Shown here: piece by piece, positions 1 through 64,000 of the stretch | How positions within the stretch are numbered: position 1 is the stretch's first letter | How the letters are laid out: each line of letters opens with the position of its first letter | NCBI GenBank assembly: GCA_032595685.2 | Contig: CP159373.1 | Span: forward strand, 1,757,001 to 1,821,000 | Source: Candidatus Electrothrix aestuarii | Lineage (GTDB): Bacteria; Desulfobacterota; Desulfobulbia; Desulfobulbales; Desulfobulbaceae | DNA: 64,000 nucleotides | Direction: 5' to 3' | Notes under the pieces: model-generated | The model's input: only the letters and a program-made list of their open reading frames with translations | What the model was told of the DNA's origin: nothing | The model's database searches: none | Made by a program: the position numbers and the translations under genes

Positions 1-1737
1 AACGATAAGATGGATAACATCCATTGGTACCCCATTTTTGATCGAATCATTCAGCAGGACCTTGAGCGATTTATCAACATAGGGTTCCCGAAACGAAACC
101 GGGGCGAATCGCTTACGGAAGTGATTAAAATAGGGCTGGTTATCTGTGGGAACGTGCATTCGGTAAGGGATATTCTTTTCCAGTTCTGGAGACAGTTTCC
201 CGGAAAAAAACTCTGGTTTAAGGGCGCTGCCAGCGGGATCAAGAGGATTATGGAGCAGTTTAAAACGATCCCCCATCAAGAGATGGACTCGGTCAAACTC
301 CTGCTGGGTCCAAGGCTGCATTTTTATAAAGAGTGTAGGTAAGTTATACCATTCACTTGAATAATAGATTAACATATGTCGGGCAAAATCGCCCCGGCTC
401 ATATTTTTCCAGGCCTGACCCGCTGTCAGCACCATTTTAGGGTAAACATGATGGTTGATATGGAGGACACCGTTTTCGCTGAGATGACTAAAATACTCTT
501 CATAGGCATCAACGGTCTGGAGATAGTTGGGGGAGACTGCTCCTGAGCCGGATGAGATGCTGGCTGAGGTATGATTGGACATCATCTGAATAATGTCATA
601 GGTTTTCTTCCCAGCGCGAAGAAAACTTCGTCCCTCGCCCTGCACGGCATTGACCACCGGGTTAGTATAGGGCTCGAGAGCGTATTGTTGTTTGCCGAGC
701 CGAATAACCGAGCCCACCATTTCCACGGCATCCACCTCCGAGGCACCAAAAGTTACAGCGGCCTTGGTTTCCTGGCCGCCAGCAGCGCCGATGATCAAGA
801 CCTTGGCATCCGTTCCCTCTTTCAGCCAATGGGAGGCATAGACAAAGCGGTCCCAGAAATGATGGGTGGTTTCCTCGGGCAGATTCTGGCGGAGTTTTTT
901 ATAATCTCCGTCAAAATCATAATAGTAACTAGTCTGGGTGCCGCCATCATAGGCGATCCAGGTGTACTTTTTAGCATATTTGATCAGATCAATCCGGGCG
1001 ATCCGATCCCAAATGGTCTGAAGCGGTGGTTTTCCTGTCAGATCGACAATGCCCCTCTTATTCATATGAAAGGGGATCTCGAGATAATCCTGTTCCTTGA
1101 CCAGGAAAGGGAAGAGCGTTACCAGCACAGCAAGGGAGAGAAAGGCTGTCCGGGCGATCTTTGTACGGGTCAGAATGGCAGCCCCGGCAAAGGTCAGGCC
1201 AGAGACAGCAAACAGGAGCCCTGGGCCACCGAAACTGGGGATCAGCAAGGGAACCAGGATACAGCCCAAGGCAGCCCCAGCCAGATCCCAGGCGTAGAGA
1301 CGGCCAAAGGCCTGTACGTGCTCGGTAAAGAGCAGGGAGAGGATAAAGCCACTGAGAAAGAAGGGTACCAGGAGACCTGAAAAACTGAGAAAGACCTTTA
1401 TACCTAAGGAGGAAACAGAGGAGAACTCATTAAAATCAACGCGCAGAACTGAGAGGAGAACAAAGACCCCGAGATAGCTTATCGCCAAAAAAAAGGTGAG
1501 GGGAAGAGCTACCTTGGGCGTCCAGGCAAGGCGGTGGGCAAAGATTGAGGTCATAACCCCGGCAATACCGAATCCCAGCAAGGCCAGGGTGATAACCATA
1601 TACGAAAAATGAGGATACCAAAGGACGTCCAGTATCCTGATCAGGGCTAATTCATAGAACAGAGTTGATAGGGCTATAAAGGCCACATATCCCTGCACTG
1701 GTCGCAACGTCGTGTTCACATTTTTCTTGTTTTCCAT
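1..1737 (-). CDS. Membrane-anchored spermidine-synthase-like methyltransferase-fold protein (partial, runs off the left edge)
   Basis: The minus strand is open from an ATG at 1737 to base 1 with no stop, giving at least 579 residues. The first 220 or so residues hold several hydrophobic segments, beginning with YVAFIALSTLFYELALIRIL, and match the integral-membrane part of the spermidine-synthase-like family. The rest is a Rossmann methyltransferase fold: a glycine-rich SAM or dcSAM loop (VLIIGAAGGQE), an acidic residue after the next strand (VDAVEM) and a later YDIIQM strand. Substrate cannot be read from sequence; many membrane-fused members are not proven polyamine synthases. The gene is divergent from msrAB, with a strong hairpin between them. 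The C-terminus is missing because of the window edge, not because of a mutation. Confidence 0.85.
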   Translation of the reverse strand, partial: MENKKNVNTTLRPVQGYVAFIALSTLFYELALIRILDVLWYPHFSYMVITLALLGFGIAGVMTSIFAHRLAWTPKVALPLTFFLAISYLGVFVLLSVLRVDFNEFSSVSSLGIKVFLSFSGLLVPFFLSGFILSLLFTEHVQAFGRLYAWDLAGAALGCILVPLLIPSFGGPGLLFAVSGLTFAGAAILTRTKIARTAFLSLAVLVTLFPFLVKEQDYLEIPFHMNKRGIVDLTGKPPLQTIWDRIARIDLIKYAKKYTWIAYDGGTQTSYYYDFDGDYKKLRQNLPEETTHHFWDRFVYASHWLKEGTDAKVLIIGAAGGQETKAAVTFGASEVDAVEMVGSVIRLGKQQYALEPYTNPVVNAVQGEGRSFLRAGKKTYDIIQMMSNHTSASISSGSGAVSPNYLQTVDAYEEYFSHLSENGVLHINHHVYPKMVLTAGQAWKNMSRGDFARHMLIYYSSEWYNLPTLFIKMQPWTQQEFDRVHLLMGDRFKLLHNPLDPAGSALKPEFFSGKLSPELEKNIPYRMHVPTDNQPYFNHFRKRFAPVSFREPYVDKSLKVLLNDSIKNGVPMDVIHLIV

Positions 1738-1769
1738 TTTCTTACAACTTGCTGAGTTCTGTCCGTATA

Positions 1770-1815
1770 TTGCGCACGGGATTATAGCACCGGGATGCTG
1801 TAATCCCGTGCGCAA
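1770..1815. repeat. Perfect 15-bp inverted repeat (hairpin) between divergent genes
   Basis: Arms TTGCGCACGGGATTA (1770-1784) and its exact complement (1801-1815) are separated by 16 bases, which themselves can extend the stem by about five pairs (TAGCA with TGCTG, one G-T pair). There is no T-run on either side, so a simple intrinsic terminator is unlikely. It lies in the 288-bp gap between two divergent genes. It could be a small palindromic repeat or a regulatory hairpin; nothing else recognisable was seen in this gap. Confidence 0.7.
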
Positions 1816-2025
1816 CCGGCGAGAAGAGCCATTACATAATGCCTTGTTTTACAGCCTGTCAATACTTAATCCACATGAGGACAAGAAAAGACTGATTATT
1901 AAGGGAACGAGCAAGGGACAGGTGCTTGGGCAAAACCTTTTGCATCAGCAGAAAGAATAGCCTATACTCTACAAGAAGATACGAAGAGTGCAAGTCCGCA
2001 TATAACCTTTGCTTTTCCTTGTGCC

Positions 2026-3126
2026 ATGAAATCATTTATTCCGATGCTTATCTTTTTTGCAGGTTGGGGCATGGTCTCTGAGGCCTTTGCAGGACAAAAG
2101 ACGGAACAGGCCATCCTTGCTGGCGGCTGTTTCTGGTGTCTGGAGGCTGATCTGCAAAAGGTCAAAGGGGTGCAAGAGGTTGTTTCCGGTTATACCGGCG
2201 GAACAGGCACCAACCCCACCTATGATGATTATGTGCAAAAGGGGCATATCGAGGTCGTCCAGATAACCTTTGATCCTGATATACTGCCCTATGCAGAGCT
2301 TCTCAATATCTTCTGGAAAAAGGTTGACCCTGTTGATCCAGGCGGACAGTTCTGTGATCGCGGTCATGCCTATTCAACAGCAATCTTCTTTACCTCTGAG
2401 GAGCAGAAGACAATAGCTGAGGCCTCAAAAGCGGCTCTGGAGCAATCGGGTTTGCTTGATCAGCCTGTTGCTACTGAGATACGTGCAAGCAGCACCTTTT
2501 ATCCGGCTGAGGAGTACCATCAGAATTACTCAGAGAAAAATCCCATTCGCTATAAATTCTATCGCTTTAAATGCGGTCGGGATCAGCGACTTGAGGAATT
2601 ATGGGATGGAAAAGAGCTGCCTGCACTTAGCCCGGAAAAATCCGAAAAAAATGCGGGAGGCAATATGAGCTTTACAAGGTTTACAAAGCCGAGTCAGGAA
2701 GAACTGAAGAAACGCCTGACCCCGCTCCAGTATAAGGTCACCCAGGAAGACGGAACAGAACAAGCATTTAAGAATACCTATTGGGAGAATACCCGGCCGG
2801 GTATCTATGTGGATATTGTTTCCGGGGAACCTCTGTTCAGTTCACTGGATAAGTACAAATCCGGGACAGGCTGGCCCAGCTTTACCAAGCCCCTTGAGCC
2901 TGAGAATATCGTCGAGCGCGAGGACAGAAGCTGGTTTTCCGTGCGCACTGAGGTACGGAGCAAACATGCTGACTCGCATCTGGGCCATGTCTTTACTGAC
3001 GGACCAGCACCCACCGGGTTGCGCTATTGCATGAATTCAGTAGCACTCCGTTTTATTCCTGCCGAAGACCTGGAAAAAGAGGGCTATGGTGCCTACAGCA
3101 ATCTCTTTCCTGAAATCAAACGCTGA
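2026..3126 (+). CDS. msrAB: Exported bifunctional methionine sulfoxide reductase A/B (MsrA-MsrB fusion)
   Basis: It repairs oxidised methionine in proteins, with MsrA acting on the S and MsrB on the R sulfoxide. Residues 1-23 form a signal peptide ending near EAFA, so it probably acts in the periplasm. MsrA spans about residues 27-190 with the catalytic GGCFWC motif. MsrB (about 215-366) has the GTGWPSF and HLGHVF motifs and the catalytic cysteine in RYCMNS. The MsrB half lacks the CxxC zinc pairs found in many MsrB proteins, a known variant. Length (366 aa) is usual for a fusion. No clear Shine-Dalgarno precedes the ATG, but the signal peptide supports this start. It ends 33 bp before the glycosyltransferase. 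Confidence 0.95.
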
Positions 3127-3159
3127 ATCGTCCATCATTCCACCTCCTGATTATCCTGC

Positions 3160-6100
3160 ATGCCCCGTATTTCCGTTGTTATCCCCTGTTATAATCAGGG
3201 GATCTTTGTTGATGAAGCTATCAATTCCGTTCTCGTCCAGACCTGGCAGGATTTTGAAATCATCGTGGTCAACGATGGTTCAACTGACTCCTTTACCGAC
3301 AGCCATCTCAGGAAGCTGGATTTCCCCAAGACCCGGGTTCTCCACACAACAAATCAGGGCTTAGCCTCTGCCAGAAATAATGGTATCCGGGAGGCCCAAG
3401 GCGAGTACATCCTACCTCTGGATGCGGATGATCGGATCGGCCCAACCTACCTGGAGCAGGCCATACGTTTGCTGGATAACGATCCAGAGTTGGGAATAGT
3501 CTATTGCAAGGCGCAACTTTTCGGTGATGTTGCGACCGAGTGGCTACTGCCGGAGTTCTCCCTGCAACGAATTTTGTTGGATAACATCATCTTCTGCACC
3601 GCCTTTTTCCGAAAGAGCGACTGGGAGACCGCAGGCGGTTTTGATTCAGCCATGATCTATGGCTGGGAAGATTACGATTTCTGGCTTTCCTTACTGGAAA
3701 TGGGACGCAAGGTTGTCCAGATCCAGGACATCCTTTTTTACTACCGGGTTGCTGCGGATTCAATGGTCCGGGCCCGACCACGGCAGCATAAGGTGGAGAG
3801 TTTTGCCCGCATCTTCCGAAAACACCAAGATCTTTACGCCCAATATATAGAAGTCTGGGTTGATAAGCTGTTGGACGTCACTGAACCTTATCATCAGGCA
3901 GCCCTTTTCCCGGAAGGCAGTAAGGCCGAAAAGCATCCTGATTTGGTCCGTAAAATAGACCCTGGCATCCGTCGCTTGCAATTCACGCTCACTCCGGAGC
4001 AGGGACGTTCATTTATTTTCCGACCAGCTGATCGCCAGGTTATTCTTCGCATTCAGAGAATTTCTTTGGAAGGATCAGATGACAACGAGAACCCGGTTAC
4101 CTATTCCCATACGGCGGATTTCATCCAAGACGATGTTTTCTTTTTTTGCTCTTCAGTCCCCTCATTGCAGCTTCACCTTCCTGAGCATGATAGAGCGAAA
4201 GACTCGTATTCTCTCATTATAGAAATTGAATATCTGGCCTTTGGTCAGGACTGCCTTCCTCTCCTCGTCAACCTGTTAAAAGACCAGATGACCAAGCCTG
4301 ATGAATCTCTTAGTCCCCCTGTTTCTCCTGCTCAATCAGTATGTTGGTCATTTAGGGTAAAATGGTTCATAAAAGCAATTTCCTATCGCTTAATCTCGGC
4401 TCGTCGTTTTCATTATCAAAAAATAGAGCAAAGTGGTCTCTTTGATAACGAATTTTACTTGAATGGAGATCCAGAACTTGCCCTGCTAGGACTTGATCCT
4501 TTGCTGCATTATCTTGAAAATGGAGCAAAGGAACGGAGAAAGCCTAATCCCCTTTTTGACGTAGCATGGTATTACCATGAGTATAAATTAACAGCAGAAC
4601 AAGACCCGCTACTTCATTATATTGAACAGGGCTGGAAGCAGGGTAATAAACCCCATCCCCTCTTTTTTACCTCCTATTACGCCGAGAAATACCCAGAAAG
4701 TATTGCTGAAAACCAGACGCCCCTTGCCCATTATCTGAAGTTGGAGAACAGAATCTCCCAGAGCCCTATGCCCTTTTTTGATATGGGGTATTATTGTGAG
4801 CGCAATCCCACAATACGAAAAGGATGGACTTTCCCTCTTCTTCATTTTTGGCGATTTGGCAATGAGGAAGAGCAGCTGCCAACCCCCCTGTTCGATCCAG
4901 AGTTTTATCGGGAGACCTATCAGCTGGAGGAGCTTTCCCATGTGGAGCTCTTTCTTCATTATGTAGAGAAAGGTTGCCGGAAAAAATATCAGCCTTCTGC
5001 CCTATTTGATGCCGAATTTTATAGTGTCACCTATCCTGCATCTCAGAACTCCTTTCATCCCCTGGAATATTATCAGGAGCATGGCCTCACAGCTGGACAT
5101 TACCCATGTCGCGAGATCGCAGACTTACCGAAGAAACCGGTTATCAGCATCCTGGTCCCAGTCTTCAACACCGATGAGGGATTACTGCGCCGCTGTATTC
5201 ACTCGGTTTTGTATCAGGCATACCCCCATTGGGAGCTCTGCCTGGTGGACGACGGGAGTTCTGCTGAGCACATTCCTCCCCTTCTTAAAGAATATGCTGC
5301 CCGGGATAAGCGAATAAAGATCAGTCTGGAAAAAGAAAATGTTGGTATTTCCCTGGTCACGAATAAGGCTGCTCAACTGGCCAGCGGCGAATATTTTGCC
5401 TTCTTGGATCATGATGATGAGCTCACCCTAGATGCCTTATACCAAGTTGTTTTGGCAATTAATACCTATGATCCCGATGCCCTGTACAGCGATGAGGAAC
5501 TCATTGATTGGAGGGGACTACGCTGCACCAGGTTTTATAAGTCCGACTATAATCCTGAGTTATTGCTCTGCCATAATTATATCACCCATTTTTTTGTGAC
5601 CAGAAGCACACTGTTTCGGCAGGTGGGAGGCCTGTCAGCCGAGTGTACTGGTGCCCAGGATTATGATCTGGTCCTGAAAATCGCAGAGCAGAGTAAGCGG
5701 ATTCACCATATTCGTCGTTCGCTGTACCGATGGCGGGCCGCAGAGACTTCTACCAGTATTCATCATGACCAAAAGGATTATGCTGATGCAGCTGGCCTAA
5801 AAGCCTTGAGCAATGCTGTTGAACGGAGAGGCATGGAGGCCACGGTCCAGCGTGGTCTGTTGAATTTTTATTATCGCTTACAGCGCAAAGCAAAGGAGAC
5901 CTGTCAGGTTACGGCCTTGATCAGGGTTTCTGATAAGATGGAAACTCTGGGAGAGTGGTTGCAAGAGTTGCTCGCAAGGACTGCCTATCCCAATATTGAC
6001 TATATAATCCTGCATCGAAATTCAGTGGGGGACATCTCTGCTGAACTCCCGGAAGAGCTGAGAACCCTAGTTCGCTTTTATCAGCTGAAAGAGCAGGAAG

Positions 6101-6726
6101 GAGAGGCTGCGGCCTTGAACCGGCTTGCGGAACAGGTTATGGGTGAGCACCTTGTTTTTCTCCAACCGGGCATCTTGCCGCAGGAGAAAAACTGGGTAAA
6201 GACAATGCTCGCTTATTCGCAGGAAGAGGGCTGCGGGGTGGTCAGTGGAGTAGTTGCAGGGCCTGATGAAGAGATCAATAATCTGGCTTTGCCAGATCTC
6301 TCGGATAAGAGCTGCCAAGCCTTTCGTTCTCTGCTCACCGAAGGCTCAGTCCACCTTAACGGGATGCACTGCCCCCAAAATGTCCTTGCTTGCTCCTTTG
6401 ATTTCTGCATGATCGAGATCAAGTTGTTTCGGACTATGCAGGGTTTTGACGGAGAAAGCTTCCCTGAGTATCTCTACGATATTGATTTTTGCCTTCGTCT
6501 CAGAGAGGCCGGGAGAGAACATATTTTTACCCCCTTTTGCAAGGCCGTTATCACAGCATCGAAAGAGAGGTTTTCCTCGACAGAAGACTGGATTGATGAA
6601 AAGATATGTTTTCAGAAAAGGTGGAGAGCTGTCCTAGAGCACAACCCCTATTATAACGAAAACCGGTTGCTCACTGAACTTCAGGTTTCACGGGAAGAGT
6701 GGTTGCACTGGATTGCTGGGGGGTAG
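3160..6726 (+). CDS. Giant multi-module family 2 glycosyltransferase with internal tandem repeats
   Basis: This 1188-residue protein probably builds a surface polysaccharide or glycan. The N-terminal GT2 domain (about 4-220) starts with ISVVIPCYNQG and has the DADD metal and nucleotide motif. Residues of about 423-650 contain roughly six repeats of 35-40 residues, each built on (L)FD-x-x-YY/FY ... PL-x-HY/HF ... G ... P-x-P-L-F. A second GT2 domain begins near residue 658 (SILVPVFN) with DHDDE. The last 275 residues resemble a third GT2 domain without a clear DxD. The repeat type is known between GT domains in very large bacterial glycosyltransferases. No export signal is seen. It stands alone, with no polysaccharide operon adjacent. 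Acceptor and sugar cannot be inferred. Confidence 0.88.
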   Translation: MPRISVVIPCYNQGIFVDEAINSVLVQTWQDFEIIVVNDGSTDSFTDSHLRKLDFPKTRVLHTTNQGLASARNNGIREAQGEYILPLDADDRIGPTYLEQAIRLLDNDPELGIVYCKAQLFGDVATEWLLPEFSLQRILLDNIIFCTAFFRKSDWETAGGFDSAMIYGWEDYDFWLSLLEMGRKVVQIQDILFYYRVAADSMVRARPRQHKVESFARIFRKHQDLYAQYIEVWVDKLLDVTEPYHQAALFPEGSKAEKHPDLVRKIDPGIRRLQFTLTPEQGRSFIFRPADRQVILRIQRISLEGSDDNENPVTYSHTADFIQDDVFFFCSSVPSLQLHLPEHDRAKDSYSLIIEIEYLAFGQDCLPLLVNLLKDQMTKPDESLSPPVSPAQSVCWSFRVKWFIKAISYRLISARRFHYQKIEQSGLFDNEFYLNGDPELALLGLDPLLHYLENGAKERRKPNPLFDVAWYYHEYKLTAEQDPLLHYIEQGWKQGNKPHPLFFTSYYAEKYPESIAENQTPLAHYLKLENRISQSPMPFFDMGYYCERNPTIRKGWTFPLLHFWRFGNEEEQLPTPLFDPEFYRETYQLEELSHVELFLHYVEKGCRKKYQPSALFDAEFYSVTYPASQNSFHPLEYYQEHGLTAGHYPCREIADLPKKPVISILVPVFNTDEGLLRRCIHSVLYQAYPHWELCLVDDGSSAEHIPPLLKEYAARDKRIKISLEKENVGISLVTNKAAQLASGEYFAFLDHDDELTLDALYQVVLAINTYDPDALYSDEELIDWRGLRCTRFYKSDYNPELLLCHNYITHFFVTRSTLFRQVGGLSAECTGAQDYDLVLKIAEQSKRIHHIRRSLYRWRAAETSTSIHHDQKDYADAAGLKALSNAVERRGMEATVQRGLLNFYYRLQRKAKETCQVTALIRVSDKMETLGEWLQELLARTAYPNIDYIILHRNSVGDISAELPEELRTLVRFYQLKEQEGEAAALNRLAEQVMGEHLVFLQPGILPQEKNWVKTMLAYSQEEGCGVVSGVVAGPDEEINNLALPDLSDKSCQAFRSLLTEGSVHLNGMHCPQNVLACSFDFCMIEIKLFRTMQGFDGESFPEYLYDIDFCLRLREAGREHIFTPFCKAVITASKERFSSTEDWIDEKICFQKRWRAVLEHNPYYNENRLLTELQVSREEWLHWIAGG

Positions 6727-6733
6727 GCTATAG

Positions 6734-6963
6734 TGTGCCCCACAAATGAGACAGTGTGTTAAGGTAGAATTTGCACTGTCTCAATAGGAGAAACTATGAA
6801 GAGAAGAAAGTACAGCAGCAAAATGAAAGCAAAGGTGTCGCAGGAACGTTTCGAAGCCACGCTGCCTTACAGCAGGGCCTTGCTTTTTCCTTATGATGGG
6901 GCCGTCAACAGCGTCCCGGAGGGACAGCCCGGTAATAGCCCCGTGATTTATCGCGGGGGCTAG
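6734..6963 (+). pseudogene. IS3-like insertion sequence remnant with a truncated OrfA start
   Basis: A possible IS end starts TGTGCCCC at 6734. It is followed by an inverted pair GAGACAGTG/CACTGTCTC (about 6748-6782), a GGAG ribosome site and an ATG at 6796. The first residues, MKRRKYSSKMKAKVSQERFE, resemble the helix-turn-helix start of IS3-family OrfA. After about 20 residues the similarity ends, and the frame runs into REP-type repeat DNA and stops at 6963. No OrfB or second IS end is present, so this is a dead fragment. The family assignment rests on a short stretch. Confidence 0.5.
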
Positions 6964-7075
6964 ATGCGATTGCGGTATGAAGGACCAGGGGAAAACCTTG
7001 GGCTACGGACAATTGCGGCATAAATCCCCAGGGTTAAAACCCTGGGCTATTTTCGTTCGTCCCTCCGGGACGGGT
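6911..7075. repeat. REP-type palindromic repeats on one side of the RAYT gene
   Basis: Two palindromic modules are visible. One at 6911-6960 contains GCGTCCCGGAGGGAC and CCCCGTGATTTATCGCGGGG. The other, at 7025-7075, contains CCCAGGGTTAAAACCCTGGG followed by CGTCCCTCCGGGACG. Near-identical modules lie on the other side of the transposase gene, which is the arrangement expected of REP sequences mobilised by a REP-associated tyrosine transposase. Confidence 0.75.
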
Positions 7076-7527
7076 TATCCGAATACATACCGTTCATCGT
7101 ATTCAGTCTGATGTTTTTTCAGCAACAACAGGAACTCCTCTTCAAAGGAACTGAAACGGTGGTGTTCCTGCTGATTGTCGATATAGGCGATGATTCGTTC
7201 AAGCTGCGAAACACTGACACTGAATCCGCCATAGCCTTCCTGCCAGGAAAAATGTTGGTGTTGCGGAAAGGTCTCGTGAATCCATTTTGAGGCGTTGCCC
7301 TTGATCAGCTGGACCGCCTGTGCCACGGACAGGGTTGACGGAAGGGAGACAAGCTGGTGAATATGATCTTCCGTGCCGCCGATCCGCAACGAGGCTATCT
7401 TATGTTTCCGGGCTGTTCCGCTCATATATTTGTGCAGGCGTTGGCGGATGTCCGCTGTGATCCAGGGTTCCCGGTTTTTGGTGCTGAACACGTAATGGAT
7501 GTGGCAACTGATGTATGAATGCGACAT
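7075..7527 (-). CDS. REP-associated tyrosine transposase (IS200/IS605-like, Y1_Tnp)
   Basis: A Y1-type single-strand transposase of 150 residues. Visible family features are the HUH metal motif, seen as EDHIHQLV; a catalytic tyrosine in the C-terminal helix around QLERIIAYIDNQQEHH; and the YHVVF-like start, here CHIHYVFSTKNREPWI. The frame stays open for 70 codons upstream, but that part is translated REP DNA. The ATG at 7527, preceded by GGAG, begins MSHSYISC, as expected for the family. RAYT proteins are thought to move REP palindromes. Both flanks carry such palindromes, and degenerate relatives occur near 41.0 and 55.0 kb. The gene looks intact. Confidence 0.9.
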   Translation of the reverse strand: MSHSYISCHIHYVFSTKNREPWITADIRQRLHKYMSGTARKHKIASLRIGGTEDHIHQLVSLPSTLSVAQAVQLIKGNASKWIHETFPQHQHFSWQEGYGGFSVSVSQLERIIAYIDNQQEHHRFSSFEEEFLLLLKKHQTEYDERYVFG

Positions 7528-7563
7528 GGCGTGCTCCGTTTTTTGTTTGATGTCCCAAGAATA

Positions 7564-7757
7564 CCCAGGGTTAAAACCCCGGGCTATTTCCGTTCGTCCC
7601 TCCGGGACGGGTTCAACCCCCGGCGGCACAGCGTCCCGTAGGGACTGCCGGTAATAGCCCCGTGATTTATCGCGGGGAATAGGTGTGATTGCGGCCAGTC
7701 CAGAATCCCCAGGGTTAAAACCCTGGGCTATTTTCATTCGTCCCTACAGGACGGGTT
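7564..7757. repeat. REP-type palindromic repeats on the other side of the RAYT gene
   Basis: Three modules: 7564-7612 (CCCAGGGTTAAAACCCCGGG then CGTCCCTCCGGGACG), 7630-7680 (GCGTCCCGTAGGGAC then CCCCGTGATTTATCGCGGGG) and 7706-7757 (same as the first, with CCCTACAGGACG). They match the modules at 6911-7075 almost base for base, so the transposase gene sits inside a set of its likely substrate repeats. Confidence 0.75.
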
Positions 7758-7847
7758 GATCCGCTGGCAACACAGCATCCTGGGTTATGCCCGCAGCCTC
7801 AGGGTAAACACCATTCGCGGGTCTCCGATGGATCGATTGCATGGTTT

Positions 7848-13667
<5,820 letters not shown>

Positions 13668-13668
13668 G

Positions 13669-14457
13669 TCATCCTGCTATATCTGATCGTATCGCCCAAA
13701 GATCAGGGAAGAAAGGTTTGAAAAGGGTCCCGCGCAGATATTCGGCACCTGAAGAACCACCGGTACCGGGTTTGTCACCAAGGATGCGCTCCACCGTTTT
13801 TACATGCTGATAACGCCATTCCTGGATCACTTCATCAATATCAAGCAAGCCCTCACAGATATAGCTTAATTGCGGGTCTGAATTGTATATCTCTCGTAAG
13901 ATCTGTTGCGTTTCTTGTGATGGTGTGGTGGGTTCGTCAGATATCTTTCCTAAGGACTCCTTTGGCACGGGGTATCCAGAAGCATGGAGCAGGGCAAGGA
14001 ATCCATCCCAAACAGATGGTTGGGCCATTCTGCGAAGAAGACGTTCATGCTCAGAGGGACTCTTGTTAAATATCTCCAGGATCTTTTTGCGTTTATAGCC
14101 CAGAGCGAACTCCAGTTCCCTGAACTGCGATGATTGGAATCCGCTGGCTGTTTGGAGTTTGTTACGAAAACTGAGAAACTCCACCGGAGTCATGGTCTTT
14201 AATATGTCCGTTTGCTGTACCAATACCTTAAAAATAGTACGGATACGTTTTATCGTGTGGGGGATTTTTTTACTCTCGCCAGCGAACATAAAGTCTGTGA
14301 GATGATCAATCTCGTGGAGAACTTCCTTGAACCAGAGTTCATAGGCTTGATGGATGATGATGAATAACATCTCATCATGTTCCGGTTTATCTGATGCAGG
14401 TTTCTGGAGCGAAAGAAGTTCCTCCACTTGAAGATAACGCCCATATGTCAGAGCCAT
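13669..14457 (-). CDS. kynA: Tryptophan 2,3-dioxygenase
   Basis: A heme dioxygenase that opens the indole ring of tryptophan with O2 to give N-formylkynurenine. The 262 residues show the family signature HDEMLFIIIHQAYELWFKE near the N-terminus, which includes the active-site histidine. The proximal heme histidine is probably in WRYQHVKTVERILG, and the substrate-loop motif is GTGGSSGAEYLR. Length is near the bacterial norm. It forms a two-gene unit with kynU (1-bp gap). Its need for O2 is notable in a genome that otherwise points to anaerobic sulfur metabolism. The start at 14457 begins MALTYGRYLQ, and about 140 bp separate it from the upstream rhomboid-like gene. Confidence 0.93.
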   Translation of the reverse strand: MALTYGRYLQVEELLSLQKPASDKPEHDEMLFIIIHQAYELWFKEVLHEIDHLTDFMFAGESKKIPHTIKRIRTIFKVLVQQTDILKTMTPVEFLSFRNKLQTASGFQSSQFRELEFALGYKRKKILEIFNKSPSEHERLLRRMAQPSVWDGFLALLHASGYPVPKESLGKISDEPTTPSQETQQILREIYNSDPQLSYICEGLLDIDEVIQEWRYQHVKTVERILGDKPGTGGSSGAEYLRGTLFKPFFPDLWAIRSDIAG

Positions 14458-14598
14458 ATATTACTCCTTTTTGAAAGAGATCGATAATAATGTAGTAGGC
14501 GAAACAGGTATACCCGCCTGGTAAATCAAGAAGATGAAATTGATTCGGGAGAGGCCTGGAGGGCTGCCCGTGATCGGGGAAACGGGAAGAGTGTTTTC

Positions 14599-16095
14599 TT
14601 AACGTCGTACTGCAATACTATACGGCGGTGTCAGCATTTCTTCCGCCTGCTGGCTGATAATCGTCTGCGGATACTGCTTGCAGATGAGCTGAAAACATTT
14701 TTCCGCCCGTTTCTCCTTACCCTGATCCCGGTAAGCACAGCCTAGGGTAAAAAGGGAGCTTGGAATGCCGGGATAGAGCGGACGTTGTTTCATCAGGAGC
14801 AGGAGAAAGCGCGCGGCCTGGGATGTCTTGCCGGAGCGAGTATGTATTTTGGCCAGAGCAAGCATGACCGAGGGATGTAAGCGGGGCGCATCGCAGAGCT
14901 GGTCGTATTCCTGAAAATATGCTTGAAGCTCTTGCTCATTTTTTAGGGCAACAAATTGGCAAAGGAGTTTGCTGGCAGCTTTATGAAATTCTCCACTTTG
15001 CGGGCTCCGCTTTTCCAGCTGAAAAAGTCGGATAAGCATATTGATATTATGAGGATCCTTCTTGATTTCTTCCCGAATTTTTTTTCTGAGCTTTGCAGCT
15101 TCTTTGTCTGTCAAACTATCAGGAATCTCTAGATTCTGTTGTTTCGGTAAAAGGTGAAACCTTGTTCCCTTTGTTTTTGCAGGTGTACCAAGGTCTACTG
15201 TGCGTCCTACCTTCCTCCCCCCCTGAGTTTGGAAAATAAGTCCGATGAAGATGCCCGCGAGTAAACCACCTGCAAGCGCGGCCAAGTTTTGCATCTCTGG
15301 AAAATTGGCCAAGAGATAAATTTCTTTACTTATCCAGAAGGGAAAGAGAAACCAGCCAAATACGGTGGTATGCCGACTGCAAAAGCCCAGTGAGCAGAGA
15401 ACGCTGCTTTTCCTTCCGCAATATATAACCAAATAGGTTCCCATGAGCCCTGCAAGCGCACCGGATGCTCCAAGGAGAGGGCCCTGATTGAGAGGCTCAA
15501 CAAAACCAAAGGCCAAGGCTGCAAAGGCCCCGGTCATGAGATAAATCCCGAGATAGAGGATGCGGCCAATACCAATTTCTATCCAAGAGCCGACAAACCA
15601 GAGAAAGAGCATGTTGCCCACAAGGGGAATGATTCCGTCATGGAGGAATGAGTAAGTCGTAATGCCCAGATAGTTCTTGCGGGCAGGGGAGTAACCAAAA
15701 CGAAATGCCAGGCTTTGATCAAGCTTTTCTTCAAAGGTCTTGCGCTTTGGGGCCCAATCTGCAAAGCGGGGGTCCGCAGGTGGGATAAGGATCTGCTGGC
15801 GGAGCGCGGACTGGAACTGATCATCCTGGATCAGCAATTGAAAGGCCGCTGCGGGTTTTCTGCTATCCTGCAAGATCTCGGGAATGCCCTCGTGGCGGCG
15901 TTGAAGGTATTCCTGATAAACCTGCGCCTCTATCTCCAGGAGTCCTGAAGAGCGGGCCCAGGAAACCGCCTGCATGTATCTCTGTTGCTCGCTATGCTGA
16001 AAATAAATAAATATTCCTATGTTCAGCAGGATGAGCAAGAGAGTTATAAAGGGAAAACGTCGTTGAGGACCTTCGGAAAGAGGAATAATCAGCAT
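14599..16095 (-). CDS. Rhomboid-family membrane protein with TPR tail, lacking the catalytic histidine
   Basis: Residues of about 15-290 form a rhomboid fold with about six membrane segments and a loop insert of about 100 residues after the first. The catalytic serine motif GASG is present (Ser about 211). The helix that normally carries AHxxG reads NLAALAGGLLAG, with leucine (about 274) in place of histidine. The HGGxxHxxxN helix reads HDGIIPLVGN, with proline for the second histidine. This suggests an inactive rhomboid-like (pseudoprotease) protein. The C-terminal 180 residues are TPR-like helices. The ATG at 16095 has GGAG five bases upstream, which is why it is preferred over an ATG seven codons earlier. 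It overlaps the mobBA end by seven bases. Confidence 0.8.
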   Translation of the reverse strand: MLIIPLSEGPQRRFPFITLLLILLNIGIFIYFQHSEQQRYMQAVSWARSSGLLEIEAQVYQEYLQRRHEGIPEILQDSRKPAAAFQLLIQDDQFQSALRQQILIPPADPRFADWAPKRKTFEEKLDQSLAFRFGYSPARKNYLGITTYSFLHDGIIPLVGNMLFLWFVGSWIEIGIGRILYLGIYLMTGAFAALAFGFVEPLNQGPLLGASGALAGLMGTYLVIYCGRKSSVLCSLGFCSRHTTVFGWFLFPFWISKEIYLLANFPEMQNLAALAGGLLAGIFIGLIFQTQGGRKVGRTVDLGTPAKTKGTRFHLLPKQQNLEIPDSLTDKEAAKLRKKIREEIKKDPHNINMLIRLFQLEKRSPQSGEFHKAASKLLCQFVALKNEQELQAYFQEYDQLCDAPRLHPSVMLALAKIHTRSGKTSQAARFLLLLMKQRPLYPGIPSSLFTLGCAYRDQGKEKRAEKCFQLICKQYPQTIISQQAEEMLTPPYSIAVRR

Positions 16096-17192
16096 GGGTT
16101 CTCCAATTTTCGGCAAGCTCTCTTGTCTGTTCCTTGTACCTGCTCTGGAGTGTTAACATTGCGCCAGGAGCTATGGAGGTGCTCAGGAGGCTGAGCATGA
16201 CAGATACCTGTCGTATTGGCTAAGCGACTGATTCTGAGAGAACCCGAGGCAGCAATTGCTTCCAGTTGCGGGCGGCAACGGAAATCATACCAGGCAAGGA
16301 GGGGCTCAAGATGACCATTTCCGTGCAGATCAGGTAGGACAGCCCGGACACCGGGTCGGCGTTGGGCAAGAAGCCAATCCAGGCTTTCTGTCTGGACATC
16401 GGGTTGATCGCAGGCCATGACCAGCCAAGAGGCCGCACCATGCCAGCGCATAACAGAGAGGATGCCTGCAAGAGGACCTGCCAGCCCTGGGGCATCAGGG
16501 ATGCGGGGGAGGTGGCTCAATGATTTGGGTATGTCTCCTGAACCGGAGATAACAACTTGATCGACCTTGGGAGAGAGGACTTCTACCGCGTGTTCAAGCC
16601 AGGTTTGATTCTTTTCCCTGATAAGATGTTTGGGTCTACCCATTCGGCTGCTTTTACCACCGATCAGTACGCAACCCCAAATGGGTGTTTGTTCCCATGT
16701 CGTGCTTATCAGTGATTGGACATGCTCGAAAACCCGATCAACTGAGAGTTGTTCTTTGCTCAGGGTAGCGAGGACAGGTCCTTTATTTTCCTGTGGCAGG
16801 TCATGTTGACCATTTGGACCGGAAAGCCAGATTTTGGGAACAGCTGTTGCCGCATGTCCTTCCACGAACACGATATCATAGGAGGAACAGAGCGTAACCA
16901 GAAAGGGGATCAGATCCCCTTGTTGATGATGGCGAATAAAGTGCTGTTCTCCAAAAAGGGCAACATCCGCGCCCGCAGAGAAGAAACGATCACTATCCTT
17001 ACCAGGGGTATCCACCTGGACCTTATGTGCCCCGTCTTTTACCACGGCAACCTGTAGGCCTTGAGAGCGCAGACGGGGGATTAAGGCCTCAATCAGCGTG
17101 GTCTTACCTGATCCGCTATACCCACAGATTCCCAGGACAGGGTAAGGCGTCAGGGGATGTGCCAGCGGATGGGCATCCGGTGTTCTTCCCAT
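16089..17192 (-). CDS. MobB-MobA fusion for molybdenum cofactor guanylation
   Basis: A bifunctional protein of 367 residues. The MobB part (about 18-165) is a P-loop GTP-binding adaptor with Walker A GYSGSGKTTL and the VVKDG, DS-R and FVEGHA segments. The MobA part (about 170-367) is a nucleotidyltransferase with GGKSSRMGRPK, the loop that binds GTP, and the CDQPD metal site. Together they attach GMP to Mo- or W-molybdopterin to form MGD for DMSO-reductase-family enzymes. MobB and MobA are usually separate; this fusion order is known. It starts 3 bp after the mqnD stop, so it is part of the same minus-strand unit. Confidence 0.93.
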   Translation of the reverse strand: MGRTPDAHPLAHPLTPYPVLGICGYSGSGKTTLIEALIPRLRSQGLQVAVVKDGAHKVQVDTPGKDSDRFFSAGADVALFGEQHFIRHHQQGDLIPFLVTLCSSYDIVFVEGHAATAVPKIWLSGPNGQHDLPQENKGPVLATLSKEQLSVDRVFEHVQSLISTTWEQTPIWGCVLIGGKSSRMGRPKHLIREKNQTWLEHAVEVLSPKVDQVVISGSGDIPKSLSHLPRIPDAPGLAGPLAGILSVMRWHGAASWLVMACDQPDVQTESLDWLLAQRRPGVRAVLPDLHGNGHLEPLLAWYDFRCRPQLEAIAASGSLRISRLANTTGICHAQPPEHLHSSWRNVNTPEQVQGTDKRACRKLENPC

Positions 17193-17194
17193 AA

Positions 17195-18028
17195 TTAGCT
17201 GTTTATTCCTGAAGAAGAATCGGCGAAAATTCCAGCTCTTTTTCCTCGACGCAGCAATTCCTGAACCGCTGCTCTTCCGATATCTGTAAGGTCGAGGGAA
17301 AAATCATTTACATAAAGAGCGATATGCTCGGAAATTACCTGCTCATCCAGCTCCTGGGCATGCTCTTTGATGTATGCGGTGCAGGCATCGGGGTGGGCAA
17401 AGGCCCAGCGGAGACTGGCAGCTATAGCCTCTTCGGTTTCTTTGATGACCTGTTCACCAAGGCTGGTGCGGGCTGCGATACAACCCAGGGGAATAGGAAG
17501 TCCGGTTTCCTGCTCCCACCACTCTCCCAGGTCTTGTACACTGGTCAGCCCATAATTTTGGTAGGTAAATCGGCTTTCGTGAATAATAACACCCGCATCA
17601 GCCTTTCCTTCTTGCAGGGCTGTCATGATTTTATCAAAGGGCATCACGATTATTTCGCCGTGAATCGGGAGGTAGAGTTTCAGCAGGAGCGCCGCTGTTG
17701 TGTATTTTCCCGGAATGGCTATTCTCCAGGAAGAGGGGGCGTTTTTTTGCTCTGGCCGGGTCACCAGAAGTGGACCGCAGCAACGCCCAAGGGCTGCGCC
17801 GGTATTCAGCATAGTGTACTGATTCTGCACATGCCCTAAGGCGTGGAAGGATAATTTTGTTACATCCAGCGTAGCTGCATTGGCCCATTTGTTGAGGGTT
17901 TCCACATCTTCAAGTTGCGGAGCTGCAAAATCTATGTGCCGGAGAGGGATTTTTCCATGCATAAGGGCATAGAAAATAAAGGTGTCATTGGGGCATGGTG
18001 AGTAGCCTATGGTAAGCTCGGGGGCCAT
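17195..18028 (-). CDS. mqnD: 1,4-dihydroxy-6-naphthoate synthase (MqnD) of the futalosine menaquinone pathway
   Basis: MqnD converts cyclic dehypoxanthine futalosine to 1,4-dihydroxy-6-naphthoate, a step in menaquinone synthesis that avoids the classical Men enzymes. It has a periplasmic-binding-protein-like fold of 277 residues. The family start is TIGYSPCPNDTFIFYAL, with further conserved stretches DVTKLSFHALGHV, LGRCCGPLLV and GVIIHESRFTY. Length is normal. It is the first gene of the minus-strand run and is divergent from yceD across about 320 bp, which should hold both promoters; no confident promoter could be read there. Other mqn genes are not in the window. Confidence 0.93.
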   Translation of the reverse strand: MAPELTIGYSPCPNDTFIFYALMHGKIPLRHIDFAAPQLEDVETLNKWANAATLDVTKLSFHALGHVQNQYTMLNTGAALGRCCGPLLVTRPEQKNAPSSWRIAIPGKYTTAALLLKLYLPIHGEIIVMPFDKIMTALQEGKADAGVIIHESRFTYQNYGLTSVQDLGEWWEQETGLPIPLGCIAARTSLGEQVIKETEEAIAASLRWAFAHPDACTAYIKEHAQELDEQVISEHIALYVNDFSLDLTDIGRAAVQELLRRGKRAGIFADSSSGINS

Positions 18029-18349
18029 AATTTCTCAGTCAATGTTGCCGCTGAAATATTGAGTTGTGGATTGGGATTGTCTGCTGTCTTTCTGTTCTGC
18101 TGTCTCCTCCACCTTCTTATCCAATCTTTATAGGGTATCCTTAATGTATCATTTCTGTCAAGCTTTGAGAGGGATGGCGCGCAATCCCTAATGGCTTGCA
18201 ACAAGATTCAGAGGCGGTGTTTTTGCATCTTTTTGCTGTGCTCACCCAATTCTGCATTTTTTTTCTTGTCATAGCTTGTTGTTTTTGTGTATGGTGGCTA
18301 TTCTTGCAAAAAGTAGCGTTTGTTTACAGGCAGTCTGCCAGACATCGAC

Positions 18350-18865
18350 ATGAAAGTTCAATTTACAGATATTTCTACAGCAGGCAGTCGTTACATCATT
18401 ACGGACGACAAATGGCTTGCCCTGACAGATTTCCAGAAAAGCGCTCCAGTACATGCGGAGTTGACACTCACACGGAAAAGTGATACACGAGTTGAGGTGT
18501 ATGGCAATCTGGATGTCGGACTGCTGTTGGCCTGCGACCGTTGTCTTGCTGACTATAGTTTTGCTGTTCAGGTGAGTTTTCATTACATCCTGGACAGGGA
18601 AAGCGAAGAAAGCGGTCATATAAAAGAACTCGAATGCACAACGGCTAATCTTGATATTATTCAGGTAGAAGAGCCTGCTGTGGATATTCCAGATTTGCTT
18701 CGGCAGCAATTGTATTTGGTGTTGCCGGAAAAGAAGATATGCTCGCCAGCCTGCAAAGGACTGTGTATACAGTGCGGAACAAATCTGAATGACGGCGCAT
18801 GTTCCTGTGATCAGGAAATGAGTAACTCCCCTTTTGCAGTTTTGGCATCGCTGAAAAAAGGCTAA
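18350..18865 (+). CDS. YceD-family (DUF177) protein
   Basis: A 171-residue protein of the YceD/DUF177 family, a conserved factor linked to 23S rRNA or ribosome-subunit maturation. Visible features are the cysteine pair CDRCL in the middle, the VDIPDLLRQQLYLVLPEKKICS helix and strand, and a C-terminal four-cysteine cluster (CSPACKGLCIQCG). It sits directly before rpmF, plsX and fabH, the classical order for this family. An upstream TTG in the same frame would add 10 residues; the ATG at 18350 is preferred because it gives the usual MKVQF-type start, although no strong ribosome site is visible. Confidence 0.88.
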   Translation: MKVQFTDISTAGSRYIITDDKWLALTDFQKSAPVHAELTLTRKSDTRVEVYGNLDVGLLLACDRCLADYSFAVQVSFHYILDRESEESGHIKELECTTANLDIIQVEEPAVDIPDLLRQQLYLVLPEKKICSPACKGLCIQCGTNLNDGACSCDQEMSNSPFAVLASLKKG

Positions 18866-18954
18866 ATGCGGCCTTAAAGGCGAACGATATATAATAATAA
18901 AATAATCTGAATAATATTCAGGATAATTACGTTTTTTTCTTCAGGAGGAAGGTC

Positions 18955-19143
18955 ATGGCATTACCAAAAAGACGACATTCTCGTTCACGAACCCGGAAAC
19001 GCAGAGCGCATGATTTTTTGACCGGTCCCAGCGTGGGCCGTTGCCCGGAATGCGGTGAGCCGAAAATGCCGCATCAATTATGTTCCGGTTGTGGAACCTA
19101 TAAAGGGAAAACTTTTTATCAGTTCGGAGACGAGCTGGATTAG
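18955..19143 (+). CDS. rpmF: 50S ribosomal protein L32
   Basis: 62 residues with the standard L32 start (MALPKRRHSRSRTRKRRAH) and a zinc-ribbon made of CPEC and CSGC. A strong AGGAGGAAGG site precedes the ATG. It is followed nine bases later by plsX, as in many bacteria. Confidence 0.97.
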   Translation: MALPKRRHSRSRTRKRRAHDFLTGPSVGRCPECGEPKMPHQLCSGCGTYKGKTFYQFGDELD

Positions 19144-19151
19144 GCTGACCT

Positions 19152-20168
19152 GTGAAGATAGCCCTTGATGCGATGGGTGGTGATCAGGGGCCTGAGTTGT
19201 TGATTGATGGAGCGCTCCAAGCTCTTAAGAAAAATAAGGAGCTTTCTGTTGTCCTGCTTGGCCCTGAAGATCTGCTCAAAGAACGGGTTGCGCAATGCGC
19301 CGAGTCTGGCAGCATTACCGAACGACTGCTTATTGAGCATGCCCCTGAGACCATTACTATGGAAGAGTCCCCTGTGGAAGCCATCCGCAAGAAAAAGGAC
19401 TCAACCATAATGCTCGGTTTTAATTTGGTGAAGAATGGGCAGGCGGATGCTGTGGTTTCGGCTGGCCATTCCGGGGCTACTATGGCAGCAGCCATACGAA
19501 AACTTGGGCGGTTAGACGGAGTTTCCCGCCCAGGTATTGCCAGTCTGTTTCCTACCCGAAAGGCTCCGGTCATGCTGATGGATATCGGTGCTAATGTCGA
19601 TTGCCGTCCCCAGCATCTTTGTCAGTTTGCTGTCATGGCCTCTTCTTGTTTTGCCCTTCTTCAGAATAAGAAGAATCCTCGCGTCGGGTTGCTGAGTATT
19701 GGCTCTGAACCGGGCAAGGGCAATGCCTTGATCAAGGAAACGCATGAGCGACTGAGCCGGAGTAATCTTAATTTCGCTGGCAATGTGGAAGGCCGAGACG
19801 TATACAGCGGTGAGCTTGATGTGGTGGTCTGCGATGGCTTTGTTGGCAATATCTCCCTCAAAATCAGTGAGGGACTTGCTGAAGCAGCCATGCATATGCT
19901 GAAGGACGAGATTATGAAATCTGTCCAGGCAAAGATTGGCTATCTTCTTATTCGTAAAGCATTTTCTGCATTTCGCAAGCGAGTAGATTACGCTGAATAT
20001 GGTGGTGCGCCTTTGCTGGGGATTAACGGAATCGGTATTATTTGTCATGGCTCATCATCGTCAGTAGCTATTTGTAACGCCATAGGTGAGGCTGCCAAGT
20101 TGGTGGAATACAAAGTGAACGATTCTATAGTTCAGTCATTGCAGCAGCATATCCCGCGTAGCTGTTAA
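19152..20168 (+). CDS. plsX: Phosphate acyltransferase PlsX
   Basis: It makes acyl-phosphate from acyl-ACP, feeding PlsY in phospholipid synthesis. The 338 residues start with KIALDAMGGDQGPE, the PlsX signature, and contain the SAGHSGATMAAA and DIGANVDCRP segments and GNISLKISEG near the C-terminus. The start codon is GTG at 19152, nine bases after the rpmF stop; there is no better ATG. Peripheral membrane enzyme. It belongs to the yceD-rpmF-plsX-fabH run. Confidence 0.96.
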   Translation: MKIALDAMGGDQGPELLIDGALQALKKNKELSVVLLGPEDLLKERVAQCAESGSITERLLIEHAPETITMEESPVEAIRKKKDSTIMLGFNLVKNGQADAVVSAGHSGATMAAAIRKLGRLDGVSRPGIASLFPTRKAPVMLMDIGANVDCRPQHLCQFAVMASSCFALLQNKKNPRVGLLSIGSEPGKGNALIKETHERLSRSNLNFAGNVEGRDVYSGELDVVVCDGFVGNISLKISEGLAEAAMHMLKDEIMKSVQAKIGYLLIRKAFSAFRKRVDYAEYGGAPLLGINGIGIICHGSSSSVAICNAIGEAAKLVEYKVNDSIVQSLQQHIPRSC

Positions 20169-20180
20169 GAGGAAAGATTT

Positions 20181-21161
20181 ATGCACCGTGCTGTTGTCCT
20201 TGGAACCGGTTCCTGCTTGCCTCGTCGAGTGTTGACAAATGATGATCTTGAGCAGATGGTGGATACCTCAGATGATTGGATTACCGCTCGTACTGGCATC
20301 CGCACTCGACGTATCGCCGGTAAGGGGGAGCAGAACTATCAACTAGCTTCTCGGGCAGCAGAAAAAGCTTTGGCCGCAGCTGGAGTCAGTGCTGAAGAGA
20401 TTGATCTTATTGCTGTTGCTACCCTGACCCCTCATATGATGATGCCCTCCTGTGCCTGTTTTGTCCAGGCGGAGATAGGGGCGAAAAAGGCCTTTGCCTT
20501 TGATTTGAATGCCGCCTGTTCAGGGTTTCTTTATGGCCTGGATATGGCGAGCAAATACATAGCAGCAAATCCAGAGATGAAGGTTTTGCTGATCGGCTCA
20601 GAAACCCTGTCTGCAAGGATGAACTGGGAAGATCGCAATACCTGTATTCTGTTCGGTGACGGCGCAGGAGCCTGTGTGCTTACTGGTGCTGGTGTTCAGC
20701 AGAGAGGAATTATCGATTGCAACCTCTACTCAGACGGAAGCCTCTGGAAACTTCTTTATATGGACAGCCCAGCCAGTCGAAACCCGGATCTTTTTCTTGA
20801 AGAACGTAATGGCTGTTTCATGCAGATGACCGGACGTGACGTATTTAAGTACGCTGTCCGCGCCATGGAAAATGCTGTTCTTGACCTGCTCGATCGTCAG
20901 CAGGTTTCAATACATGACATTTCTTTGATCATTCCCCATCAGGCAAATATACGAATTCTCAGTAAGTTGGCCGAGAGGATCGGCGCTGATCAGGAAAAGG
21001 TATTCATTAACGTCGATAAATATGGTAATACTTCCGCAGCAAGCATTCCCATAGCCCTTGATGAGGCCAGTAGACAGAATCGTCTTGAACAAGGTGATAT
21101 TGTGCTTTTTTGTTCCTTTGGTGGCGGGTTTACATGGGGCTCTATGCTGATGCAATGGTAA
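20181..21161 (+). CDS. fabH: Beta-ketoacyl-ACP synthase III
   Basis: It starts fatty-acid synthesis by condensing an acyl-CoA with malonyl-ACP. The 326 residues carry the thiolase-fold triad: cysteine in DLNAACSGF, histidine in IIPHQANIRI and asparagine in KYGNTSAASIP. The N-terminal TSDDWITARTGIRTRRIA stretch is typical. A GAGGAAAGA site lies upstream of the ATG. It follows plsX by 12 bp and precedes an acyl-CoA dehydrogenase, so the fatty-acid run continues into redox genes. Confidence 0.96.
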   Translation: MHRAVVLGTGSCLPRRVLTNDDLEQMVDTSDDWITARTGIRTRRIAGKGEQNYQLASRAAEKALAAAGVSAEEIDLIAVATLTPHMMMPSCACFVQAEIGAKKAFAFDLNAACSGFLYGLDMASKYIAANPEMKVLLIGSETLSARMNWEDRNTCILFGDGAGACVLTGAGVQQRGIIDCNLYSDGSLWKLLYMDSPASRNPDLFLEERNGCFMQMTGRDVFKYAVRAMENAVLDLLDRQQVSIHDISLIIPHQANIRILSKLAERIGADQEKVFINVDKYGNTSAASIPIALDEASRQNRLEQGDIVLFCSFGGGFTWGSMLMQW

Positions 21162-21189
21162 GAGGAGCGGGAGAGGAAAGGAGAGCAAG

Positions 21190-22338
21190 GTGGATTATTT
21201 TCTGACTGAAGAACAACAGATGATCAAGGATACCGCCCGGGAGCTTGCGAATGAGAAAATCATTCCCAAGCGGGCAGAGCTTGATGAACGAAACGAATTT
21301 GCCAGCGATATCCTTAAGGACATAGCAAAGGCAGATCTTTTTTCCATCTTTGTTCCAGAGGAACATGGCGGCCTCGGCGGCGGTTCTTTTGAGGCTGTTC
21401 TTGCCTTGGAAGAGTTAGCTCGTGGCTGCGTGGGGGTAGCCACCAGTTTCGCTGCGAATGGCCTGGGTATCCTGCCTATACTCATTGGCGGAAGTAGGGA
21501 AATGAAGGAGAAATACCTTGCTTCTTTTGCTGAAGGAACATGCTGGGCAGCCTTTGGTTTGACCGAGGCCGGTGCCGGTTCTGATGCTGCCGGTGTGAAA
21601 ACCACTGCGGTCCTTGATGGCGACGAGTGGGTGCTGAACGGCACTAAGCAATGGATTACCAATGGTGGTGAAGCGCAAATTTACACCATCCTTGCCCTCA
21701 CCAATCCAGAAAAGGGTATCCGCGGAGCCTCTCTTTTTCTCGTTGAAGATGGAGATCCTGGTTTTTCTTACGGTAAAAAAGAAGACAAGATGGGGATTAG
21801 GGCCTCAGCTACCCGTGAGCTGGTCATGAAGGATTGCCGCATTCCCAAAGATCGACTTATCGGGAAAAAAGGGACAGGATTTATCACTGTTATGAAAACT
21901 CTGGATGTCTCACGACCAAGTATAGCTTCCTTGGCTGTTGGTTTAGGACAGGCTGCTCTTGACGAGGCAGCTGTTTATGCGAAGCAGCGGGTTCAATTCG
22001 GTAAAGCTATCATCAGCTTCCAGGCTGTCCAGCATATGCTGGCAGACATGGCCATTCAGATTGAAGCGGCCCGAAGCTTGGTATACAACACAGCCAAGCA
22101 TATTGATGCCCATCCCAAGGATATGAGCAAGGGCTCCTCCATGTGCAAGGTCTTTGCTACGGATATGGCGATGAAGGTGACCACGGATGCGGTGCAGGTT
22201 ATGGGTGGTTACGGATACATGAAGGAATATCCGGTGGAGAAAATGATGCGTGATGCTAAGATCCTACAGATCTATGAAGGGACGAATCAGATTCAACGTA
22301 ATGTGATCGGTCAGGAACTGAACAAGGAATACGCCTGA
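21190..22338 (+). CDS. Acyl-CoA dehydrogenase (short-chain / butyryl-CoA dehydrogenase type)
   Basis: An FAD flavoprotein of 382 residues. It has the two family signatures: GLTEAGAGSD in the middle domain, with WITNGG for FAD contacts, and the C-terminal QVMGGYGYMKEYPVEKMMRDAK region. The catalytic glutamate is in QIYEGTNQIQRN, the position used by short-chain dehydrogenases. The start is GTG at 21190 after GGAAAGGAG. Downstream etfB and etfA, the latter with a ferredoxin domain, suggest that it works with this ETF, oxidising acyl-CoA or, in reverse, reducing an enoyl-CoA. Its place inside a fatty-acid synthesis run is unusual. Confidence 0.94.
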   Translation: MDYFLTEEQQMIKDTARELANEKIIPKRAELDERNEFASDILKDIAKADLFSIFVPEEHGGLGGGSFEAVLALEELARGCVGVATSFAANGLGILPILIGGSREMKEKYLASFAEGTCWAAFGLTEAGAGSDAAGVKTTAVLDGDEWVLNGTKQWITNGGEAQIYTILALTNPEKGIRGASLFLVEDGDPGFSYGKKEDKMGIRASATRELVMKDCRIPKDRLIGKKGTGFITVMKTLDVSRPSIASLAVGLGQAALDEAAVYAKQRVQFGKAIISFQAVQHMLADMAIQIEAARSLVYNTAKHIDAHPKDMSKGSSMCKVFATDMAMKVTTDAVQVMGGYGYMKEYPVEKMMRDAKILQIYEGTNQIQRNVIGQELNKEYA

Positions 22339-22351
22339 ATTTGACTCGTTG

Positions 22352-22420
22352 TATAGTAGGGGCGAATCCCTGTGTTCGCCCTGACTACACCGGGCAGACA
22401 GAGAGATCTGCCCCTATAGT
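22352..22420. repeat. Small inverted-repeat element between acyl-CoA dehydrogenase and etfB
   Basis: It begins TATAGTAGGGGCGAA and ends TCTGCCCCTATAG, so its ends are complementary. Inside it are two further stems: GGGCGAA/TTCGCCC and GGGCAGA/TCTGCCC. It lies in the 108-bp gap of what otherwise looks like an operon. The arm GTAGGGGCGA is shared with the palindrome at 8130-8157. The transcript would fold strongly here, possibly affecting relative expression of the ETF genes. Confidence 0.75.
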
Positions 22421-22446
22421 TTTTGATCGGAAAATTAATATAGAGC

Positions 22447-23226
22447 ATGAATATCGTCGTCTGTATAAAGCAGGTACCTGAAGCTAAGGATGTCCGCCTG
22501 GATCCCAAGACCAACACCCTGTCACGGGAAGGCGTGCAATCTATCATGAACCCTTTTGATCGCCATGCCCTGGAAGAAGGCGTGAGCTTGAAGGAAAAGG
22601 TTGGTGGTAAGGTCACCGTCTTATCTATGGGACCTCCCCAGGCACAAGATGTCTTGCGTGAGGCCATTGCCTGCGGTGCTGATGAGGGTGTGCTGGTTTC
22701 TGATCGGGCTTTTGCAGGCGCTGATACTTGGGCGACTTCCTATACCTTGGCCAAAGCTGTGGAGACAGTGGGCAAGGCAGATCTGATCCTTTGCGGCAAA
22801 CAGGCCATTGATGGCGATACCGCGCAAGTTGGCCCGGGATTGGCTTCTCGTTTGAATCTGCCCTACGTAACCTGCGTCCAGAAAACCCGTGAGGTGAGTG
22901 AGACCGCGATCCAGGTCGAGCGCATGATGGACGATGGTTATGATGTGGTGCAGCTTCCCATCCCGGCTTTACTCACCGTGGTCAAAGATATTAATGAGCC
23001 TCGGGTACCTTCCCTGAAAGGGAAGATGAAGGCAAAGAAAGCAGAGATCAAGGTCCTGTCTGCTGCTGATATCGGGGCAGAGGCGGATTGCATCGGTCTT
23101 GCCGGTTCACCGACCCAGGTAGCAAAAGTCTTTTCTCCTGAAGCACGTGGAGAGCGGAGAATGTTTTCAGGGACAGCCGAGGAGCAAGTTGAGCAATTGC
23201 TGAAAGAGATCAAGGGGTATTTATAA
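22447..23226 (+). CDS. etfB: Electron transfer flavoprotein beta subunit
   Basis: The 259-residue ETF beta subunit starts MNIVVCIKQVPEAKDVRLD and contains the AMP or second-FAD site region (GKQAIDGDTAQVGPGLASRLNLP) and the beta signature VERMMDDGYDVVQLPIPALLTV. With EtfA it passes electrons between acyl-CoA dehydrogenase and a quinone reductase, NADH or ferredoxin. The stop overlaps the etfA start, so translation is coupled. Whether it bifurcates electrons cannot be settled by eye. Confidence 0.95.
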   Translation: MNIVVCIKQVPEAKDVRLDPKTNTLSREGVQSIMNPFDRHALEEGVSLKEKVGGKVTVLSMGPPQAQDVLREAIACGADEGVLVSDRAFAGADTWATSYTLAKAVETVGKADLILCGKQAIDGDTAQVGPGLASRLNLPYVTCVQKTREVSETAIQVERMMDDGYDVVQLPIPALLTVVKDINEPRVPSLKGKMKAKKAEIKVLSAADIGAEADCIGLAGSPTQVAKVFSPEARGERRMFSGTAEEQVEQLLKEIKGYL

Positions 23227-24425
23227 TGCTGAAAATTAATGCCGAAACATGCATCGGCTGCGGCGTTTGTGAAGCCAACTGTGCCTTTGGTGCAATCACC
23301 TTGGAAAACGGCATTCCCGTGGTCGGCGACAACTGCACCTTGTGCGGCTCCTGTGTGGATAACTGCGAGGTCGGGGCCCTGCATATTGAAACAGCGGAGA
23401 AGAAAGCATCGGTTGATCTCTCTGTCTGGTCCGGTATCTGGGTCTTTGCGGAGGCCAGACACGGTAAGATCGCTTCGGTAGCCTTTGAGCTTCTGGGGAT
23501 CGGCAGGCAGCTCGCGGACCAGCGGCAGGCACCCCTGACAGCGATTTTGCTTGGGGCTGACTTACGCGGTAAGACCGATGAACTCATAGCTGCTGGCGCA
23601 GACAGGGTCTTGCTGGCCGATGATCCGGCCTTAGCCCAATACCGTGAGGATGTCTACGGCAAGGTACTGGAGCATCTTATCAATGAATACAAGCCTGAGG
23701 TACTCTTGGCTGGCGCTACAGCCATTGGCCGTTCGGTTATTCCGCAGGTCGCTACAGCCTTAGGCGCTGGTTTAACGGCAGATTGCACAGATCTGGCTAT
23801 TCGCCCGGAAGACGGCGTTCTTCTCCAGACCAGGCCAGCCTTTGGCGGCAATATTATGGCCACTATTGAGTGTCCCCGTTCACGTCCGCAGATGGCGACT
23901 GTACGGCCCAATGTTATGGCTTTGGCTGAAGCCGACTCCTCCCGGACTGGTGAGGTGATTGAGGTTGCCCTTTCCGCAGAACTTTTATCTTCCAGGATCG
24001 AAGTCCTGGAAACGGTAATTTGCCAAGAAGAACAAGGGAATATTCGCGAGTCAGAGGTCTTGGTCAGTGGTGGCCGGGGGATGGAAAATGAAAAAGGATT
24101 TGAATTACTCCGTGATCTTGCGGTAGAACTCAACGGTACAGTTTCTGCCTCCAGGGCTGCTGTTGATTCAGGTTGGATTGGCTATCCCTGTCAGGTAGGA
24201 CAAACCGGGAAGACGGTCAGCCCCAAGCTCTATATTGCCTGTGGTATCTCCGGTGCAGTTCAGCATACAGTGGGTATGCAATCCGCCGAAACCATTGTGG
24301 CGATTAATCGTGATGAAAAGGCGCCAATTTTTGATCTTGCTACCTATGGCCTGATAGGCGATTTATTTGAAATTCTTCCCTTGCTTACCCAGAAAATAAA
24401 GGAGCAGCGTAGCCATGTCGCTTGA
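23226..24425 (+). CDS. etfA: Electron transfer flavoprotein alpha subunit with N-terminal 2x[4Fe-4S] ferredoxin domain
   Basis: Residues 1-60 hold two ferredoxin motifs: CIGCGVCEANC and CTLCGSCVDNC. The ETF alpha body follows, and the FAD domain is clear at PKLYIACGISGAVQHTVGMQ through IFDLATYGLIGDL. Total 399 residues, longer than plain EtfA by the ferredoxin part. ETFs of this type occur in strict anaerobes, including the caffeyl-CoA reductase-Etf complex that couples NADH, ferredoxin and enoyl-CoA reduction. That suggests, but does not prove, flavin-based bifurcation or confurcation here. It overlaps fabG by 11 bases. Confidence 0.95.
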   Translation: MLKINAETCIGCGVCEANCAFGAITLENGIPVVGDNCTLCGSCVDNCEVGALHIETAEKKASVDLSVWSGIWVFAEARHGKIASVAFELLGIGRQLADQRQAPLTAILLGADLRGKTDELIAAGADRVLLADDPALAQYREDVYGKVLEHLINEYKPEVLLAGATAIGRSVIPQVATALGAGLTADCTDLAIRPEDGVLLQTRPAFGGNIMATIECPRSRPQMATVRPNVMALAEADSSRTGEVIEVALSAELLSSRIEVLETVICQEEQGNIRESEVLVSGGRGMENEKGFELLRDLAVELNGTVSASRAAVDSGWIGYPCQVGQTGKTVSPKLYIACGISGAVQHTVGMQSAETIVAINRDEKAPIFDLATYGLIGDLFEILPLLTQKIKEQRSHVA

Positions 24426-25164
24426 TGGAAAAATAGCATTAGTAACTGGTGGAAGCCGAGGAATCGGCAGAGCTATCTGTCTACAGTTGGCTGCTCAAGG
24501 CGCAACAGTTGGTATTAACTATGTAAGTAATTCCAGCGCAGCTGAAGAGGTCCTGGCCGAGATTACTGGTCAAGGTGGTAACGGCTTTGTCTGTGGTTTT
24601 GACGTTGCAGATACAAAAGCTGTGGGAAAAGCAATCAAGAACCTTACTGCGGAGCAGGGAGGCCTGGATATCCTGGTGAATAATGCCGGTATCACACGAG
24701 ATGGACTCATGGCCCGGATGAAGGATGATGATTGGGATGCGGTTTTGAATACCAATCTGAAAGGTGCCTTCACCTGTTCAAAGGCAGCAATGCGTGGCAT
24801 GATGAAAAAACGCTGGGGTCGGATTATCAATATCACCTCGGTGATTGGTTTTCTTGGCAATGCCGGGCAGGTGAATTATGCTTCAGCGAAAGCAGGATTG
24901 ATCGGCTTGACGAAGTCTATGGCACGAGAGCTGGCTGGCCGTCAGGTCACTGTGAACTGCGTGGCTCCAGGCTACATTGCAACCGATATGACCGCTGATT
25001 TACCTGAAGATATCCAAAAGATGATTTTATCCTCAATTCCTCTGGGCACTCTTGGTACACCGGAAGATGTAGCAAGTGCTGTGACCTATCTGGCCTCGGA
25101 GGGGAGCGGATATATGACTGGGCAGACCTTGCATGTGAATGGCGGGATGTACATGGGGAACTAA
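24415..25164 (+). CDS. fabG: 3-oxoacyl-ACP reductase
   Basis: An NADPH-dependent short-chain dehydrogenase of 249 residues that reduces beta-ketoacyl-ACP. The cofactor loop is TGGSRGIGRAI, followed by NNAGITRD, the catalytic serine in ITSVIG and the YASAK motif with tyrosine and lysine. The C-terminus GYMTGQTLHVNGGMYMGN is typical of FabG. Its ATG lies within the etfA 3' end, so the ETF and fatty-acid genes are translationally linked. Confidence 0.95.
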   Translation: MSLDGKIALVTGGSRGIGRAICLQLAAQGATVGINYVSNSSAAEEVLAEITGQGGNGFVCGFDVADTKAVGKAIKNLTAEQGGLDILVNNAGITRDGLMARMKDDDWDAVLNTNLKGAFTCSKAAMRGMMKKRWGRIINITSVIGFLGNAGQVNYASAKAGLIGLTKSMARELAGRQVTVNCVAPGYIATDMTADLPEDIQKMILSSIPLGTLGTPEDVASAVTYLASEGSGYMTGQTLHVNGGMYMGN

Positions 25165-25274
25165 TCTCCAGGTAAGGAATCCAATTACTTAAATATAACT
25201 GTGGAAAACTATCGTTCGGAACAGGTGTTCTCGGACTCTTTTTTGCTACATATAACCAATTCAGGAGAAGAAGA

Positions 25275-25508
25275 ATGGCAGTCTCAGAGAAAATGATCGA
25301 CATTATTGAAGAGCAACTCAGTGTTGATAAGGATAAAATCGTTCCCGGTGCAGCTTTTGTAGATGACCTTGGAGCGGATTCCCTTGATCTGGTTGAACTG
25401 ATCATGGCTATGGAAGAAGAGTTTGATGTTGAGATTCCTGATGAGGATGCAGAGAAGATTGCAACTGTTCAGGATGCGATAGACTACGTTGATAAGATCC
25501 AGGGATAA
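25275..25508 (+). CDS. acpP: Acyl carrier protein
   Basis: The 77-residue, acidic ACP carries growing acyl chains on 4'-phosphopantetheine. The attachment serine lies in the conserved [11 protein letters not shown] motif. An AGGAGAAGAAG site precedes the ATG. A gap of 110 bp separates it from fabG, leaving room for its own promoter, which is common for acpP. Confidence 0.97.
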
Positions 25509-25545
25509 GTTTGTGTAACGCACATCTTTCCTCTAGGAGATGAGG

Positions 25546-25603
25546 TGTCAGTTGAACGAGCGAGGATCTTTTCAGGGATTTTTCTGGTACGAGCTGACAC
25601 CTG
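25546..25603. repeat. Inverted-repeat-bounded segment between acpP and fabF
   Basis: The segment starts AGGTGTCAG and ends CTGACACCT, giving 9-bp complementary ends about 40 bases apart. It fills much of the 126-bp gap between acpP and fabF. It could be a tiny non-autonomous element or a weak hairpin affecting readthrough; there is no T-run. Confidence 0.5.
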
Positions 25604-25634
25604 GAATAATAGAAAACTTATAGATTAGTTAAGC

Positions 25635-26888
25635 ATGGCCAAGAATGCACAGCGGCGGGTTGTTGTCACCGGTGTCGGATTAGTCACTCCCCTAGGAACT
25701 GGAACAGATAAAACCTGGCAGGGGCTGGTGAACGGACAGAGTGGGATCGGACCTATTACCCATTTTGACGCATCTGCACATAGCTCTCAAATTGCCGCAG
25801 AGGTAAAGGATTTTACCCCTGATCTCTGGTTTGAAAAAAAGCAGGCAAAACATCTGGATCTTTTTGTTCAGTTCGGTATTGCTGCCGCTGATATGGCGGT
25901 TAAAGCCAGCGGTTTGGAAATCACTGAGGAATTGGCCGAGAGAATCGGTGTTGTGACCGGTTGCGGCATGGGTGGTATTTCGACTATTGAAGAATACCAT
26001 AAGATCATGCTGGAGAGAGGGCCGCGTCGGATTACACCATTCCTGGTTCCCCGGATGATTCCGAATATGCCGTCCGGGCATATCTCTATGCATATTAATG
26101 CCAAGGGACCAAATCTTGCCCTGTCCACAGCCTGTGCAGCAGGAACCCATGCTGTAGGTGAAGCCTATCGCCATATTTTGTTTGGTGATTGCGATATCGC
26201 AGTCACCGGTGGGACAGAGTCGGTTATCTCTCCCTTGACTGTAGGTGGCTTTGCATCAATGAAGGCCTTATCTACCCGTAACGATGACCCTACCCATGCT
26301 TCTCGGCCTTTTGATCGGGACCGAGACGGTTTTATCATTGCAGAAGGTGCAGGGATGATTGTCCTGGAAGAGCTGGAGTTCGCCCGTGCCCGTGGAGCTG
26401 AAATTTTGGCAGAGATGGTTGGCTATGGCCAATCCAGCGATGCTTATCATATTGCCGCCCCACCGGAAAATGGAGAGGGTGCGGTTCGCTGTATGAAGAT
26501 GGCATTGCGCAACGCAGGCATGAATCCTGAGGAGATTGATTATATCAATGCCCATGGTACCTCAACGCCATTGAATGATCGCTGCGAAACTGTTGCTATC
26601 AAAACCGTGTTTGCGGATCACGCCTATAAGTTGGCTATCAGTTCAACCAAGTCTATGACCGGTCATATGCTGGGCGGGGCTGGAGGCATTGAAGCCGCTT
26701 TTACCGCTTTGACCCTGCATAATCAGTGCATCCCCCCGACAGTCAATTTGGAAAATCCTGATCCAGACTGTGATCTGGATTATGTTCCGAATACGGCGCG
26801 TGAAACCTCAATCCGAGCAGCGATGTCGAACTCATTCGGATTTGGTGGAACCAATGGGGTTATCATCATGAAACGCTTTGAAGACTGA
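25635..26888 (+). CDS. fabF: Beta-ketoacyl-ACP synthase II
   Basis: The 417-residue condensing enzyme elongates acyl-ACP. The nucleophile cysteine is in LSTACAAGTHAVG, and the two histidines are in NAHGTSTPLND and KSMTGHMLGGAGG. The C-terminal MSNSFGFGGTNG loop is typical. It is the last fatty-acid gene of the run and is followed by rpiB after 22 bp. No fabD and no standard enoyl reductase (FabI, FabK, FabV) are in the cluster. Confidence 0.96.
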   Translation: MAKNAQRRVVVTGVGLVTPLGTGTDKTWQGLVNGQSGIGPITHFDASAHSSQIAAEVKDFTPDLWFEKKQAKHLDLFVQFGIAAADMAVKASGLEITEELAERIGVVTGCGMGGISTIEEYHKIMLERGPRRITPFLVPRMIPNMPSGHISMHINAKGPNLALSTACAAGTHAVGEAYRHILFGDCDIAVTGGTESVISPLTVGGFASMKALSTRNDDPTHASRPFDRDRDGFIIAEGAGMIVLEELEFARARGAEILAEMVGYGQSSDAYHIAAPPENGEGAVRCMKMALRNAGMNPEEIDYINAHGTSTPLNDRCETVAIKTVFADHAYKLAISSTKSMTGHMLGGAGGIEAAFTALTLHNQCIPPTVNLENPDPDCDLDYVPNTARETSIRAAMSNSFGFGGTNGVIIMKRFED

Positions 26889-26910
26889 TCAACCGTCTTG
26901 GAGAAAATAA

Positions 26911-27336
26911 ATGAAGATCGCAGTAGGCAGTGACCACGGGGGCTTTGAGCTCAAGGAACTGATCGTTCGATTTCTGGGAGAGCTGGGCCAGGAGGTTGAG
27001 TCTGTGGGCTGCCATTCCTTGAACTCTGTTGATTATCCGGATTTTGCAGAAAAGGTGTGTACAGCTGTACGCACGGGAGCATGTGATTGCGGCATTCTCG
27101 TTTGCGGTACAGGTATCGGCATGTCCATTGCCGCCAATCGTCATAAGGAAATCCGGGCGGCACTTTGCCATGAGGCCTTTACTGCCAGAATGAGCCGTGA
27201 GCACAATAACTCGAATGTATTGTGTTTAGGTGGACGGGTTGTAGGACCTGAAATTGCCCTGGATATCGTCAAAACCTGGGTAGAAACGGAGTTTGCAGGT
27301 GGCCGTCATCAGAGAAGACTGGATATGTTCAGTTAA
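26911..27336 (+). CDS. rpiB: Ribose-5-phosphate isomerase B
   Basis: The 141-residue RpiB/LacAB-family isomerase interconverts ribose-5-phosphate and ribulose-5-phosphate. The start MKIAVGSDHGGFELKE, the active-site cysteine loop ILVCGTGIGMSIAANR and the HNNSNVLCLGGR segment are all present. It is followed by a clear intrinsic terminator, so it closes the transcription unit that includes fabF. Confidence 0.95.
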   Translation: MKIAVGSDHGGFELKELIVRFLGELGQEVESVGCHSLNSVDYPDFAEKVCTAVRTGACDCGILVCGTGIGMSIAANRHKEIRAALCHEAFTARMSREHNNSNVLCLGGRVVGPEIALDIVKTWVETEFAGGRHQRRLDMFS

Positions 27337-27392
27337 AGAAGGCCTGCAAGGCTCGCGTGAGCAATAAGAGATAAACACATAATGATGTGATC

Positions 27393-27425
27393 ACGGCAGC
27401 CCATAAAAGGTGCTGCCGTTTTTGT
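27393..27425 (+). terminator. Intrinsic terminator after rpiB
   Basis: The stem ACGGCAGC pairs with GCTGCCGT around a 10-base loop and is followed at once by a T-rich tract (TTTTTGTT). It lies 57 bp after the rpiB stop and before glyA. Confidence 0.85.
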
Positions 27426-27536
27426 TATAGATGATCTCCCAGCATTCGTTGGGGGCGAACAAAGCATGGACGTTAGCTTGGCCGGGTGCCCGACCAAATT
27501 TTATATAAATCATAGAGAAAATTTTAGGCGGAAGGT

Positions 27537-28793
27537 ATGGCAACGCTAAAAGAAACAGACCTAGATATCTATACACAGATTCAATATGAGCTTGAGCGTC
27601 AGGCCAATCAGCTGGAGCTGATCGCCTCAGAAAATATTGTTTCACCAGCCGTATTGGAGGCGCAAGGCTCCATTTTTACCAATAAATATGCGGAAGGCTA
27701 TCCGAGCAGACGCTACTATGGTGGTTGTGATCATGCCGATGTGGTGGAGTCTCTTGCCTGTGAGCGTGCGAAGGAACTGTTCAATGCAGAATACGCCAAT
27801 GTGCAGCCGCATTCCGGGAGCCAGTCTAACATGGCTGTTTATTTTGCTACCCTGAAACCTGGTGATAAGGTACTGGGTATGGACTTGGCGCACGGTGGAC
27901 ACCTGACCCACGGCGCAACAGTTTCTTTTTCCGGCAAGCTGTTCAACTTCATTTCTTACGGAGTGAAGCGGGATACAGAGACCATTGATATGGCCGAGGT
28001 GGAAAGAATCGCTTTTGAGAATCGTCCCAAGATGATCGTGGCCGGTGCCAGCGCCTATCCCCGTATTATTGATTTTGAAGGTTTTCGTCATATAGCCGAT
28101 CAGATTGGCGCATTGTTTATGGTGGACATGGCCCATATTGCGGGTCTGGTAGCTGCTGGTGTACATCCTTCACCGGTCCCCTATGCTGATTTTGTTACCA
28201 CCACTACCCATAAAACCCTGCGTGGGCCACGCGGTGGTTTGATCCTGGCCAAGAAGAAATTTGCCAAGGCCTTGGATTCTAATATCTTCCCGGGAATTCA
28301 GGGTGGACCTCTTGTTCATGTGATTTCCGCAAAGGCAGTGAGCTTCAAAGAGGCTATGACCGAGGAGTATCGCCAATATCAAAAGCAGGTTGTGGCTAAT
28401 GCATCAACTTTGGCGACCCGCTTGGCAGAGCATGGTTTCCGGATTGTCTCCGGTGGTACAGACAATCATCTCATGCTCATTGACCTGAGCAGCAAGAATC
28501 TGACCGGAAAGGATGCGGAAGAACGTCTGGAACAGGCTGGGCTGACTGTTAATAAGAATGCCATTCCTTTTGACAAACAATCACGCTTTGTGACCAGTGG
28601 TATCCGTATCGGTACACCATCGGTTACGACTAGAGGGTTGAAGGAACCTGAGATGGTTATGATCGCTGATTGGATTAATCGAGTGCTCACCTCTGGTGAG
28701 GAAGAGGCTGCCTTGGTACGCCAGGAAGTACGGCAACTCTGTGATACTGTTCCTCTCTACCCTGAGATTGCTCGGGATAATTCTCTTTCATAA
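27537..28793 (+). CDS. glyA: Serine hydroxymethyltransferase
   Basis: A PLP enzyme of 418 residues that interconverts serine and glycine with tetrahydrofolate. Recognisable parts are the N-terminal [19 protein letters not shown], the [13 protein letters not shown] loop and the PLP lysine in [24 protein letters not shown] site precedes the ATG. It stands behind the rpiB terminator and probably has its own promoter in the 110 bp between them. Confidence 0.97.
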
Positions 28794-28829
28794 GTGGTTG
28801 CTCTGTTGTTTTTTGTAATGCATTCCCAT

Positions 28830-28849
28830 CCCTCCCCTTCCGGGGAGGG
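28830..28849 (+). terminator. Hairpin after glyA, possible terminator
   Basis: A perfect 8-bp stem CCCTCCCC/GGGGAGGG with a TTCC tetraloop lies 37 bp after the glyA stop. There is no T-run behind it, so termination is uncertain; it may instead stabilise the glyA transcript end. Confidence 0.45.
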
Positions 28850-28912
28850 AAAACAAGGTATGAAAGGTATCGCGCCTCTTCAAGATTGTCGCCGAAACCT
28901 TCATATAACGCT

Positions 28913-29365
28913 ATGAAATGCCCCTACTGCGGTCAGCTGGACAACCGGGTGATTGATTCTCGTCTCAATAAGGATAAAACCATTACCCGTCGTCGTCGTC
29001 ATTGTGAGGCCTGTGACCAGCGTTTTACCACCTATGAACGCATCGAAATGATGCTCCCTATGTTGGTGAAAAAAGATGGACGCCGCGAGGCATGGGATCG
29101 CGGGAAGATGATCCTGGGCCTGGAAAAGGCTTGCGAAAAACGTCCGGTGAGCCTGGAGGATATTGACCAGTTTGTTGATGGCATTGAGCACAGGTTGCAG
29201 GACATTGGTGGAAAAGAGCTTGCCACATCGCAGCTTGGGGAGTGGGTGATAGAAGCGCTCCCGCAGCTGGATGAGGTTGCCTATGTCCGCTTCGCTTCAG
29301 TCTATCGCCAGTTTAAGGATGTAAACGAGTTCATGGACGAGCTCAAGCATTTTTTGGATAAGTAG
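28913..29365 (+). CDS. nrdR: Transcriptional repressor NrdR
   Basis: The 150-residue NrdR is an ATP/dATP-sensing repressor of ribonucleotide reductase genes. It has the N-terminal zinc finger (MKCPYCGQLDNRVIDSR and CEACDQRFTTYER) and the ATP-cone domain, starting near VKKDGRREAWDRGKM. An upstream TTG in frame would add nine residues, but the ATG at 28913 gives the invariant MKCPYC start. It is followed by ribD after 27 bp, a very common pair. Confidence 0.95.
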   Translation: MKCPYCGQLDNRVIDSRLNKDKTITRRRRHCEACDQRFTTYERIEMMLPMLVKKDGRREAWDRGKMILGLEKACEKRPVSLEDIDQFVDGIEHRLQDIGGKELATSQLGEWVIEALPQLDEVAYVRFASVYRQFKDVNEFMDELKHFLDK

Positions 29366-29392
29366 CGTCAATAGGACATAATTTTTGCAGCT

Positions 29393-30523
29393 ATGAACTC
29401 TGATATCGAATACATGCGTCTTGCTCTAAGGGAGGCGGAAAAGGGTTTGGGAAGAACCTCGCCTAATCCCTGCGTTGGCGCAGTTATTGTTCGGGATGAT
29501 GAGGCAATAGCCCGGGGATACCATCGTCAGGCTGGTACTCCCCATGCAGAGGTCAATGCTATTGCTGATGCCGTTGAAAAGGGCAGAGATTGCGCTGGTG
29601 CGACTATCTATGTCACGCTGGAGCCTTGTAATCATACTGGGAGGACCCCTCCATGTACTCAAGCCATTCTGGCCGCTGGATTCAGTCGAGTTGTCATCGG
29701 GATGGCAGATCCCAACCCTGTTGCTTCAGGCGGTGCGGATTTTCTCCGCTCGCAAGGGATTGAGGTTACGCTCGGAGTTCTTGAACAGGAGTGCCGCCAG
29801 CTTAACTATCCTTTTCTCAAACATTCTGTGACCGGGCTGCCGTGGGTTGTGATGAAGGCGGGTATGAGCCTGGATGGAAAAATCAGCCGAAGGCAAGGAA
29901 AGGGCGGGGCGATCACCGGGCCGGATTCCAAGAAAAAAGTGCATCAACTGCGGGATCGGTTGGACGCTCTTCTCATCGGTAGTGGCACTGCCCTTATTGA
30001 TGACCCATCTCTGACGACTCGGTTAGAGGAAAAGGAGGGAAGAGACCCTCTTCGGGTTATACTTGATAGCCAGCTCCGGCTTCCTGCTGATGCCCGTATG
30101 CTCAAACAGCAATCTTCGGCCGCAACCTGGATATTCTGCGACCAGAATGCCTCTGAGCAAAAACAGAAAGAGCTGGAAGAGGCTGGGGCTGTCGTGTATA
30201 GAGTGAGGAAGGATGAGGATGGCGGGCTTGACCTGATTCATGTTCTGCGTCAACTAGGACAGGGCGATATTACTTCAGTGCTGGTGGAAGGAGGATCTGC
30301 TGTCCACGGTTCCTTTCTCAAGAAAAGGCTGGTTGATCAAGTCTATCTTTTTACAGCGCCTTATTTTATAGGAGAGCAAGGTGCCTCTCTCTTGAGCGGC
30401 TATAGCATTGGTGAAGAAGAGGAAGCGTTTTGTTTGGAAAATCGAACGGTAGAGACTCTAGGGAAAGATATCCTTATTCAGGGGCTGCTGAAAAATAGAG
30501 AAGCAGAGGGAAGAGGGCTATAG
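29393..30523 (+). CDS. ribD: Riboflavin biosynthesis deaminase/reductase RibD
   Basis: A bifunctional 376-residue enzyme. The N-terminal cytidine-deaminase-like domain (about 1-145) has the zinc motifs HAEVNAI and PCNHTGRTPPC. The C-terminal reductase domain (about 148-370) starts WVVMKAGMSLDGKI. It deaminates and then reduces the pyrimidine intermediate of riboflavin synthesis. The genes ribE, ribBA and ribH that often follow are absent here; the next gene is convergent. Confidence 0.95.
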   Translation: MNSDIEYMRLALREAEKGLGRTSPNPCVGAVIVRDDEAIARGYHRQAGTPHAEVNAIADAVEKGRDCAGATIYVTLEPCNHTGRTPPCTQAILAAGFSRVVIGMADPNPVASGGADFLRSQGIEVTLGVLEQECRQLNYPFLKHSVTGLPWVVMKAGMSLDGKISRRQGKGGAITGPDSKKKVHQLRDRLDALLIGSGTALIDDPSLTTRLEEKEGRDPLRVILDSQLRLPADARMLKQQSSAATWIFCDQNASEQKQKELEEAGAVVYRVRKDEDGGLDLIHVLRQLGQGDITSVLVEGGSAVHGSFLKKRLVDQVYLFTAPYFIGEQGASLLSGYSIGEEEEAFCLENRTVETLGKDILIQGLLKNREAEGRGL

Positions 30524-30614
30524 AGCTGTACAGAAGGGCAGGCGTAGAGTATGAGTACTGTGCTTTTTTGTGTGTTGCGCGCGCTCTGCATCACTGCACA
30601 TCATCTATCCTCAT

Positions 30615-31607
30615 TTATGACTGAAGCAATGCTTCTATCTTCGGCCAGATGCTGGCCAATTCTTCCTTAGAGCTGAAGTCTATACTCAGTGTTACCTGTT
30701 CCTCTTCAAATGACAGGGCATGCTCAACTCGTACCCCAGCAGGTAGCTGAAGTTGAGAGTTGAATTTTTTAAATTCGTCCTCAGCCTGTTTTAATCTGGG
30801 CTGGCATTGCTGGTCAAGCCAGCGTAAAAGCGAGCTTACTTGTTGTGGACCATTCAGTTGCTTGTCTTTCTCCTTTTCCCTCCATTGGCTGATTAATATT
30901 TCGACCGAAGTTTGCTTGCGTTTTGTCAGTTGAAAAAGCCGATCAAGCAAGTTTTGCTGCTTAGAGCCCCCTAGTTGAAATTGTTCGATGAGTTGGGCAA
31001 GCTGTTTTTGGTCAGCCAAAGAAAAACGAGCCAGTTTTTTTCCTGAGCGTGGTGCAATTATACCTTGGTGTAGGCCCAATTGAGCAGTCGTTTCCAAGTC
31101 AAGCAGAGCAACCAGCTCGCCCGACACATTTGGTTTTGGCTTCATTCCCAGCAGGGGCAGTAAGCGTAGTACCTCCTGCTCTTTTAATACCATACTTGCT
31201 TTCTGCAAAAGCACTGCCTGTTCAATAATACTGAGGCTCCCACTAAGGAGCTGATGCTGTACTAAAGCTGTAAATAAAAGGGCAGGGTTGTTTTCTCCTT
31301 TCTCCCCATTGGAAGAAAAAACAAGGGCGGGGAGTGTCTTCTCATCATGCTCCAGTTTATCTTTTTGTGTACTTGAGCTCTGAAAACATTGAAGATAGGC
31401 TTGGATACGCCTCCTCCCTGAAAGAATAATAAAGCTGCTATCCTGTTGTTTTAATAAGAGTGGTGGATGAAGTATTCCTAAATTGTTTATACTTTTCAGC
31501 AGGTTTTCTTGTAGAGGCTGATGGAAAGGATTGAGGGAATAATTCATGTCGCTCAGGTTGATATCATGCAATGACACCTGGCATAGAAGGGGAGCTCTGT
31601 TCTTCAT
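30615..31607 (-). CDS. ParB-like N-terminal domain protein
   Basis: A protein of about 330 residues. Its first 100 residues resemble a ParB/Srx nuclease-like domain, with a region-I arrangement (PLQENLLKSINNLGILHPPLLLKQ) and the SGRRRIQAYL motif corresponding to the GxRRxxA CTP-binding box. The rest is helical without a confident match. Two starts are possible, ATG at 31634 or 31607; the latter gives MKNRAPLLCQVSLHDINLS, closer to family starts, but neither has a good ribosome site. It is not next to parA, so it is probably not the main chromosome partition protein. It follows the IHF-like gene on the same strand behind a terminator. Confidence 0.65.
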   Translation of the reverse strand: MKNRAPLLCQVSLHDINLSDMNYSLNPFHQPLQENLLKSINNLGILHPPLLLKQQDSSFIILSGRRRIQAYLQCFQSSSTQKDKLEHDEKTLPALVFSSNGEKGENNPALLFTALVQHQLLSGSLSIIEQAVLLQKASMVLKEQEVLRLLPLLGMKPKPNVSGELVALLDLETTAQLGLHQGIIAPRSGKKLARFSLADQKQLAQLIEQFQLGGSKQQNLLDRLFQLTKRKQTSVEILISQWREKEKDKQLNGPQQVSSLLRWLDQQCQPRLKQAEDEFKKFNSQLQLPAGVRVEHALSFEEEQVTLSIDFSSKEELASIWPKIEALLQS

Positions 31608-31650
31608 TTTAATGGGATACGCAGGGAAGGACATGAAGGGGAGAAAGCGA

Positions 31651-31697
31651 TTTATAAAAAAAATCGGGACATCACCCTTATGAGCGCGTCCCGATTT
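31651..31697 (-). terminator. Intrinsic terminator after the IHF-alpha-like gene
   Basis: Read on the minus strand, AAATCGGGAC pairs with GTCCCGATTT around a 17-base loop and is followed by TTTTTTTATAAA. It lies 40 bp after the stop at 31738 and ahead of the ParB-like gene. Confidence 0.85.
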
Positions 31698-31737
31698 GTC
31701 ACCGGTCAATTTCGTCAGATGAAAAAATTCTACAGAT

Positions 31738-32022
31738 TTATCCGTTGATTTTATTGCGAAGAATGCCAGAGGGCTTAAAGGTAATAACCCTTCTTGCATC
31801 CAGAATAAGCTCATCGCCTGTCTGAGGATTACGTCCTCTTCTCGGGCGTTTATCCTTTACATTGAACTTGCCGAAACCACTGAGAAGAAGATCTTCCCCG
31901 GTGATCAGTGATTCTTTAACAAGATTGATAAAGGTTTCCACGGAATCTGTAGCCTGGGCTTTAGTCAGTCCTGGATGCTGCTGATAAACCTCTTGCACGA
32001 GGTTTGCTTTTGTCAATGTCAT
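31738..32022 (-). CDS. IHF alpha-like DNA-binding protein
   Basis: The 94-residue HU/IHF-fold protein bends DNA and helps to organise the nucleoid. Start MTLTKANLVQEVYQ, the LSGFGKFNVKDKRPRRGRNPQTG arm with the GRNPxTG tip and the end RRVITFKPSGILRNKI match the IHF alpha group better than HU. An IHF partner is not seen in the window. It ends with an intrinsic terminator. This is a canonical family member and should be kept apart from the diverged HU-like proteins at 42.2, 53 and 62.4 kb. Confidence 0.92.
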   Translation of the reverse strand: MTLTKANLVQEVYQQHPGLTKAQATDSVETFINLVKESLITGEDLLLSGFGKFNVKDKRPRRGRNPQTGDELILDARRVITFKPSGILRNKING

Positions 32023-32170
32023 TTTTACACTACCTCCACAGTATCAATTGAGTGCTTCTCTTGATTTTTCAATCTATTATATGATACGCAATTTTACAGG
32101 CATGTCAATCATAATCAAATAATAATGGGTCTCTATGGTGATTATTTTTTACGCGTCATCTTTTCGTATA

Positions 32171-32277
32171 AATAAGTAGTCGACTAAATATAATCGACAC
32201 TCCAATTTAGCTGCCGACCTGATTCGTCGGCATGTTGGAGTATAAAAAGTGTCGATTATTCAAGGTGACCTACTTAT
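32171..32277. repeat. About 105-bp imperfect palindrome at the 3' end of pilC
   Basis: The left arm starts AATAAGTAG at 32171, and the right arm ends CTACTTATT near 32278. The arms also share TAATCGACAC/GTGTCGATTA, CTCCAA/TTGGAG and a central perfect stem GCCGAC-GTCGGC (32213-32231). Small insertions interrupt the right arm. The palindrome reaches the stop codon of pilC. It may be a miniature inverted-repeat element that now serves as a transcript end, or a long terminator hairpin; there is no T-run. Confidence 0.8.
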
Positions 32278-33482
32278 TAGAGATTATCGGCCATACTAAA
32301 AATTGGGAGATACATGGCAACAACGAGGCCACCGATTGTACCACCCAAGAAGACCATCATGAAAGGCTCGATCATAGCTGTCAGATTTTCAACTGCCTGA
32401 TCTACTTCTTCATCATAAAAGTCAGCGATCTTTTCCAGCATGGCATCAAGGGCACCAACAGACTCACCAACATTGATCATCTGAACAACCATATTAGGAA
32501 AGACGCCGGATTCTTCCAGAGGCTCAGCAATTGGACGACCTTCAGCAATGGAATCGGCGACATGAAAAACAGCCTGCTCAATAACTTTATTACCTGCTGT
32601 TTTAGCCACAACCTGTAAGGCATCAAGGATGGGGACACCACTCTGCAGCATGGTGCTGAGGGTTCGGGTAAACTTGGCTACCGCCACCTTACGAATCAAG
32701 ACGCCTGCTACAGGAGCATGGAGGAAAAGCCCATCCATTTTGAGTTTACCTTTTTCCGTGGCGTAGATTTTTTTAAAAATAAAGCTTACAGCAAAGCCAG
32801 CAGCTATAATATATAGAAAATTCTGTTGAGCAAAATCACTCATGTCAACAACGAGCTGGGTTGGTGCAGGCAAGGCTCCACCCATGCTTGTAAACATTTC
32901 CTCGAAAACCGGGATAACAAAGATGAGGATGACTGCAAGGATAAGGCCAGCAATACCAAGACAAATGGTTGGATAGGTCATGGCCCCCTTGATTTTTTTC
33001 TGCAACGCCATGGATTTTTCTTTAAATTCTGCCAAACGGCTTAAGATGGTATCAAGGATACCACCGACCTCACCCGCTTCTATCATGTTGGCAAAGAGGG
33101 GATCAAAACATTTTGGATGCTTGCGCATGCCGTCAGCAAGGGTTGTACCTGTCTCAACGTCGTTGACAATTTCGAGAAGAGCTTTTTTGAAGGTGGGATT
33201 TTCCTGCTGCTTGGAGAGAATTTGCAGGCTTTGTACGAGAGGAAGGCCTGCGTCAATCATAGTAGACATCTGACGAGTAAAAACAACGATATCTTTTCCT
33301 GTGACCTTGGGTTGCAGGAAGGCCACGTTGGCAAACATGTCCTTGGGCTTTTCTTTGACCTTTGGATTCTGGATGCGTAAACGTTTAAGCTGACCAAGAA
33401 CAGCAGCCTCATTGCCCGCTTCCATCTCACCCTTAATTTTATTGCCCAGGGTATTTGTTCCCTTCCAAACGTAGACAGGCAT
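32277..33482 (-). CDS. pilC: Type IV pilus inner-membrane platform protein PilC (GspF family)
   Basis: A 401-residue protein with two T2SF domains (about 68-190 and 270-390) and three membrane segments, including ILAVILIFVIPVFEEMF and MMVFLGGTIGGLVVAMYLPIF. The motif FTRQMSTMIDAGLPLVQSL is the classic T2SF_F start, and it recurs in the second half as FTRTLSTMLQSGVPILDAL. It anchors the pilus assembly ATPases in the inner membrane. The genes pilB, pilT and pilin are not adjacent, so it is an isolated pil gene here. It could be a GspF paralogue, but the N-terminal YVWKGTN...KGEMEA pattern fits PilC. Confidence 0.92.
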   Translation of the reverse strand: MPVYVWKGTNTLGNKIKGEMEAGNEAAVLGQLKRLRIQNPKVKEKPKDMFANVAFLQPKVTGKDIVVFTRQMSTMIDAGLPLVQSLQILSKQQENPTFKKALLEIVNDVETGTTLADGMRKHPKCFDPLFANMIEAGEVGGILDTILSRLAEFKEKSMALQKKIKGAMTYPTICLGIAGLILAVILIFVIPVFEEMFTSMGGALPAPTQLVVDMSDFAQQNFLYIIAAGFAVSFIFKKIYATEKGKLKMDGLFLHAPVAGVLIRKVAVAKFTRTLSTMLQSGVPILDALQVVAKTAGNKVIEQAVFHVADSIAEGRPIAEPLEESGVFPNMVVQMINVGESVGALDAMLEKIADFYDEEVDQAVENLTAMIEPFMMVFLGGTIGGLVVAMYLPIFSMADNL

Positions 33483-33673
33483 AATTCAGACTCCAGAAAT
33501 ATTTATGCTAACGTGGGGTAGATTGGATAATTGGTTGACAGTTTCGTTAATAGCCTTTATAAGGTAATATTTTTTGACTATACTTAACTTGAACAGTACA
33601 CTCTATTTTCATTGTATGTAAGTTTTTTTTCTGATTCAAGAGAAATATTATATTTTTTCAGGAGGTTCGCAAG

Positions 33674-33928
33674 ATGCAGACCGGCAAAGCCGTAAATTAT
33701 AGCGATGGTCCCTTTCAGCCAATTATAGAAAAATGTGATGGTTGTGACCGTATCGTTGAAGAAAACAGCAATCAGTATTGCAAGACCTATGCTCATCCGG
33801 AAGCAAAATGGCGTTTGGGGATCTGTAATTTTGCCACCCATGCAAAACCAGAAATCGAAGTAGTTACCGTGCGCGTTAACCCGCTGAAGGCGGCAAAACG
33901 TGCAAACTCTAAGCGAAGAGGAAAATAA
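33674..33928 (+). CDS. PxxKW family cysteine-rich protein
   Basis: An 84-residue protein with four cysteines (CDGC, YCKTY, GICNF) and the name-giving motif in AHPEAKWRLGICNFATH. The C-terminus is basic (KAAKRANSKRRGK). A GGAGG site precedes the ATG. This family is known mainly from sulfate-reducing and related Desulfobacterota; its function is unknown. A metal-binding or Fe-S role is plausible from the cysteines but unproven. Nothing recognisable lies in the 190 bp between it and pilC. Confidence 0.85.
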   Translation: MQTGKAVNYSDGPFQPIIEKCDGCDRIVEENSNQYCKTYAHPEAKWRLGICNFATHAKPEIEVVTVRVNPLKAAKRANSKRRGK

Positions 33929-33987
33929 GAGTTTTTCGGTTCCTCTTTTCTGGCGATCAATCGCCAGCGGCGAATGAGAATGAATTT

Positions 33988-34022
33988 ATAAGAGGCAAGA
34001 TTTTTTGAATCTAGCCTCTTAT
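33988..34022. terminator. Hairpin between convergent genes, possible bidirectional terminator
   Basis: ATAAGAGGC pairs with GCCTCTTAT around a T-rich inner segment, giving a 9-bp stem that extends further with AGATT/AATCT. A second small palindrome, TGGCGATCAATCGCCA, lies just before it at about 33951-33966. Both sit between the convergent PxxKW and ugd genes. Confidence 0.55.
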
Positions 34023-34049
34023 CGCCAGCAGGCGCGTCATCCTGTTGTC

Positions 34050-35360
34050 TTACTTCCTCCCAACCCCTACGTAGCAGAAGCCTAAATTATTCAGGTTTTC
34101 GGGATCGTATACGTTGCGTAGATCTATAAAGATCGGCGTTTTCATACTTGCCTTTAATCGTTCGAAATCTAAAGCCCTGTACTGATTCCACTCGGTCATT
34201 AAGACCACAGCATCTACATCTTTACAGGCCTCGTACGCATCGCTGGCATATTCAACGCCTTCAGGAAGGTATTTTTTCGCCTCTTCCATGCCTTTCGGAT
34301 CATGAGCCTTCACTGTCGCTCCTTTTTCCAAGAGGGCGGGCAGGATAGTCAAGGCAGGTGCGTCGCGCATGTCATCGGTTTCAGGTTTAAAGGTAAGACC
34401 GAGTATAGCAAGACTTTTCCCAGCTTCAGAGCCTCCAAGGGCATCTCTGATTTTCTTGACCATGCGTGCCTTTTGCGCCGCGTTGACTTCCACCGCCGCC
34501 TCAACGATACGCAGACTTTCTCCGTATTCTTGGACAAGGCGCATGAGCGCGAGGGTATCCTTAGGAAAGCAGGATCCACCGTATCCAGGACCGGGATGAA
34601 GAAATTTACTTCCTATTCTGCCGTCCATGCCGATTCCTTTGGCAAGGTCTATGACGTTTGCACCAACGGCTTCGCAAACTGATGCTATTTCATTGATAAA
34701 ACTAATTTTTACGGCGAGGAAGGCGTTTGCGGCATATTTTGTGAGCTCTGCTGTCTCAATAGTGGTGCTGACAATGGGCGTGTCTCTCAGGTAGAGTGGC
34801 TGATATATATCCCGTAGGGCCTGCTCAGAGCGTTCGGACTCCACACCGATGACGACGCGGTCCGGGCGCATAAAATCGGCAATAGCTGCACCTTCACGGA
34901 GAAATTCCGGATTGGAAGCTACATCAAAGTCCGCTTCTGGATTTGTCTCGCTGATGATTCTGGCAACCTGGCGGGCAGTGCCAACGGGAACTGTGCTTTT
35001 GTCCACAATTACAGTATAGCCTTTGAGGAATTGAGCCACTTCTTTGGCAGCAGCGTAGATATAGGTCAGGTCGGCGTAACCATCACCTCGTCGAGAGGTG
35101 GGCGTACCTACAGCAATAAAAACCGCATCAGCATCAGGTACTGCCTCTGCTAAGTCTGTGGTAAATTGAAGACGTCCTTCTGCGGCATTTTTTGCCACCA
35201 TTGTGTCGAGCCCAGGTTCGTAGATGGGGATTTTTCCTTCCTTCAAGGCCTGGATTTTCTCCTCAAGCTTATCTACACAGGTAACGTGATGCCCAAATTC
35301 GGCAAAACAGGTTCCGGTGACGAGGCCAACGTAACCTGTTCCAATCATTGCTATCTTCAT
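34050..35360 (-). CDS. ugd: UDP-glucose 6-dehydrogenase
   Basis: The 436-residue enzyme oxidises UDP-glucose to UDP-glucuronate for capsule, lipopolysaccharide or exopolysaccharide. The NAD Rossmann start is MKIAMIGTGYVGLVTGTCFAE, and the catalytic cysteine is in GPGYGGSCFPKDTLAL. The third domain (LAILGLTFKPETDDMRDAPAL) is intact. It stands alone between a convergent gene and yggS, with about 230 bp upstream in which no clear promoter was seen. It could supply sugar to the glycosyltransferase at 3.2 kb, but no operon link shows this. Confidence 0.95.
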   Translation of the reverse strand: MKIAMIGTGYVGLVTGTCFAEFGHHVTCVDKLEEKIQALKEGKIPIYEPGLDTMVAKNAAEGRLQFTTDLAEAVPDADAVFIAVGTPTSRRGDGYADLTYIYAAAKEVAQFLKGYTVIVDKSTVPVGTARQVARIISETNPEADFDVASNPEFLREGAAIADFMRPDRVVIGVESERSEQALRDIYQPLYLRDTPIVSTTIETAELTKYAANAFLAVKISFINEIASVCEAVGANVIDLAKGIGMDGRIGSKFLHPGPGYGGSCFPKDTLALMRLVQEYGESLRIVEAAVEVNAAQKARMVKKIRDALGGSEAGKSLAILGLTFKPETDDMRDAPALTILPALLEKGATVKAHDPKGMEEAKKYLPEGVEYASDAYEACKDVDAVVLMTEWNQYRALDFERLKASMKTPIFIDLRNVYDPENLNNLGFCYVGVGRK

Positions 35361-35587
35361 TCGCTTTCCTTGTTTATATGAAAGGCCTTGGCATTTCTTC
35401 GAATGACCTCTTTCCTTTCATTGCGTTGTTGTCCCGCCCTAGGGAAGGATGTTTATGGTAAAAATATACCGCGCTCATCAGTAGAGTTTCATCTGGGCGT
35501 GTTCTTGATATTTTTGAGCGAGCTCTGAGGTTCTTCAGTTTCGGGTTCTTCAGTTTCGTATTGTGCCAGAAGATGCTGCTGGGATGT

Positions 35588-36280
35588 TTATTTCTGAGCT
35601 CTTTCGCCGAAAATAGCAGTCCCTACCCGGACCAGAGTCGCTCCCTCTTCAATAGCGACTTTGAAGTCGCCTGACATACCCATAGAAAGTTCAATAGCCT
35701 TATTATCATAAAAACAGTTTGTCTCTGCAAGCTCCAGTGATAATTTTTTCAAGGCTCGGAACCAGGGGCGGCTTTCCTCTGGTTCGCGTCCATACGGCGG
35801 CATGGTCATTAATCCTCGTACTCGCAGGTTGGTCAGGGATTGCATGGCCTGAAGAAGGTCTTTTGCTTCCTCTGGCAGAATTCCAGACTTTTGCGGTTCC
35901 CTACCAACATTGACCTGGACCAATACATCAAGTTTTTTTTTAAGAATGGCAGCGTGACGGTCCAGGGCCTGGGCAATTTTTAACCGGTCAACGGTCTCAA
36001 TCATCTGAAAGAGTTCAGCGGCCATCTTTGCTTTATTGCTCTGTAAATGACCAATAAAATGCCAGTGAAGAGCAGGGGGGAGCTGGGTGATTTTTTCCTC
36101 AGCGTGCTGAAGGTAATTTTCTCCAAAGAGGACTTGGTCACATTGATGTGCCTCTGCAATCATTGCCGCAGGCATATACTTGGAGACGGCAACAAGTTTA
36201 ACCTCTTTCGGATCTCTCCCACAGCCTCTGGCTGTTTCCTCAATGATTGATCGTATTTTTTGGAGATTGGCACAGATCAT
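35588..36280 (-). CDS. YggS-family pyridoxal phosphate homeostasis protein
   Basis: A 230-residue single-domain PLP-binding TIM barrel of the YggS/PROSC family, thought to buffer PLP. The PLP lysine is in LVAVSKYMPA; further landmarks are GENYLQ, WHFIGHLQSNK and the C-terminal LSMGMSGDFKVAIEEGATLVRVGTAIFG with the phosphate-binding loop. It starts five bases after the tatD stop, so the two are co-transcribed. Confidence 0.94.
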   Translation of the reverse strand: MICANLQKIRSIIEETARGCGRDPKEVKLVAVSKYMPAAMIAEAHQCDQVLFGENYLQHAEEKITQLPPALHWHFIGHLQSNKAKMAAELFQMIETVDRLKIAQALDRHAAILKKKLDVLVQVNVGREPQKSGILPEEAKDLLQAMQSLTNLRVRGLMTMPPYGREPEESRPWFRALKKLSLELAETNCFYDNKAIELSMGMSGDFKVAIEEGATLVRVGTAIFGERAQK

Positions 36281-36284
36281 TATA

Positions 36285-37103
36285 TTACACCTGTTCAGGG
36301 AGGGAGAAAAGTCGTCTGGTATTTTGCGTGGTCTGTTGGGCTATTTCGTCAATAGAGATGCCCCTGAGTTCGGCGACCATAGCAGCGGTATAGAGGAGGT
36401 ATTCAGGCCGGTTCCGTTTGCCCCGAAAAGGAGCCGGGGTAAGAAAGGGGCCGTCTGTTTCCAGTACCATGCGGTCCAGAGGGATATCCTGAGCAACTTG
36501 TTGCAGGTCCAAGGCGTTTTTAAAGGTGACGATGCCGGGAATAGAAATATACAGGCCTAGGTCAAGTATCTGCTGAGCAAAGGCGGTGTCACCGGAAAAA
36601 CAATGCATCACACCACCCGCTGGAAATGGTCCCTGCTCTTTGATGATCTGTATGGTGTCCTCATGGGCATCGCGATCATGGATGATGATGGGAAGCTGAA
36701 GATCCTTGGCAAGTTCGAGTTGCCGAGCAAACTCCTTGCGCTGGCGCTCAACCGGCGCGTATTGTTTTGCATAATCGAGGCCGATCTCGCCATAAGCAAC
36801 GACCTTATCAGTCTTGGCAAGCTCCTTCAGCTGCTGGTAGGTCGTATCGTCTCCTTCGTCGGCACTATGGGGGTGAATTCCGATAGAAGCATAAACGCCA
36901 GGATATGTCTTGGCGAGTTCCACTGCCCGTTGTGAGGTGGCAAGGTCAATGCCGATGGTGATGATCGTCTCGACCTGAGATTGCCTGGCAGAGTCAACAA
37001 GGTCGCTGATCTCTTCCTGGCTGTCTTCCATATCAAGATGACAATGTGAATCAATCAGGCTGTACCCAGGTGAGAGCGTTGGTGGCTGTCTTCTTTTTTT
37101 CAT
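36285..37103 (-). CDS. tatD: TatD-family metal-dependent hydrolase (DNase)
   Basis: The 272-residue TIM-barrel metallohydrolase has metal ligands in DSHCHLD, an active-site glutamate in YGEIGLDYAK, histidines in PIIIHDRDAHED and GGVMHCFSG, and the final aspartate in ETDGPFLTP. TatD enzymes act on DNA 3' ends in repair or degradation, or on D-aminoacyl-tRNA-type substrates in some members. It carries a short basic N-terminal extension (MKKRRQPPTLSPGYS). First gene of the tatD-yggS pair. Confidence 0.93.
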   Translation of the reverse strand: MKKRRQPPTLSPGYSLIDSHCHLDMEDSQEEISDLVDSARQSQVETIITIGIDLATSQRAVELAKTYPGVYASIGIHPHSADEGDDTTYQQLKELAKTDKVVAYGEIGLDYAKQYAPVERQRKEFARQLELAKDLQLPIIIHDRDAHEDTIQIIKEQGPFPAGGVMHCFSGDTAFAQQILDLGLYISIPGIVTFKNALDLQQVAQDIPLDRMVLETDGPFLTPAPFRGKRNRPEYLLYTAAMVAELRGISIDEIAQQTTQNTRRLFSLPEQV

Positions 37104-37336
37104 TGTTCTATAGAAAATGAGATAAAATGTGCTATGTTATCCCTTTCATACCAGAAAGGAGGAATCAGGACAAGAAGCAAAGCATGGTCTGAAATCTTTA
37201 ACGGCTTGATTGTTGACATTAAGCAGCTATTTTTTTAAACAGTAACGATATGTTTGATCCTCACCCTCTTCTTGGGTTCTTTTTGATTTCTTGTTTTGTA
37301 GAGTAGGTGAGTAAAAAGGAATAAATTTTAGAGATT

Positions 37337-37861
37337 ATGGAAGAATATATTCAGCAGGCAATTCAGGAGCGACGCAGTATTCGTGAATTTACAGAGCAGG
37401 CTGTCGCGCCGGAACTGCTTTATAAGATTATCACGGCAGGTATCTGGGCTCCGTCCGGGTTGAACAATCAGCCCTGGCGCTTTGTTACGATTCAGGAGAA
37501 GGCTATCGCGGACCAGCTTGCCCGCTTAACCCATTACGCACACATTGTGGAAGCAGCCCCGGCGCTTATTGCTGTTTACCTTGATCAGGAAAAGATGTAT
37601 GATTCCGTCAAAGATCATCAGGCTGCCGGAGCATGTATCCAGAACATGCTGCTTGCTGCGCACGAGCTTGGGCTCGGTGCGGTCTGGCTGGGACAGATTC
37701 TGAAAAATAAGCAGCAGGTCAATGAGGTGCTGCAGCTCAGTGATCAATACGACCTTATGGCTGTTGTGGCCTTAGGGTATCCATTACATAGAAACCAGCA
37801 ATCCCGACGATTAGCGCTGGCAGATTTTATCTTACATGAATTTGGAGGAACCGCCCCATGA
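37337..37861 (+). CDS. Nitroreductase-family FMN protein
   Basis: A 174-residue nitroreductase-fold flavoprotein. The N-terminal QERRSIREFTEQAV holds the FMN-phosphate contacts, and APSGLNNQPWRFV and the C-terminal GLGAVWLGQI are typical. NAD(P)H is the expected donor; the substrate is unknown. The stop overlaps the ATG of the next gene (ATGA), so it is coupled with a lipoprotein of unknown role. About 230 bp of upstream sequence contains no recognised feature. Confidence 0.9.
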   Translation: MEEYIQQAIQERRSIREFTEQAVAPELLYKIITAGIWAPSGLNNQPWRFVTIQEKAIADQLARLTHYAHIVEAAPALIAVYLDQEKMYDSVKDHQAAGACIQNMLLAAHELGLGAVWLGQILKNKQQVNEVLQLSDQYDLMAVVALGYPLHRNQQSRRLALADFILHEFGGTAP

Positions 37862-38361
37862 AAAACTGTCTATCAATCAGTAAAGTTCTGCTTTTCTCTC
37901 TGATAACGATTACGTTGTTTCTGTCGGGTTGTATCAGCTCGATTTTGCCCGGATCTGCAATGCAGGGTGCGGGCGTCGGTGATATGCTGCCAGCAGTTGG
38001 GGGCTTTGCTGATGATATCCAGGATGTTATTGTCCCGGTTGAGATGGAGTGGGATCGGGAAAAGTCAATGGCGATTAAGACCGAATCCTTTCATGGTGGG
38101 ATCTGGCATTATACAGGTTTTGTGGAAACCGCCTCGCTCAAGGATTATATGATCCGGGCTATGGAAGATACCAACTGGAAATTAGTTGGTGAGGCCGCCT
38201 CCGGTGATATCATGCTTGCCTTTGTTAAGCCGCATAAGACCTGCATGATGACCATTGCTGAGCATGATTTCCGTAAAACCGGCCTTACGCTCTATGTGAC
38301 CATTGATAAGACCGCTGCCATCGGCCTGAACCCCTTTGGGGAACCTATTCCGACCAAGTAA
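37858..38361 (+). CDS. Putative lipoprotein of unknown function
   Basis: A 167-residue protein with a type II signal peptide: a basic start, a hydrophobic core and the lipobox LSGC with the cysteine at about residue 24, so it should be lipid-anchored in the envelope. The mature part has no motif I recognise; KTCMMTIAEHDFRKTGLTLYV looks like a beta-strand pair. It overlaps the nitroreductase by four bases. A strong hairpin follows it. Confidence 0.7.
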   Translation: MKNCLSISKVLLFSLITITLFLSGCISSILPGSAMQGAGVGDMLPAVGGFADDIQDVIVPVEMEWDREKSMAIKTESFHGGIWHYTGFVETASLKDYMIRAMEDTNWKLVGEAASGDIMLAFVKPHKTCMMTIAEHDFRKTGLTLYVTIDKTAAIGLNPFGEPIPTK

Positions 38362-38419
38362 TCGATAAGATAATCGGCGGAGTAATCAGCTCCGTCGTTC
38401 GCTGGCTCTCTCCTTGACA

Positions 38420-38444
38420 AAGCTTCCTCCTCTGGAGGAAGCTT
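38420..38444. terminator. 11-bp hairpin between the lipoprotein gene and coaBC
   Basis: AAGCTTCCTCC pairs perfectly with GGAGGAAGCTT around a three-base loop. There is no T-run. It sits 59 bp after the lipoprotein stop and 50 bp before coaBC, so it may end or attenuate transcription. Confidence 0.55.
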
Positions 38445-38493
38445 GCACGATTCATAGATATTCACAGATCTCCATTCACAGAAGTACATTGTT

Positions 38494-39693
38494 ATGCAGG
38501 GACGAAAGATTCTCTTTGGGGTAACCGGCTCGGTGGCGGCGTTTAAGGCTGCTGGCTGGGTCAGTACACTGGCCAAAGAAGAGGCGCAGGTGACGGTGGT
38601 AATGACCGAATCCGCCACTCGCTTTGTTACGCCCCTGACCTTTGGCGCTCTTTCCGGTCAGCAGGTGTATACCGACATGTTCGGTACCGGCGCTGAGGAG
38701 ATGATGGCCCATATCTCGTTGTCCGGAGATGCGGATGTGGTCCTGATCGCCCCGGCTACGGCCCAGACTATTGCCCGGCTTGCTCAAGGGATGGCTGATA
38801 ATCTTCTTTCTGCCGCAGTTCTTGCTTCAGCTGCCCCGGTGGTTGTCTGTCCGGCCATGAATACCAGAATGCTTGCCCATCCGGCCACCCAGCGGAATCT
38901 CGCTACCTTACGGGAGTTTGGCTATATCATTATAGAGCCGGAAAGTGGTGTCTTGGCCTGCGGAGAGGTAGGCTCTGGTCGTTTGGCAGAGTGGGAAACC
39001 GTGCAGGAGGTTCTGCAAGGGCTTTTTGTGGAGCAGGATCTGGCCGGGCAACATATCCTGATTACTGCTGGTCCTACTAGAGAACCTTTGGACCCGGCTC
39101 GCTATCTGAGCAATCGCTCCAGCGGCAAAATGGGCTATGCCCTGGCCCGGACCGCAAAACGGCGGGGAGCAGGGGTGACCTTGGTTTCCGGGCCCACCAG
39201 CCTTCCTGTGCCGCCGGGAGTAACCCTGGTGCCCGTACAGACAGCCGCAGAGATGGCAGCAGCCGTGCAGGAGCATGCTCCTGCTGCGCATATTATCGTC
39301 AAGGCAGCGGCTGTGGCTGATTTTCGCCCCAAGGAGTTCGCAGCGCTCAAGATCAAGAAACAGTCTGCGGACCTCCGGCTTGAGCTGGTACCGAATCAGG
39401 ATATCCTGGCAACCTTGGGACGGGAGCGGCGAGCGGATCAGATCTTAGTTGGTTTTGCCGCAGAGAGTAATAATCATGAGGCGGAAGGACGGCGGAAGCT
39501 GGAGACCAAAAAGGCGGATATGATCGTGGTCAATGATATCCTGGGCGAACGAACCGGCTTTGATGTGGATACCAATCAGGTGCTGCTGATCACGCGGGAT
39601 AATGCGGAGCAACTGGCACTCCTGTCCAAGGAAGAAACCGCAAACAGCATTTGGGACAAGGTTATGATCTTGGGGAAGGTTGATAAAGTATGA
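38494..39693 (+). CDS. coaBC: Bifunctional phosphopantothenoylcysteine decarboxylase / synthetase
   Basis: A 399-residue enzyme for two steps of coenzyme A synthesis. The FMN-dependent CoaC part (about 1-185) starts KILFGVTGSVAAFKA and contains the APATAQTIARLAQGMADNLL and PAMNTRM motifs. The CoaB part (about 188-399) starts HILITAGPTREPLDPARYLSN and carries the lysine-containing AALKIKKQ segment and NDI. Length is normal. Its stop overlaps the next ATG. Confidence 0.96.
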   Translation: MQGRKILFGVTGSVAAFKAAGWVSTLAKEEAQVTVVMTESATRFVTPLTFGALSGQQVYTDMFGTGAEEMMAHISLSGDADVVLIAPATAQTIARLAQGMADNLLSAAVLASAAPVVVCPAMNTRMLAHPATQRNLATLREFGYIIIEPESGVLACGEVGSGRLAEWETVQEVLQGLFVEQDLAGQHILITAGPTREPLDPARYLSNRSSGKMGYALARTAKRRGAGVTLVSGPTSLPVPPGVTLVPVQTAAEMAAAVQEHAPAAHIIVKAAAVADFRPKEFAALKIKKQSADLRLELVPNQDILATLGRERRADQILVGFAAESNNHEAEGRRKLETKKADMIVVNDILGERTGFDVDTNQVLLITRDNAEQLALLSKEETANSIWDKVMILGKVDKV

Positions 39694-40238
39694 AGTTGAG
39701 TAGATCTGAGCAGAAACGCAGGATAAAGCAGGTGGAGGAGCTGGTAGAAGAATTGGCTGTTCTCCCGCCGAGTCTGTTGGGTGAATTGCCCGTGGACGAA
39801 GAAGTGCGCCTGCTGTTTCGGGAGGTTGCCGGTCTCAAAGGCGGCTCAAGAAAACGGCAGATCAAGTATATTACCAAGCTCCTGAAAGATGAGCCGAACG
39901 AGGAACTCTATGCCTTTCTGAAAAAGCGCAAGGGAACGGAGTTACAGAAGAAGAAACAGTTTCATGAGCTGGAGTATCTGCGGGATATCCTGATTGAGGA
40001 GGCCATCATGGCGCGGCGGCAAGCCAAGGCCGAGTATGCGGATCTAACCGAGGATTGGTCATCCGAAGTTGTGGCGGACATTGCGGAACAATTGCCCTCA
40101 GTGGATCAGCACGAGCTGCATCGGCTCGGCTTTCTCTTTGCCATGACCCGGAGTAAACAGCATAGTCGGGAGATCTTCCGTCTTCTTCAGGCGGCGCAGG
40201 AGAGGGAGTTGGTGGCGCGGAAGATGGAGGAAGAGTAA
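39690..40238 (+). CDS. Ribosome-associated protein of the DarP/YjgA (DUF615) family
   Basis: A 182-residue, charged, helical protein. Features of the family are the N-terminal LSRSEQKRRIKQVEELVEEL stretch, LRDILIEE in the centre and HELHRLGFLFAMTRSKQHSREIFRLLQ at the C-terminus. In Escherichia coli the family member helps large-subunit assembly. It overlaps coaBC by four bases. Family assignment is by pattern and is good but not exhaustive. Confidence 0.78.
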   Translation: MKLSRSEQKRRIKQVEELVEELAVLPPSLLGELPVDEEVRLLFREVAGLKGGSRKRQIKYITKLLKDEPNEELYAFLKKRKGTELQKKKQFHELEYLRDILIEEAIMARRQAKAEYADLTEDWSSEVVADIAEQLPSVDQHELHRLGFLFAMTRSKQHSREIFRLLQAAQERELVARKMEEE

Positions 40239-40288
40239 CAGGCAAAATATTATGCACAAAACCTTTGAGCAGGTCACCTGTTGGAAAG

Positions 40289-40320
40289 TTGACATTGAGG
40301 TAGTATGGTAATACTGTATT
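40289..40320 (+). promoter_or_regulatory. Promoter and palindromic operator of the toxin-antitoxin operon
   Basis: TTGACA at 40289-40294 is followed after 17 bases by TACTGT (40312-40317), a good sigma-70-type pair. The spacer and -10 carry dyads: AGTAT-GGTA-ATACT and the 11-base palindrome AATACTGTATT. These lie 45-75 bases before the antitoxin ATG, the expected place for autorepression by an AbrB-fold antitoxin. Confidence 0.65.
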
Positions 40321-40365
40321 ACAGGTGTTGCATGAATGTCTACCGAGATCAGGAGGAGTAGAAAT

Positions 40366-40602
40366 ATGGAAGCTGCCATTACAACTAAACTCACCAGTAA
40401 AAGTCAGGCCACCATTCCTGAAAAAATCAGAAAGATCCTGGGACTTCACCCCGGCGACTCTGTGGCCTTTGAATTGAATGAGGAGCGCAGGGTCTTTATC
40501 CGCAAAGCGACTCCGATAGATTTCGAGTTTTCCAAAGCTCTTGAAGGCACCCTTTCCGAGTGGTTGTCGGAAAATGATGAAGAGGCGTACCGTGACTTAT
40601 AA
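40366..40602 (+). CDS. AbrB/MazE-type antitoxin
   Basis: A 78-residue swapped-hairpin AbrB-family protein. The DNA-binding part TTKLTSKSQATIPEKIRKIL is typical, followed by GLHPGDSVAFELNEE. The acidic C-terminus (SEWLSENDEEAYRDL) is the usual toxin-binding tail. The ATG at 40366 with an AGGAGGAG site is preferred over an in-frame ATG ten codons earlier. Its last codons overlap the toxin start, and palindromic operators lie upstream. Confidence 0.88.
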   Translation: MEAAITTKLTSKSQATIPEKIRKILGLHPGDSVAFELNEERRVFIRKATPIDFEFSKALEGTLSEWLSENDEEAYRDL

Positions 40603-40930
40603 ACGATTTGATGTCGTGGTGGTTCCTTTTCCGTTCACGGACCGACAAAGTGAGAAAAGACGGCCTGCCCTGGTTCTGTCGGATGCGGACAGTTTTAATG
40701 ATCCCACGGAAAACTGTGTTCTGGCTATGATCACCAGCAGTAAAAATACCGACTGGCCCCTTGATGTTCCCATAGGAAGTATCAGCGAAGCCGGCCTTCC
40801 GGCGCCCTCCAAGGTGCGGATGAAAATGTTCACCTTGGACAGCCGCCTCATTATTCGGAAGACAGGTGCGCTGTCAACCAAAGATCAGGAGAGGGTTCGG
40901 CAGAGCCTGGAAGCATTGTTCGGCCTTTGA
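40592..40930 (+). CDS. MazF/PemK-type endoribonuclease toxin
   Basis: The likely start is GTG at 40592, preceded by GAGG and overlapping the antitoxin stop; it yields a protein of 112 residues beginning (V)TYKRFDVVVVPFPFTD, the normal MazF start. ATG codons at 40574 and 40577 are possible alternatives. The fold shows the KRRPALVLSDAD strand and loop and the C-terminal RVRQSLEALFGL helix. MazF toxins cut mRNA at short motifs. The RRPALVLS arginine and the TSS segment resemble active-site positions. The pair appears intact. Confidence 0.88.
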   Translation: MTYKRFDVVVVPFPFTDRQSEKRRPALVLSDADSFNDPTENCVLAMITSSKNTDWPLDVPIGSISEAGLPAPSKVRMKMFTLDSRLIIRKTGALSTKDQERVRQSLEALFGL

Positions 40931-40983
40931 CCACCGCCAAAACCTGACTTGACCTTGTTTCTTTGCCGATAGGCCTTGATTCT

Positions 40984-41030
40984 GGTCTTGAAAGACCGGG
41001 CTATTTCCGGCAGTCCCTTTGGGACGCTGT
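40984..41030. repeat. Degenerate REP-type repeat
   Basis: GGTCTTGAAAGACC followed by GGGCTATTTCCGGCAGTCCC and a GGGAC arm repeats the layout of the REP modules beside the RAYT gene (stem, GGGCTATTT linker, GTCCC/GGGAC stem) with many changes. It lies between the toxin gene and the TRADD-N-type gene. Confidence 0.6.
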
Positions 41031-41148
41031 CTTTCTCCGGTCCTTTCCCGGTTGACAGGGGCAGTGCGGGTGTTTATGCTGGCTGATCATACAATGTTAC
41101 AAGTTAAGCGAAAGCGGCTCTATTTATTCTTGTCAGGTGGTTATCGAT

Positions 41149-41829
41149 ATGTTTCTTGAACAAATCAATATGGTCCTATATTACTCGGCAAGGTGGTTGC
41201 AGGAGATAGGCTTACCGTTCATTAGCATAATGATCATGCTGCTCGCTATATTTGTTGCGTATCGAAAAGGCTTATTCAGTCGAGAAGCATTAGGTAAGAA
41301 ATCCAAAGAACCTATAAACATTACTGTTCATGGCGATGTTACAGGCGGCATCGGCATGACAGCGAGCGAGATTGAGAAGCTCGCAATTACTGCGGCAAAT
41401 GTGGACGAGTACCATCAGCAGAGCATAAGTCAATCCAGAATCAGTTTCTGGTTTAGTCTTGTTTTAGCAACATTAGGATTTGTCATCATAGCCACCTCGG
41501 TATTTACCTTCTCAGATAAGGCAAATTATGTTGGCATCGTCGCTGGAACTATCGTAGATGCAGTCGCTGCATTATTCTTTCATCAGACAAATCGAGCGAG
41601 AGCACTTATGGCCGATTTCTTTGATCGTTTGCGGACAGATCGTAAGTTGGAGGAATCGCTCAAGCTGTGCAATGCCACGTCTAATTCCGTCCTTCAAGAT
41701 GCTCTCCGCGTACGACTTGCGCTGCACTTCTCAGGAATTGACAATAGCGAGCAAGCCTTGAAGGACATCTTGACACTAACAACACCACATCATGATTCAG
41801 CAGCACAGCCGAAAGCTCCTTCAGCATAA
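41149..41829 (+). CDS. TRADD-N-associated membrane domain protein
   Basis: A 226-residue protein with one N-terminal membrane segment (LPFISIMIMLLAIFVAY) and a second hydrophobic pair (SFWFSLVLATLGFVIIATSVFTF and VGIVAGTIVDAVAALFF). The stretch from YHQQSISQSRISFWFSL to FFDRLRTDRKLEESLKLC matches the TRADD-N-associated membrane domain described from bacterial conflict systems related to animal death-domain signalling. A membrane-damage effector role is inferred from that literature. ATG at 41149 is preferred over a GTG four codons upstream. The gene stands between a toxin-antitoxin pair and a tandem-repeat array with an HU-like gene; no paired sensor is obvious. Confidence 0.75.
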   Translation: MFLEQINMVLYYSARWLQEIGLPFISIMIMLLAIFVAYRKGLFSREALGKKSKEPINITVHGDVTGGIGMTASEIEKLAITAANVDEYHQQSISQSRISFWFSLVLATLGFVIIATSVFTFSDKANYVGIVAGTIVDAVAALFFHQTNRARALMADFFDRLRTDRKLEESLKLCNATSNSVLQDALRVRLALHFSGIDNSEQALKDILTLTTPHHDSAAQPKAPSA

Positions 41830-41956
41830 CCATTTCCCCTCATCCTCCACACCAGTGATGAGCGTGCCTACATGTGTGTAGCCATCCTCAGCACGGACAA
41901 AAATATAGGCCGAGCCGGAATCAAGGGATCTGTTGGGCCGAAAAATCTTTCCCCCC

Positions 41957-42058
41957 TGCTCATACCTCTCGTATGACGAGGCTCATACACTCCGTATGAC
42001 GGGAGTCATACCAGTCTTATGACGAGGGTCATACCAACCGTATGACGGGAGTCATGTT
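41957..42058. repeat. Tandem repeat array B, 23-bp period, upstream of an HU-like gene
   Basis: Units start at 41971, 41994, 42017 and 42040 with consensus GTATGACGGGAGTCATACC plus AACC, and a partial unit precedes them. Each unit contains the dyad GTATGAC-GGGA-GTCATAC with a 5-base linker to the next. There are no spacers. The array ends 115 bp before the ATG of the small HU-like gene at 42173. It shares its period, but not its sequence, with arrays A and C. The rest of the 343-bp gap shows nothing else recognisable. Confidence 0.9.
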
Positions 42059-42172
42059 TCCAGATCAATTTTCCCCGGAAAGAATGATTGACAGAACCGG
42101 ACTGACTTTTTAGGATGAGCTATCACAGCTCTTCCCGGTATTCTCAACCCCTTATCCTACAAGGAGGCAGTC

Positions 42173-42604
42173 ATGAGTATTCAATGCAAGCCGGTCCCTA
42201 ACGCCCTCACCACACCCTCAACCTATATCCTCCGCTTTGTGCCCCGCGATACGGCGGACGAACAGAACCTTGCCGCAGATATCCATCGCTATCAGCCCAA
42301 CTTTAGCCCGGAAGCCGTGGAGACTATCCTCCAGGCAGAGAACGAGACCCTGCGCATTCAGGCCCTTCAGGACGCGCGTCAGCATCTGCTCCTCTTCAGC
42401 CTCCTGGATATGCACGAAGGTGGGCAGACAGGCCCGGCAGTGAGCGTCAGCGCTGAAGGAGACCAGACCCTGCAGGGCTTCAGGGGCTCGGCAGTCAGCA
42501 GCCTGACAGTCCCGGTCAATGACTATGCGAGCCTCAAGGAGCTGATCCGCAACAGCTACGGCGGCAGGTTGGTGGATGTGCTGGAAGTGAAAGTCGACTC
42601 CTGA
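42173..42604 (+). CDS. Small HU/IHF-like domain protein of unknown function
   Basis: A 143-residue protein behind an AAGGAGG site. Its N-terminal half (MSIQCKPVPN, then LAADIHRYQPNFSPEAVETIL) lines up with the N-terminus of the larger HU-like protein at 52.7-53.7 kb (MPIQYKIIQN, then LAKQIHLHNPTIPIDTAKAVL). Both resemble the diverged HU-like DNA-binding domain first defined in Bacteroidetes proteins. Its C-terminal half (TLQGFRGSAVSSLTVPVNDY, then GGRLVDVLEV) recurs in the truncated copy at 62.4 kb. It lacks the DUF4469-like part. Array B lies just upstream and could be its binding site. The next gene starts within about 40 bases. Confidence 0.6.
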   Translation: MSIQCKPVPNALTTPSTYILRFVPRDTADEQNLAADIHRYQPNFSPEAVETILQAENETLRIQALQDARQHLLLFSLLDMHEGGQTGPAVSVSAEGDQTLQGFRGSAVSSLTVPVNDYASLKELIRNSYGGRLVDVLEVKVDS

Positions 42605-42642
42605 TGCCGAGACTCCCGAGACTCCCGAGACAGGAGAGAATG

Positions 42643-44061
42643 ATGAACACGGAGCGGAAAGCTGCCTGGGAACAACCGCGTATCCTGAAGAAACCCTGGT
42701 TTATCCTGATCATGAGCGGATTTCAGGGAGGTCTTTTCATTGTCGCGACCACTCTTATGGATCTCTGGCCCGACGGCCACTATGTCAGGTTTGACGTTTT
42801 TCTGGTACGGGCTGCTATAGGATATTCTGTAGTCGGTTTCCCTGTTGCATGGATGTCGTGGGCGAATATGGAGAAACAACCCAGAAAGGCGATGCAGGAT
42901 GATGAGAGGCTTAACAGGGCAGGAATCCGACGTATCCTTTTCGTGCTGTTTATCATCGGGGTGAGCGTGCTGCTGTTCAGTAATTATCGCCGGATTCTCC
43001 CCTTTCTGCCGCAACTGAGCAGCTGTGATGTCTCCTCGGAGACCCTTGCCGGGTATGCGGACAGGTACGAGATCCCGGAAGGTGTCCTACGCATCCTCTT
43101 CAGCATCATGGAGGAACAGGGAATGGACTGCACCAGAGCGAATAACAATCTGGGGGGACAGGTGTATCGGCACAGGGAACTGCTCCGGCGGCTGGAGGAG
43201 GTGCATTCCGATGCCCCCGAGGTGCTCCGCCTCTGGAAGGAAGCGCGGCAGGCTGCCGTGCTCGGTGCGTATAGCCGGACAGCGGCCCTGCTGCTCCGGG
43301 CGGAGGATCACGATCTTGCGGCCCTTGCCACCCTTGACCCCCGCGATGCCACGGCCCGGGCAAAGCGACGCATTTCCGCCTCGGCCACCTCTGTTGCCAT
43401 TGCCGGACTGGAAGAGGTCCGACTCCGCTATATTGAGGCTGCGGAGCGATACCGGAAGGCGGCTGAACTGCTGCCGCCGAACAATGGAGCAAAGCGGGCG
43501 GATTACCTGCGCAGGGCAGCTGATGCCCTTGGGTTTATAGGATTAAACATAGGATCAAACGACAGGCAGGAGCGTGCCGCTGCGCTCGCCGAGGCCCGCT
43601 CTTTATATGAGCAGAGTCTTACCCTGTATCAGGAGATCGGTGACAAGGAGGGACAGGCCAAGATTCTCTATAATCTGAGTACGCGGTATAATACCAGGGA
43701 CGATACAAGATATAATCTGCGCTATCTGGAGGAGAGCCTGCGCCTGTATCAGGAGATCGGGAACAGAAACGGAGAAGCAATGGCCCTGAACAGCCTCGGC
43801 CTGAAATACGATGCACAGGGGGATACAGCCACTGCTCTGCGCTACTTGAAACAAAGCCTGCGCGTCAGTCAGGAGGCCGGTGATAAGCAGAATGAAAGGA
43901 CTGCCGCATGGAATATTGGTCTTCACTATCAGGAGCAGGAAGAGCTGCGCATGGCTGAACCGTACATCAGGCGCGCTGTGGAGCTTGGAGAAGAGCTCGA
44001 TATTGATGATGTCGGAGAGGGCCGCAGAAGACTGGAAAAGATACGTGCCGCACAGCGTTAG
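42643..44061 (+). CDS. Membrane-anchored TPR protein
   Basis: A protein of about 472 residues with three hydrophobic segments in the first 125: WFILIMSGFQGGLFIVATTL, VFLVRAAIGYSVVGFPVAWM and ILFVLFIIGVSVLLF. A long soluble part follows, ending in TPR repeats (about 320-460) of the LYQEIGDKEGQAKILYNLS type. Such proteins act as scaffolds or sensors, but the partner is unknown. ATG at 42640 or 42643 follows an AGGAGAG site; an upstream ATG at 42604 would translate a short direct repeat (GACTCCCGA) and is less likely. It follows the HU-like gene closely and may be co-transcribed with it. Confidence 0.72.
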   Translation: MNTERKAAWEQPRILKKPWFILIMSGFQGGLFIVATTLMDLWPDGHYVRFDVFLVRAAIGYSVVGFPVAWMSWANMEKQPRKAMQDDERLNRAGIRRILFVLFIIGVSVLLFSNYRRILPFLPQLSSCDVSSETLAGYADRYEIPEGVLRILFSIMEEQGMDCTRANNNLGGQVYRHRELLRRLEEVHSDAPEVLRLWKEARQAAVLGAYSRTAALLLRAEDHDLAALATLDPRDATARAKRRISASATSVAIAGLEEVRLRYIEAAERYRKAAELLPPNNGAKRADYLRRAADALGFIGLNIGSNDRQERAAALAEARSLYEQSLTLYQEIGDKEGQAKILYNLSTRYNTRDDTRYNLRYLEESLRLYQEIGNRNGEAMALNSLGLKYDAQGDTATALRYLKQSLRVSQEAGDKQNERTAAWNIGLHYQEQEELRMAEPYIRRAVELGEELDIDDVGEGRRRLEKIRAAQR

Positions 44062-44084
44062 AACCAGAGATGGAGGCAAACACT

Positions 44085-44603
44085 ATGAAGCAATATACCC
44101 TGGCTGTTATCTTCTGGGCTGTCCTCCTGACTGCCTGGATCCCAACTCCTGGTTCCTTGGCAGATTCCCGCACCCCGGCATGGACCGGCACGGTTCTACT
44201 TGATTGTGATTCGCTCGATAACTGGTCTGTTGAAGCCGATGCGGCAGGATCAAGCGGCAGCACGGAGCTACAGGCCGGGCTTGTTTCCGGTCAGTCTGTG
44301 CAGCTCAACTGGAATCTCGGTAGCGGTGACTGGGTTCAGGGCAAATACACCTTTCCTGCGCCGCAGGACCTCAGCGTGGCAGATATATTCGGCATAACTC
44401 TGCAGGGCGGAGGAGCATTCGAAACGCCGAACCGAATCAGCATCATGGAGTATCAGCCCGCAGCCTGGATCCACGGTCATATCCATGAACCCTCCAATGA
44501 CTATCTCCTGGGAAAAACCAGGGTGCTCAGTAATCCCTACGGATACCTGGAGGCCAACAGGGTGAATCCAGACTGGAATGAAAAGGCCACAGTTGAGATT
44601 TGA
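44085..44603 (+). CDS. Chimeric secreted protein: carbohydrate-binding-like module joined to a phosphoesterase C-terminus
   Basis: The 172-residue protein starts after GGAGG with a signal peptide (about 1-27). Residues of about 35-110 (LLDCDSLDNWSVEAD, then GDWVQGKYTF) look like a beta-sandwich carbohydrate-binding module. From about residue 122 the sequence changes to YQPAAWIHGHIHEPSNDY, LLGKTRVLSNPYGY and ATVEI, which is the last part of a calcineurin-like phosphoesterase with its GHxH metal motif. The other metal motifs are missing, so no catalysis is expected. This looks like a deletion fusion of two genes that kept an open frame. Confidence 0.65.
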   Translation: MKQYTLAVIFWAVLLTAWIPTPGSLADSRTPAWTGTVLLDCDSLDNWSVEADAAGSSGSTELQAGLVSGQSVQLNWNLGSGDWVQGKYTFPAPQDLSVADIFGITLQGGGAFETPNRISIMEYQPAAWIHGHIHEPSNDYLLGKTRVLSNPYGYLEANRVNPDWNEKATVEI

Positions 44604-44657
44604 TGGTGTTGATGTTGAATGAAAGGAAGCTAACCAGAAAGACCATTGTAAAATACC

Positions 44658-46484
44658 ATGCATACAACCGTTAAGCAGGTCACTCTCCGTATTATTGAGC
44701 GCAGCAAAGTAACTCGCACCTCCTACTTAGAGCAAATCAAACAGGCTGCCCGGAAACGTGCGGAAGGTTCTTTCCGTATGCAGCTCCCCAGCAGCAATCT
44801 TGCCCACGATTTGGCTGGCTGTCCCTCCTGTCGTTCTGCTCTGCTGGATAATAACACACCCAATATCGGGATTGTTACCGCGTATAACGACGTGATTTCG
44901 GCCCATCAACCCTTGGGTGCCTATCCTGAACTTATCAAGGCGGCAGTGGTAGAGGTTGGTGGAAATGCCCAGGTCGCCGGTGGCGTGCCAGCCATGTGTG
45001 ACGGGGTGACGCAGGGTGAGCCGGGCATGGACCTGAGCCTGATGAGCCGGGACGTGATAGCCTTGTCCACGGTAATCGCCCTGTCCCATAATGTTTTTGA
45101 CGGGGCATTGCTGCTGGGTGTCTGCGATAAGATCATGCCGGGCCTGCTCATGGGGGGGCTGCAATACGGCCATTTGCCCATGATTCTGGTGCCGGGTGGT
45201 CCGATGCAATCCGGTATTGGCAATAAGGAAAAGAATCAGGTGCGGGAGCGTTTTGCCAAAGGCGAGGTGGGAGAGGAAGAGCTCCTGGCCTCGGAGTGCC
45301 GCGCCTATCATAGTCCAGGAACCTGCACCTTCTACGGCACCGCCAATTCCAATCAGCTGCTTGCCGAGATGCTGGGGCTGCATCTGCCCGGAGCCTCTTT
45401 TGTTAATGCCGAGACTGAGCTACGGACAGCCTTGACCCAGGCAGCTGCACGACAGGTCGTGCGCAATAGCCATCTGGGGGATGAATATATTCCTATAGGT
45501 GAGATAGTCAGCGAGAAAGCCGTGGTCAACGCCTTGGTTGGTCTCTTGGCAACAGGTGGTTCCACCAACGAGACCATGCATCTGGTGGCTATCGCCAAGG
45601 CAGCCGGGATTTTGATCAACTGGGATGACTTTGCGGATCTTTCCGAGATTGTGCCGCTACTGGTGCGGATTTATCCTAACGGTTCAGGAGATATCAACTC
45701 ATTTCAGCAGGCAGGTGGTATGGCCCTCCTGATCCGGGAACTTCTTGAAGGCGGCTTGCTTCATGAAGAGGTGCAGACCGTCGTCGGCCCCGGTTTGAGC
45801 AGGTACTTAGAGCAGCCGATGTTGGAGCAGGGCAGGGCGGTTTGGCAGGAGGGACCGGGACAGAGTCGTGATCCTGCCATTATTGCTCCTTTGGCTCAGC
45901 CTTTTGCAGCAATCAGCGGTATCAAGCTGCTGTCCGGCAATCTAGGCCGGGCCATTATGAAGATCTCTGCCTTGGCCGATGGTGAGGATACCCTGGTTGA
46001 GGCTCCGGCGATGGTTTTCCAGAGCCAGCAGGAGCTGGAACAGGCCTTTCGTGCTGGTCAGCTGGATCGGGATCTGGTGGCGGTGCTCCGCTTTCAGGGG
46101 CCAAGGGCTAATGGGATGCCTGAGCTGCATAAGCTGATTACCTGGTTGGCGATCAGTATGGAACGAGGTTATACGATCGGGCTGGTTACCGACGGACGGC
46201 TTTCCGGGGCCTCGGGTAAGGTGCCCTTTGCCATTCATTGTACCCCGGAGGCCGCAGCTGGTGGTTTACTGGCTAAGGTGCAGGATGGGGACATGATCTG
46301 CATGGATGCACGCAAGGGCCTTTTAGAGCTCAGGGTAGCGAAAGAGGAGCTGGATAAGCGGGAAGCTGTGCAGTTGTCGAGTCGCTATACGGCCCAGGGA
46401 CACCCGATTTTTTCTGTTTTACGGAATGCATTATCTGGTGCCGAAGAAGGAGCCAGTGCTCTTTGGGCGGCGGAATCAATCTGA
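44658..46484 (+). CDS. edd: Phosphogluconate dehydratase (Entner-Doudoroff)
   Basis: The 608-residue IlvD/Edd-family Fe-S dehydratase converts 6-phosphogluconate to KDPG. Edd-type start [17 protein letters not shown], [4Fe-4S] cysteines in [22 protein letters not shown] and [15 protein letters not shown], and the C-terminal [17 protein letters not shown] are present. Length fits Edd (about 600) rather than IlvD (about 560). It is directly followed by eda. Genes zwf and pgl are not nearby. Confidence 0.95.
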
Positions 46485-46501
46485 AAAGGAGAGAGGAAAA
46501 G

Positions 46502-47146
46502 ATGGACAAGGTGATAAGCGCACCGGAGGTGCTCTTGGCGGGACCGGTTATTCCGGTGATTGTTATTAACGATTCTGACCATGCTGTTCCCTTGGCCCAG
46601 GCTCTGGTGACAGGCGGGATCAGGGTGCTGGAGATAACCTTGCGTAGTGATGCGGCCCTTGAAGCGATTCGTCGTATACGATCAAATGTCCCGGAAGCCT
46701 TGGTTGGGGCAGGGACGGTACTTTCAGGGCAGGATTTGCAGGCGGTGGCAGAGGCGGGAGGCTATTTTGCCATCAGTCCTGGACTGACTCCAAGCCTTCT
46801 GTCTGCGGCGGAGCAGATGAGCATCCCTCTGATTCCTGGGGTGGCAAGCGCCTCGGAATTGATGATGGCCTTGGAAGCTGGCCTGACCGAGCTGAAGTTT
46901 TTTCCTGCCCAGGCAGCTGGTGGGGTGGAGATGCTCAAGTCCTTTGCCGGACCTTTTCCCCAGGTCCGCTTTTGCCCCACCGGTGGCATTACCCCGGAAA
47001 ACTATAGAGAGTATCTTGCTCTAAAAAATGTGGCTTGCGTGGGCGGCTCTTGGCTGGTTCCGGCGGAGAAGATTGCCCAAGGTGACTGGGGGGCTCTCAC
47101 TCAACTGGCTCGGGAGGCCGTGGCAGGGGCAGCAAGGATTTCCTGA
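46502..47146 (+). CDS. eda: KDPG aldolase (2-dehydro-3-deoxyphosphogluconate aldolase)
   Basis: A class I aldolase of 214 residues that splits KDPG to pyruvate and glyceraldehyde-3-phosphate. The Schiff-base lysine is in [43 protein letters not shown] and [12 protein letters not shown] are family landmarks. ATG at 46502 with a GGAGAGAGG site is preferred over an in-frame ATG 13 codons upstream that lies inside edd. It forms an operon with edd. Confidence 0.95.
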
Positions 47147-47169
47147 ACGGACATTATCGGGAGATAGTA

Positions 47170-47853
47170 TCAGGTAAGGCGGGGCGAAAATTTGGTCTTT
47201 TCGCCACCAACCGAGAGAAACCTTTTCTCCGGCAGGATAAGAGCGGTAAGGTTCCCACCGTATACTGCGCCGGTATCAATGCCGATCTTGTTTTCCTGGA
47301 CAAGGGGCTCCCGAAAAACCGTATGGCCGAAGACAACCGGCTTGGTAAATTTGTAGGGGGTCCGGATAAATTCGTCCCTGGCCCAAAGGCAGTAGCTGCT
47401 CACCTGGCGAGAGAGATGCACGCCTGGTTCAATACCTGCATGGGCATAGATCGCATGTTCATTTTCCCATAATAAGGGCAACTCTTTGAAGAAATTCATA
47501 TGTTCTTCAGGGAAGAGTTTTGCTGCCTTGTCCGGTTTTATTTTCGGTTTAATGCCGTAGCTTAGCAGGGTTTCCTTGCCACCAGCCCGCAGAAAGGTTC
47601 CGTCATCATATCCTCTCAGATAGTTGATCAACATGATCTCGTGGTTGCCTAACAGGGTGATCACGTTCCTGTGTTTTTTCTTAAATTCCAGAATAGTCTC
47701 GACAACTTCTTTGGACTCTGAACCTCGATCGATATAATCGCCAAGAAAGACAAAGGTATCTGCTTCATTCTCTATCATACTCAGGAGATTATGCAGAGAG
47801 TTCAGACATCCGTGGATATCACCAATAACACAGGTTTTTGTTAGAGCTGTCAT
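47170..47853 (-). CDS. PPP-family serine/threonine phosphatase (metallophosphoesterase)
   Basis: A protein of about 227 residues with all PPP metal and phosphate motifs: GDIHGC, GDYIDRGSESKEVV, LLGNHE, AHAG and VFGHT. The start at 47853 (MTALTKTCVIGDIHG) is chosen because the 43 upstream codons look non-coding. The closest pattern is the bacterial PrpA/ApaH-like group; protein phosphatase or dinucleotide hydrolase activity cannot be told apart by eye. Convergent with eda across 23 bp. Confidence 0.88.
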   Translation of the reverse strand: MTALTKTCVIGDIHGCLNSLHNLLSMIENEADTFVFLGDYIDRGSESKEVVETILEFKKKHRNVITLLGNHEIMLINYLRGYDDGTFLRAGGKETLLSYGIKPKIKPDKAAKLFPEEHMNFFKELPLLWENEHAIYAHAGIEPGVHLSRQVSSYCLWARDEFIRTPYKFTKPVVFGHTVFREPLVQENKIGIDTGAVYGGNLTALILPEKRFLSVGGEKTKFSPRLT

Positions 47854-48194
47854 ATTGCGGGGGGTGAAAGAAAATAATAAGCTGACCGTGATTGCCGTTA
47901 TCCTTGCTGGACTATTCTGTTCATTATAGCTGCTTGCTGAGGAACGTGGAGTATTTTTTTCATTTGGGCAGTGGAAAATCAAAAGACCATATTACCAGCT
48001 GGATGGGATAGCTGCACCAATCTTTTGGGGAAAGACTCGACGTCATACCTGGTTAGTTCATGTTACTCCTGTAAAAAGGGGAGTTGAAATTGACCAAAGA
48101 GAGGGAGAGGGGTATCTTGTTTTGTGCAGAACCTCGTGAGGTTTCCCCTCTTACCATATCGACACCAACGTATCGCGCAGAGAATAAAAAGATT

Positions 48195-51100
48195 ATGACC
48201 ACCCCCTTTGTCCATCTCCACGTCCACACCCAGTACTCCATGCTCGACGGGGCTATTCGCCTTGGCGACCTGATTGATAAAACCCAGTCCTACGGCATGA
48301 ACGCTGTGGCGGTTACCGATCACGGGGCCATGTACGGTGCCCTGGAGTTCTACACCAAGGCTAATAAGGCCGGGATCAAGCCATTAGTGGGCTGCGAGTT
48401 CTATATCTCGGAGACCGACCATCTCATCCATGACAAGAGCGCAGGCCATAATTTCCATATTGTGCTCCTGGCCATGAACGAGACCGGTTATCGCAATCTG
48501 ATGAAGCTGGCCTCCATTGCCCAGACTGCCGGATTTTATTACAGGCCTCGCATTGACCGCAAACTGCTCTTTGCCCACCAGGAGGGGCTGATTGCTCTGA
48601 CTGCCTGCCTGCACGGTGAAATCCCCTGGACCATCAGCCATCAAGGGCTGGGAAAGGCCAAGGAAAAGGCTCTCGGTTTACAGCAGGTCTTTGGTGATCG
48701 CCTCTACTTTGAGATCCAGGAAAACGGTATCCCGGAGCAACGAACGGTCAATGATGGCCTGATGGAGCTGGGCAATGACTTAGGGATTAAGCTGGTGGCC
48801 ACCAATGACTGCCATTACCTCAACCGGGAAGAGTCCTACGCCCACGAGGTCCTGCTTTGTATTCAGACCAGCAAGACCATCAACGATGCCAATCGTTTTA
48901 AATTTTCCACTGACGAGCTCTATTTCAAGCCACCGGATGTCATGGCCGAGCAGTTTAGCTATTGCCCTGAGGCCCTGGCAAATACCCTGGAGGTGGCGGA
49001 GCGCTGTAACCTTGAGCTTGAATTCAACGATCATCATTTTCCCATCTTTCCAGTACCAGAGGGGGAATCCCTGGAAAGCCTGTTTGAGCAGGCTTGTCGG
49101 GACGGTCTGGAGCAACGGCTTGATCATCTTCGCAGCCTCCAGGAGGTCAGCCCGGAGCTGGAGCAACAGTACCGTGATCGGCTGGATATGGAGATCGGGG
49201 TTATTCAGGAAATGGGTTTTTCCGGTTACTTCCTTATTGTGGCTGATTTCATCAACTGGGCCAAGAGTCAGAAGATCCCTGTTGGTCCTGGCCGTGGTTC
49301 CGGGGCAGGCAGTCTGGCTGCCTTTTGCATGTCCATCACTGATATTGATCCCATCCCCTATGGCCTCCTCTTTGAGCGTTTCCTGAACGTGGAGCGGGTT
49401 TCCATGCCTGACTTTGACGTGGATTTCTGCAAGGAGCGGCGGGACGAGGTGATCGACTATGTCCGCCGCCGCTACGGTGGTGACGACCATGTGGCACAGA
49501 TCGTGGCCTACGGTTCCATGAAGGCCAGGGCCGTGCTTCGGGATGTGGGCCGGGTTTTAGAGGTGCCCCTGCCTGTTGTGGATAAGATTGCCAAACTGGT
49601 CCCAGATGAGCTGAAGATCACCCTGAAAAAGGCTATCGACAAGGAGCCCCGTCTTCGGGATGCCATGCAGCAGGATCCGGCTGTGCGGGAGCTCCTCACC
49701 GTGGCCCAAACCTTGGAGGGACTGTCCCGTCATAAATCCACTCATGCGGCCGGGGTGGTGGTCTCGCCCAAGGCGATGGTGGAGTATCTGCCGGTCTGTG
49801 TTGGCTCCAAAAAGGAGATCCTGACCCAGTACGATATGAAGTTCACCGAGATGACCGGGCTGATCAAGTTCGACTTTCTCGGTCTGAAGACCCTGACCGT
49901 TATTGACCGGGCCTTGCGTCTGATCAAGCAGGACATCGGTACTGAGGTGGACCTGAGTAAAATTGCGATGGATGATCAGCGCACCTACGATCTCCTCTGC
50001 GCAGGCAACAGTCTGGGCGTGTTTCAATTGGAGAGCGACGGGATGCGGGAGCTGTTGATCAAGATGGCACCGGAGCAGTTTACGGACCTGATCGCCCTGG
50101 TAGCCCTGTATCGGCCTGGCCCCTTGGATTCCGGCATGGTGGATCAATTTGTTGAGACCAAGCACGGTCGCCGTCCGCCAGAGTACCCGCTGCCCCAGAT
50201 TAAGCCTGTCCTGGAAGAGACCTACGGGGTTATCGTCTACCAGGAACAGGTTATGAAGATCTCCAATATCCTGGCCTCCTACAGCCTGGGTGATGCGGAT
50301 ATCCTCCGCCGGGCTATGGGAAAGAAGATCCCCGAGGTTATGGAGGAAGAGCGGGGTAAGTTCATGGCCGGGGCCCGGGGCAATAATATCCCGGAAGAAA
50401 AGGCAGCCTACGTCTTTGACCTGATGGCCAAGTTTGCGGGTTATGGCTTCAATAAATCCCATTCTGCCGCCTATGCCCTGGTGGCCTACCATACTGCCTA
50501 TCTCAAGGCCCATTATCCGGCCCAATTCCTGGCTGCCCTGCTTTCCTGTGATGTTGATAACACGGACAAGGTAGTCAAGTACATCAACGAGTGCAAGCAG
50601 ATGTCCATCCCGGTTTTGCCGCCGGATATCAACGAGTCCCATAAAGATTTCACGGTTATCAACGATAGGGTTCGTTTTGGACTGGGGGCTGTGAAGAATG
50701 TGGGTGGTTCAGCCCTGGATTCTATGATCAAGGAGAGGGAGGAAAACGGCCCTTATACCTCCTTAGCGGATTTCTGCGGTCGGGTTGATTCCAGTAAGGT
50801 GAATCGTAAGGTCCTGGAGAATCTCATTAAGGCCGGGGCCCTTGACTCCTTGCAGGTGAAACGGGCCCAGCTTATGGAGGTCTTGGATCAGGCCCTGGAG
50901 CAGGCCAAGGCCGTGCAGCGGGATCGCCTCAGTGGCCAGATGAATCTCTTTGCTGTGGCGGGCGCAGGGGAAGGAGGAAATAATCAGGCAGCAGCAGAGA
51001 TTAAATTTCCCGATATGCCAGAGTGGCCGAACCTGAAGAGGCTTTCCTATGAGAAGGAGACCATAGGCTTCTTTCTGACCGGGCACCCTCTGGACGGGGT

Positions 51101-51716
51101 GATTGATACCATCCGCATGGTTGCTGATGCAGATATCGCTGCCTTAGAAAATTGGCGGGAAGGACAGGCGGTCCGTATCGGAGGCCTGATTCAGCAGTAC
51201 AAGGAGCATATCTCCAAGAAGGGTGACCGGATGGCCTTTACGGTGTTGGAGGATATGAGTTCCAGCGTTGAGGTCATTGTTTTTCCTGAGACCTTTGCCC
51301 GGTGCTCTCAATTTCTTGGTAAGGACGAGCCCCTGATTGTCCTTGGTACTATCCAGCAGGGGGAGCGGGGTGCCAAGGTCATTGCGGAGGATATCTATCC
51401 GTTGGGTAAGGCAATGGAACAATTTACCGAGCAGGCTGCAATCCGTTTGCCTGCCGACAGAATCAGCAGGAATCAGCTTGTTGAGCTGAAGGAATTGATC
51501 TATCAATTCCACGGTGCCACCCCCATCAAGTTGACTCTTCATTTCGATGGGAGAGGTGAGGTGGATATCCTGCCCATGAAGGATATCACGGTTCGGCCAT
51601 GCCCGGATTTTTTCAATAAGGTCAAGGCCTCCTTTGGTCCGCGATGTTTGTCTATGCAGATGCGCCAGGCTGAGGTGCAGCGGAAGAAGCGATTCGGGGG
51701 AGGAAGAGACCGGTAG
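48195..51716 (+). CDS. dnaE: DNA polymerase III alpha subunit
   Basis: The replicative polymerase of 1173 residues. N-terminal PHP domain with LHVHTQYSMLDGAIR and VTDHGAMYGALEFY; C-family palm with GRGSGAGSLAAFCMSITDIDP and the catalytic aspartates in MPDFDVDF; then the fingers, a tandem HhH region and the OB fold (VRIGGLIQQYKEHISKKGDRMAFTVLED). ATG at 48195 gives the usual MTTPFVHLHVH start; the 37 codons before it open with TTG and look non-coding. A hypothetical gene follows without a gap. Confidence 0.97.
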   Translation: MTTPFVHLHVHTQYSMLDGAIRLGDLIDKTQSYGMNAVAVTDHGAMYGALEFYTKANKAGIKPLVGCEFYISETDHLIHDKSAGHNFHIVLLAMNETGYRNLMKLASIAQTAGFYYRPRIDRKLLFAHQEGLIALTACLHGEIPWTISHQGLGKAKEKALGLQQVFGDRLYFEIQENGIPEQRTVNDGLMELGNDLGIKLVATNDCHYLNREESYAHEVLLCIQTSKTINDANRFKFSTDELYFKPPDVMAEQFSYCPEALANTLEVAERCNLELEFNDHHFPIFPVPEGESLESLFEQACRDGLEQRLDHLRSLQEVSPELEQQYRDRLDMEIGVIQEMGFSGYFLIVADFINWAKSQKIPVGPGRGSGAGSLAAFCMSITDIDPIPYGLLFERFLNVERVSMPDFDVDFCKERRDEVIDYVRRRYGGDDHVAQIVAYGSMKARAVLRDVGRVLEVPLPVVDKIAKLVPDELKITLKKAIDKEPRLRDAMQQDPAVRELLTVAQTLEGLSRHKSTHAAGVVVSPKAMVEYLPVCVGSKKEILTQYDMKFTEMTGLIKFDFLGLKTLTVIDRALRLIKQDIGTEVDLSKIAMDDQRTYDLLCAGNSLGVFQLESDGMRELLIKMAPEQFTDLIALVALYRPGPLDSGMVDQFVETKHGRRPPEYPLPQIKPVLEETYGVIVYQEQVMKISNILASYSLGDADILRRAMGKKIPEVMEEERGKFMAGARGNNIPEEKAAYVFDLMAKFAGYGFNKSHSAAYALVAYHTAYLKAHYPAQFLAALLSCDVDNTDKVVKYINECKQMSIPVLPPDINESHKDFTVINDRVRFGLGAVKNVGGSALDSMIKEREENGPYTSLADFCGRVDSSKVNRKVLENLIKAGALDSLQVKRAQLMEVLDQALEQAKAVQRDRLSGQMNLFAVAGAGEGGNNQAAAEIKFPDMPEWPNLKRLSYEKETIGFFLTGHPLDGVIDTIRMVADADIAALENWREGQAVRIGGLIQQYKEHISKKGDRMAFTVLEDMSSSVEVIVFPETFARCSQFLGKDEPLIVLGTIQQGERGAKVIAEDIYPLGKAMEQFTEQAAIRLPADRISRNQLVELKELIYQFHGATPIKLTLHFDGRGEVDILPMKDITVRPCPDFFNKVKASFGPRCLSMQMRQAEVQRKKRFGGGRDR

Positions 51717-52640
51717 ATGAACGATTTTCAGCTCTACACAAAGCAATTCGTCACAGCGTGTAAAAGATCGCTCCAGAATGATTACAGGCAGTTTTATGAT
51801 GATTTTTTCGAGTACGGCAATAGCTCTGCGGAGACGGCCCTGTATTTCATACCGGGAATAAACGGGGTGCCCGGCCAGATACGATTTGCCCTGCCGAGCC
51901 TTATGAAAAGATACGGCACAGATATTTATGTGCGCTGCCTGAATGTCCCGGAGTTTTCTGCCAAGAATCCGATTTGGGAGAAATATAGTCTCGCCAATAT
52001 GGAGAGAAAACGGGCCCGGCTTATCAGCGATTTGAATGCCTTGGGGGAGCGATATAAACAGGTCAAGATAATCGTCTCAAGTAACGGTATCTATGATTTT
52101 ATGTTTGCCTTGCGTGGACTTGATCAGAGCCTGCTTGAAAAGTCTGTACTTTTTTGGGTTGCTGTTGCCCCGGACAGCTTCGATCCTACCCCTTGGGAGA
52201 AGTTTTTCTATCGGCTCAACGGATTCCAGGAGGATGGGCATAAGTGGTTTGCCGTACCCAATAGTAATATGTTGAAGATATTCAATCCTGAGGTGTCGGT
52301 ATGGCACCAGTGGAAGGGGAGGGGAATCACCAAGAAGTGGACCAAAACCGATATTGAGATGCGTTTTCGCTGCTTTGGCATGTTGTGGATGTATGTTTCC
52401 ATCAGCAGGTTTAATGAGATCCTCGCATATGTGCGCAAGGATGCCACCTTTCCGATAACAATCCCATCCTATATTCTCGCTGCGACGGCGGATGGGTATT
52501 GGCAGGGAAAACCGCAGTCAGAGATTACCAAGTTGATAGATCGTTATTTTGTCGACAAGGAAGTGCTGTATCGGAAGGCGTCCCATCTTTGGGTGCTTAC
52601 GCCTGATAATCTCGATGATCTTTTGGGGTTGGATAGGTAA
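51717..52640 (+). CDS. Hypothetical protein, possibly alpha/beta-hydrolase fold
   Basis: A 307-residue protein whose ATG directly follows the dnaE stop. I do not recognise the family. YFIPGINGVPGQIRFALPSLMKRYG resembles the first strand and oxyanion loop of an alpha/beta hydrolase. VKIIVSSNGIYDFMFAL could be a nucleophile elbow (S-S-N-G in place of G-x-S-x-G), and the end has a plausible acid and histidine region (ILAATADGYW; KASHLWVLTP). No signal peptide or membrane segment is seen. Confidence 0.45.
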   Translation: MNDFQLYTKQFVTACKRSLQNDYRQFYDDFFEYGNSSAETALYFIPGINGVPGQIRFALPSLMKRYGTDIYVRCLNVPEFSAKNPIWEKYSLANMERKRARLISDLNALGERYKQVKIIVSSNGIYDFMFALRGLDQSLLEKSVLFWVAVAPDSFDPTPWEKFFYRLNGFQEDGHKWFAVPNSNMLKIFNPEVSVWHQWKGRGITKKWTKTDIEMRFRCFGMLWMYVSISRFNEILAYVRKDATFPITIPSYILAATADGYWQGKPQSEITKLIDRYFVDKEVLYRKASHLWVLTPDNLDDLLGLDR

Positions 52641-52665
52641 TGTTACGTCTCGACTGATTGATCAG

Positions 52666-53715
52666 CTACTCGCCTCCGACCATTGAAAGATCACAAACCT
52701 CCAGCATGTATCGCCCATAGGAAAGCAGGCTTGCCACGAACAGATCATAGGAGCCGCTGTCCATAAAACTCACCGTCACATCCGCATCAAGACCGGTCAG
52801 CACCATATCGCCCCCTGCCGCAGGAACGATCACCTCCGGGCCGAGCGATCCTTTCAGGGGGCCAACCGCAAGGGTGATCTGATCATCTGCCCTGTAAATC
52901 GCCTCAAACCTGCACATCACCTGCTCCCCGGTATAGCTGCTCACCTTCAGCGGCCCATCCGTATCATCTCCAACAACAAATAACTTGGGCTGTGCCGCCG
53001 TGACCACGTTGGTGGACCGCAGGTGGTTGGCATATTCACCTGTGCGCAGTTGTCCATTCTTGCTGTATCGCGACCGCACCGCAATGGTCTTCTCAACATT
53101 CGGGGGAGTTGCCTGTACTGCGCCGAAATCAGGGGTAATGATGATTTTTGAGGGATTGTTGAGGCTGATCTTCTCCTGCTGCACGATGTGGCCGTCAGCA
53201 TCGGTCAGGAACACGCCCTGCGTCGGGTCTGCTTCGTCAAAGCCGATATTGGAGCCGTCCAGACAGAACCCGTAGTCCGCGCGAATCCAGTTCTGAAGCT
53301 TAGTATTTGTGTCATACGCCCCGCCGATATCAGGAGACTTTTTTGAATACGGAAGCCGCTCGTATTTCGCCTGCTGTGCTACGTCCTGCTTCAGTACCAC
53401 GGAAGGCCTGGCTTTAACGTCAACACAGTCGGGCGGCAGGTCGTCAGTGGGCAGATCCAGGCGAGCAGGCAGGGTGGTGACAAAAGAGACAAACCCGGAC
53501 AGATTGATGGTGTTGCCGTCAGCAAGCTGGCGGATCACCTCCTCCCTGAATGCCTCAAGAACCGCTTTGGCAGTATCTATCGGGATGGTCGGGTTATGCA
53601 GATGGATTTGCTTTGCCAGAGCATCATAGTCCAGGGTTTTGCGGGCAATCGGTCGTGCAGTGGATGACGGAGGATTTGTCAGGTAGTTTTGGATGATCTT
53701 GTATTGAATCGGCAT
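52666..53715 (-). CDS. HU-like DNA-binding domain protein with DUF4469-like C-terminal domain
   Basis: A 349-residue protein behind an AAGGAG site. Residues 1-125 form a diverged HU/IHF-like domain (YDALAKQIHLHNPTIPIDTA, LADGNTINLSGFVSFV). The middle and C-terminal parts hold beta-rich Ig-like modules; IAVRSRYSKNGQLRTGEYANHL matches the DUF4469 pattern seen after HU-like domains in Bacteroidetes and some Desulfobacterota proteins. Function is unknown; DNA binding is inferred. Array C (53.84-53.98 kb) lies about 130-260 bp upstream of the start. It is convergent with the gene after dnaE. Confidence 0.7.
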   Translation of the reverse strand: MPIQYKIIQNYLTNPPSSTARPIARKTLDYDALAKQIHLHNPTIPIDTAKAVLEAFREEVIRQLADGNTINLSGFVSFVTTLPARLDLPTDDLPPDCVDVKARPSVVLKQDVAQQAKYERLPYSKKSPDIGGAYDTNTKLQNWIRADYGFCLDGSNIGFDEADPTQGVFLTDADGHIVQQEKISLNNPSKIIITPDFGAVQATPPNVEKTIAVRSRYSKNGQLRTGEYANHLRSTNVVTAAQPKLFVVGDDTDGPLKVSSYTGEQVMCRFEAIYRADDQITLAVGPLKGSLGPEVIVPAAGGDMVLTGLDADVTVSFMDSGSYDLFVASLLSYGRYMLEVCDLSMVGGE

Positions 53716-53842
53716 AACGTGCTCCTTGTGTTGAAGGGATATATTTTATACCGGCTTATCGGTACGGCCTGTTTTCAAAGTAAAACTTCCGAACAGAGAG
53801 CGCAACAAGTAATATCGGATTATCCTGACCAGTATGTCCGGT

Positions 53843-53976
53843 TGATCAAATGCATGGTCGCGTGTCTCTCCTGAGCATGGTCATCGTTTGGTTCCGAGCA
53901 TGGTCATCGTCCGACCCTCAGCATGCTCACCGTTTGATTCCGAGCATGGTCATCGTTAGACTCCGAGCATGCTCGG
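53843..53976. repeat. Tandem repeat array C, 23-bp period, upstream of the HU-like/DUF4469 gene
   Basis: Units start at 53873, 53896, 53919, 53942 and 53965 (the last partial), consensus GAGCATGGTCATCGTTTGAT plus TCC, each with the near-palindrome GAGCATGGTC or GAGCATGCTC. A leader GATCAAATGCATGG (53843) precedes them. The unit CGACCCTCAGCATGCTCACC plus GTT matches a unit of array A at 20 or more of 23 positions, and the leader matches too. There are no spacers, so it is not CRISPR. The rest of the 455-bp gap (53716-54170) is AT-rich with no other feature seen. Confidence 0.9.
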
Positions 53977-54170
53977 AGATGTTACGAATGCAGGGGTTCG
54001 TGTGCAGTGGGACTGGTGGGGTGGGGAAAAGAATAAAGCAGAGCATGCTATCAATATAGATACTTTTTAAAAAGTCAAAGTTCTATGCTTGCTTATTTAG
54101 GTTAAAATGTTTAAATTATTAATTCTATAACTATTTTATATATTGGCACAGAGAAGGATGAGGATATTTT

Positions 54171-54677
54171 ATGGGATTATATGAGATTTTAAGTTTGTTA
54201 GTATCTGCTTTAACGCCACTCATTGTCTTAGCCCTTGGGTTACTGATCAATAAAAATCTGGAAAAGAGTAAATTAGCCTATCTACAAGATAAAGAATGGC
54301 AGGTACGCTGGGCTGAAACTTTTTTAACTAGAGCTATAAAGTTTGAGGAAAATATTTCTGTTATTGTTACTTCTCTATCTCGATTACAGCATATGCCGCA
54401 AGAGCAGGATAAAAAAGGTAAAAGTGAAGAGGAAATAGTTAGATCTATTGATCAGGGGATTAATAATCTTCTGTACTTAGAGTGGGATATTCAAAATTTT
54501 GCGCAGTTTGCGGACGATGGTAAGGAGGTGATAGATAAAGGCAAGGAGCTTACAAAAAAAATCAATACTATGTTACGAGAGAAAAAAGGAAATTTTGAAG
54601 ATATTAGGAAGATACAGTTTGAATACAATAAAGCTGTAAGAAGAGCTCATAGTCAGATGTTAAAGGCGAAGGAATAA
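54171..54677 (+). CDS. Hypothetical membrane-anchored helical protein, AT-rich
   Basis: A 168-residue protein with one N-terminal membrane segment (ILSLLVSALTPLIVLALGLLI) followed by a long, charged, helical, probably coiled-coil part. No family is recognised. Its base composition is clearly more AT-rich than neighbouring genes, as are its flanks, which suggests acquisition by transfer. It lies between a tandem-repeat array and a group of toxin remnants. A spaced AGAAGGATGAGG purine tract precedes the ATG. Confidence 0.6.
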   Translation: MGLYEILSLLVSALTPLIVLALGLLINKNLEKSKLAYLQDKEWQVRWAETFLTRAIKFEENISVIVTSLSRLQHMPQEQDKKGKSEEEIVRSIDQGINNLLYLEWDIQNFAQFADDGKEVIDKGKELTKKINTMLREKKGNFEDIRKIQFEYNKAVRRAHSQMLKAKE

Positions 54678-54811
54678 GCCTTATAGGAAGCATATCATGC
54701 ACTATTTTGGTGCCAGGGGATCCCCTGCTTGGCGGCTTACCGTTTGGCGGAATGGCTATCCTGAGTCTATATTACCGGATCATCATGAAATCACAATAAA
54801 TCGGAAAGCAG

Positions 54812-54874
54812 ATGAAGTTTGAGTGGGATAAGAATAAAGAGAAAGTTAATATCCAAAAACAGTATCCAAAGTAA
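54812..54874 (+). pseudogene. BrnT-type toxin N-terminal remnant
   Basis: An ATG at 54812 begins MKFEWDKNKEKVNIQKQ, which matches the conserved start of BrnT ribonuclease toxins (KFEWDxNKxxxNxxKH), then stops after 20 residues. No BrnA antitoxin is found. An unrecognised 41-codon frame at 54697-54822 precedes it and may also be debris. The surrounding 54678-55170 gap otherwise holds only a REP-like relic (next entry) and no gene I can support. Confidence 0.5.
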
Positions 54875-54973
54875 AGATAGAGACTTCTCTTTAAGTAAAA
54901 CTATCAATTCACTCATCAGGAAGGATATTGAAATCTCAAAAGAGTTGACATAGTAGCTTTGCAGGGCTGCATT

Positions 54974-55009
54974 CACGGGGCTATTATCGGTTGTCCCTAC
55001 GGGACACGG
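54974..55009. repeat. Degenerate REP-type repeat
   Basis: CACGGGGCTATTATCGG is followed by GTCCCTACGGGAC, matching the linker and second stem of the REP modules beside the RAYT gene (GGGCTATTTTCGTTCGTCCC, GGGAC). The first stem is lost. Confidence 0.6.
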
Positions 55010-55170
55010 AAGGAAAAGCGTCCCTTGGGCGTCAGCATATTTATTTCGTGGAAGATATATCTGCTACAGGATACCGGGGGTGGGATGGCCGGAGGCACCC
55101 GGACCAGTGAAAGAAAGAAGAAAAAGAAGCCGGAGGAGCATGATGTCTGACTCCTCCTCCGGCCCGCTGC

Positions 55171-58100
55171 TTAACTCCCCCGAATCAACTCCAACAACTC
55201 ATCCGCACTGATGCGTGCCCCTGCATCGGTGCCTTCCAGCAGGGAGTTGGCCAGGTTCCGTTTTTCATGATGGAGCTGGACGATCTTCTCCTCAATGGTA
55301 TCCGTTGTCACCAGACGATACACCGTCACTGGCCGTTTCTGCCCGATACGATGGGCGCGGTCCGCAGCCTGATCTTCCACCGCCGGATTCCACCAGGGGT
55401 CCATATGGATAACATAGTCGGCAGCCGTCAGGTTCAGTCCCAAGCCACCAGCCTTGAGGCTGATCAGGAAGAGATCCCCTTCGCCAGCCTGAAAGGCATC
55501 CACGCGCTTGATGCGTTCCTTTGCCGGGGTGGTTCCGTCCAGGTACTGGTAGGAGATACCCTCCTTATCAAGATGTTCCCGAATCAGGGCAAGATGGCCG
55601 GTAAACTGGCTGAAGACCAAGGCCTTATGGCGTGACTCCAGGAGCTCCTCCACCACCTCGGCAAAGACCTGAAGCTTGCTGGAGGAAATCTTGCTGTTCT
55701 CGTCAATGAGCTTGGGATTACAGCAGGCCCGGCGCAGGCGCATGATCTCAGCAAGGATCTGGAGATGGCGCCCACTCTTCTGGCCATTGCTTTCGATATT
55801 CTCGATGGCCTGTTGCCGAATGGCCTCGTAGAACTGCATCTCGGATTTCTTCATCTCCACCCGCAGGGTGATCTCTGTTCGAGGCGGCAGCTCATCCAGG
55901 ACCTCGGATTTAATGCGACGGAGCATAAAGGGCCGGATCAGCTTTTTCAGCTGGCGGCGGGCCGCCTGGTCCTGGTGCTTTTCAATAGGGATACCAAAGC
56001 GGCTATTGAATTGCTTATAGGTACCGAGCAGGCCACGGTTGATAAAGTTAAAGAGGTTCCATAACTCTCCCAGGTGGTTCTCGATAGGGGTACCGGTGGT
56101 GATCAGCCGGAACTTGGCCCTCAGGCGCATGGAGGCCTTAGAACGCTTGGTTGCTGCATTCTTGATGGACTGGGCCTCATCCAGAACCACGGTTTGCCAG
56201 GAAATTGTTTCCAGGAGATCCACCTCCTGCTGGAGCAGGGTATAACTGGTGATGAGGATATCCCGTTTTCCCAGGTTCTGGACAATGGCTTTACGGTCGT
56301 CCATCCCGGAAAGGGTTTTCAGGGTCAGGGTTGGGGCAAAGCGAGCCACTTCCTGCTCCCAGTTGAGACAAACCGAGGTAGGGGCGATAACTAGGCTGGG
56401 ACCATTTTCCGCCCGATCCAGAATGACCGCGATGGACTGTAAGGTCTTACCAAGGCCCATATCGTCTGCAAGGCAACCACCGACTCCCAGGTGAGCCAGG
56501 CGGGCCATCCAGATATACCCCTCGGCCTGGTAATCGCGCAACTCTGCCTGTAAGGTGGAGGGAACCTCTGGAACGAAGTTTTGCACATAGTTTATGCGTT
56601 TCAGCTGCTCTCGCCAGCCCTCATCAGCCTCGGTGTTGGCCTGTTGGGTCAAATCTTCCAGAGCCAGGGCCGCCAAGGGATGGACCTGTATCTCATCATC
56701 TCCGGTATCCTTAGTCCCTTTGGCATCCCCGAACTGGATCAGGTCTTCCAGGCGATCCCGGAATTCCTGGGTCAGCGCAAGGAACTGTCCTTTGCCCAGG
56801 GGAATAAAGCGGCTATGGGATTCACGGATTTTATCCAGCAGGGATTTCAGGTCGATAACCTCATCCTGATCCACCTTGACATGGCCGGACAGGGCAAACC
56901 AGTTCTGTTGCGAGGTGCGGATATTGAGGTTGAGTTGATTCACTCCAGCTCGTCTGCGCACAGCCAGTTTTTCTCCCTCTGGCCACTCCAGCACCACCCG
57001 ATCCCGAATTTCCTCCAGCTCCAACAGGGCCTGGAGGCATTCTTCAGGGTCCAGCATATGCCATTCCCGGTCGTTTTCCTGCTCCAGGTCTACTGCCAGG
57101 TCAAGGATCGGACAGCTCTCTTCCACCTCGCGAGCCTTTTCCTCTTCAAGAAGCAGGTTTCTTCGGGTCTGCATCCTCCGGCTATTAACTTCAGCCATGA
57201 GGTTGGCAACCCCGGCTCCGGGCTTCAGGTAGGGACCGCGTCGGGAGAAGGGTTGAACAAACATCTCCAGGCGGAAACCGCTTCCGTACGGAATAATGTG
57301 GAGATGAATAGTAGAGTCGGCCTCGACAACCTGTACGCCTTGCTTGGCTGTCCCCACATTGATGGAGGAGTGGACTGTCATAAATGAGGCAACATTTCCT
57401 ATGACATCAAGCATCTGAGCGCTTGCTGAAATCGGGATACCCTCACTTTGCATTTCATCGCGATTAATTATTTCAGCAACCCTTCGGTGTTCATCGCTTA
57501 TCTCCATAATGCGAAAGCGGGTAGGAGTTTCAGGCCAGACAGCCACCTTTCCTTCGCCGATATCCTGGAGAAAATGAATAAAAAGATGCTCGTCTTTCTC
57601 TTCAACCATCAGTTCTGGCTCACCTGCCACAATTTCCACAGGGATGCTTCCTGACTTTTCAAGAAAAACATACGGGTGACCAATCAAGGCAGGCAATGCT
57701 TCGTCCATTTCAAACTCACACCCACCATTGCGGGAGTTAACATCACCGACCTGGCGTAAGGCAGCGCAAATTTTCGTGTCCTGCTCGGTGAGAAAGTCAA
57801 AATCCTCTGGTTGCATGAGTCGATTAAGGCCTATTCCCCGGCCTTTGCTCCATTTTCCTGCCCCCTTTCGCCTTTGCTCCTTGGCTGATAGCTGTAGATT
57901 CTCGCCGTCAAAATGGACCAGCCAGACCAAACGACTGGTTTTTTCCGGCTTCTGGGAGCGGCTGGTCACCGTGATAAGATCTTGAAGGCTCTGCTTCCAG
58001 GAGGTGGTATCTGTGGAGACAATATGGACGATAGAGGTGCAGCTGTGCTTCTTACGCAGTTTTTTTGTAGCCTCAGCAAGATCTTGTTGGCTGGAATCTA

Positions 58101-59355
58101 AGGTACTCAGCAGCTCGGCACTCTCCATAGCCAACCAGAAAAAGCTGTTTTCTTGGGCCTGTTGGTAGAGCGAGAGGAGTTCGGTGCGAAATTCTTCAGG
58201 TATTTCCACGCCCATCCAGTACAGGGCAAGAACGGCTATCAGAGAGCTGATCCCGCGTTCATCAGCCTTGAGTTGGTCTGTCAGTACCCGCATGTCTGGC
58301 AGGGTGCCATCGACACTGCGCACATAGGCATCAAGAAAGCGGAAGGGGACTTCTTCCGAGCAGCCCTTGCAGCGTTCCAGAACCAAGGCAACAGAACGCC
58401 GGATGAGAATGCGGTCTTTTTCCGTGTTGCGGATCAAGAGAGAAAAAATGCAAAAGAGGCCTGTTATGTTGAAGAAAAAGGTTCCTTCCGGTCCAGCGTA
58501 TTTATTCAGTTGGACAAGGTCCTGCTCAAAGAGTTCCAGGGCCTTGTTGACCTCTCCCTGTAAAAAGGCAAGGGTGCCAGCAAAACCGGAGCCCTGAAAG
58601 GCATCGGCACGGTCTTGGAGCAGCGTCTCAAGCTTACTGAAATTTCCCTGCAAGAGATAATACCCTGCCAGCATGCGGTGGAAAGGCACCCGTTCATCCT
58701 CGGACAGGGTCATGCCCTCCTCATCTTCAAGATAGGCAATGACAGCGGGAAAATGGCTGGCAGTATCCATCGCGTACTTAATAATAGTGTTCAGCAGGAA
58801 GAACTGCTGAAAACCGGGCAAACCGCCGAACCATTCTGCGTCAAAATGCCGGGCAATGACGCGGACTGACGGGGGCTCAGGGCCGATATGCTCCCGGCCA
58901 TGCTGTTCCAGAAAGGTGACAGCCTCGTCAACTTTGTCGAAATCCTCAGAGTACAGACCAATACGGAATTGACGCAAAGCCCGTTGGCAACGGGTGGCCC
59001 ATTTCCCGTATAAGTAGGAAACTGGCGCATTTTTTTCAATCAATGCGGCCAGGTCTGCAAAACGTCCCTCTGTGACAGCCTGACGGGTGAGTTGTTCCGC
59101 CAAGTGGGGTGGACATTGATTGAGTTCATTGAGGTATCCCTGCTTACGAAGCCCGTTGATGGTCGACTCCAGCTCATTACTGGTTAAGCGATGAACCTCT
59201 GGTATAGAAATATCTGTTTCCGCTAAGCAATTGCCGAGAAAGGTCGTTGATACTGGTTCATAAACAATTGAAATAAATTGAAGGATAAACTGCTCAAACA
59301 GGGGGAGTGTCTGGACAGGAGGCAGTTGCTCTTTTGTTGAATTTGGCACGGACAT
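55171..59355 (-). CDS. SNF2-family DEAD/DEAH-box helicase (translocase) with long N-terminal region
   Basis: A 1394-residue protein. The C-terminal 464 residues form a complete SNF2 motor: LADDMGLGKT (Walker A, about 965-972), VVLDEAQSIKN (motif II), TTGTPIENHLGELWNLFNF, ALVFSQFTGH, LISLKAGGLGLNLTAADYVIH and AADRAHRIGQKRPVTVYRLV. The N-terminal 930 residues are mostly helical with no confident domain, and residues of about 750-920 resemble the SNF2-associated region common in bacterial members. It could remodel RNA polymerase or DNA-protein complexes; similar proteins occur both in housekeeping and in phage-defence loci. Here it is alone between an accessory patch and ppiD. Confidence 0.88.
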   Translation of the reverse strand: MSVPNSTKEQLPPVQTLPLFEQFILQFISIVYEPVSTTFLGNCLAETDISIPEVHRLTSNELESTINGLRKQGYLNELNQCPPHLAEQLTRQAVTEGRFADLAALIEKNAPVSYLYGKWATRCQRALRQFRIGLYSEDFDKVDEAVTFLEQHGREHIGPEPPSVRVIARHFDAEWFGGLPGFQQFFLLNTIIKYAMDTASHFPAVIAYLEDEEGMTLSEDERVPFHRMLAGYYLLQGNFSKLETLLQDRADAFQGSGFAGTLAFLQGEVNKALELFEQDLVQLNKYAGPEGTFFFNITGLFCIFSLLIRNTEKDRILIRRSVALVLERCKGCSEEVPFRFLDAYVRSVDGTLPDMRVLTDQLKADERGISSLIAVLALYWMGVEIPEEFRTELLSLYQQAQENSFFWLAMESAELLSTLDSSQQDLAEATKKLRKKHSCTSIVHIVSTDTTSWKQSLQDLITVTSRSQKPEKTSRLVWLVHFDGENLQLSAKEQRRKGAGKWSKGRGIGLNRLMQPEDFDFLTEQDTKICAALRQVGDVNSRNGGCEFEMDEALPALIGHPYVFLEKSGSIPVEIVAGEPELMVEEKDEHLFIHFLQDIGEGKVAVWPETPTRFRIMEISDEHRRVAEIINRDEMQSEGIPISASAQMLDVIGNVASFMTVHSSINVGTAKQGVQVVEADSTIHLHIIPYGSGFRLEMFVQPFSRRGPYLKPGAGVANLMAEVNSRRMQTRRNLLLEEEKAREVEESCPILDLAVDLEQENDREWHMLDPEECLQALLELEEIRDRVVLEWPEGEKLAVRRRAGVNQLNLNIRTSQQNWFALSGHVKVDQDEVIDLKSLLDKIRESHSRFIPLGKGQFLALTQEFRDRLEDLIQFGDAKGTKDTGDDEIQVHPLAALALEDLTQQANTEADEGWREQLKRINYVQNFVPEVPSTLQAELRDYQAEGYIWMARLAHLGVGGCLADDMGLGKTLQSIAVILDRAENGPSLVIAPTSVCLNWEQEVARFAPTLTLKTLSGMDDRKAIVQNLGKRDILITSYTLLQQEVDLLETISWQTVVLDEAQSIKNAATKRSKASMRLRAKFRLITTGTPIENHLGELWNLFNFINRGLLGTYKQFNSRFGIPIEKHQDQAARRQLKKLIRPFMLRRIKSEVLDELPPRTEITLRVEMKKSEMQFYEAIRQQAIENIESNGQKSGRHLQILAEIMRLRRACCNPKLIDENSKISSSKLQVFAEVVEELLESRHKALVFSQFTGHLALIREHLDKEGISYQYLDGTTPAKERIKRVDAFQAGEGDLFLISLKAGGLGLNLTAADYVIHMDPWWNPAVEDQAADRAHRIGQKRPVTVYRLVTTDTIEEKIVQLHHEKRNLANSLLEGTDAGARISADELLELIRGS

Positions 59356-59420
59356 GTCTTTCTTTGCAGGAAGAGAGGTAACTTGTTGTCTTTGCGTTTA
59401 ATGAGAAAAATATTAAACAC

Positions 59421-59459
59421 CCCAAAAAATAACAGACGGAGTTTTCGGCCCCGTCTGTC
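59421..59459 (-). terminator. Intrinsic terminator after the ppiD-type gene
   Basis: On the minus strand ACAGACGGGG pairs with (C)TCCGTCTGT around a short loop and is followed by TATTTTTTGG. It lies 28 bp after the stop at 59488 and before the SNF2 gene, so the two genes are probably separate units. Confidence 0.8.
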
Positions 59460-59487
59460 TCTCCATCATAGCTCTGGAGTTGAAGAA

Positions 59488-61392
59488 CTATTTGAGTAAG
59501 GCCTCATTGGTGGTTATGGTGGAGCGAGACTGAAGGCCAGCAACCCATGAGGCGACAAGTTCCCTTCGCGCTGATGCCAGGAGTTTCTCTCTCGCCTCAT
59601 CTCGTTTGCTGACATCCTCCTTTTCCGCCCCGGCTCTCCGCTCGGCGATTTCAAAGAGATAATAGGATGCCCCAACCTGAACAGGTTCCTGTACCAAATT
59701 TTGTTTCCAGGGCATCTTAAAGCTTTCCTGAATAAGCTGGTTCGGTGGAAGGTCTTCCCCGCTTGCCGAACGCTGGATGAAATCACTGACCTTTACTTCC
59801 GGCTTTGTCTCCTCAAGTTCCTGAACAGCCTGTTGAAGACCGCCCAGCTCCTTGCTTGCTGCCAGGAGGTCATTTGCAGCTTGCTCTGTCAATTCCTTAG
59901 ATTTTTCATCGGTATAATCGGCAACAACCTTCTCTCGAACTGCATCAAGCTCTGGGATTTCAGGTTGCTTGATATCGTCAACAAAGAGGATAGCGTATCC
60001 GCCATTGATTTCCACTATAGAGGAAAGCTCACCCTGCTTCAGGCTGAAGGCAACATCAAGGAATTTCGGATCGTTAATCATGTCTTCCGGGAGTTTGTTC
60101 CGGGAAAAATAATCAGAGGTCTGAATATTTTCCTCACCCTCTGTGCTGTATTTTTCCAGGCTGCCGGAGCGCATAATTCCTTCGTAGGCCTTGGTGACTC
60201 GTTGGAAGGTAAGTTTTTTCGCGTCTTGTTTTTTCAGGGTGACGGCCAGATTATCCCTGACCTGTTCATAGGTGCGGACAGATGCGGGGCGAATCTCTTC
60301 CAGCTTAATGATATGATAACCGAACTGGGTTTCTACGATCTCGCTGATTTCACCGGGCTGAAGAGAGAAAACAGCCTGATCAAAGGGCGGAACCATGCGA
60401 CCGTTAGAGAAGAAACCCAAGTCTCCACCTTTTTCTTTTGTGGGGCCTTCTGAGTATTCCTTGGCCAGTTCGCTGAAGTCGCTCCCTTCCTCGTGGGCAA
60501 GCTGAAGGACCTCTTCGGCCTGTTTCTTTTTCTCAGTCCGGACAGCCTCACTGTCGCCTTCGTTGGTTTTGAAAAGAATATGGCGGGCATGGCGTTGCTC
60601 CGGCTGTTTATAGCTCTCTTTTCTTTCCTTATACAGAGCCTGGATTTCTTCCTCGCTTGGCTTAACCTGCTCCATATCATCGCTTGTCTTGAAGGACAGG
60701 TATTTCAGGCGGATTTTCGGCTCGGAACGGTAGTTTTCTTTCTTGCTTGCAAACCAGGTTGCCAACTCCTCGTCTTGTATCTCCACTTTATCTTTAAAAT
60801 CTGCTGCCTTCAGCTGCACATAGGCAAGTTTGACCTCTTCTTCGTTATAGGCGAGCCAGCGGTCTACTTCATTATCAGGTATTAAGGCAAAGTCTGCCAG
60901 ATCATTGGTTATGCGTTGTGATCTGAGGTCAGATTTAATGCTTTCTTCAAAGACAGCGGGTGTCATGCGGTTTCTTGCCAGCAGGTCTTTATATCGTTGC
61001 TGATTGAAATGGCCATCTTCCTGGAAGACTTCCATATCTTTTATTTGTTCCTGTACCATCAGATCACTGACTCTAATGCCTATTTCTTCGCCACCCTGAC
61101 GCATGAGCTCTGATTGAATCAGTTGGTTGAGGACCTGATGCTGAAGACCAAGTTGTTCCAGCAGGGCAGGGGGGATCTTGCCGCCGAATTGCTGGCGGAA
61201 ATTGTCAGTAGCCCGGTTATAGGCCTGGGCGTAGTCCTGATGTGGGATATCCACCTTGTTGACGGTGGCGACGGCAGTCTGACGGTTATTCTGGTTGCCG
61301 CCGAACCCCCAAAAAATAAAAACGATGACGATCACAAGCACCAAAATCTGAATCAGGGGGGATTGAGCCTGTTTGCGCAGAATATTCAGCAT
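59488..61392 (-). CDS. PpiD/SurA-type membrane-anchored periplasmic peptidyl-prolyl isomerase
   Basis: A 634-residue foldase with one N-terminal membrane segment (ILVLVIVIVFIFWGFGG) and the bulk in the periplasm. A SurA-N-like chaperone domain follows (about 40-200), then a parvulin domain (about 270-370) with RHARHILF, GGDLGFFSNGRMVPPFDQAVF and FGYHIIKLEEIRP. The C-terminal 240 residues are a second chaperone-like region. PpiD assists newly exported proteins at the Sec translocon. It ends with an intrinsic terminator and is divergent from dsrC across about 280 bp. Confidence 0.92.
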   Translation of the reverse strand: MLNILRKQAQSPLIQILVLVIVIVFIFWGFGGNQNNRQTAVATVNKVDIPHQDYAQAYNRATDNFRQQFGGKIPPALLEQLGLQHQVLNQLIQSELMRQGGEEIGIRVSDLMVQEQIKDMEVFQEDGHFNQQRYKDLLARNRMTPAVFEESIKSDLRSQRITNDLADFALIPDNEVDRWLAYNEEEVKLAYVQLKAADFKDKVEIQDEELATWFASKKENYRSEPKIRLKYLSFKTSDDMEQVKPSEEEIQALYKERKESYKQPEQRHARHILFKTNEGDSEAVRTEKKKQAEEVLQLAHEEGSDFSELAKEYSEGPTKEKGGDLGFFSNGRMVPPFDQAVFSLQPGEISEIVETQFGYHIIKLEEIRPASVRTYEQVRDNLAVTLKKQDAKKLTFQRVTKAYEGIMRSGSLEKYSTEGEENIQTSDYFSRNKLPEDMINDPKFLDVAFSLKQGELSSIVEINGGYAILFVDDIKQPEIPELDAVREKVVADYTDEKSKELTEQAANDLLAASKELGGLQQAVQELEETKPEVKVSDFIQRSASGEDLPPNQLIQESFKMPWKQNLVQEPVQVGASYYLFEIAERRAGAEKEDVSKRDEAREKLLASARRELVASWVAGLQSRSTITTNEALLK

Positions 61393-61669
61393 GATATGTT
61401 ATTCTCCAAAGAACGTTATTCAAAGAAAACGAATTGTATGTATTCAACTCTGAGGCGATAAACATAGCAGGTTATCGAGGAAAAAGCCAATTATTGTGTA
61501 ACCTGTCTTAGAAAGTGGCTGGAAAGGAAAGAATAAGTGAAAAAACGAACAAGATCTCTTGACAAAGAATCTATCCTATAGTAAGTCTTTCCATCATCAT
61601 AAATAGGATATAGAACAGTGGATAATCTTTTATTCATTTCATATTATTTTTACCCAAGGGAGAAATACA

Positions 61670-61990
61670 ATGGCAACTATTGAGCACAATGGTACCAGCT
61701 ACGAGGTTGATGAAGACGGCTTCCTGTTAGACGGATCCACCACCTGGGATGAAAACTGGGTTGATTACGTAAAAGGTGTAGAAGGTATCAATGAGATGAC
61801 CGATGAGCATCAGAAGGTTATCGATTCTTTGCAGGAGTACTACAAAAAGAATGGTATTGCTCCCATGGTACGTATCCTTTCCAAGACCACTGGTTTCCCC
61901 TTGAAGAGAATCTACGAGCTGTTCCCCTCAGGACCTGGTAAAGGTGCCTGTAAGATGGCTGGTCTGCCCAAACCTACAGGTTGTGTATAA
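61670..61990 (+). CDS. dsrC: Sulfur-relay protein DsrC
   Basis: A 106-residue DsrC of the dissimilatory sulfur pathway. Both C-terminal redox cysteines are present in the conserved arm (GKGACKMAGLPKPTGCV), the form that carries the trisulfide made with DsrAB and is reduced by DsrMKJOP. The TusE-like core is seen in DENWVDYVKGVEGI and TGFPLKRIYELFPSGPGKGAC. An AAGGGAG site precedes the ATG. It is separate from dsrAB, as is common, with its own terminator. It points to sulfate or sulfite reduction, or sulfur oxidation or disproportionation, in this organism. Confidence 0.97.
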   Translation: MATIEHNGTSYEVDEDGFLLDGSTTWDENWVDYVKGVEGINEMTDEHQKVIDSLQEYYKKNGIAPMVRILSKTTGFPLKRIYELFPSGPGKGACKMAGLPKPTGCV

Positions 61991-62020
61991 GCTGTAGAAC
62001 TGGACAGGACGCAAGTTCTG

Positions 62021-62051
62021 AAAGGGTCACCCATTCGGGTGGCCCTTTTTT
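62021..62051 (+). terminator. Intrinsic terminator after dsrC
   Basis: AAAGGGTCACCC pairs with GGGTGGCCCTTT (one G-T pair) around an ATTC loop and is followed by a T-run. It lies 31 bp after the dsrC stop. Between here and 62378 no further feature was seen. Confidence 0.92.
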
Positions 62052-62377
62052 ATTTTGAAATTTTCTCCCGCGCAAGGTATCGCCTTTCCTTCACTTGTAT
62101 CACGAGTCGATCACTGTTTCCTTCCTCTGCTTTTCTGATCAAAGTTTCCAAGCTTCCGGTAGATATCTTTTGATATCTTTTTCTTCTCCTTGCTTTCCCG
62201 GACCTGTCAAAAGAAGATTTTTTTGATTTCTTATGGTTGGTAATGAATGAGAGATTTTATTGCGGCCCAAGGGAATATGTAGATCCTGAGAATATGACTT
62301 ATTGTTATATTGTTGTTTCTTCGTATTAGTTGTTGACATTGCGGTTGTGATGCTTTCTCATGAGAGATGAAAATTAG

Positions 62378-62542
62378 ATCATCTTGACTGCGAACGGGCC
62401 GCTGACCCTGGTCGGTTTTGCCGGTTCTGCTTTGAGTAGCCTGGACCTGACCGTGAATGACTTTGACGAGCTGCGGGATATGATCCGTAATGACTACTCC
62501 GGCAGGTTGGTGGATGTGTTGTATGTGGAATCAGGGACCTGA
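62378..62542 (+). pseudogene. Truncated copy of the small HU-like family protein (C-terminal part only)
   Basis: The frame encodes TLVGFAGSALSSLDLTVNDF followed by RNDYSGRLVDVLYVESGT and a stop. It aligns with the C-terminus of the 42.2-kb protein (TLQGFRGSAVSSLTVPVNDY, RNSYGGRLVDVLEVKVDS). An in-frame TAG at 62375 and the lack of a start codon show that the N-terminal half is gone. After the TGA the same frame continues open through tandem array D. Confidence 0.8.
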
Positions 62543-62563
62543 TTGCCTGAATGGTGTTTGGTT

Positions 62564-62725
62564 AAGGTCAGTAGGGATCTTGTTATGAAGGTCAGTACTG
62601 ACCTTGACCTGAAGGTAAGCGGGGATTTTTACCCCAAGGTAGGTAGGGATCTTTACCATAAGGTCAGTAGGGACTTTGATACGAAGATCAGTACTGACCT
62701 CTGGTTTAAGGTCAACGGTGATGCT
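62564..62725 (+). repeat. Tandem repeat array D, 24-bp period, downstream of the HU-like remnant
   Basis: Units start at 62564, 62588, 62612, 62636, 62660, 62684 and 62708 (the last partial), consensus AAGGTCAGTAGGGATCTT plus six bases. Some units are an 18-base perfect palindrome (AAGGTCAGTACTGACCTT). Because 24 is a multiple of three, the frame stays open and reads as an 8-residue repeat, KVSRDLxx. A coding role is uncertain. The array begins 22 bp after the stop of the truncated HU-like gene. Confidence 0.9.
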
Positions 62726-62934
62726 TGAGGAAGGTTGTCGGTGAGCTTGATCGGGGAATTGATGCTACCGTTTGGATGCGGTCCCAATGGCCTTCCTATT
62801 CCTCTATACTTCTAAGTAATAAATTTGTATCTATTTGTTATTTATAGGTTTGGTCTCGGTCGCGCCGGGGGGAGCGCTTTTAAAGAAGCAGGCTGGGCAC
62901 GTTTCTTCCATCTAAATTTCAAATGGAGAGAACA

Positions 62935-64000
62935 ATGAAATATTGTTTCATATCATATTTATTGGTCTCGTTGTTTTTCCCATTTTTCACACTGCTGACA
63001 CCCAGTATTACAACTGCACAGCAATCTGAAAAAGATACTGTTATTTCTGGACGGGTAATGCAGTCTGAAAACAGTTCTCCTGTCCAGGGTGCACTCGTAA
63101 GCGCAACAGATGCTCAAGGTTATACGCGGGTTGTTGAGACAGAGGGAAATGGTAATTACAGTATGGATAGCTTGACTCCCCAGAAATATAGCGTGACGGC
63201 TTCCGCTGATGGATACATTGAAGTGGCGAAAGAAATTATTCTGTCGGCGGCAGAGCATAAAACAGACCTTGATTTTTCTCTGTCCAAATGGGGTAGCATT
63301 TCCGGGGCAGTCTTCAAAGAAGATGGAAAAACTCCTGTGGTTGATGTGCTTGTTTTTGCAACAAGTGATAATGGTAAAATGTCTACCGCAAGAACTGGAG
63401 GGAACGGGAGGTTTAGGATTGACCATGTGTTCAACGACACTTACTCGGTAACTGTTGTGCATGATCAATACGCATTCTCAGAAAAACAGGTTGCTATACA
63501 AAATGGACTGGATTTTACAGGGCTGAAGTTGACCGCCTTGCCGGGGAAAATTTATGGAACAGTAAAGGATAAGACGACAGGGAGGGCAATCCATCATGCC
63601 GAACTCACGGCAAGAAGAACAAATATAGAAATTGATCGGATAACACAGCCCATTCAGATAACAGTCTCTTCAGAAAAAGATGGCAGTTACGTAATTGAAG
63701 GCTTAGGGACCGGTAAATTTAACGTACAGGTTGTTGGCAAAGGATTTGGAACTGTTGTTGAGAATATTACCCTCCAAAAAGGACAGCTGCAAGTCAAGCG
63801 GGATTTCGAGTTATCTGCTGGAGGTGCTGTATCAGGACATATAACAGGCAGAAGTTCCAGAGAACCTTTTGAAGTTAGCATGATAGATCCAAACGGGAAC
63901 CTGCTGAAACCTGAACAAGTAGCAGTTCATTCTGATAGTACGTATATTGTTAAGGGATTGGCCTCCGGGTATTATACGATTATGTATAAACAGGGAGATG
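62935..64000 (+). CDS. Secreted protein with carboxypeptidase-regulatory-like repeats (partial, runs off the right edge)
   Basis: The frame opens at an ATG behind AATGGAGAG and continues past base 64000, giving at least 355 residues. A signal peptide (about 1-28, ending near TTAQQ) is followed by at least four beta-sandwich repeats of the CarboxypepD_reg type. Each has the pattern ISGRV...PVQGALVSA...G.Y..(V/M)..L....Y.V...A.GY, for example VISGRVMQSENSSPVQGALV, SISGAVFKEDGKTPVVDVLV and KIYGTVKDKTTGRAIHHAEL. Such repeats mediate adhesion or protein contacts at the cell surface or in outer-membrane systems. The full domain plan is unknown because the C-terminus is outside the window. Confidence 0.82.
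   Translation, partial: MKYCFISYLLVSLFFPFFTLLTPSITTAQQSEKDTVISGRVMQSENSSPVQGALVSATDAQGYTRVVETEGNGNYSMDSLTPQKYSVTASADGYIEVAKEIILSAAEHKTDLDFSLSKWGSISGAVFKEDGKTPVVDVLVFATSDNGKMSTARTGGNGRFRIDHVFNDTYSVTVVHDQYAFSEKQVAIQNGLDFTGLKLTALPGKIYGTVKDKTTGRAIHHAELTARRTNIEIDRITQPIQITVSSEKDGSYVIEGLGTGKFNVQVVGKGFGTVVENITLQKGQLQVKRDFELSAGGAVSGHITGRSSREPFEVSMIDPNGNLLKPEQVAVHSDSTYIVKGLASGYYTIMYKQGD

Follow-up and report, generated by a model that had tools for sequence, protein, structure and literature searches.

The window, the whole 64,000-nucleotide stretch analysed here, corresponds to positions 1757001–1821000 of the own genome (G000), a 5.1-Mb single contig. It holds three members or remnants of a family of HU-like proteins, each adjoined by a tandem array with a period of 23 or 24 bp, and a fourth array that stands without a family gene. 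By window position, the features are:

7884..8014, no strand assigned: fourth 23-bp array, gene-less, related to the motif of the 52.7-kb module
41957..42055, no strand assigned: array B, ∼4.3 dyad units of 23 bp with arms GTATGAC / GTCATAC, upstream of the 42.2-kb gene
42088..42116, + strand: promoter-like −35 TTGACA and −10-like TAGGAT (the −10 picked by eye), between array B and the 42.2-kb gene
42173..42604, + strand: 42.2-kb gene, encoding a shortened family member of 143 aa
42604..44061, + strand: gene for a TPR protein, the ORF start overlapping the stop of the 42.2-kb gene
52666..53715, − strand: 52.7-kb gene, encoding a full-length family member of 349 aa
53868..53976, no strand assigned: array (CATGCTCGGA...), ∼4.7 units of 23 bp, upstream of the 52.7-kb gene
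62384..62542, + strand: 62.4-kb ORF, a gene remnant encoding a C-terminal fragment (52 aa) of a family member
62564..62703, no strand assigned: 24-bp dyad array (AAGGTCAGTACNGACCTT), ∼5.8 units, directly 3′ of the 62.4-kb remnant

The preliminary description of this DNA had reported a 23-bp dyad array ahead of the 42.2-kb gene, a second 23-bp array upstream of the 52.7-kb gene, and a 24-bp array directly downstream of a truncated member at 62.4 kb, and all three stand. A gap of 117 bp separates the end of array B from the ATG at 42173, and the 62.4-kb ORF shares 55% identity with the family over 51 aa. The dyad scores (z) of the three arrays are 2.8, 2.1, and 3.7, respectively. The strict pattern GTATGACN4GTCATAC does not occur in the genome outside array B, which is a weak test because only one array B unit meets it. 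The gene-less array at 7884–8014 has a dyad z of only 0.7, and a family search of the window found no family gene beside it. Its similarity is 0.74 to the 52.7-kb module (the best of the modules compared, the next reaching 0.70) and 0.81–0.87 to three other gene-less arrays described below. This array adjoins the 3′ end of a large TIR/TPR-like ORF (8006–12391, − strand), and a REP-associated-transposase-like ORF lies nearby at 7075–7737 (both named by eye).

The 52.7-kb protein is of the BVU_2165 type (HU plus DUF4469) of the HU superfamily. It comprises an HU domain, a DUF4469 Ig-like domain, and a C-terminal domain, in this order. Its matches to PF18291 (HU-type, N-terminal; 32.1 bits) and DUF4469 (PF14734; 33.6 bits) exceed the respective Pfam cut-offs of 26.2 and 22.6 bits, and DUF4469 matches 46 of 73 aligned members at E ≤ 0.01. 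An AlphaFold (AF2) model of the full-length paralogue G000:2277310, built from a 73-row alignment, has a mean pLDDT of 93.5 and a pTM of 0.65. In this model, HU and IHF chains match over residues ∼25–121 (HU chains over ∼25–117; Z 8.8–10.1 for the HU domain) and Ig-like folds over residues ∼128–237. Among solved structures, the best match to both domains is the Bacteroides vulgatus protein BVU_2165 (PDB 4fmr; Foldseek E 4.7e-12, Z 12.4, profile E 9e-7); the rmsd of the 4fmr alignments is large (about 19), presumably because the domain orientation differs. The cable-bacterial members resemble BVU_2165-type proteins (Pfam HU-DNA_bdg/HU-HIG plus DUF4469) in their HU and Ig-like architecture, but they carry an extra C-terminal domain of roughly 115 aa, for which Foldseek returned no PDB match at E ≤ 0.001.

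The 42.2-kb protein had been called a diverged HU-like protein. Its N-terminus indeed aligns with that of the 52.7-kb protein (33% over 61 aa, E 0.006), but it is not merely diverged. In the alignment it corresponds to the two ends of an HU-like protein of ∼357 aa, ∼57 residues at the N-terminus and ∼86 at the C-terminus, and lacks the ∼210 residues in between, including half of the HU domain. No HU or DUF4469 Pfam match appears up to E 1; the sole match, at E 0.26, is unrelated. Judged by its alignment, the 42.2-kb protein represents a derived, fragmentary member of the BVU_2165-type family, and it is probably unable to bind DNA.

About 20 family members and remnants are present in the own genome. 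The family occurs in 10 of 57 relatives' genomes searched and in two of 33 genera. All 10 are cable bacteria, comprising seven of the eight genomes of the window's genus and three genomes of one other genus. These ten genomes contain 2–33 family matches each, fragments included, with up to some 30 copies per cable-bacterium genome. A scan of named genomes yielded 36 loci, nearly all from cable bacteria or Desulfobulbaceae. A full module with its array also lies on a contig (L128) of a MAG labelled Candidatus Fermentibacteraceae, which may be a transfer or a misbinned cable-bacterial contig. In an even sample of the phylum, DUF4469 was found in three of 395 genomes, two of the three falling below the family cut-off. 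PF18291 matched in 378 of the 395 and is useless as a family probe because HU-sized proteins match it nearly everywhere.

The pairing of this HU-like family with 23-bp arrays is real and general. We scored 49 lags (12–60) upstream of 107 unique cable-bacterial members, each with at least 250 bp of upstream DNA, and defined a strong array as a lag-23 score of ≥40. Eighty of the 107 members reach this score, as do 62 of 79 clusters formed at 80% identity, and the best lag is 23 or 46 in 87 of the 107. Allowing slipped periods as well (22–24, 45–48) gives 90 of 107 members and 68 of 79 clusters; of these slipped periods, the random-window background covers lags 22–24. Among 880 random 450-bp windows of the own genome, the threshold was reached once at lag 23, never at lag 22, and once at lag 24; lag 21 was commoner (4 of 880). 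Shuffled upstream regions never reached it (0 of 2140), and when the 450 bp behind these 107 genes are scored, the 12 most frequent best lags do not include 23. We therefore reject chance as the source of the pairing. The preliminary description had judged the co-occurrences in the window too many for chance, and its central proposal, the association of the family with arrays, is borne out by homologues that are strongly enriched for nearby 23-bp arrays, by the rarity of such arrays in random windows of the genome, and by their recurrence in a second phylum.

In the own genome, 16 members keep their start, and for 15 of them Tandem Repeats Finder places an array of period 23 or 46 bp within a few hundred bases before the gene; the exception is 3796464. 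Several members scored as array-less have indel-bearing arrays when inspected by eye, and others have none. Full-length members without a detectable array include L003 and its orthologue L148, L075, L109, L181, L184, and L191. For two sets of control loci, we reject the explanation that arrays are a general property of HU genes. HU-sized genes at 20 Desulfobacterota loci, the best 20 of the PF18291 search and judged to be ordinary HU/IHF by length, have no array (0/20), nor do three Bacteroidota HU genes beside amidase or carboxypeptidase (wall-hydrolase) genes (0/3).

Cable-bacterial modules are laid out as an array, a gap of ∼39 bp, a TTGACA box, a ribosome-site-like stretch, and the gene. 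The arrays contain a median of 5.5 copies (range 2.6–11.2) and, at the median, stop 127 bp short of the ATG and 39 bp short of the −35 box; TTGACA at −80 to −92 from the ATG is common to 92 of the 107 members. The unit is a dyad of two 8-bp arms around a variable 5-bp centre. Dyad symmetry exceeds z = 2 in 59 of the 77 cable-bacterial arrays scored and is at or below this value in 18. In an arm profile of 40 non-redundant dyad-aligned arrays, themselves picked for z > 2, information and mirror match both peak in the two 8-bp arms. A/T is favoured at arm positions 4 (84%) and 8 (77%), and G/C at positions 2, 3, 6, 7, and 9 (62–76%). Repeat sequences differ between paralogues; because the information lies in two arms with position preferences, the paralogues' arrays have a common frame and no common sequence. 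The earlier proposal that the dyads sit roughly on one face of the DNA is doubtful. A 23-bp unit makes 2.19 turns at 10.5 bp per turn, a rotation of about 69 degrees per unit, so one-face placement would be plausible only if the DNA were underwound.

Close homologues (HU identity >0.8) have similar array sequences; once HU identity falls below ∼0.7, the arrays resemble each other hardly more than those of the most distant members do. Between related arrays, the two arms tend to change jointly. Two-arm changes were symmetric in 15 cases and other in 24 (the pairs being non-independent), compared with 0–1 symmetric and 53–63 other in controls with the mirror slid by 1–3 bp. HU-domain identity is a slightly poorer predictor of array similarity than the other domains (rank correlations of 0.08 versus 0.14 and 0.12), and neither the domain-wise correlation nor a column scan gave a clear specificity region. 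The arrays of L131 and L173 resemble those of the 69484 group, yet their HU domains are only 35–38% identical to that group.

The pairing recurs in a second phylum. Searches from the 4fmr sequence and its matches identified nine relatives in Bacteroidota, recognised by DUF4469-type architecture or by similarity: six from Parabacteroides distasonis and three from human-gut scaffolds deposited as phage. The P. distasonis records are labelled plasmids; one of them carries rpoB, tuf, and ribosomal genes. All nine relatives have an array, as do most cable-bacterial members, but here it lies downstream of the gene rather than upstream, with a period of 23 in eight and 24 in L218. Relative to the last base of the stop codon, eight of the nine arrays start somewhere from 4 bp upstream to 43 bp downstream. 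The ninth (L222) lies 498 bp from the stop and was found only by a whole-locus scan, and the L221 array barely reaches a score of 40. Symmetry scores cover the six P. distasonis arrays: four are dyadic (z 2.7–4.1), and L218 and L220 show no significant dyad. In the Bacteroidota background, lag 23 was reached in 0 of 222 windows and lag 24 in 1 of 222. The sole sliding lag-23 match in 100 kb of background lies upstream of another HU-HIG gene. The gene that follows this array (L225:26497–26600) encodes a short HU-HIG protein of 161 aa that has no match to DUF4469, indicating that the pairing may reach beyond the DUF4469 type. Separately, P. distasonis HU proteins of two subfamilies (L217–L220 and L225:26655–27140) have a common, tag-like C-terminal tail, GGGDSESP(D/G)EI.

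Copies of one motif also occur in trans. A profile scan of sampled own-genome stretches and the window had found few sites outside arrays, and this near-absence of trans sites was overturned for the 52.7-kb motif by a whole-genome pattern search. The motif forms gene-less arrays at G000:1515040, 1364953, and 817478 (a control pattern gave 0 matches), none with a family remnant nearby at E ≤ 1. Together with the more diverged array at 7884–8014, there are four such arrays, each lying just behind the 3′ end of another ORF. Inspection by eye shows two of them to be chimeric. The array at G000:1515040–1515200 (L251 2541–2700) consists of 52.7-kb-type units followed by a 42-kb-type unit in the same 23-bp register with traces of the 42-kb promoter flank, and the 817478 array continues into 1319464/5064132-type units. 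The background sample yielded one more gene-less 23-bp array (G000:2412807; L037 12807–12924); its best module match is L172, from another species (0.80).

We conjecture, at a probability of about 60%, that in each intact module the HU-type protein and the adjoining 23-bp dyad array form a self-addressed pair, in which the array would be coated by protein dimers and would serve both as an anchoring site and to tune the protein's own promoter. The private sequences, the dyads, and the joint change of the two arms lend indirect support to the idea that each protein binds its own array. A dimer would sit on each 23-bp unit, with its two 8-bp arms and 5-bp centre, and neighbouring dimers would pack along the array, coating it cooperatively. 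The coated array would then constitute a nucleoprotein structure, present at a single site of the chromosome or at a few. In cable bacteria, coating may additionally tune the protein's own expression, because the array ends ∼39 bp upstream of the −35 box. Promoter control cannot be the whole job, however, because Bacteroidota arrays follow the gene and gene-less copies exist. The autoregulation put forward in the preliminary description is consistent with arrays close to the promoter, as in cable bacteria, and does not suit arrays that follow the gene, as in Bacteroidota. The most likely common function would be that of a fixed chromosomal site for anchoring or organisation, and paralogues may diversify via joint change of protein and array. 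Counting against the conjecture are the full-length members that lack an array, the arrays that persist beside broken genes, the arrays with no significant dyad, and the failure of HU-domain identity to predict array similarity better than the other domains do. The preliminary description had also suggested partition of a small element, for which we recognised neither a partition gene nor a small replicon. It is tempting to extend the conjecture to a chromosome-labelling system in at least two phyla, in which HU-Ig paralogues would read private 23-bp dyad codes, placed by the gene and at some further places, as independent and rapidly re-coded addresses, with ∼30 codes per genome at most (in cable bacteria). 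This is possible, but we lean against it.

Several other explanations merit consideration. An ordinary autoregulated transcription factor would likewise have a repeat array at its own promoter, and the position of the cable-bacterial arrays just upstream of the TTGACA box makes them candidate operators; the few sites outside arrays in the profile scan also fit. Nonetheless, array position differs among relatives. The downstream arrays of all nine Bacteroidota relatives and the 3′-located gene-less arrays of the 52.7-kb motif both argue against a pure operator, and we consider it unlikely that the array is only this. A most improbable alternative is that the palindromes act in RNA, as hairpins, terminators, or 3′-UTR elements. 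The Bacteroidota arrays that begin close to the stop codon would suit such a role, but the cable-bacterial arrays lie upstream of a promoter-like box, and their non-complementary arm pairs are not enriched in G-T (5 of 40, with a fraction of 0.17 expected if even).

Alternatively, array and gene might spread and decay together as a selfish or conflict module, an accessory unit that perhaps senses or pre-empts invading DNA, as Burroughs and colleagues reportedly proposed in 2017 for HU expansions in Bacteroidetes. The 2–33 matches per genome, fragments included, and the many remnants are in keeping with this, as are the three Bacteroidota relatives from scaffolds deposited as phage. The sister genome G007 has modules absent from G000, and vice versa, these differences falling where other content has been replaced too. 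Around 11 own-genome modules, the ORFs up to 2.6 kb away include no constant downstream partner by eye, and a TPR-type partner like that of the 42.2-kb gene is seen at none of the other 10. On the other side, modules shared by G000 and G007 are syntenic, with no clean transposition seen. Moreover, searches of phage and plasmid collections (at E 0.01) and of viral contigs (reaching close relatives only) found no relative of the cable-bacterial protein, and we reject a phage or plasmid origin for it. Viral-contig scans with the 4fmr stretch and four Bacteroidota proteins, again reaching close relatives only, also found none. A tandem 42-kb pattern matched no viral contig, which means nothing because this probe misses even its own array (0 of 250 collected loci). 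On balance, we regard a selfish module as quite unlikely. It is very unlikely that the arrays are minisatellites or REP-like DNA lying beside the genes by happenstance, with no functional tie to the protein. Gene-less arrays, two of them chimeric, do occur, and similarity between sister species drops at the outer edge of the array in five of seven pairs. However, the enrichment is strong and specific, sparing the HU-sized and wall-hydrolase-linked controls; the pairing recurs in another phylum on the other side of the gene; and the two arms change together.

The self-addressed pair that we favour has partial parallels among known systems. In ParR/parC, TubR/tubC, and related centromere-binding systems, a DNA-binding protein is likewise encoded beside a tandem array that presumably doubles as its operator, but those repeats are shorter than the 23-bp dyads. 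The modules described here are chromosomal, use the HU fold, and exist as many diverged copies with differing sequences, and no motor or filament gene was recognised by eye beside 11 of them. MatP/matS, Noc/NBS, and ParB/parS also mark chromosomal places with a sequence-specific protein, as is predicted here. In these systems one protein serves many dispersed sites, whereas the present modules would involve many proteins, each with one to a few tandem arrays. The HU/IHF nucleoid proteins share the fold of the N-terminal domain, but the HU-sized genes of the 20 Desulfobacterota loci lack such an array.

The sequence preference for which HU-type proteins are mainly known is low or fixed. If the paralogues have their own recognition codes, they would constitute a natural experiment on how HU-fold proteins gain and alter specificity and might supply orthogonal protein-DNA pairs. 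The BVU_2165/DUF4469 family, which combines a solved structure with a 'domain of unknown function', gains a concrete, testable candidate DNA target, and cable bacteria gain a lineage-expanded chromosome feature to explain. The protein family is already known; we found no account of its array pairing, and no mention of DUF4469, in the open-access literature searched. That most members lie beside an array whose repeat differs from those of the others suggests an undescribed system, in which proteins are matched to private DNA addresses. A search of three cable-bacterium genome papers (PMC10926707, PMC10580974, and PMC10030654) found no mention of DNA-binding, and in one or two of them none of DUF4469, the HU family, paralog, or nucleoid. 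Cable bacteria are described as currently unculturable in the abstract of PMC10926707.

Among truncated members, seven of nine have a surviving array (at a score of 38). For example, a 54-aa remnant at 4486542 accompanies an array at G000:4486170–4486340 (L064 4171–4341) of 7.4 copies that are 93% identical. Similarly, L051 and L061 contain broken genes or remnants with well-preserved arrays. In L051, an insertion of ∼1.3 kb (5091–6382) breaks a G000 family gene that is intact in the sister genome (L153 1238–1242), and its flanks overlap by 5 bp, as expected of an insertion sequence.
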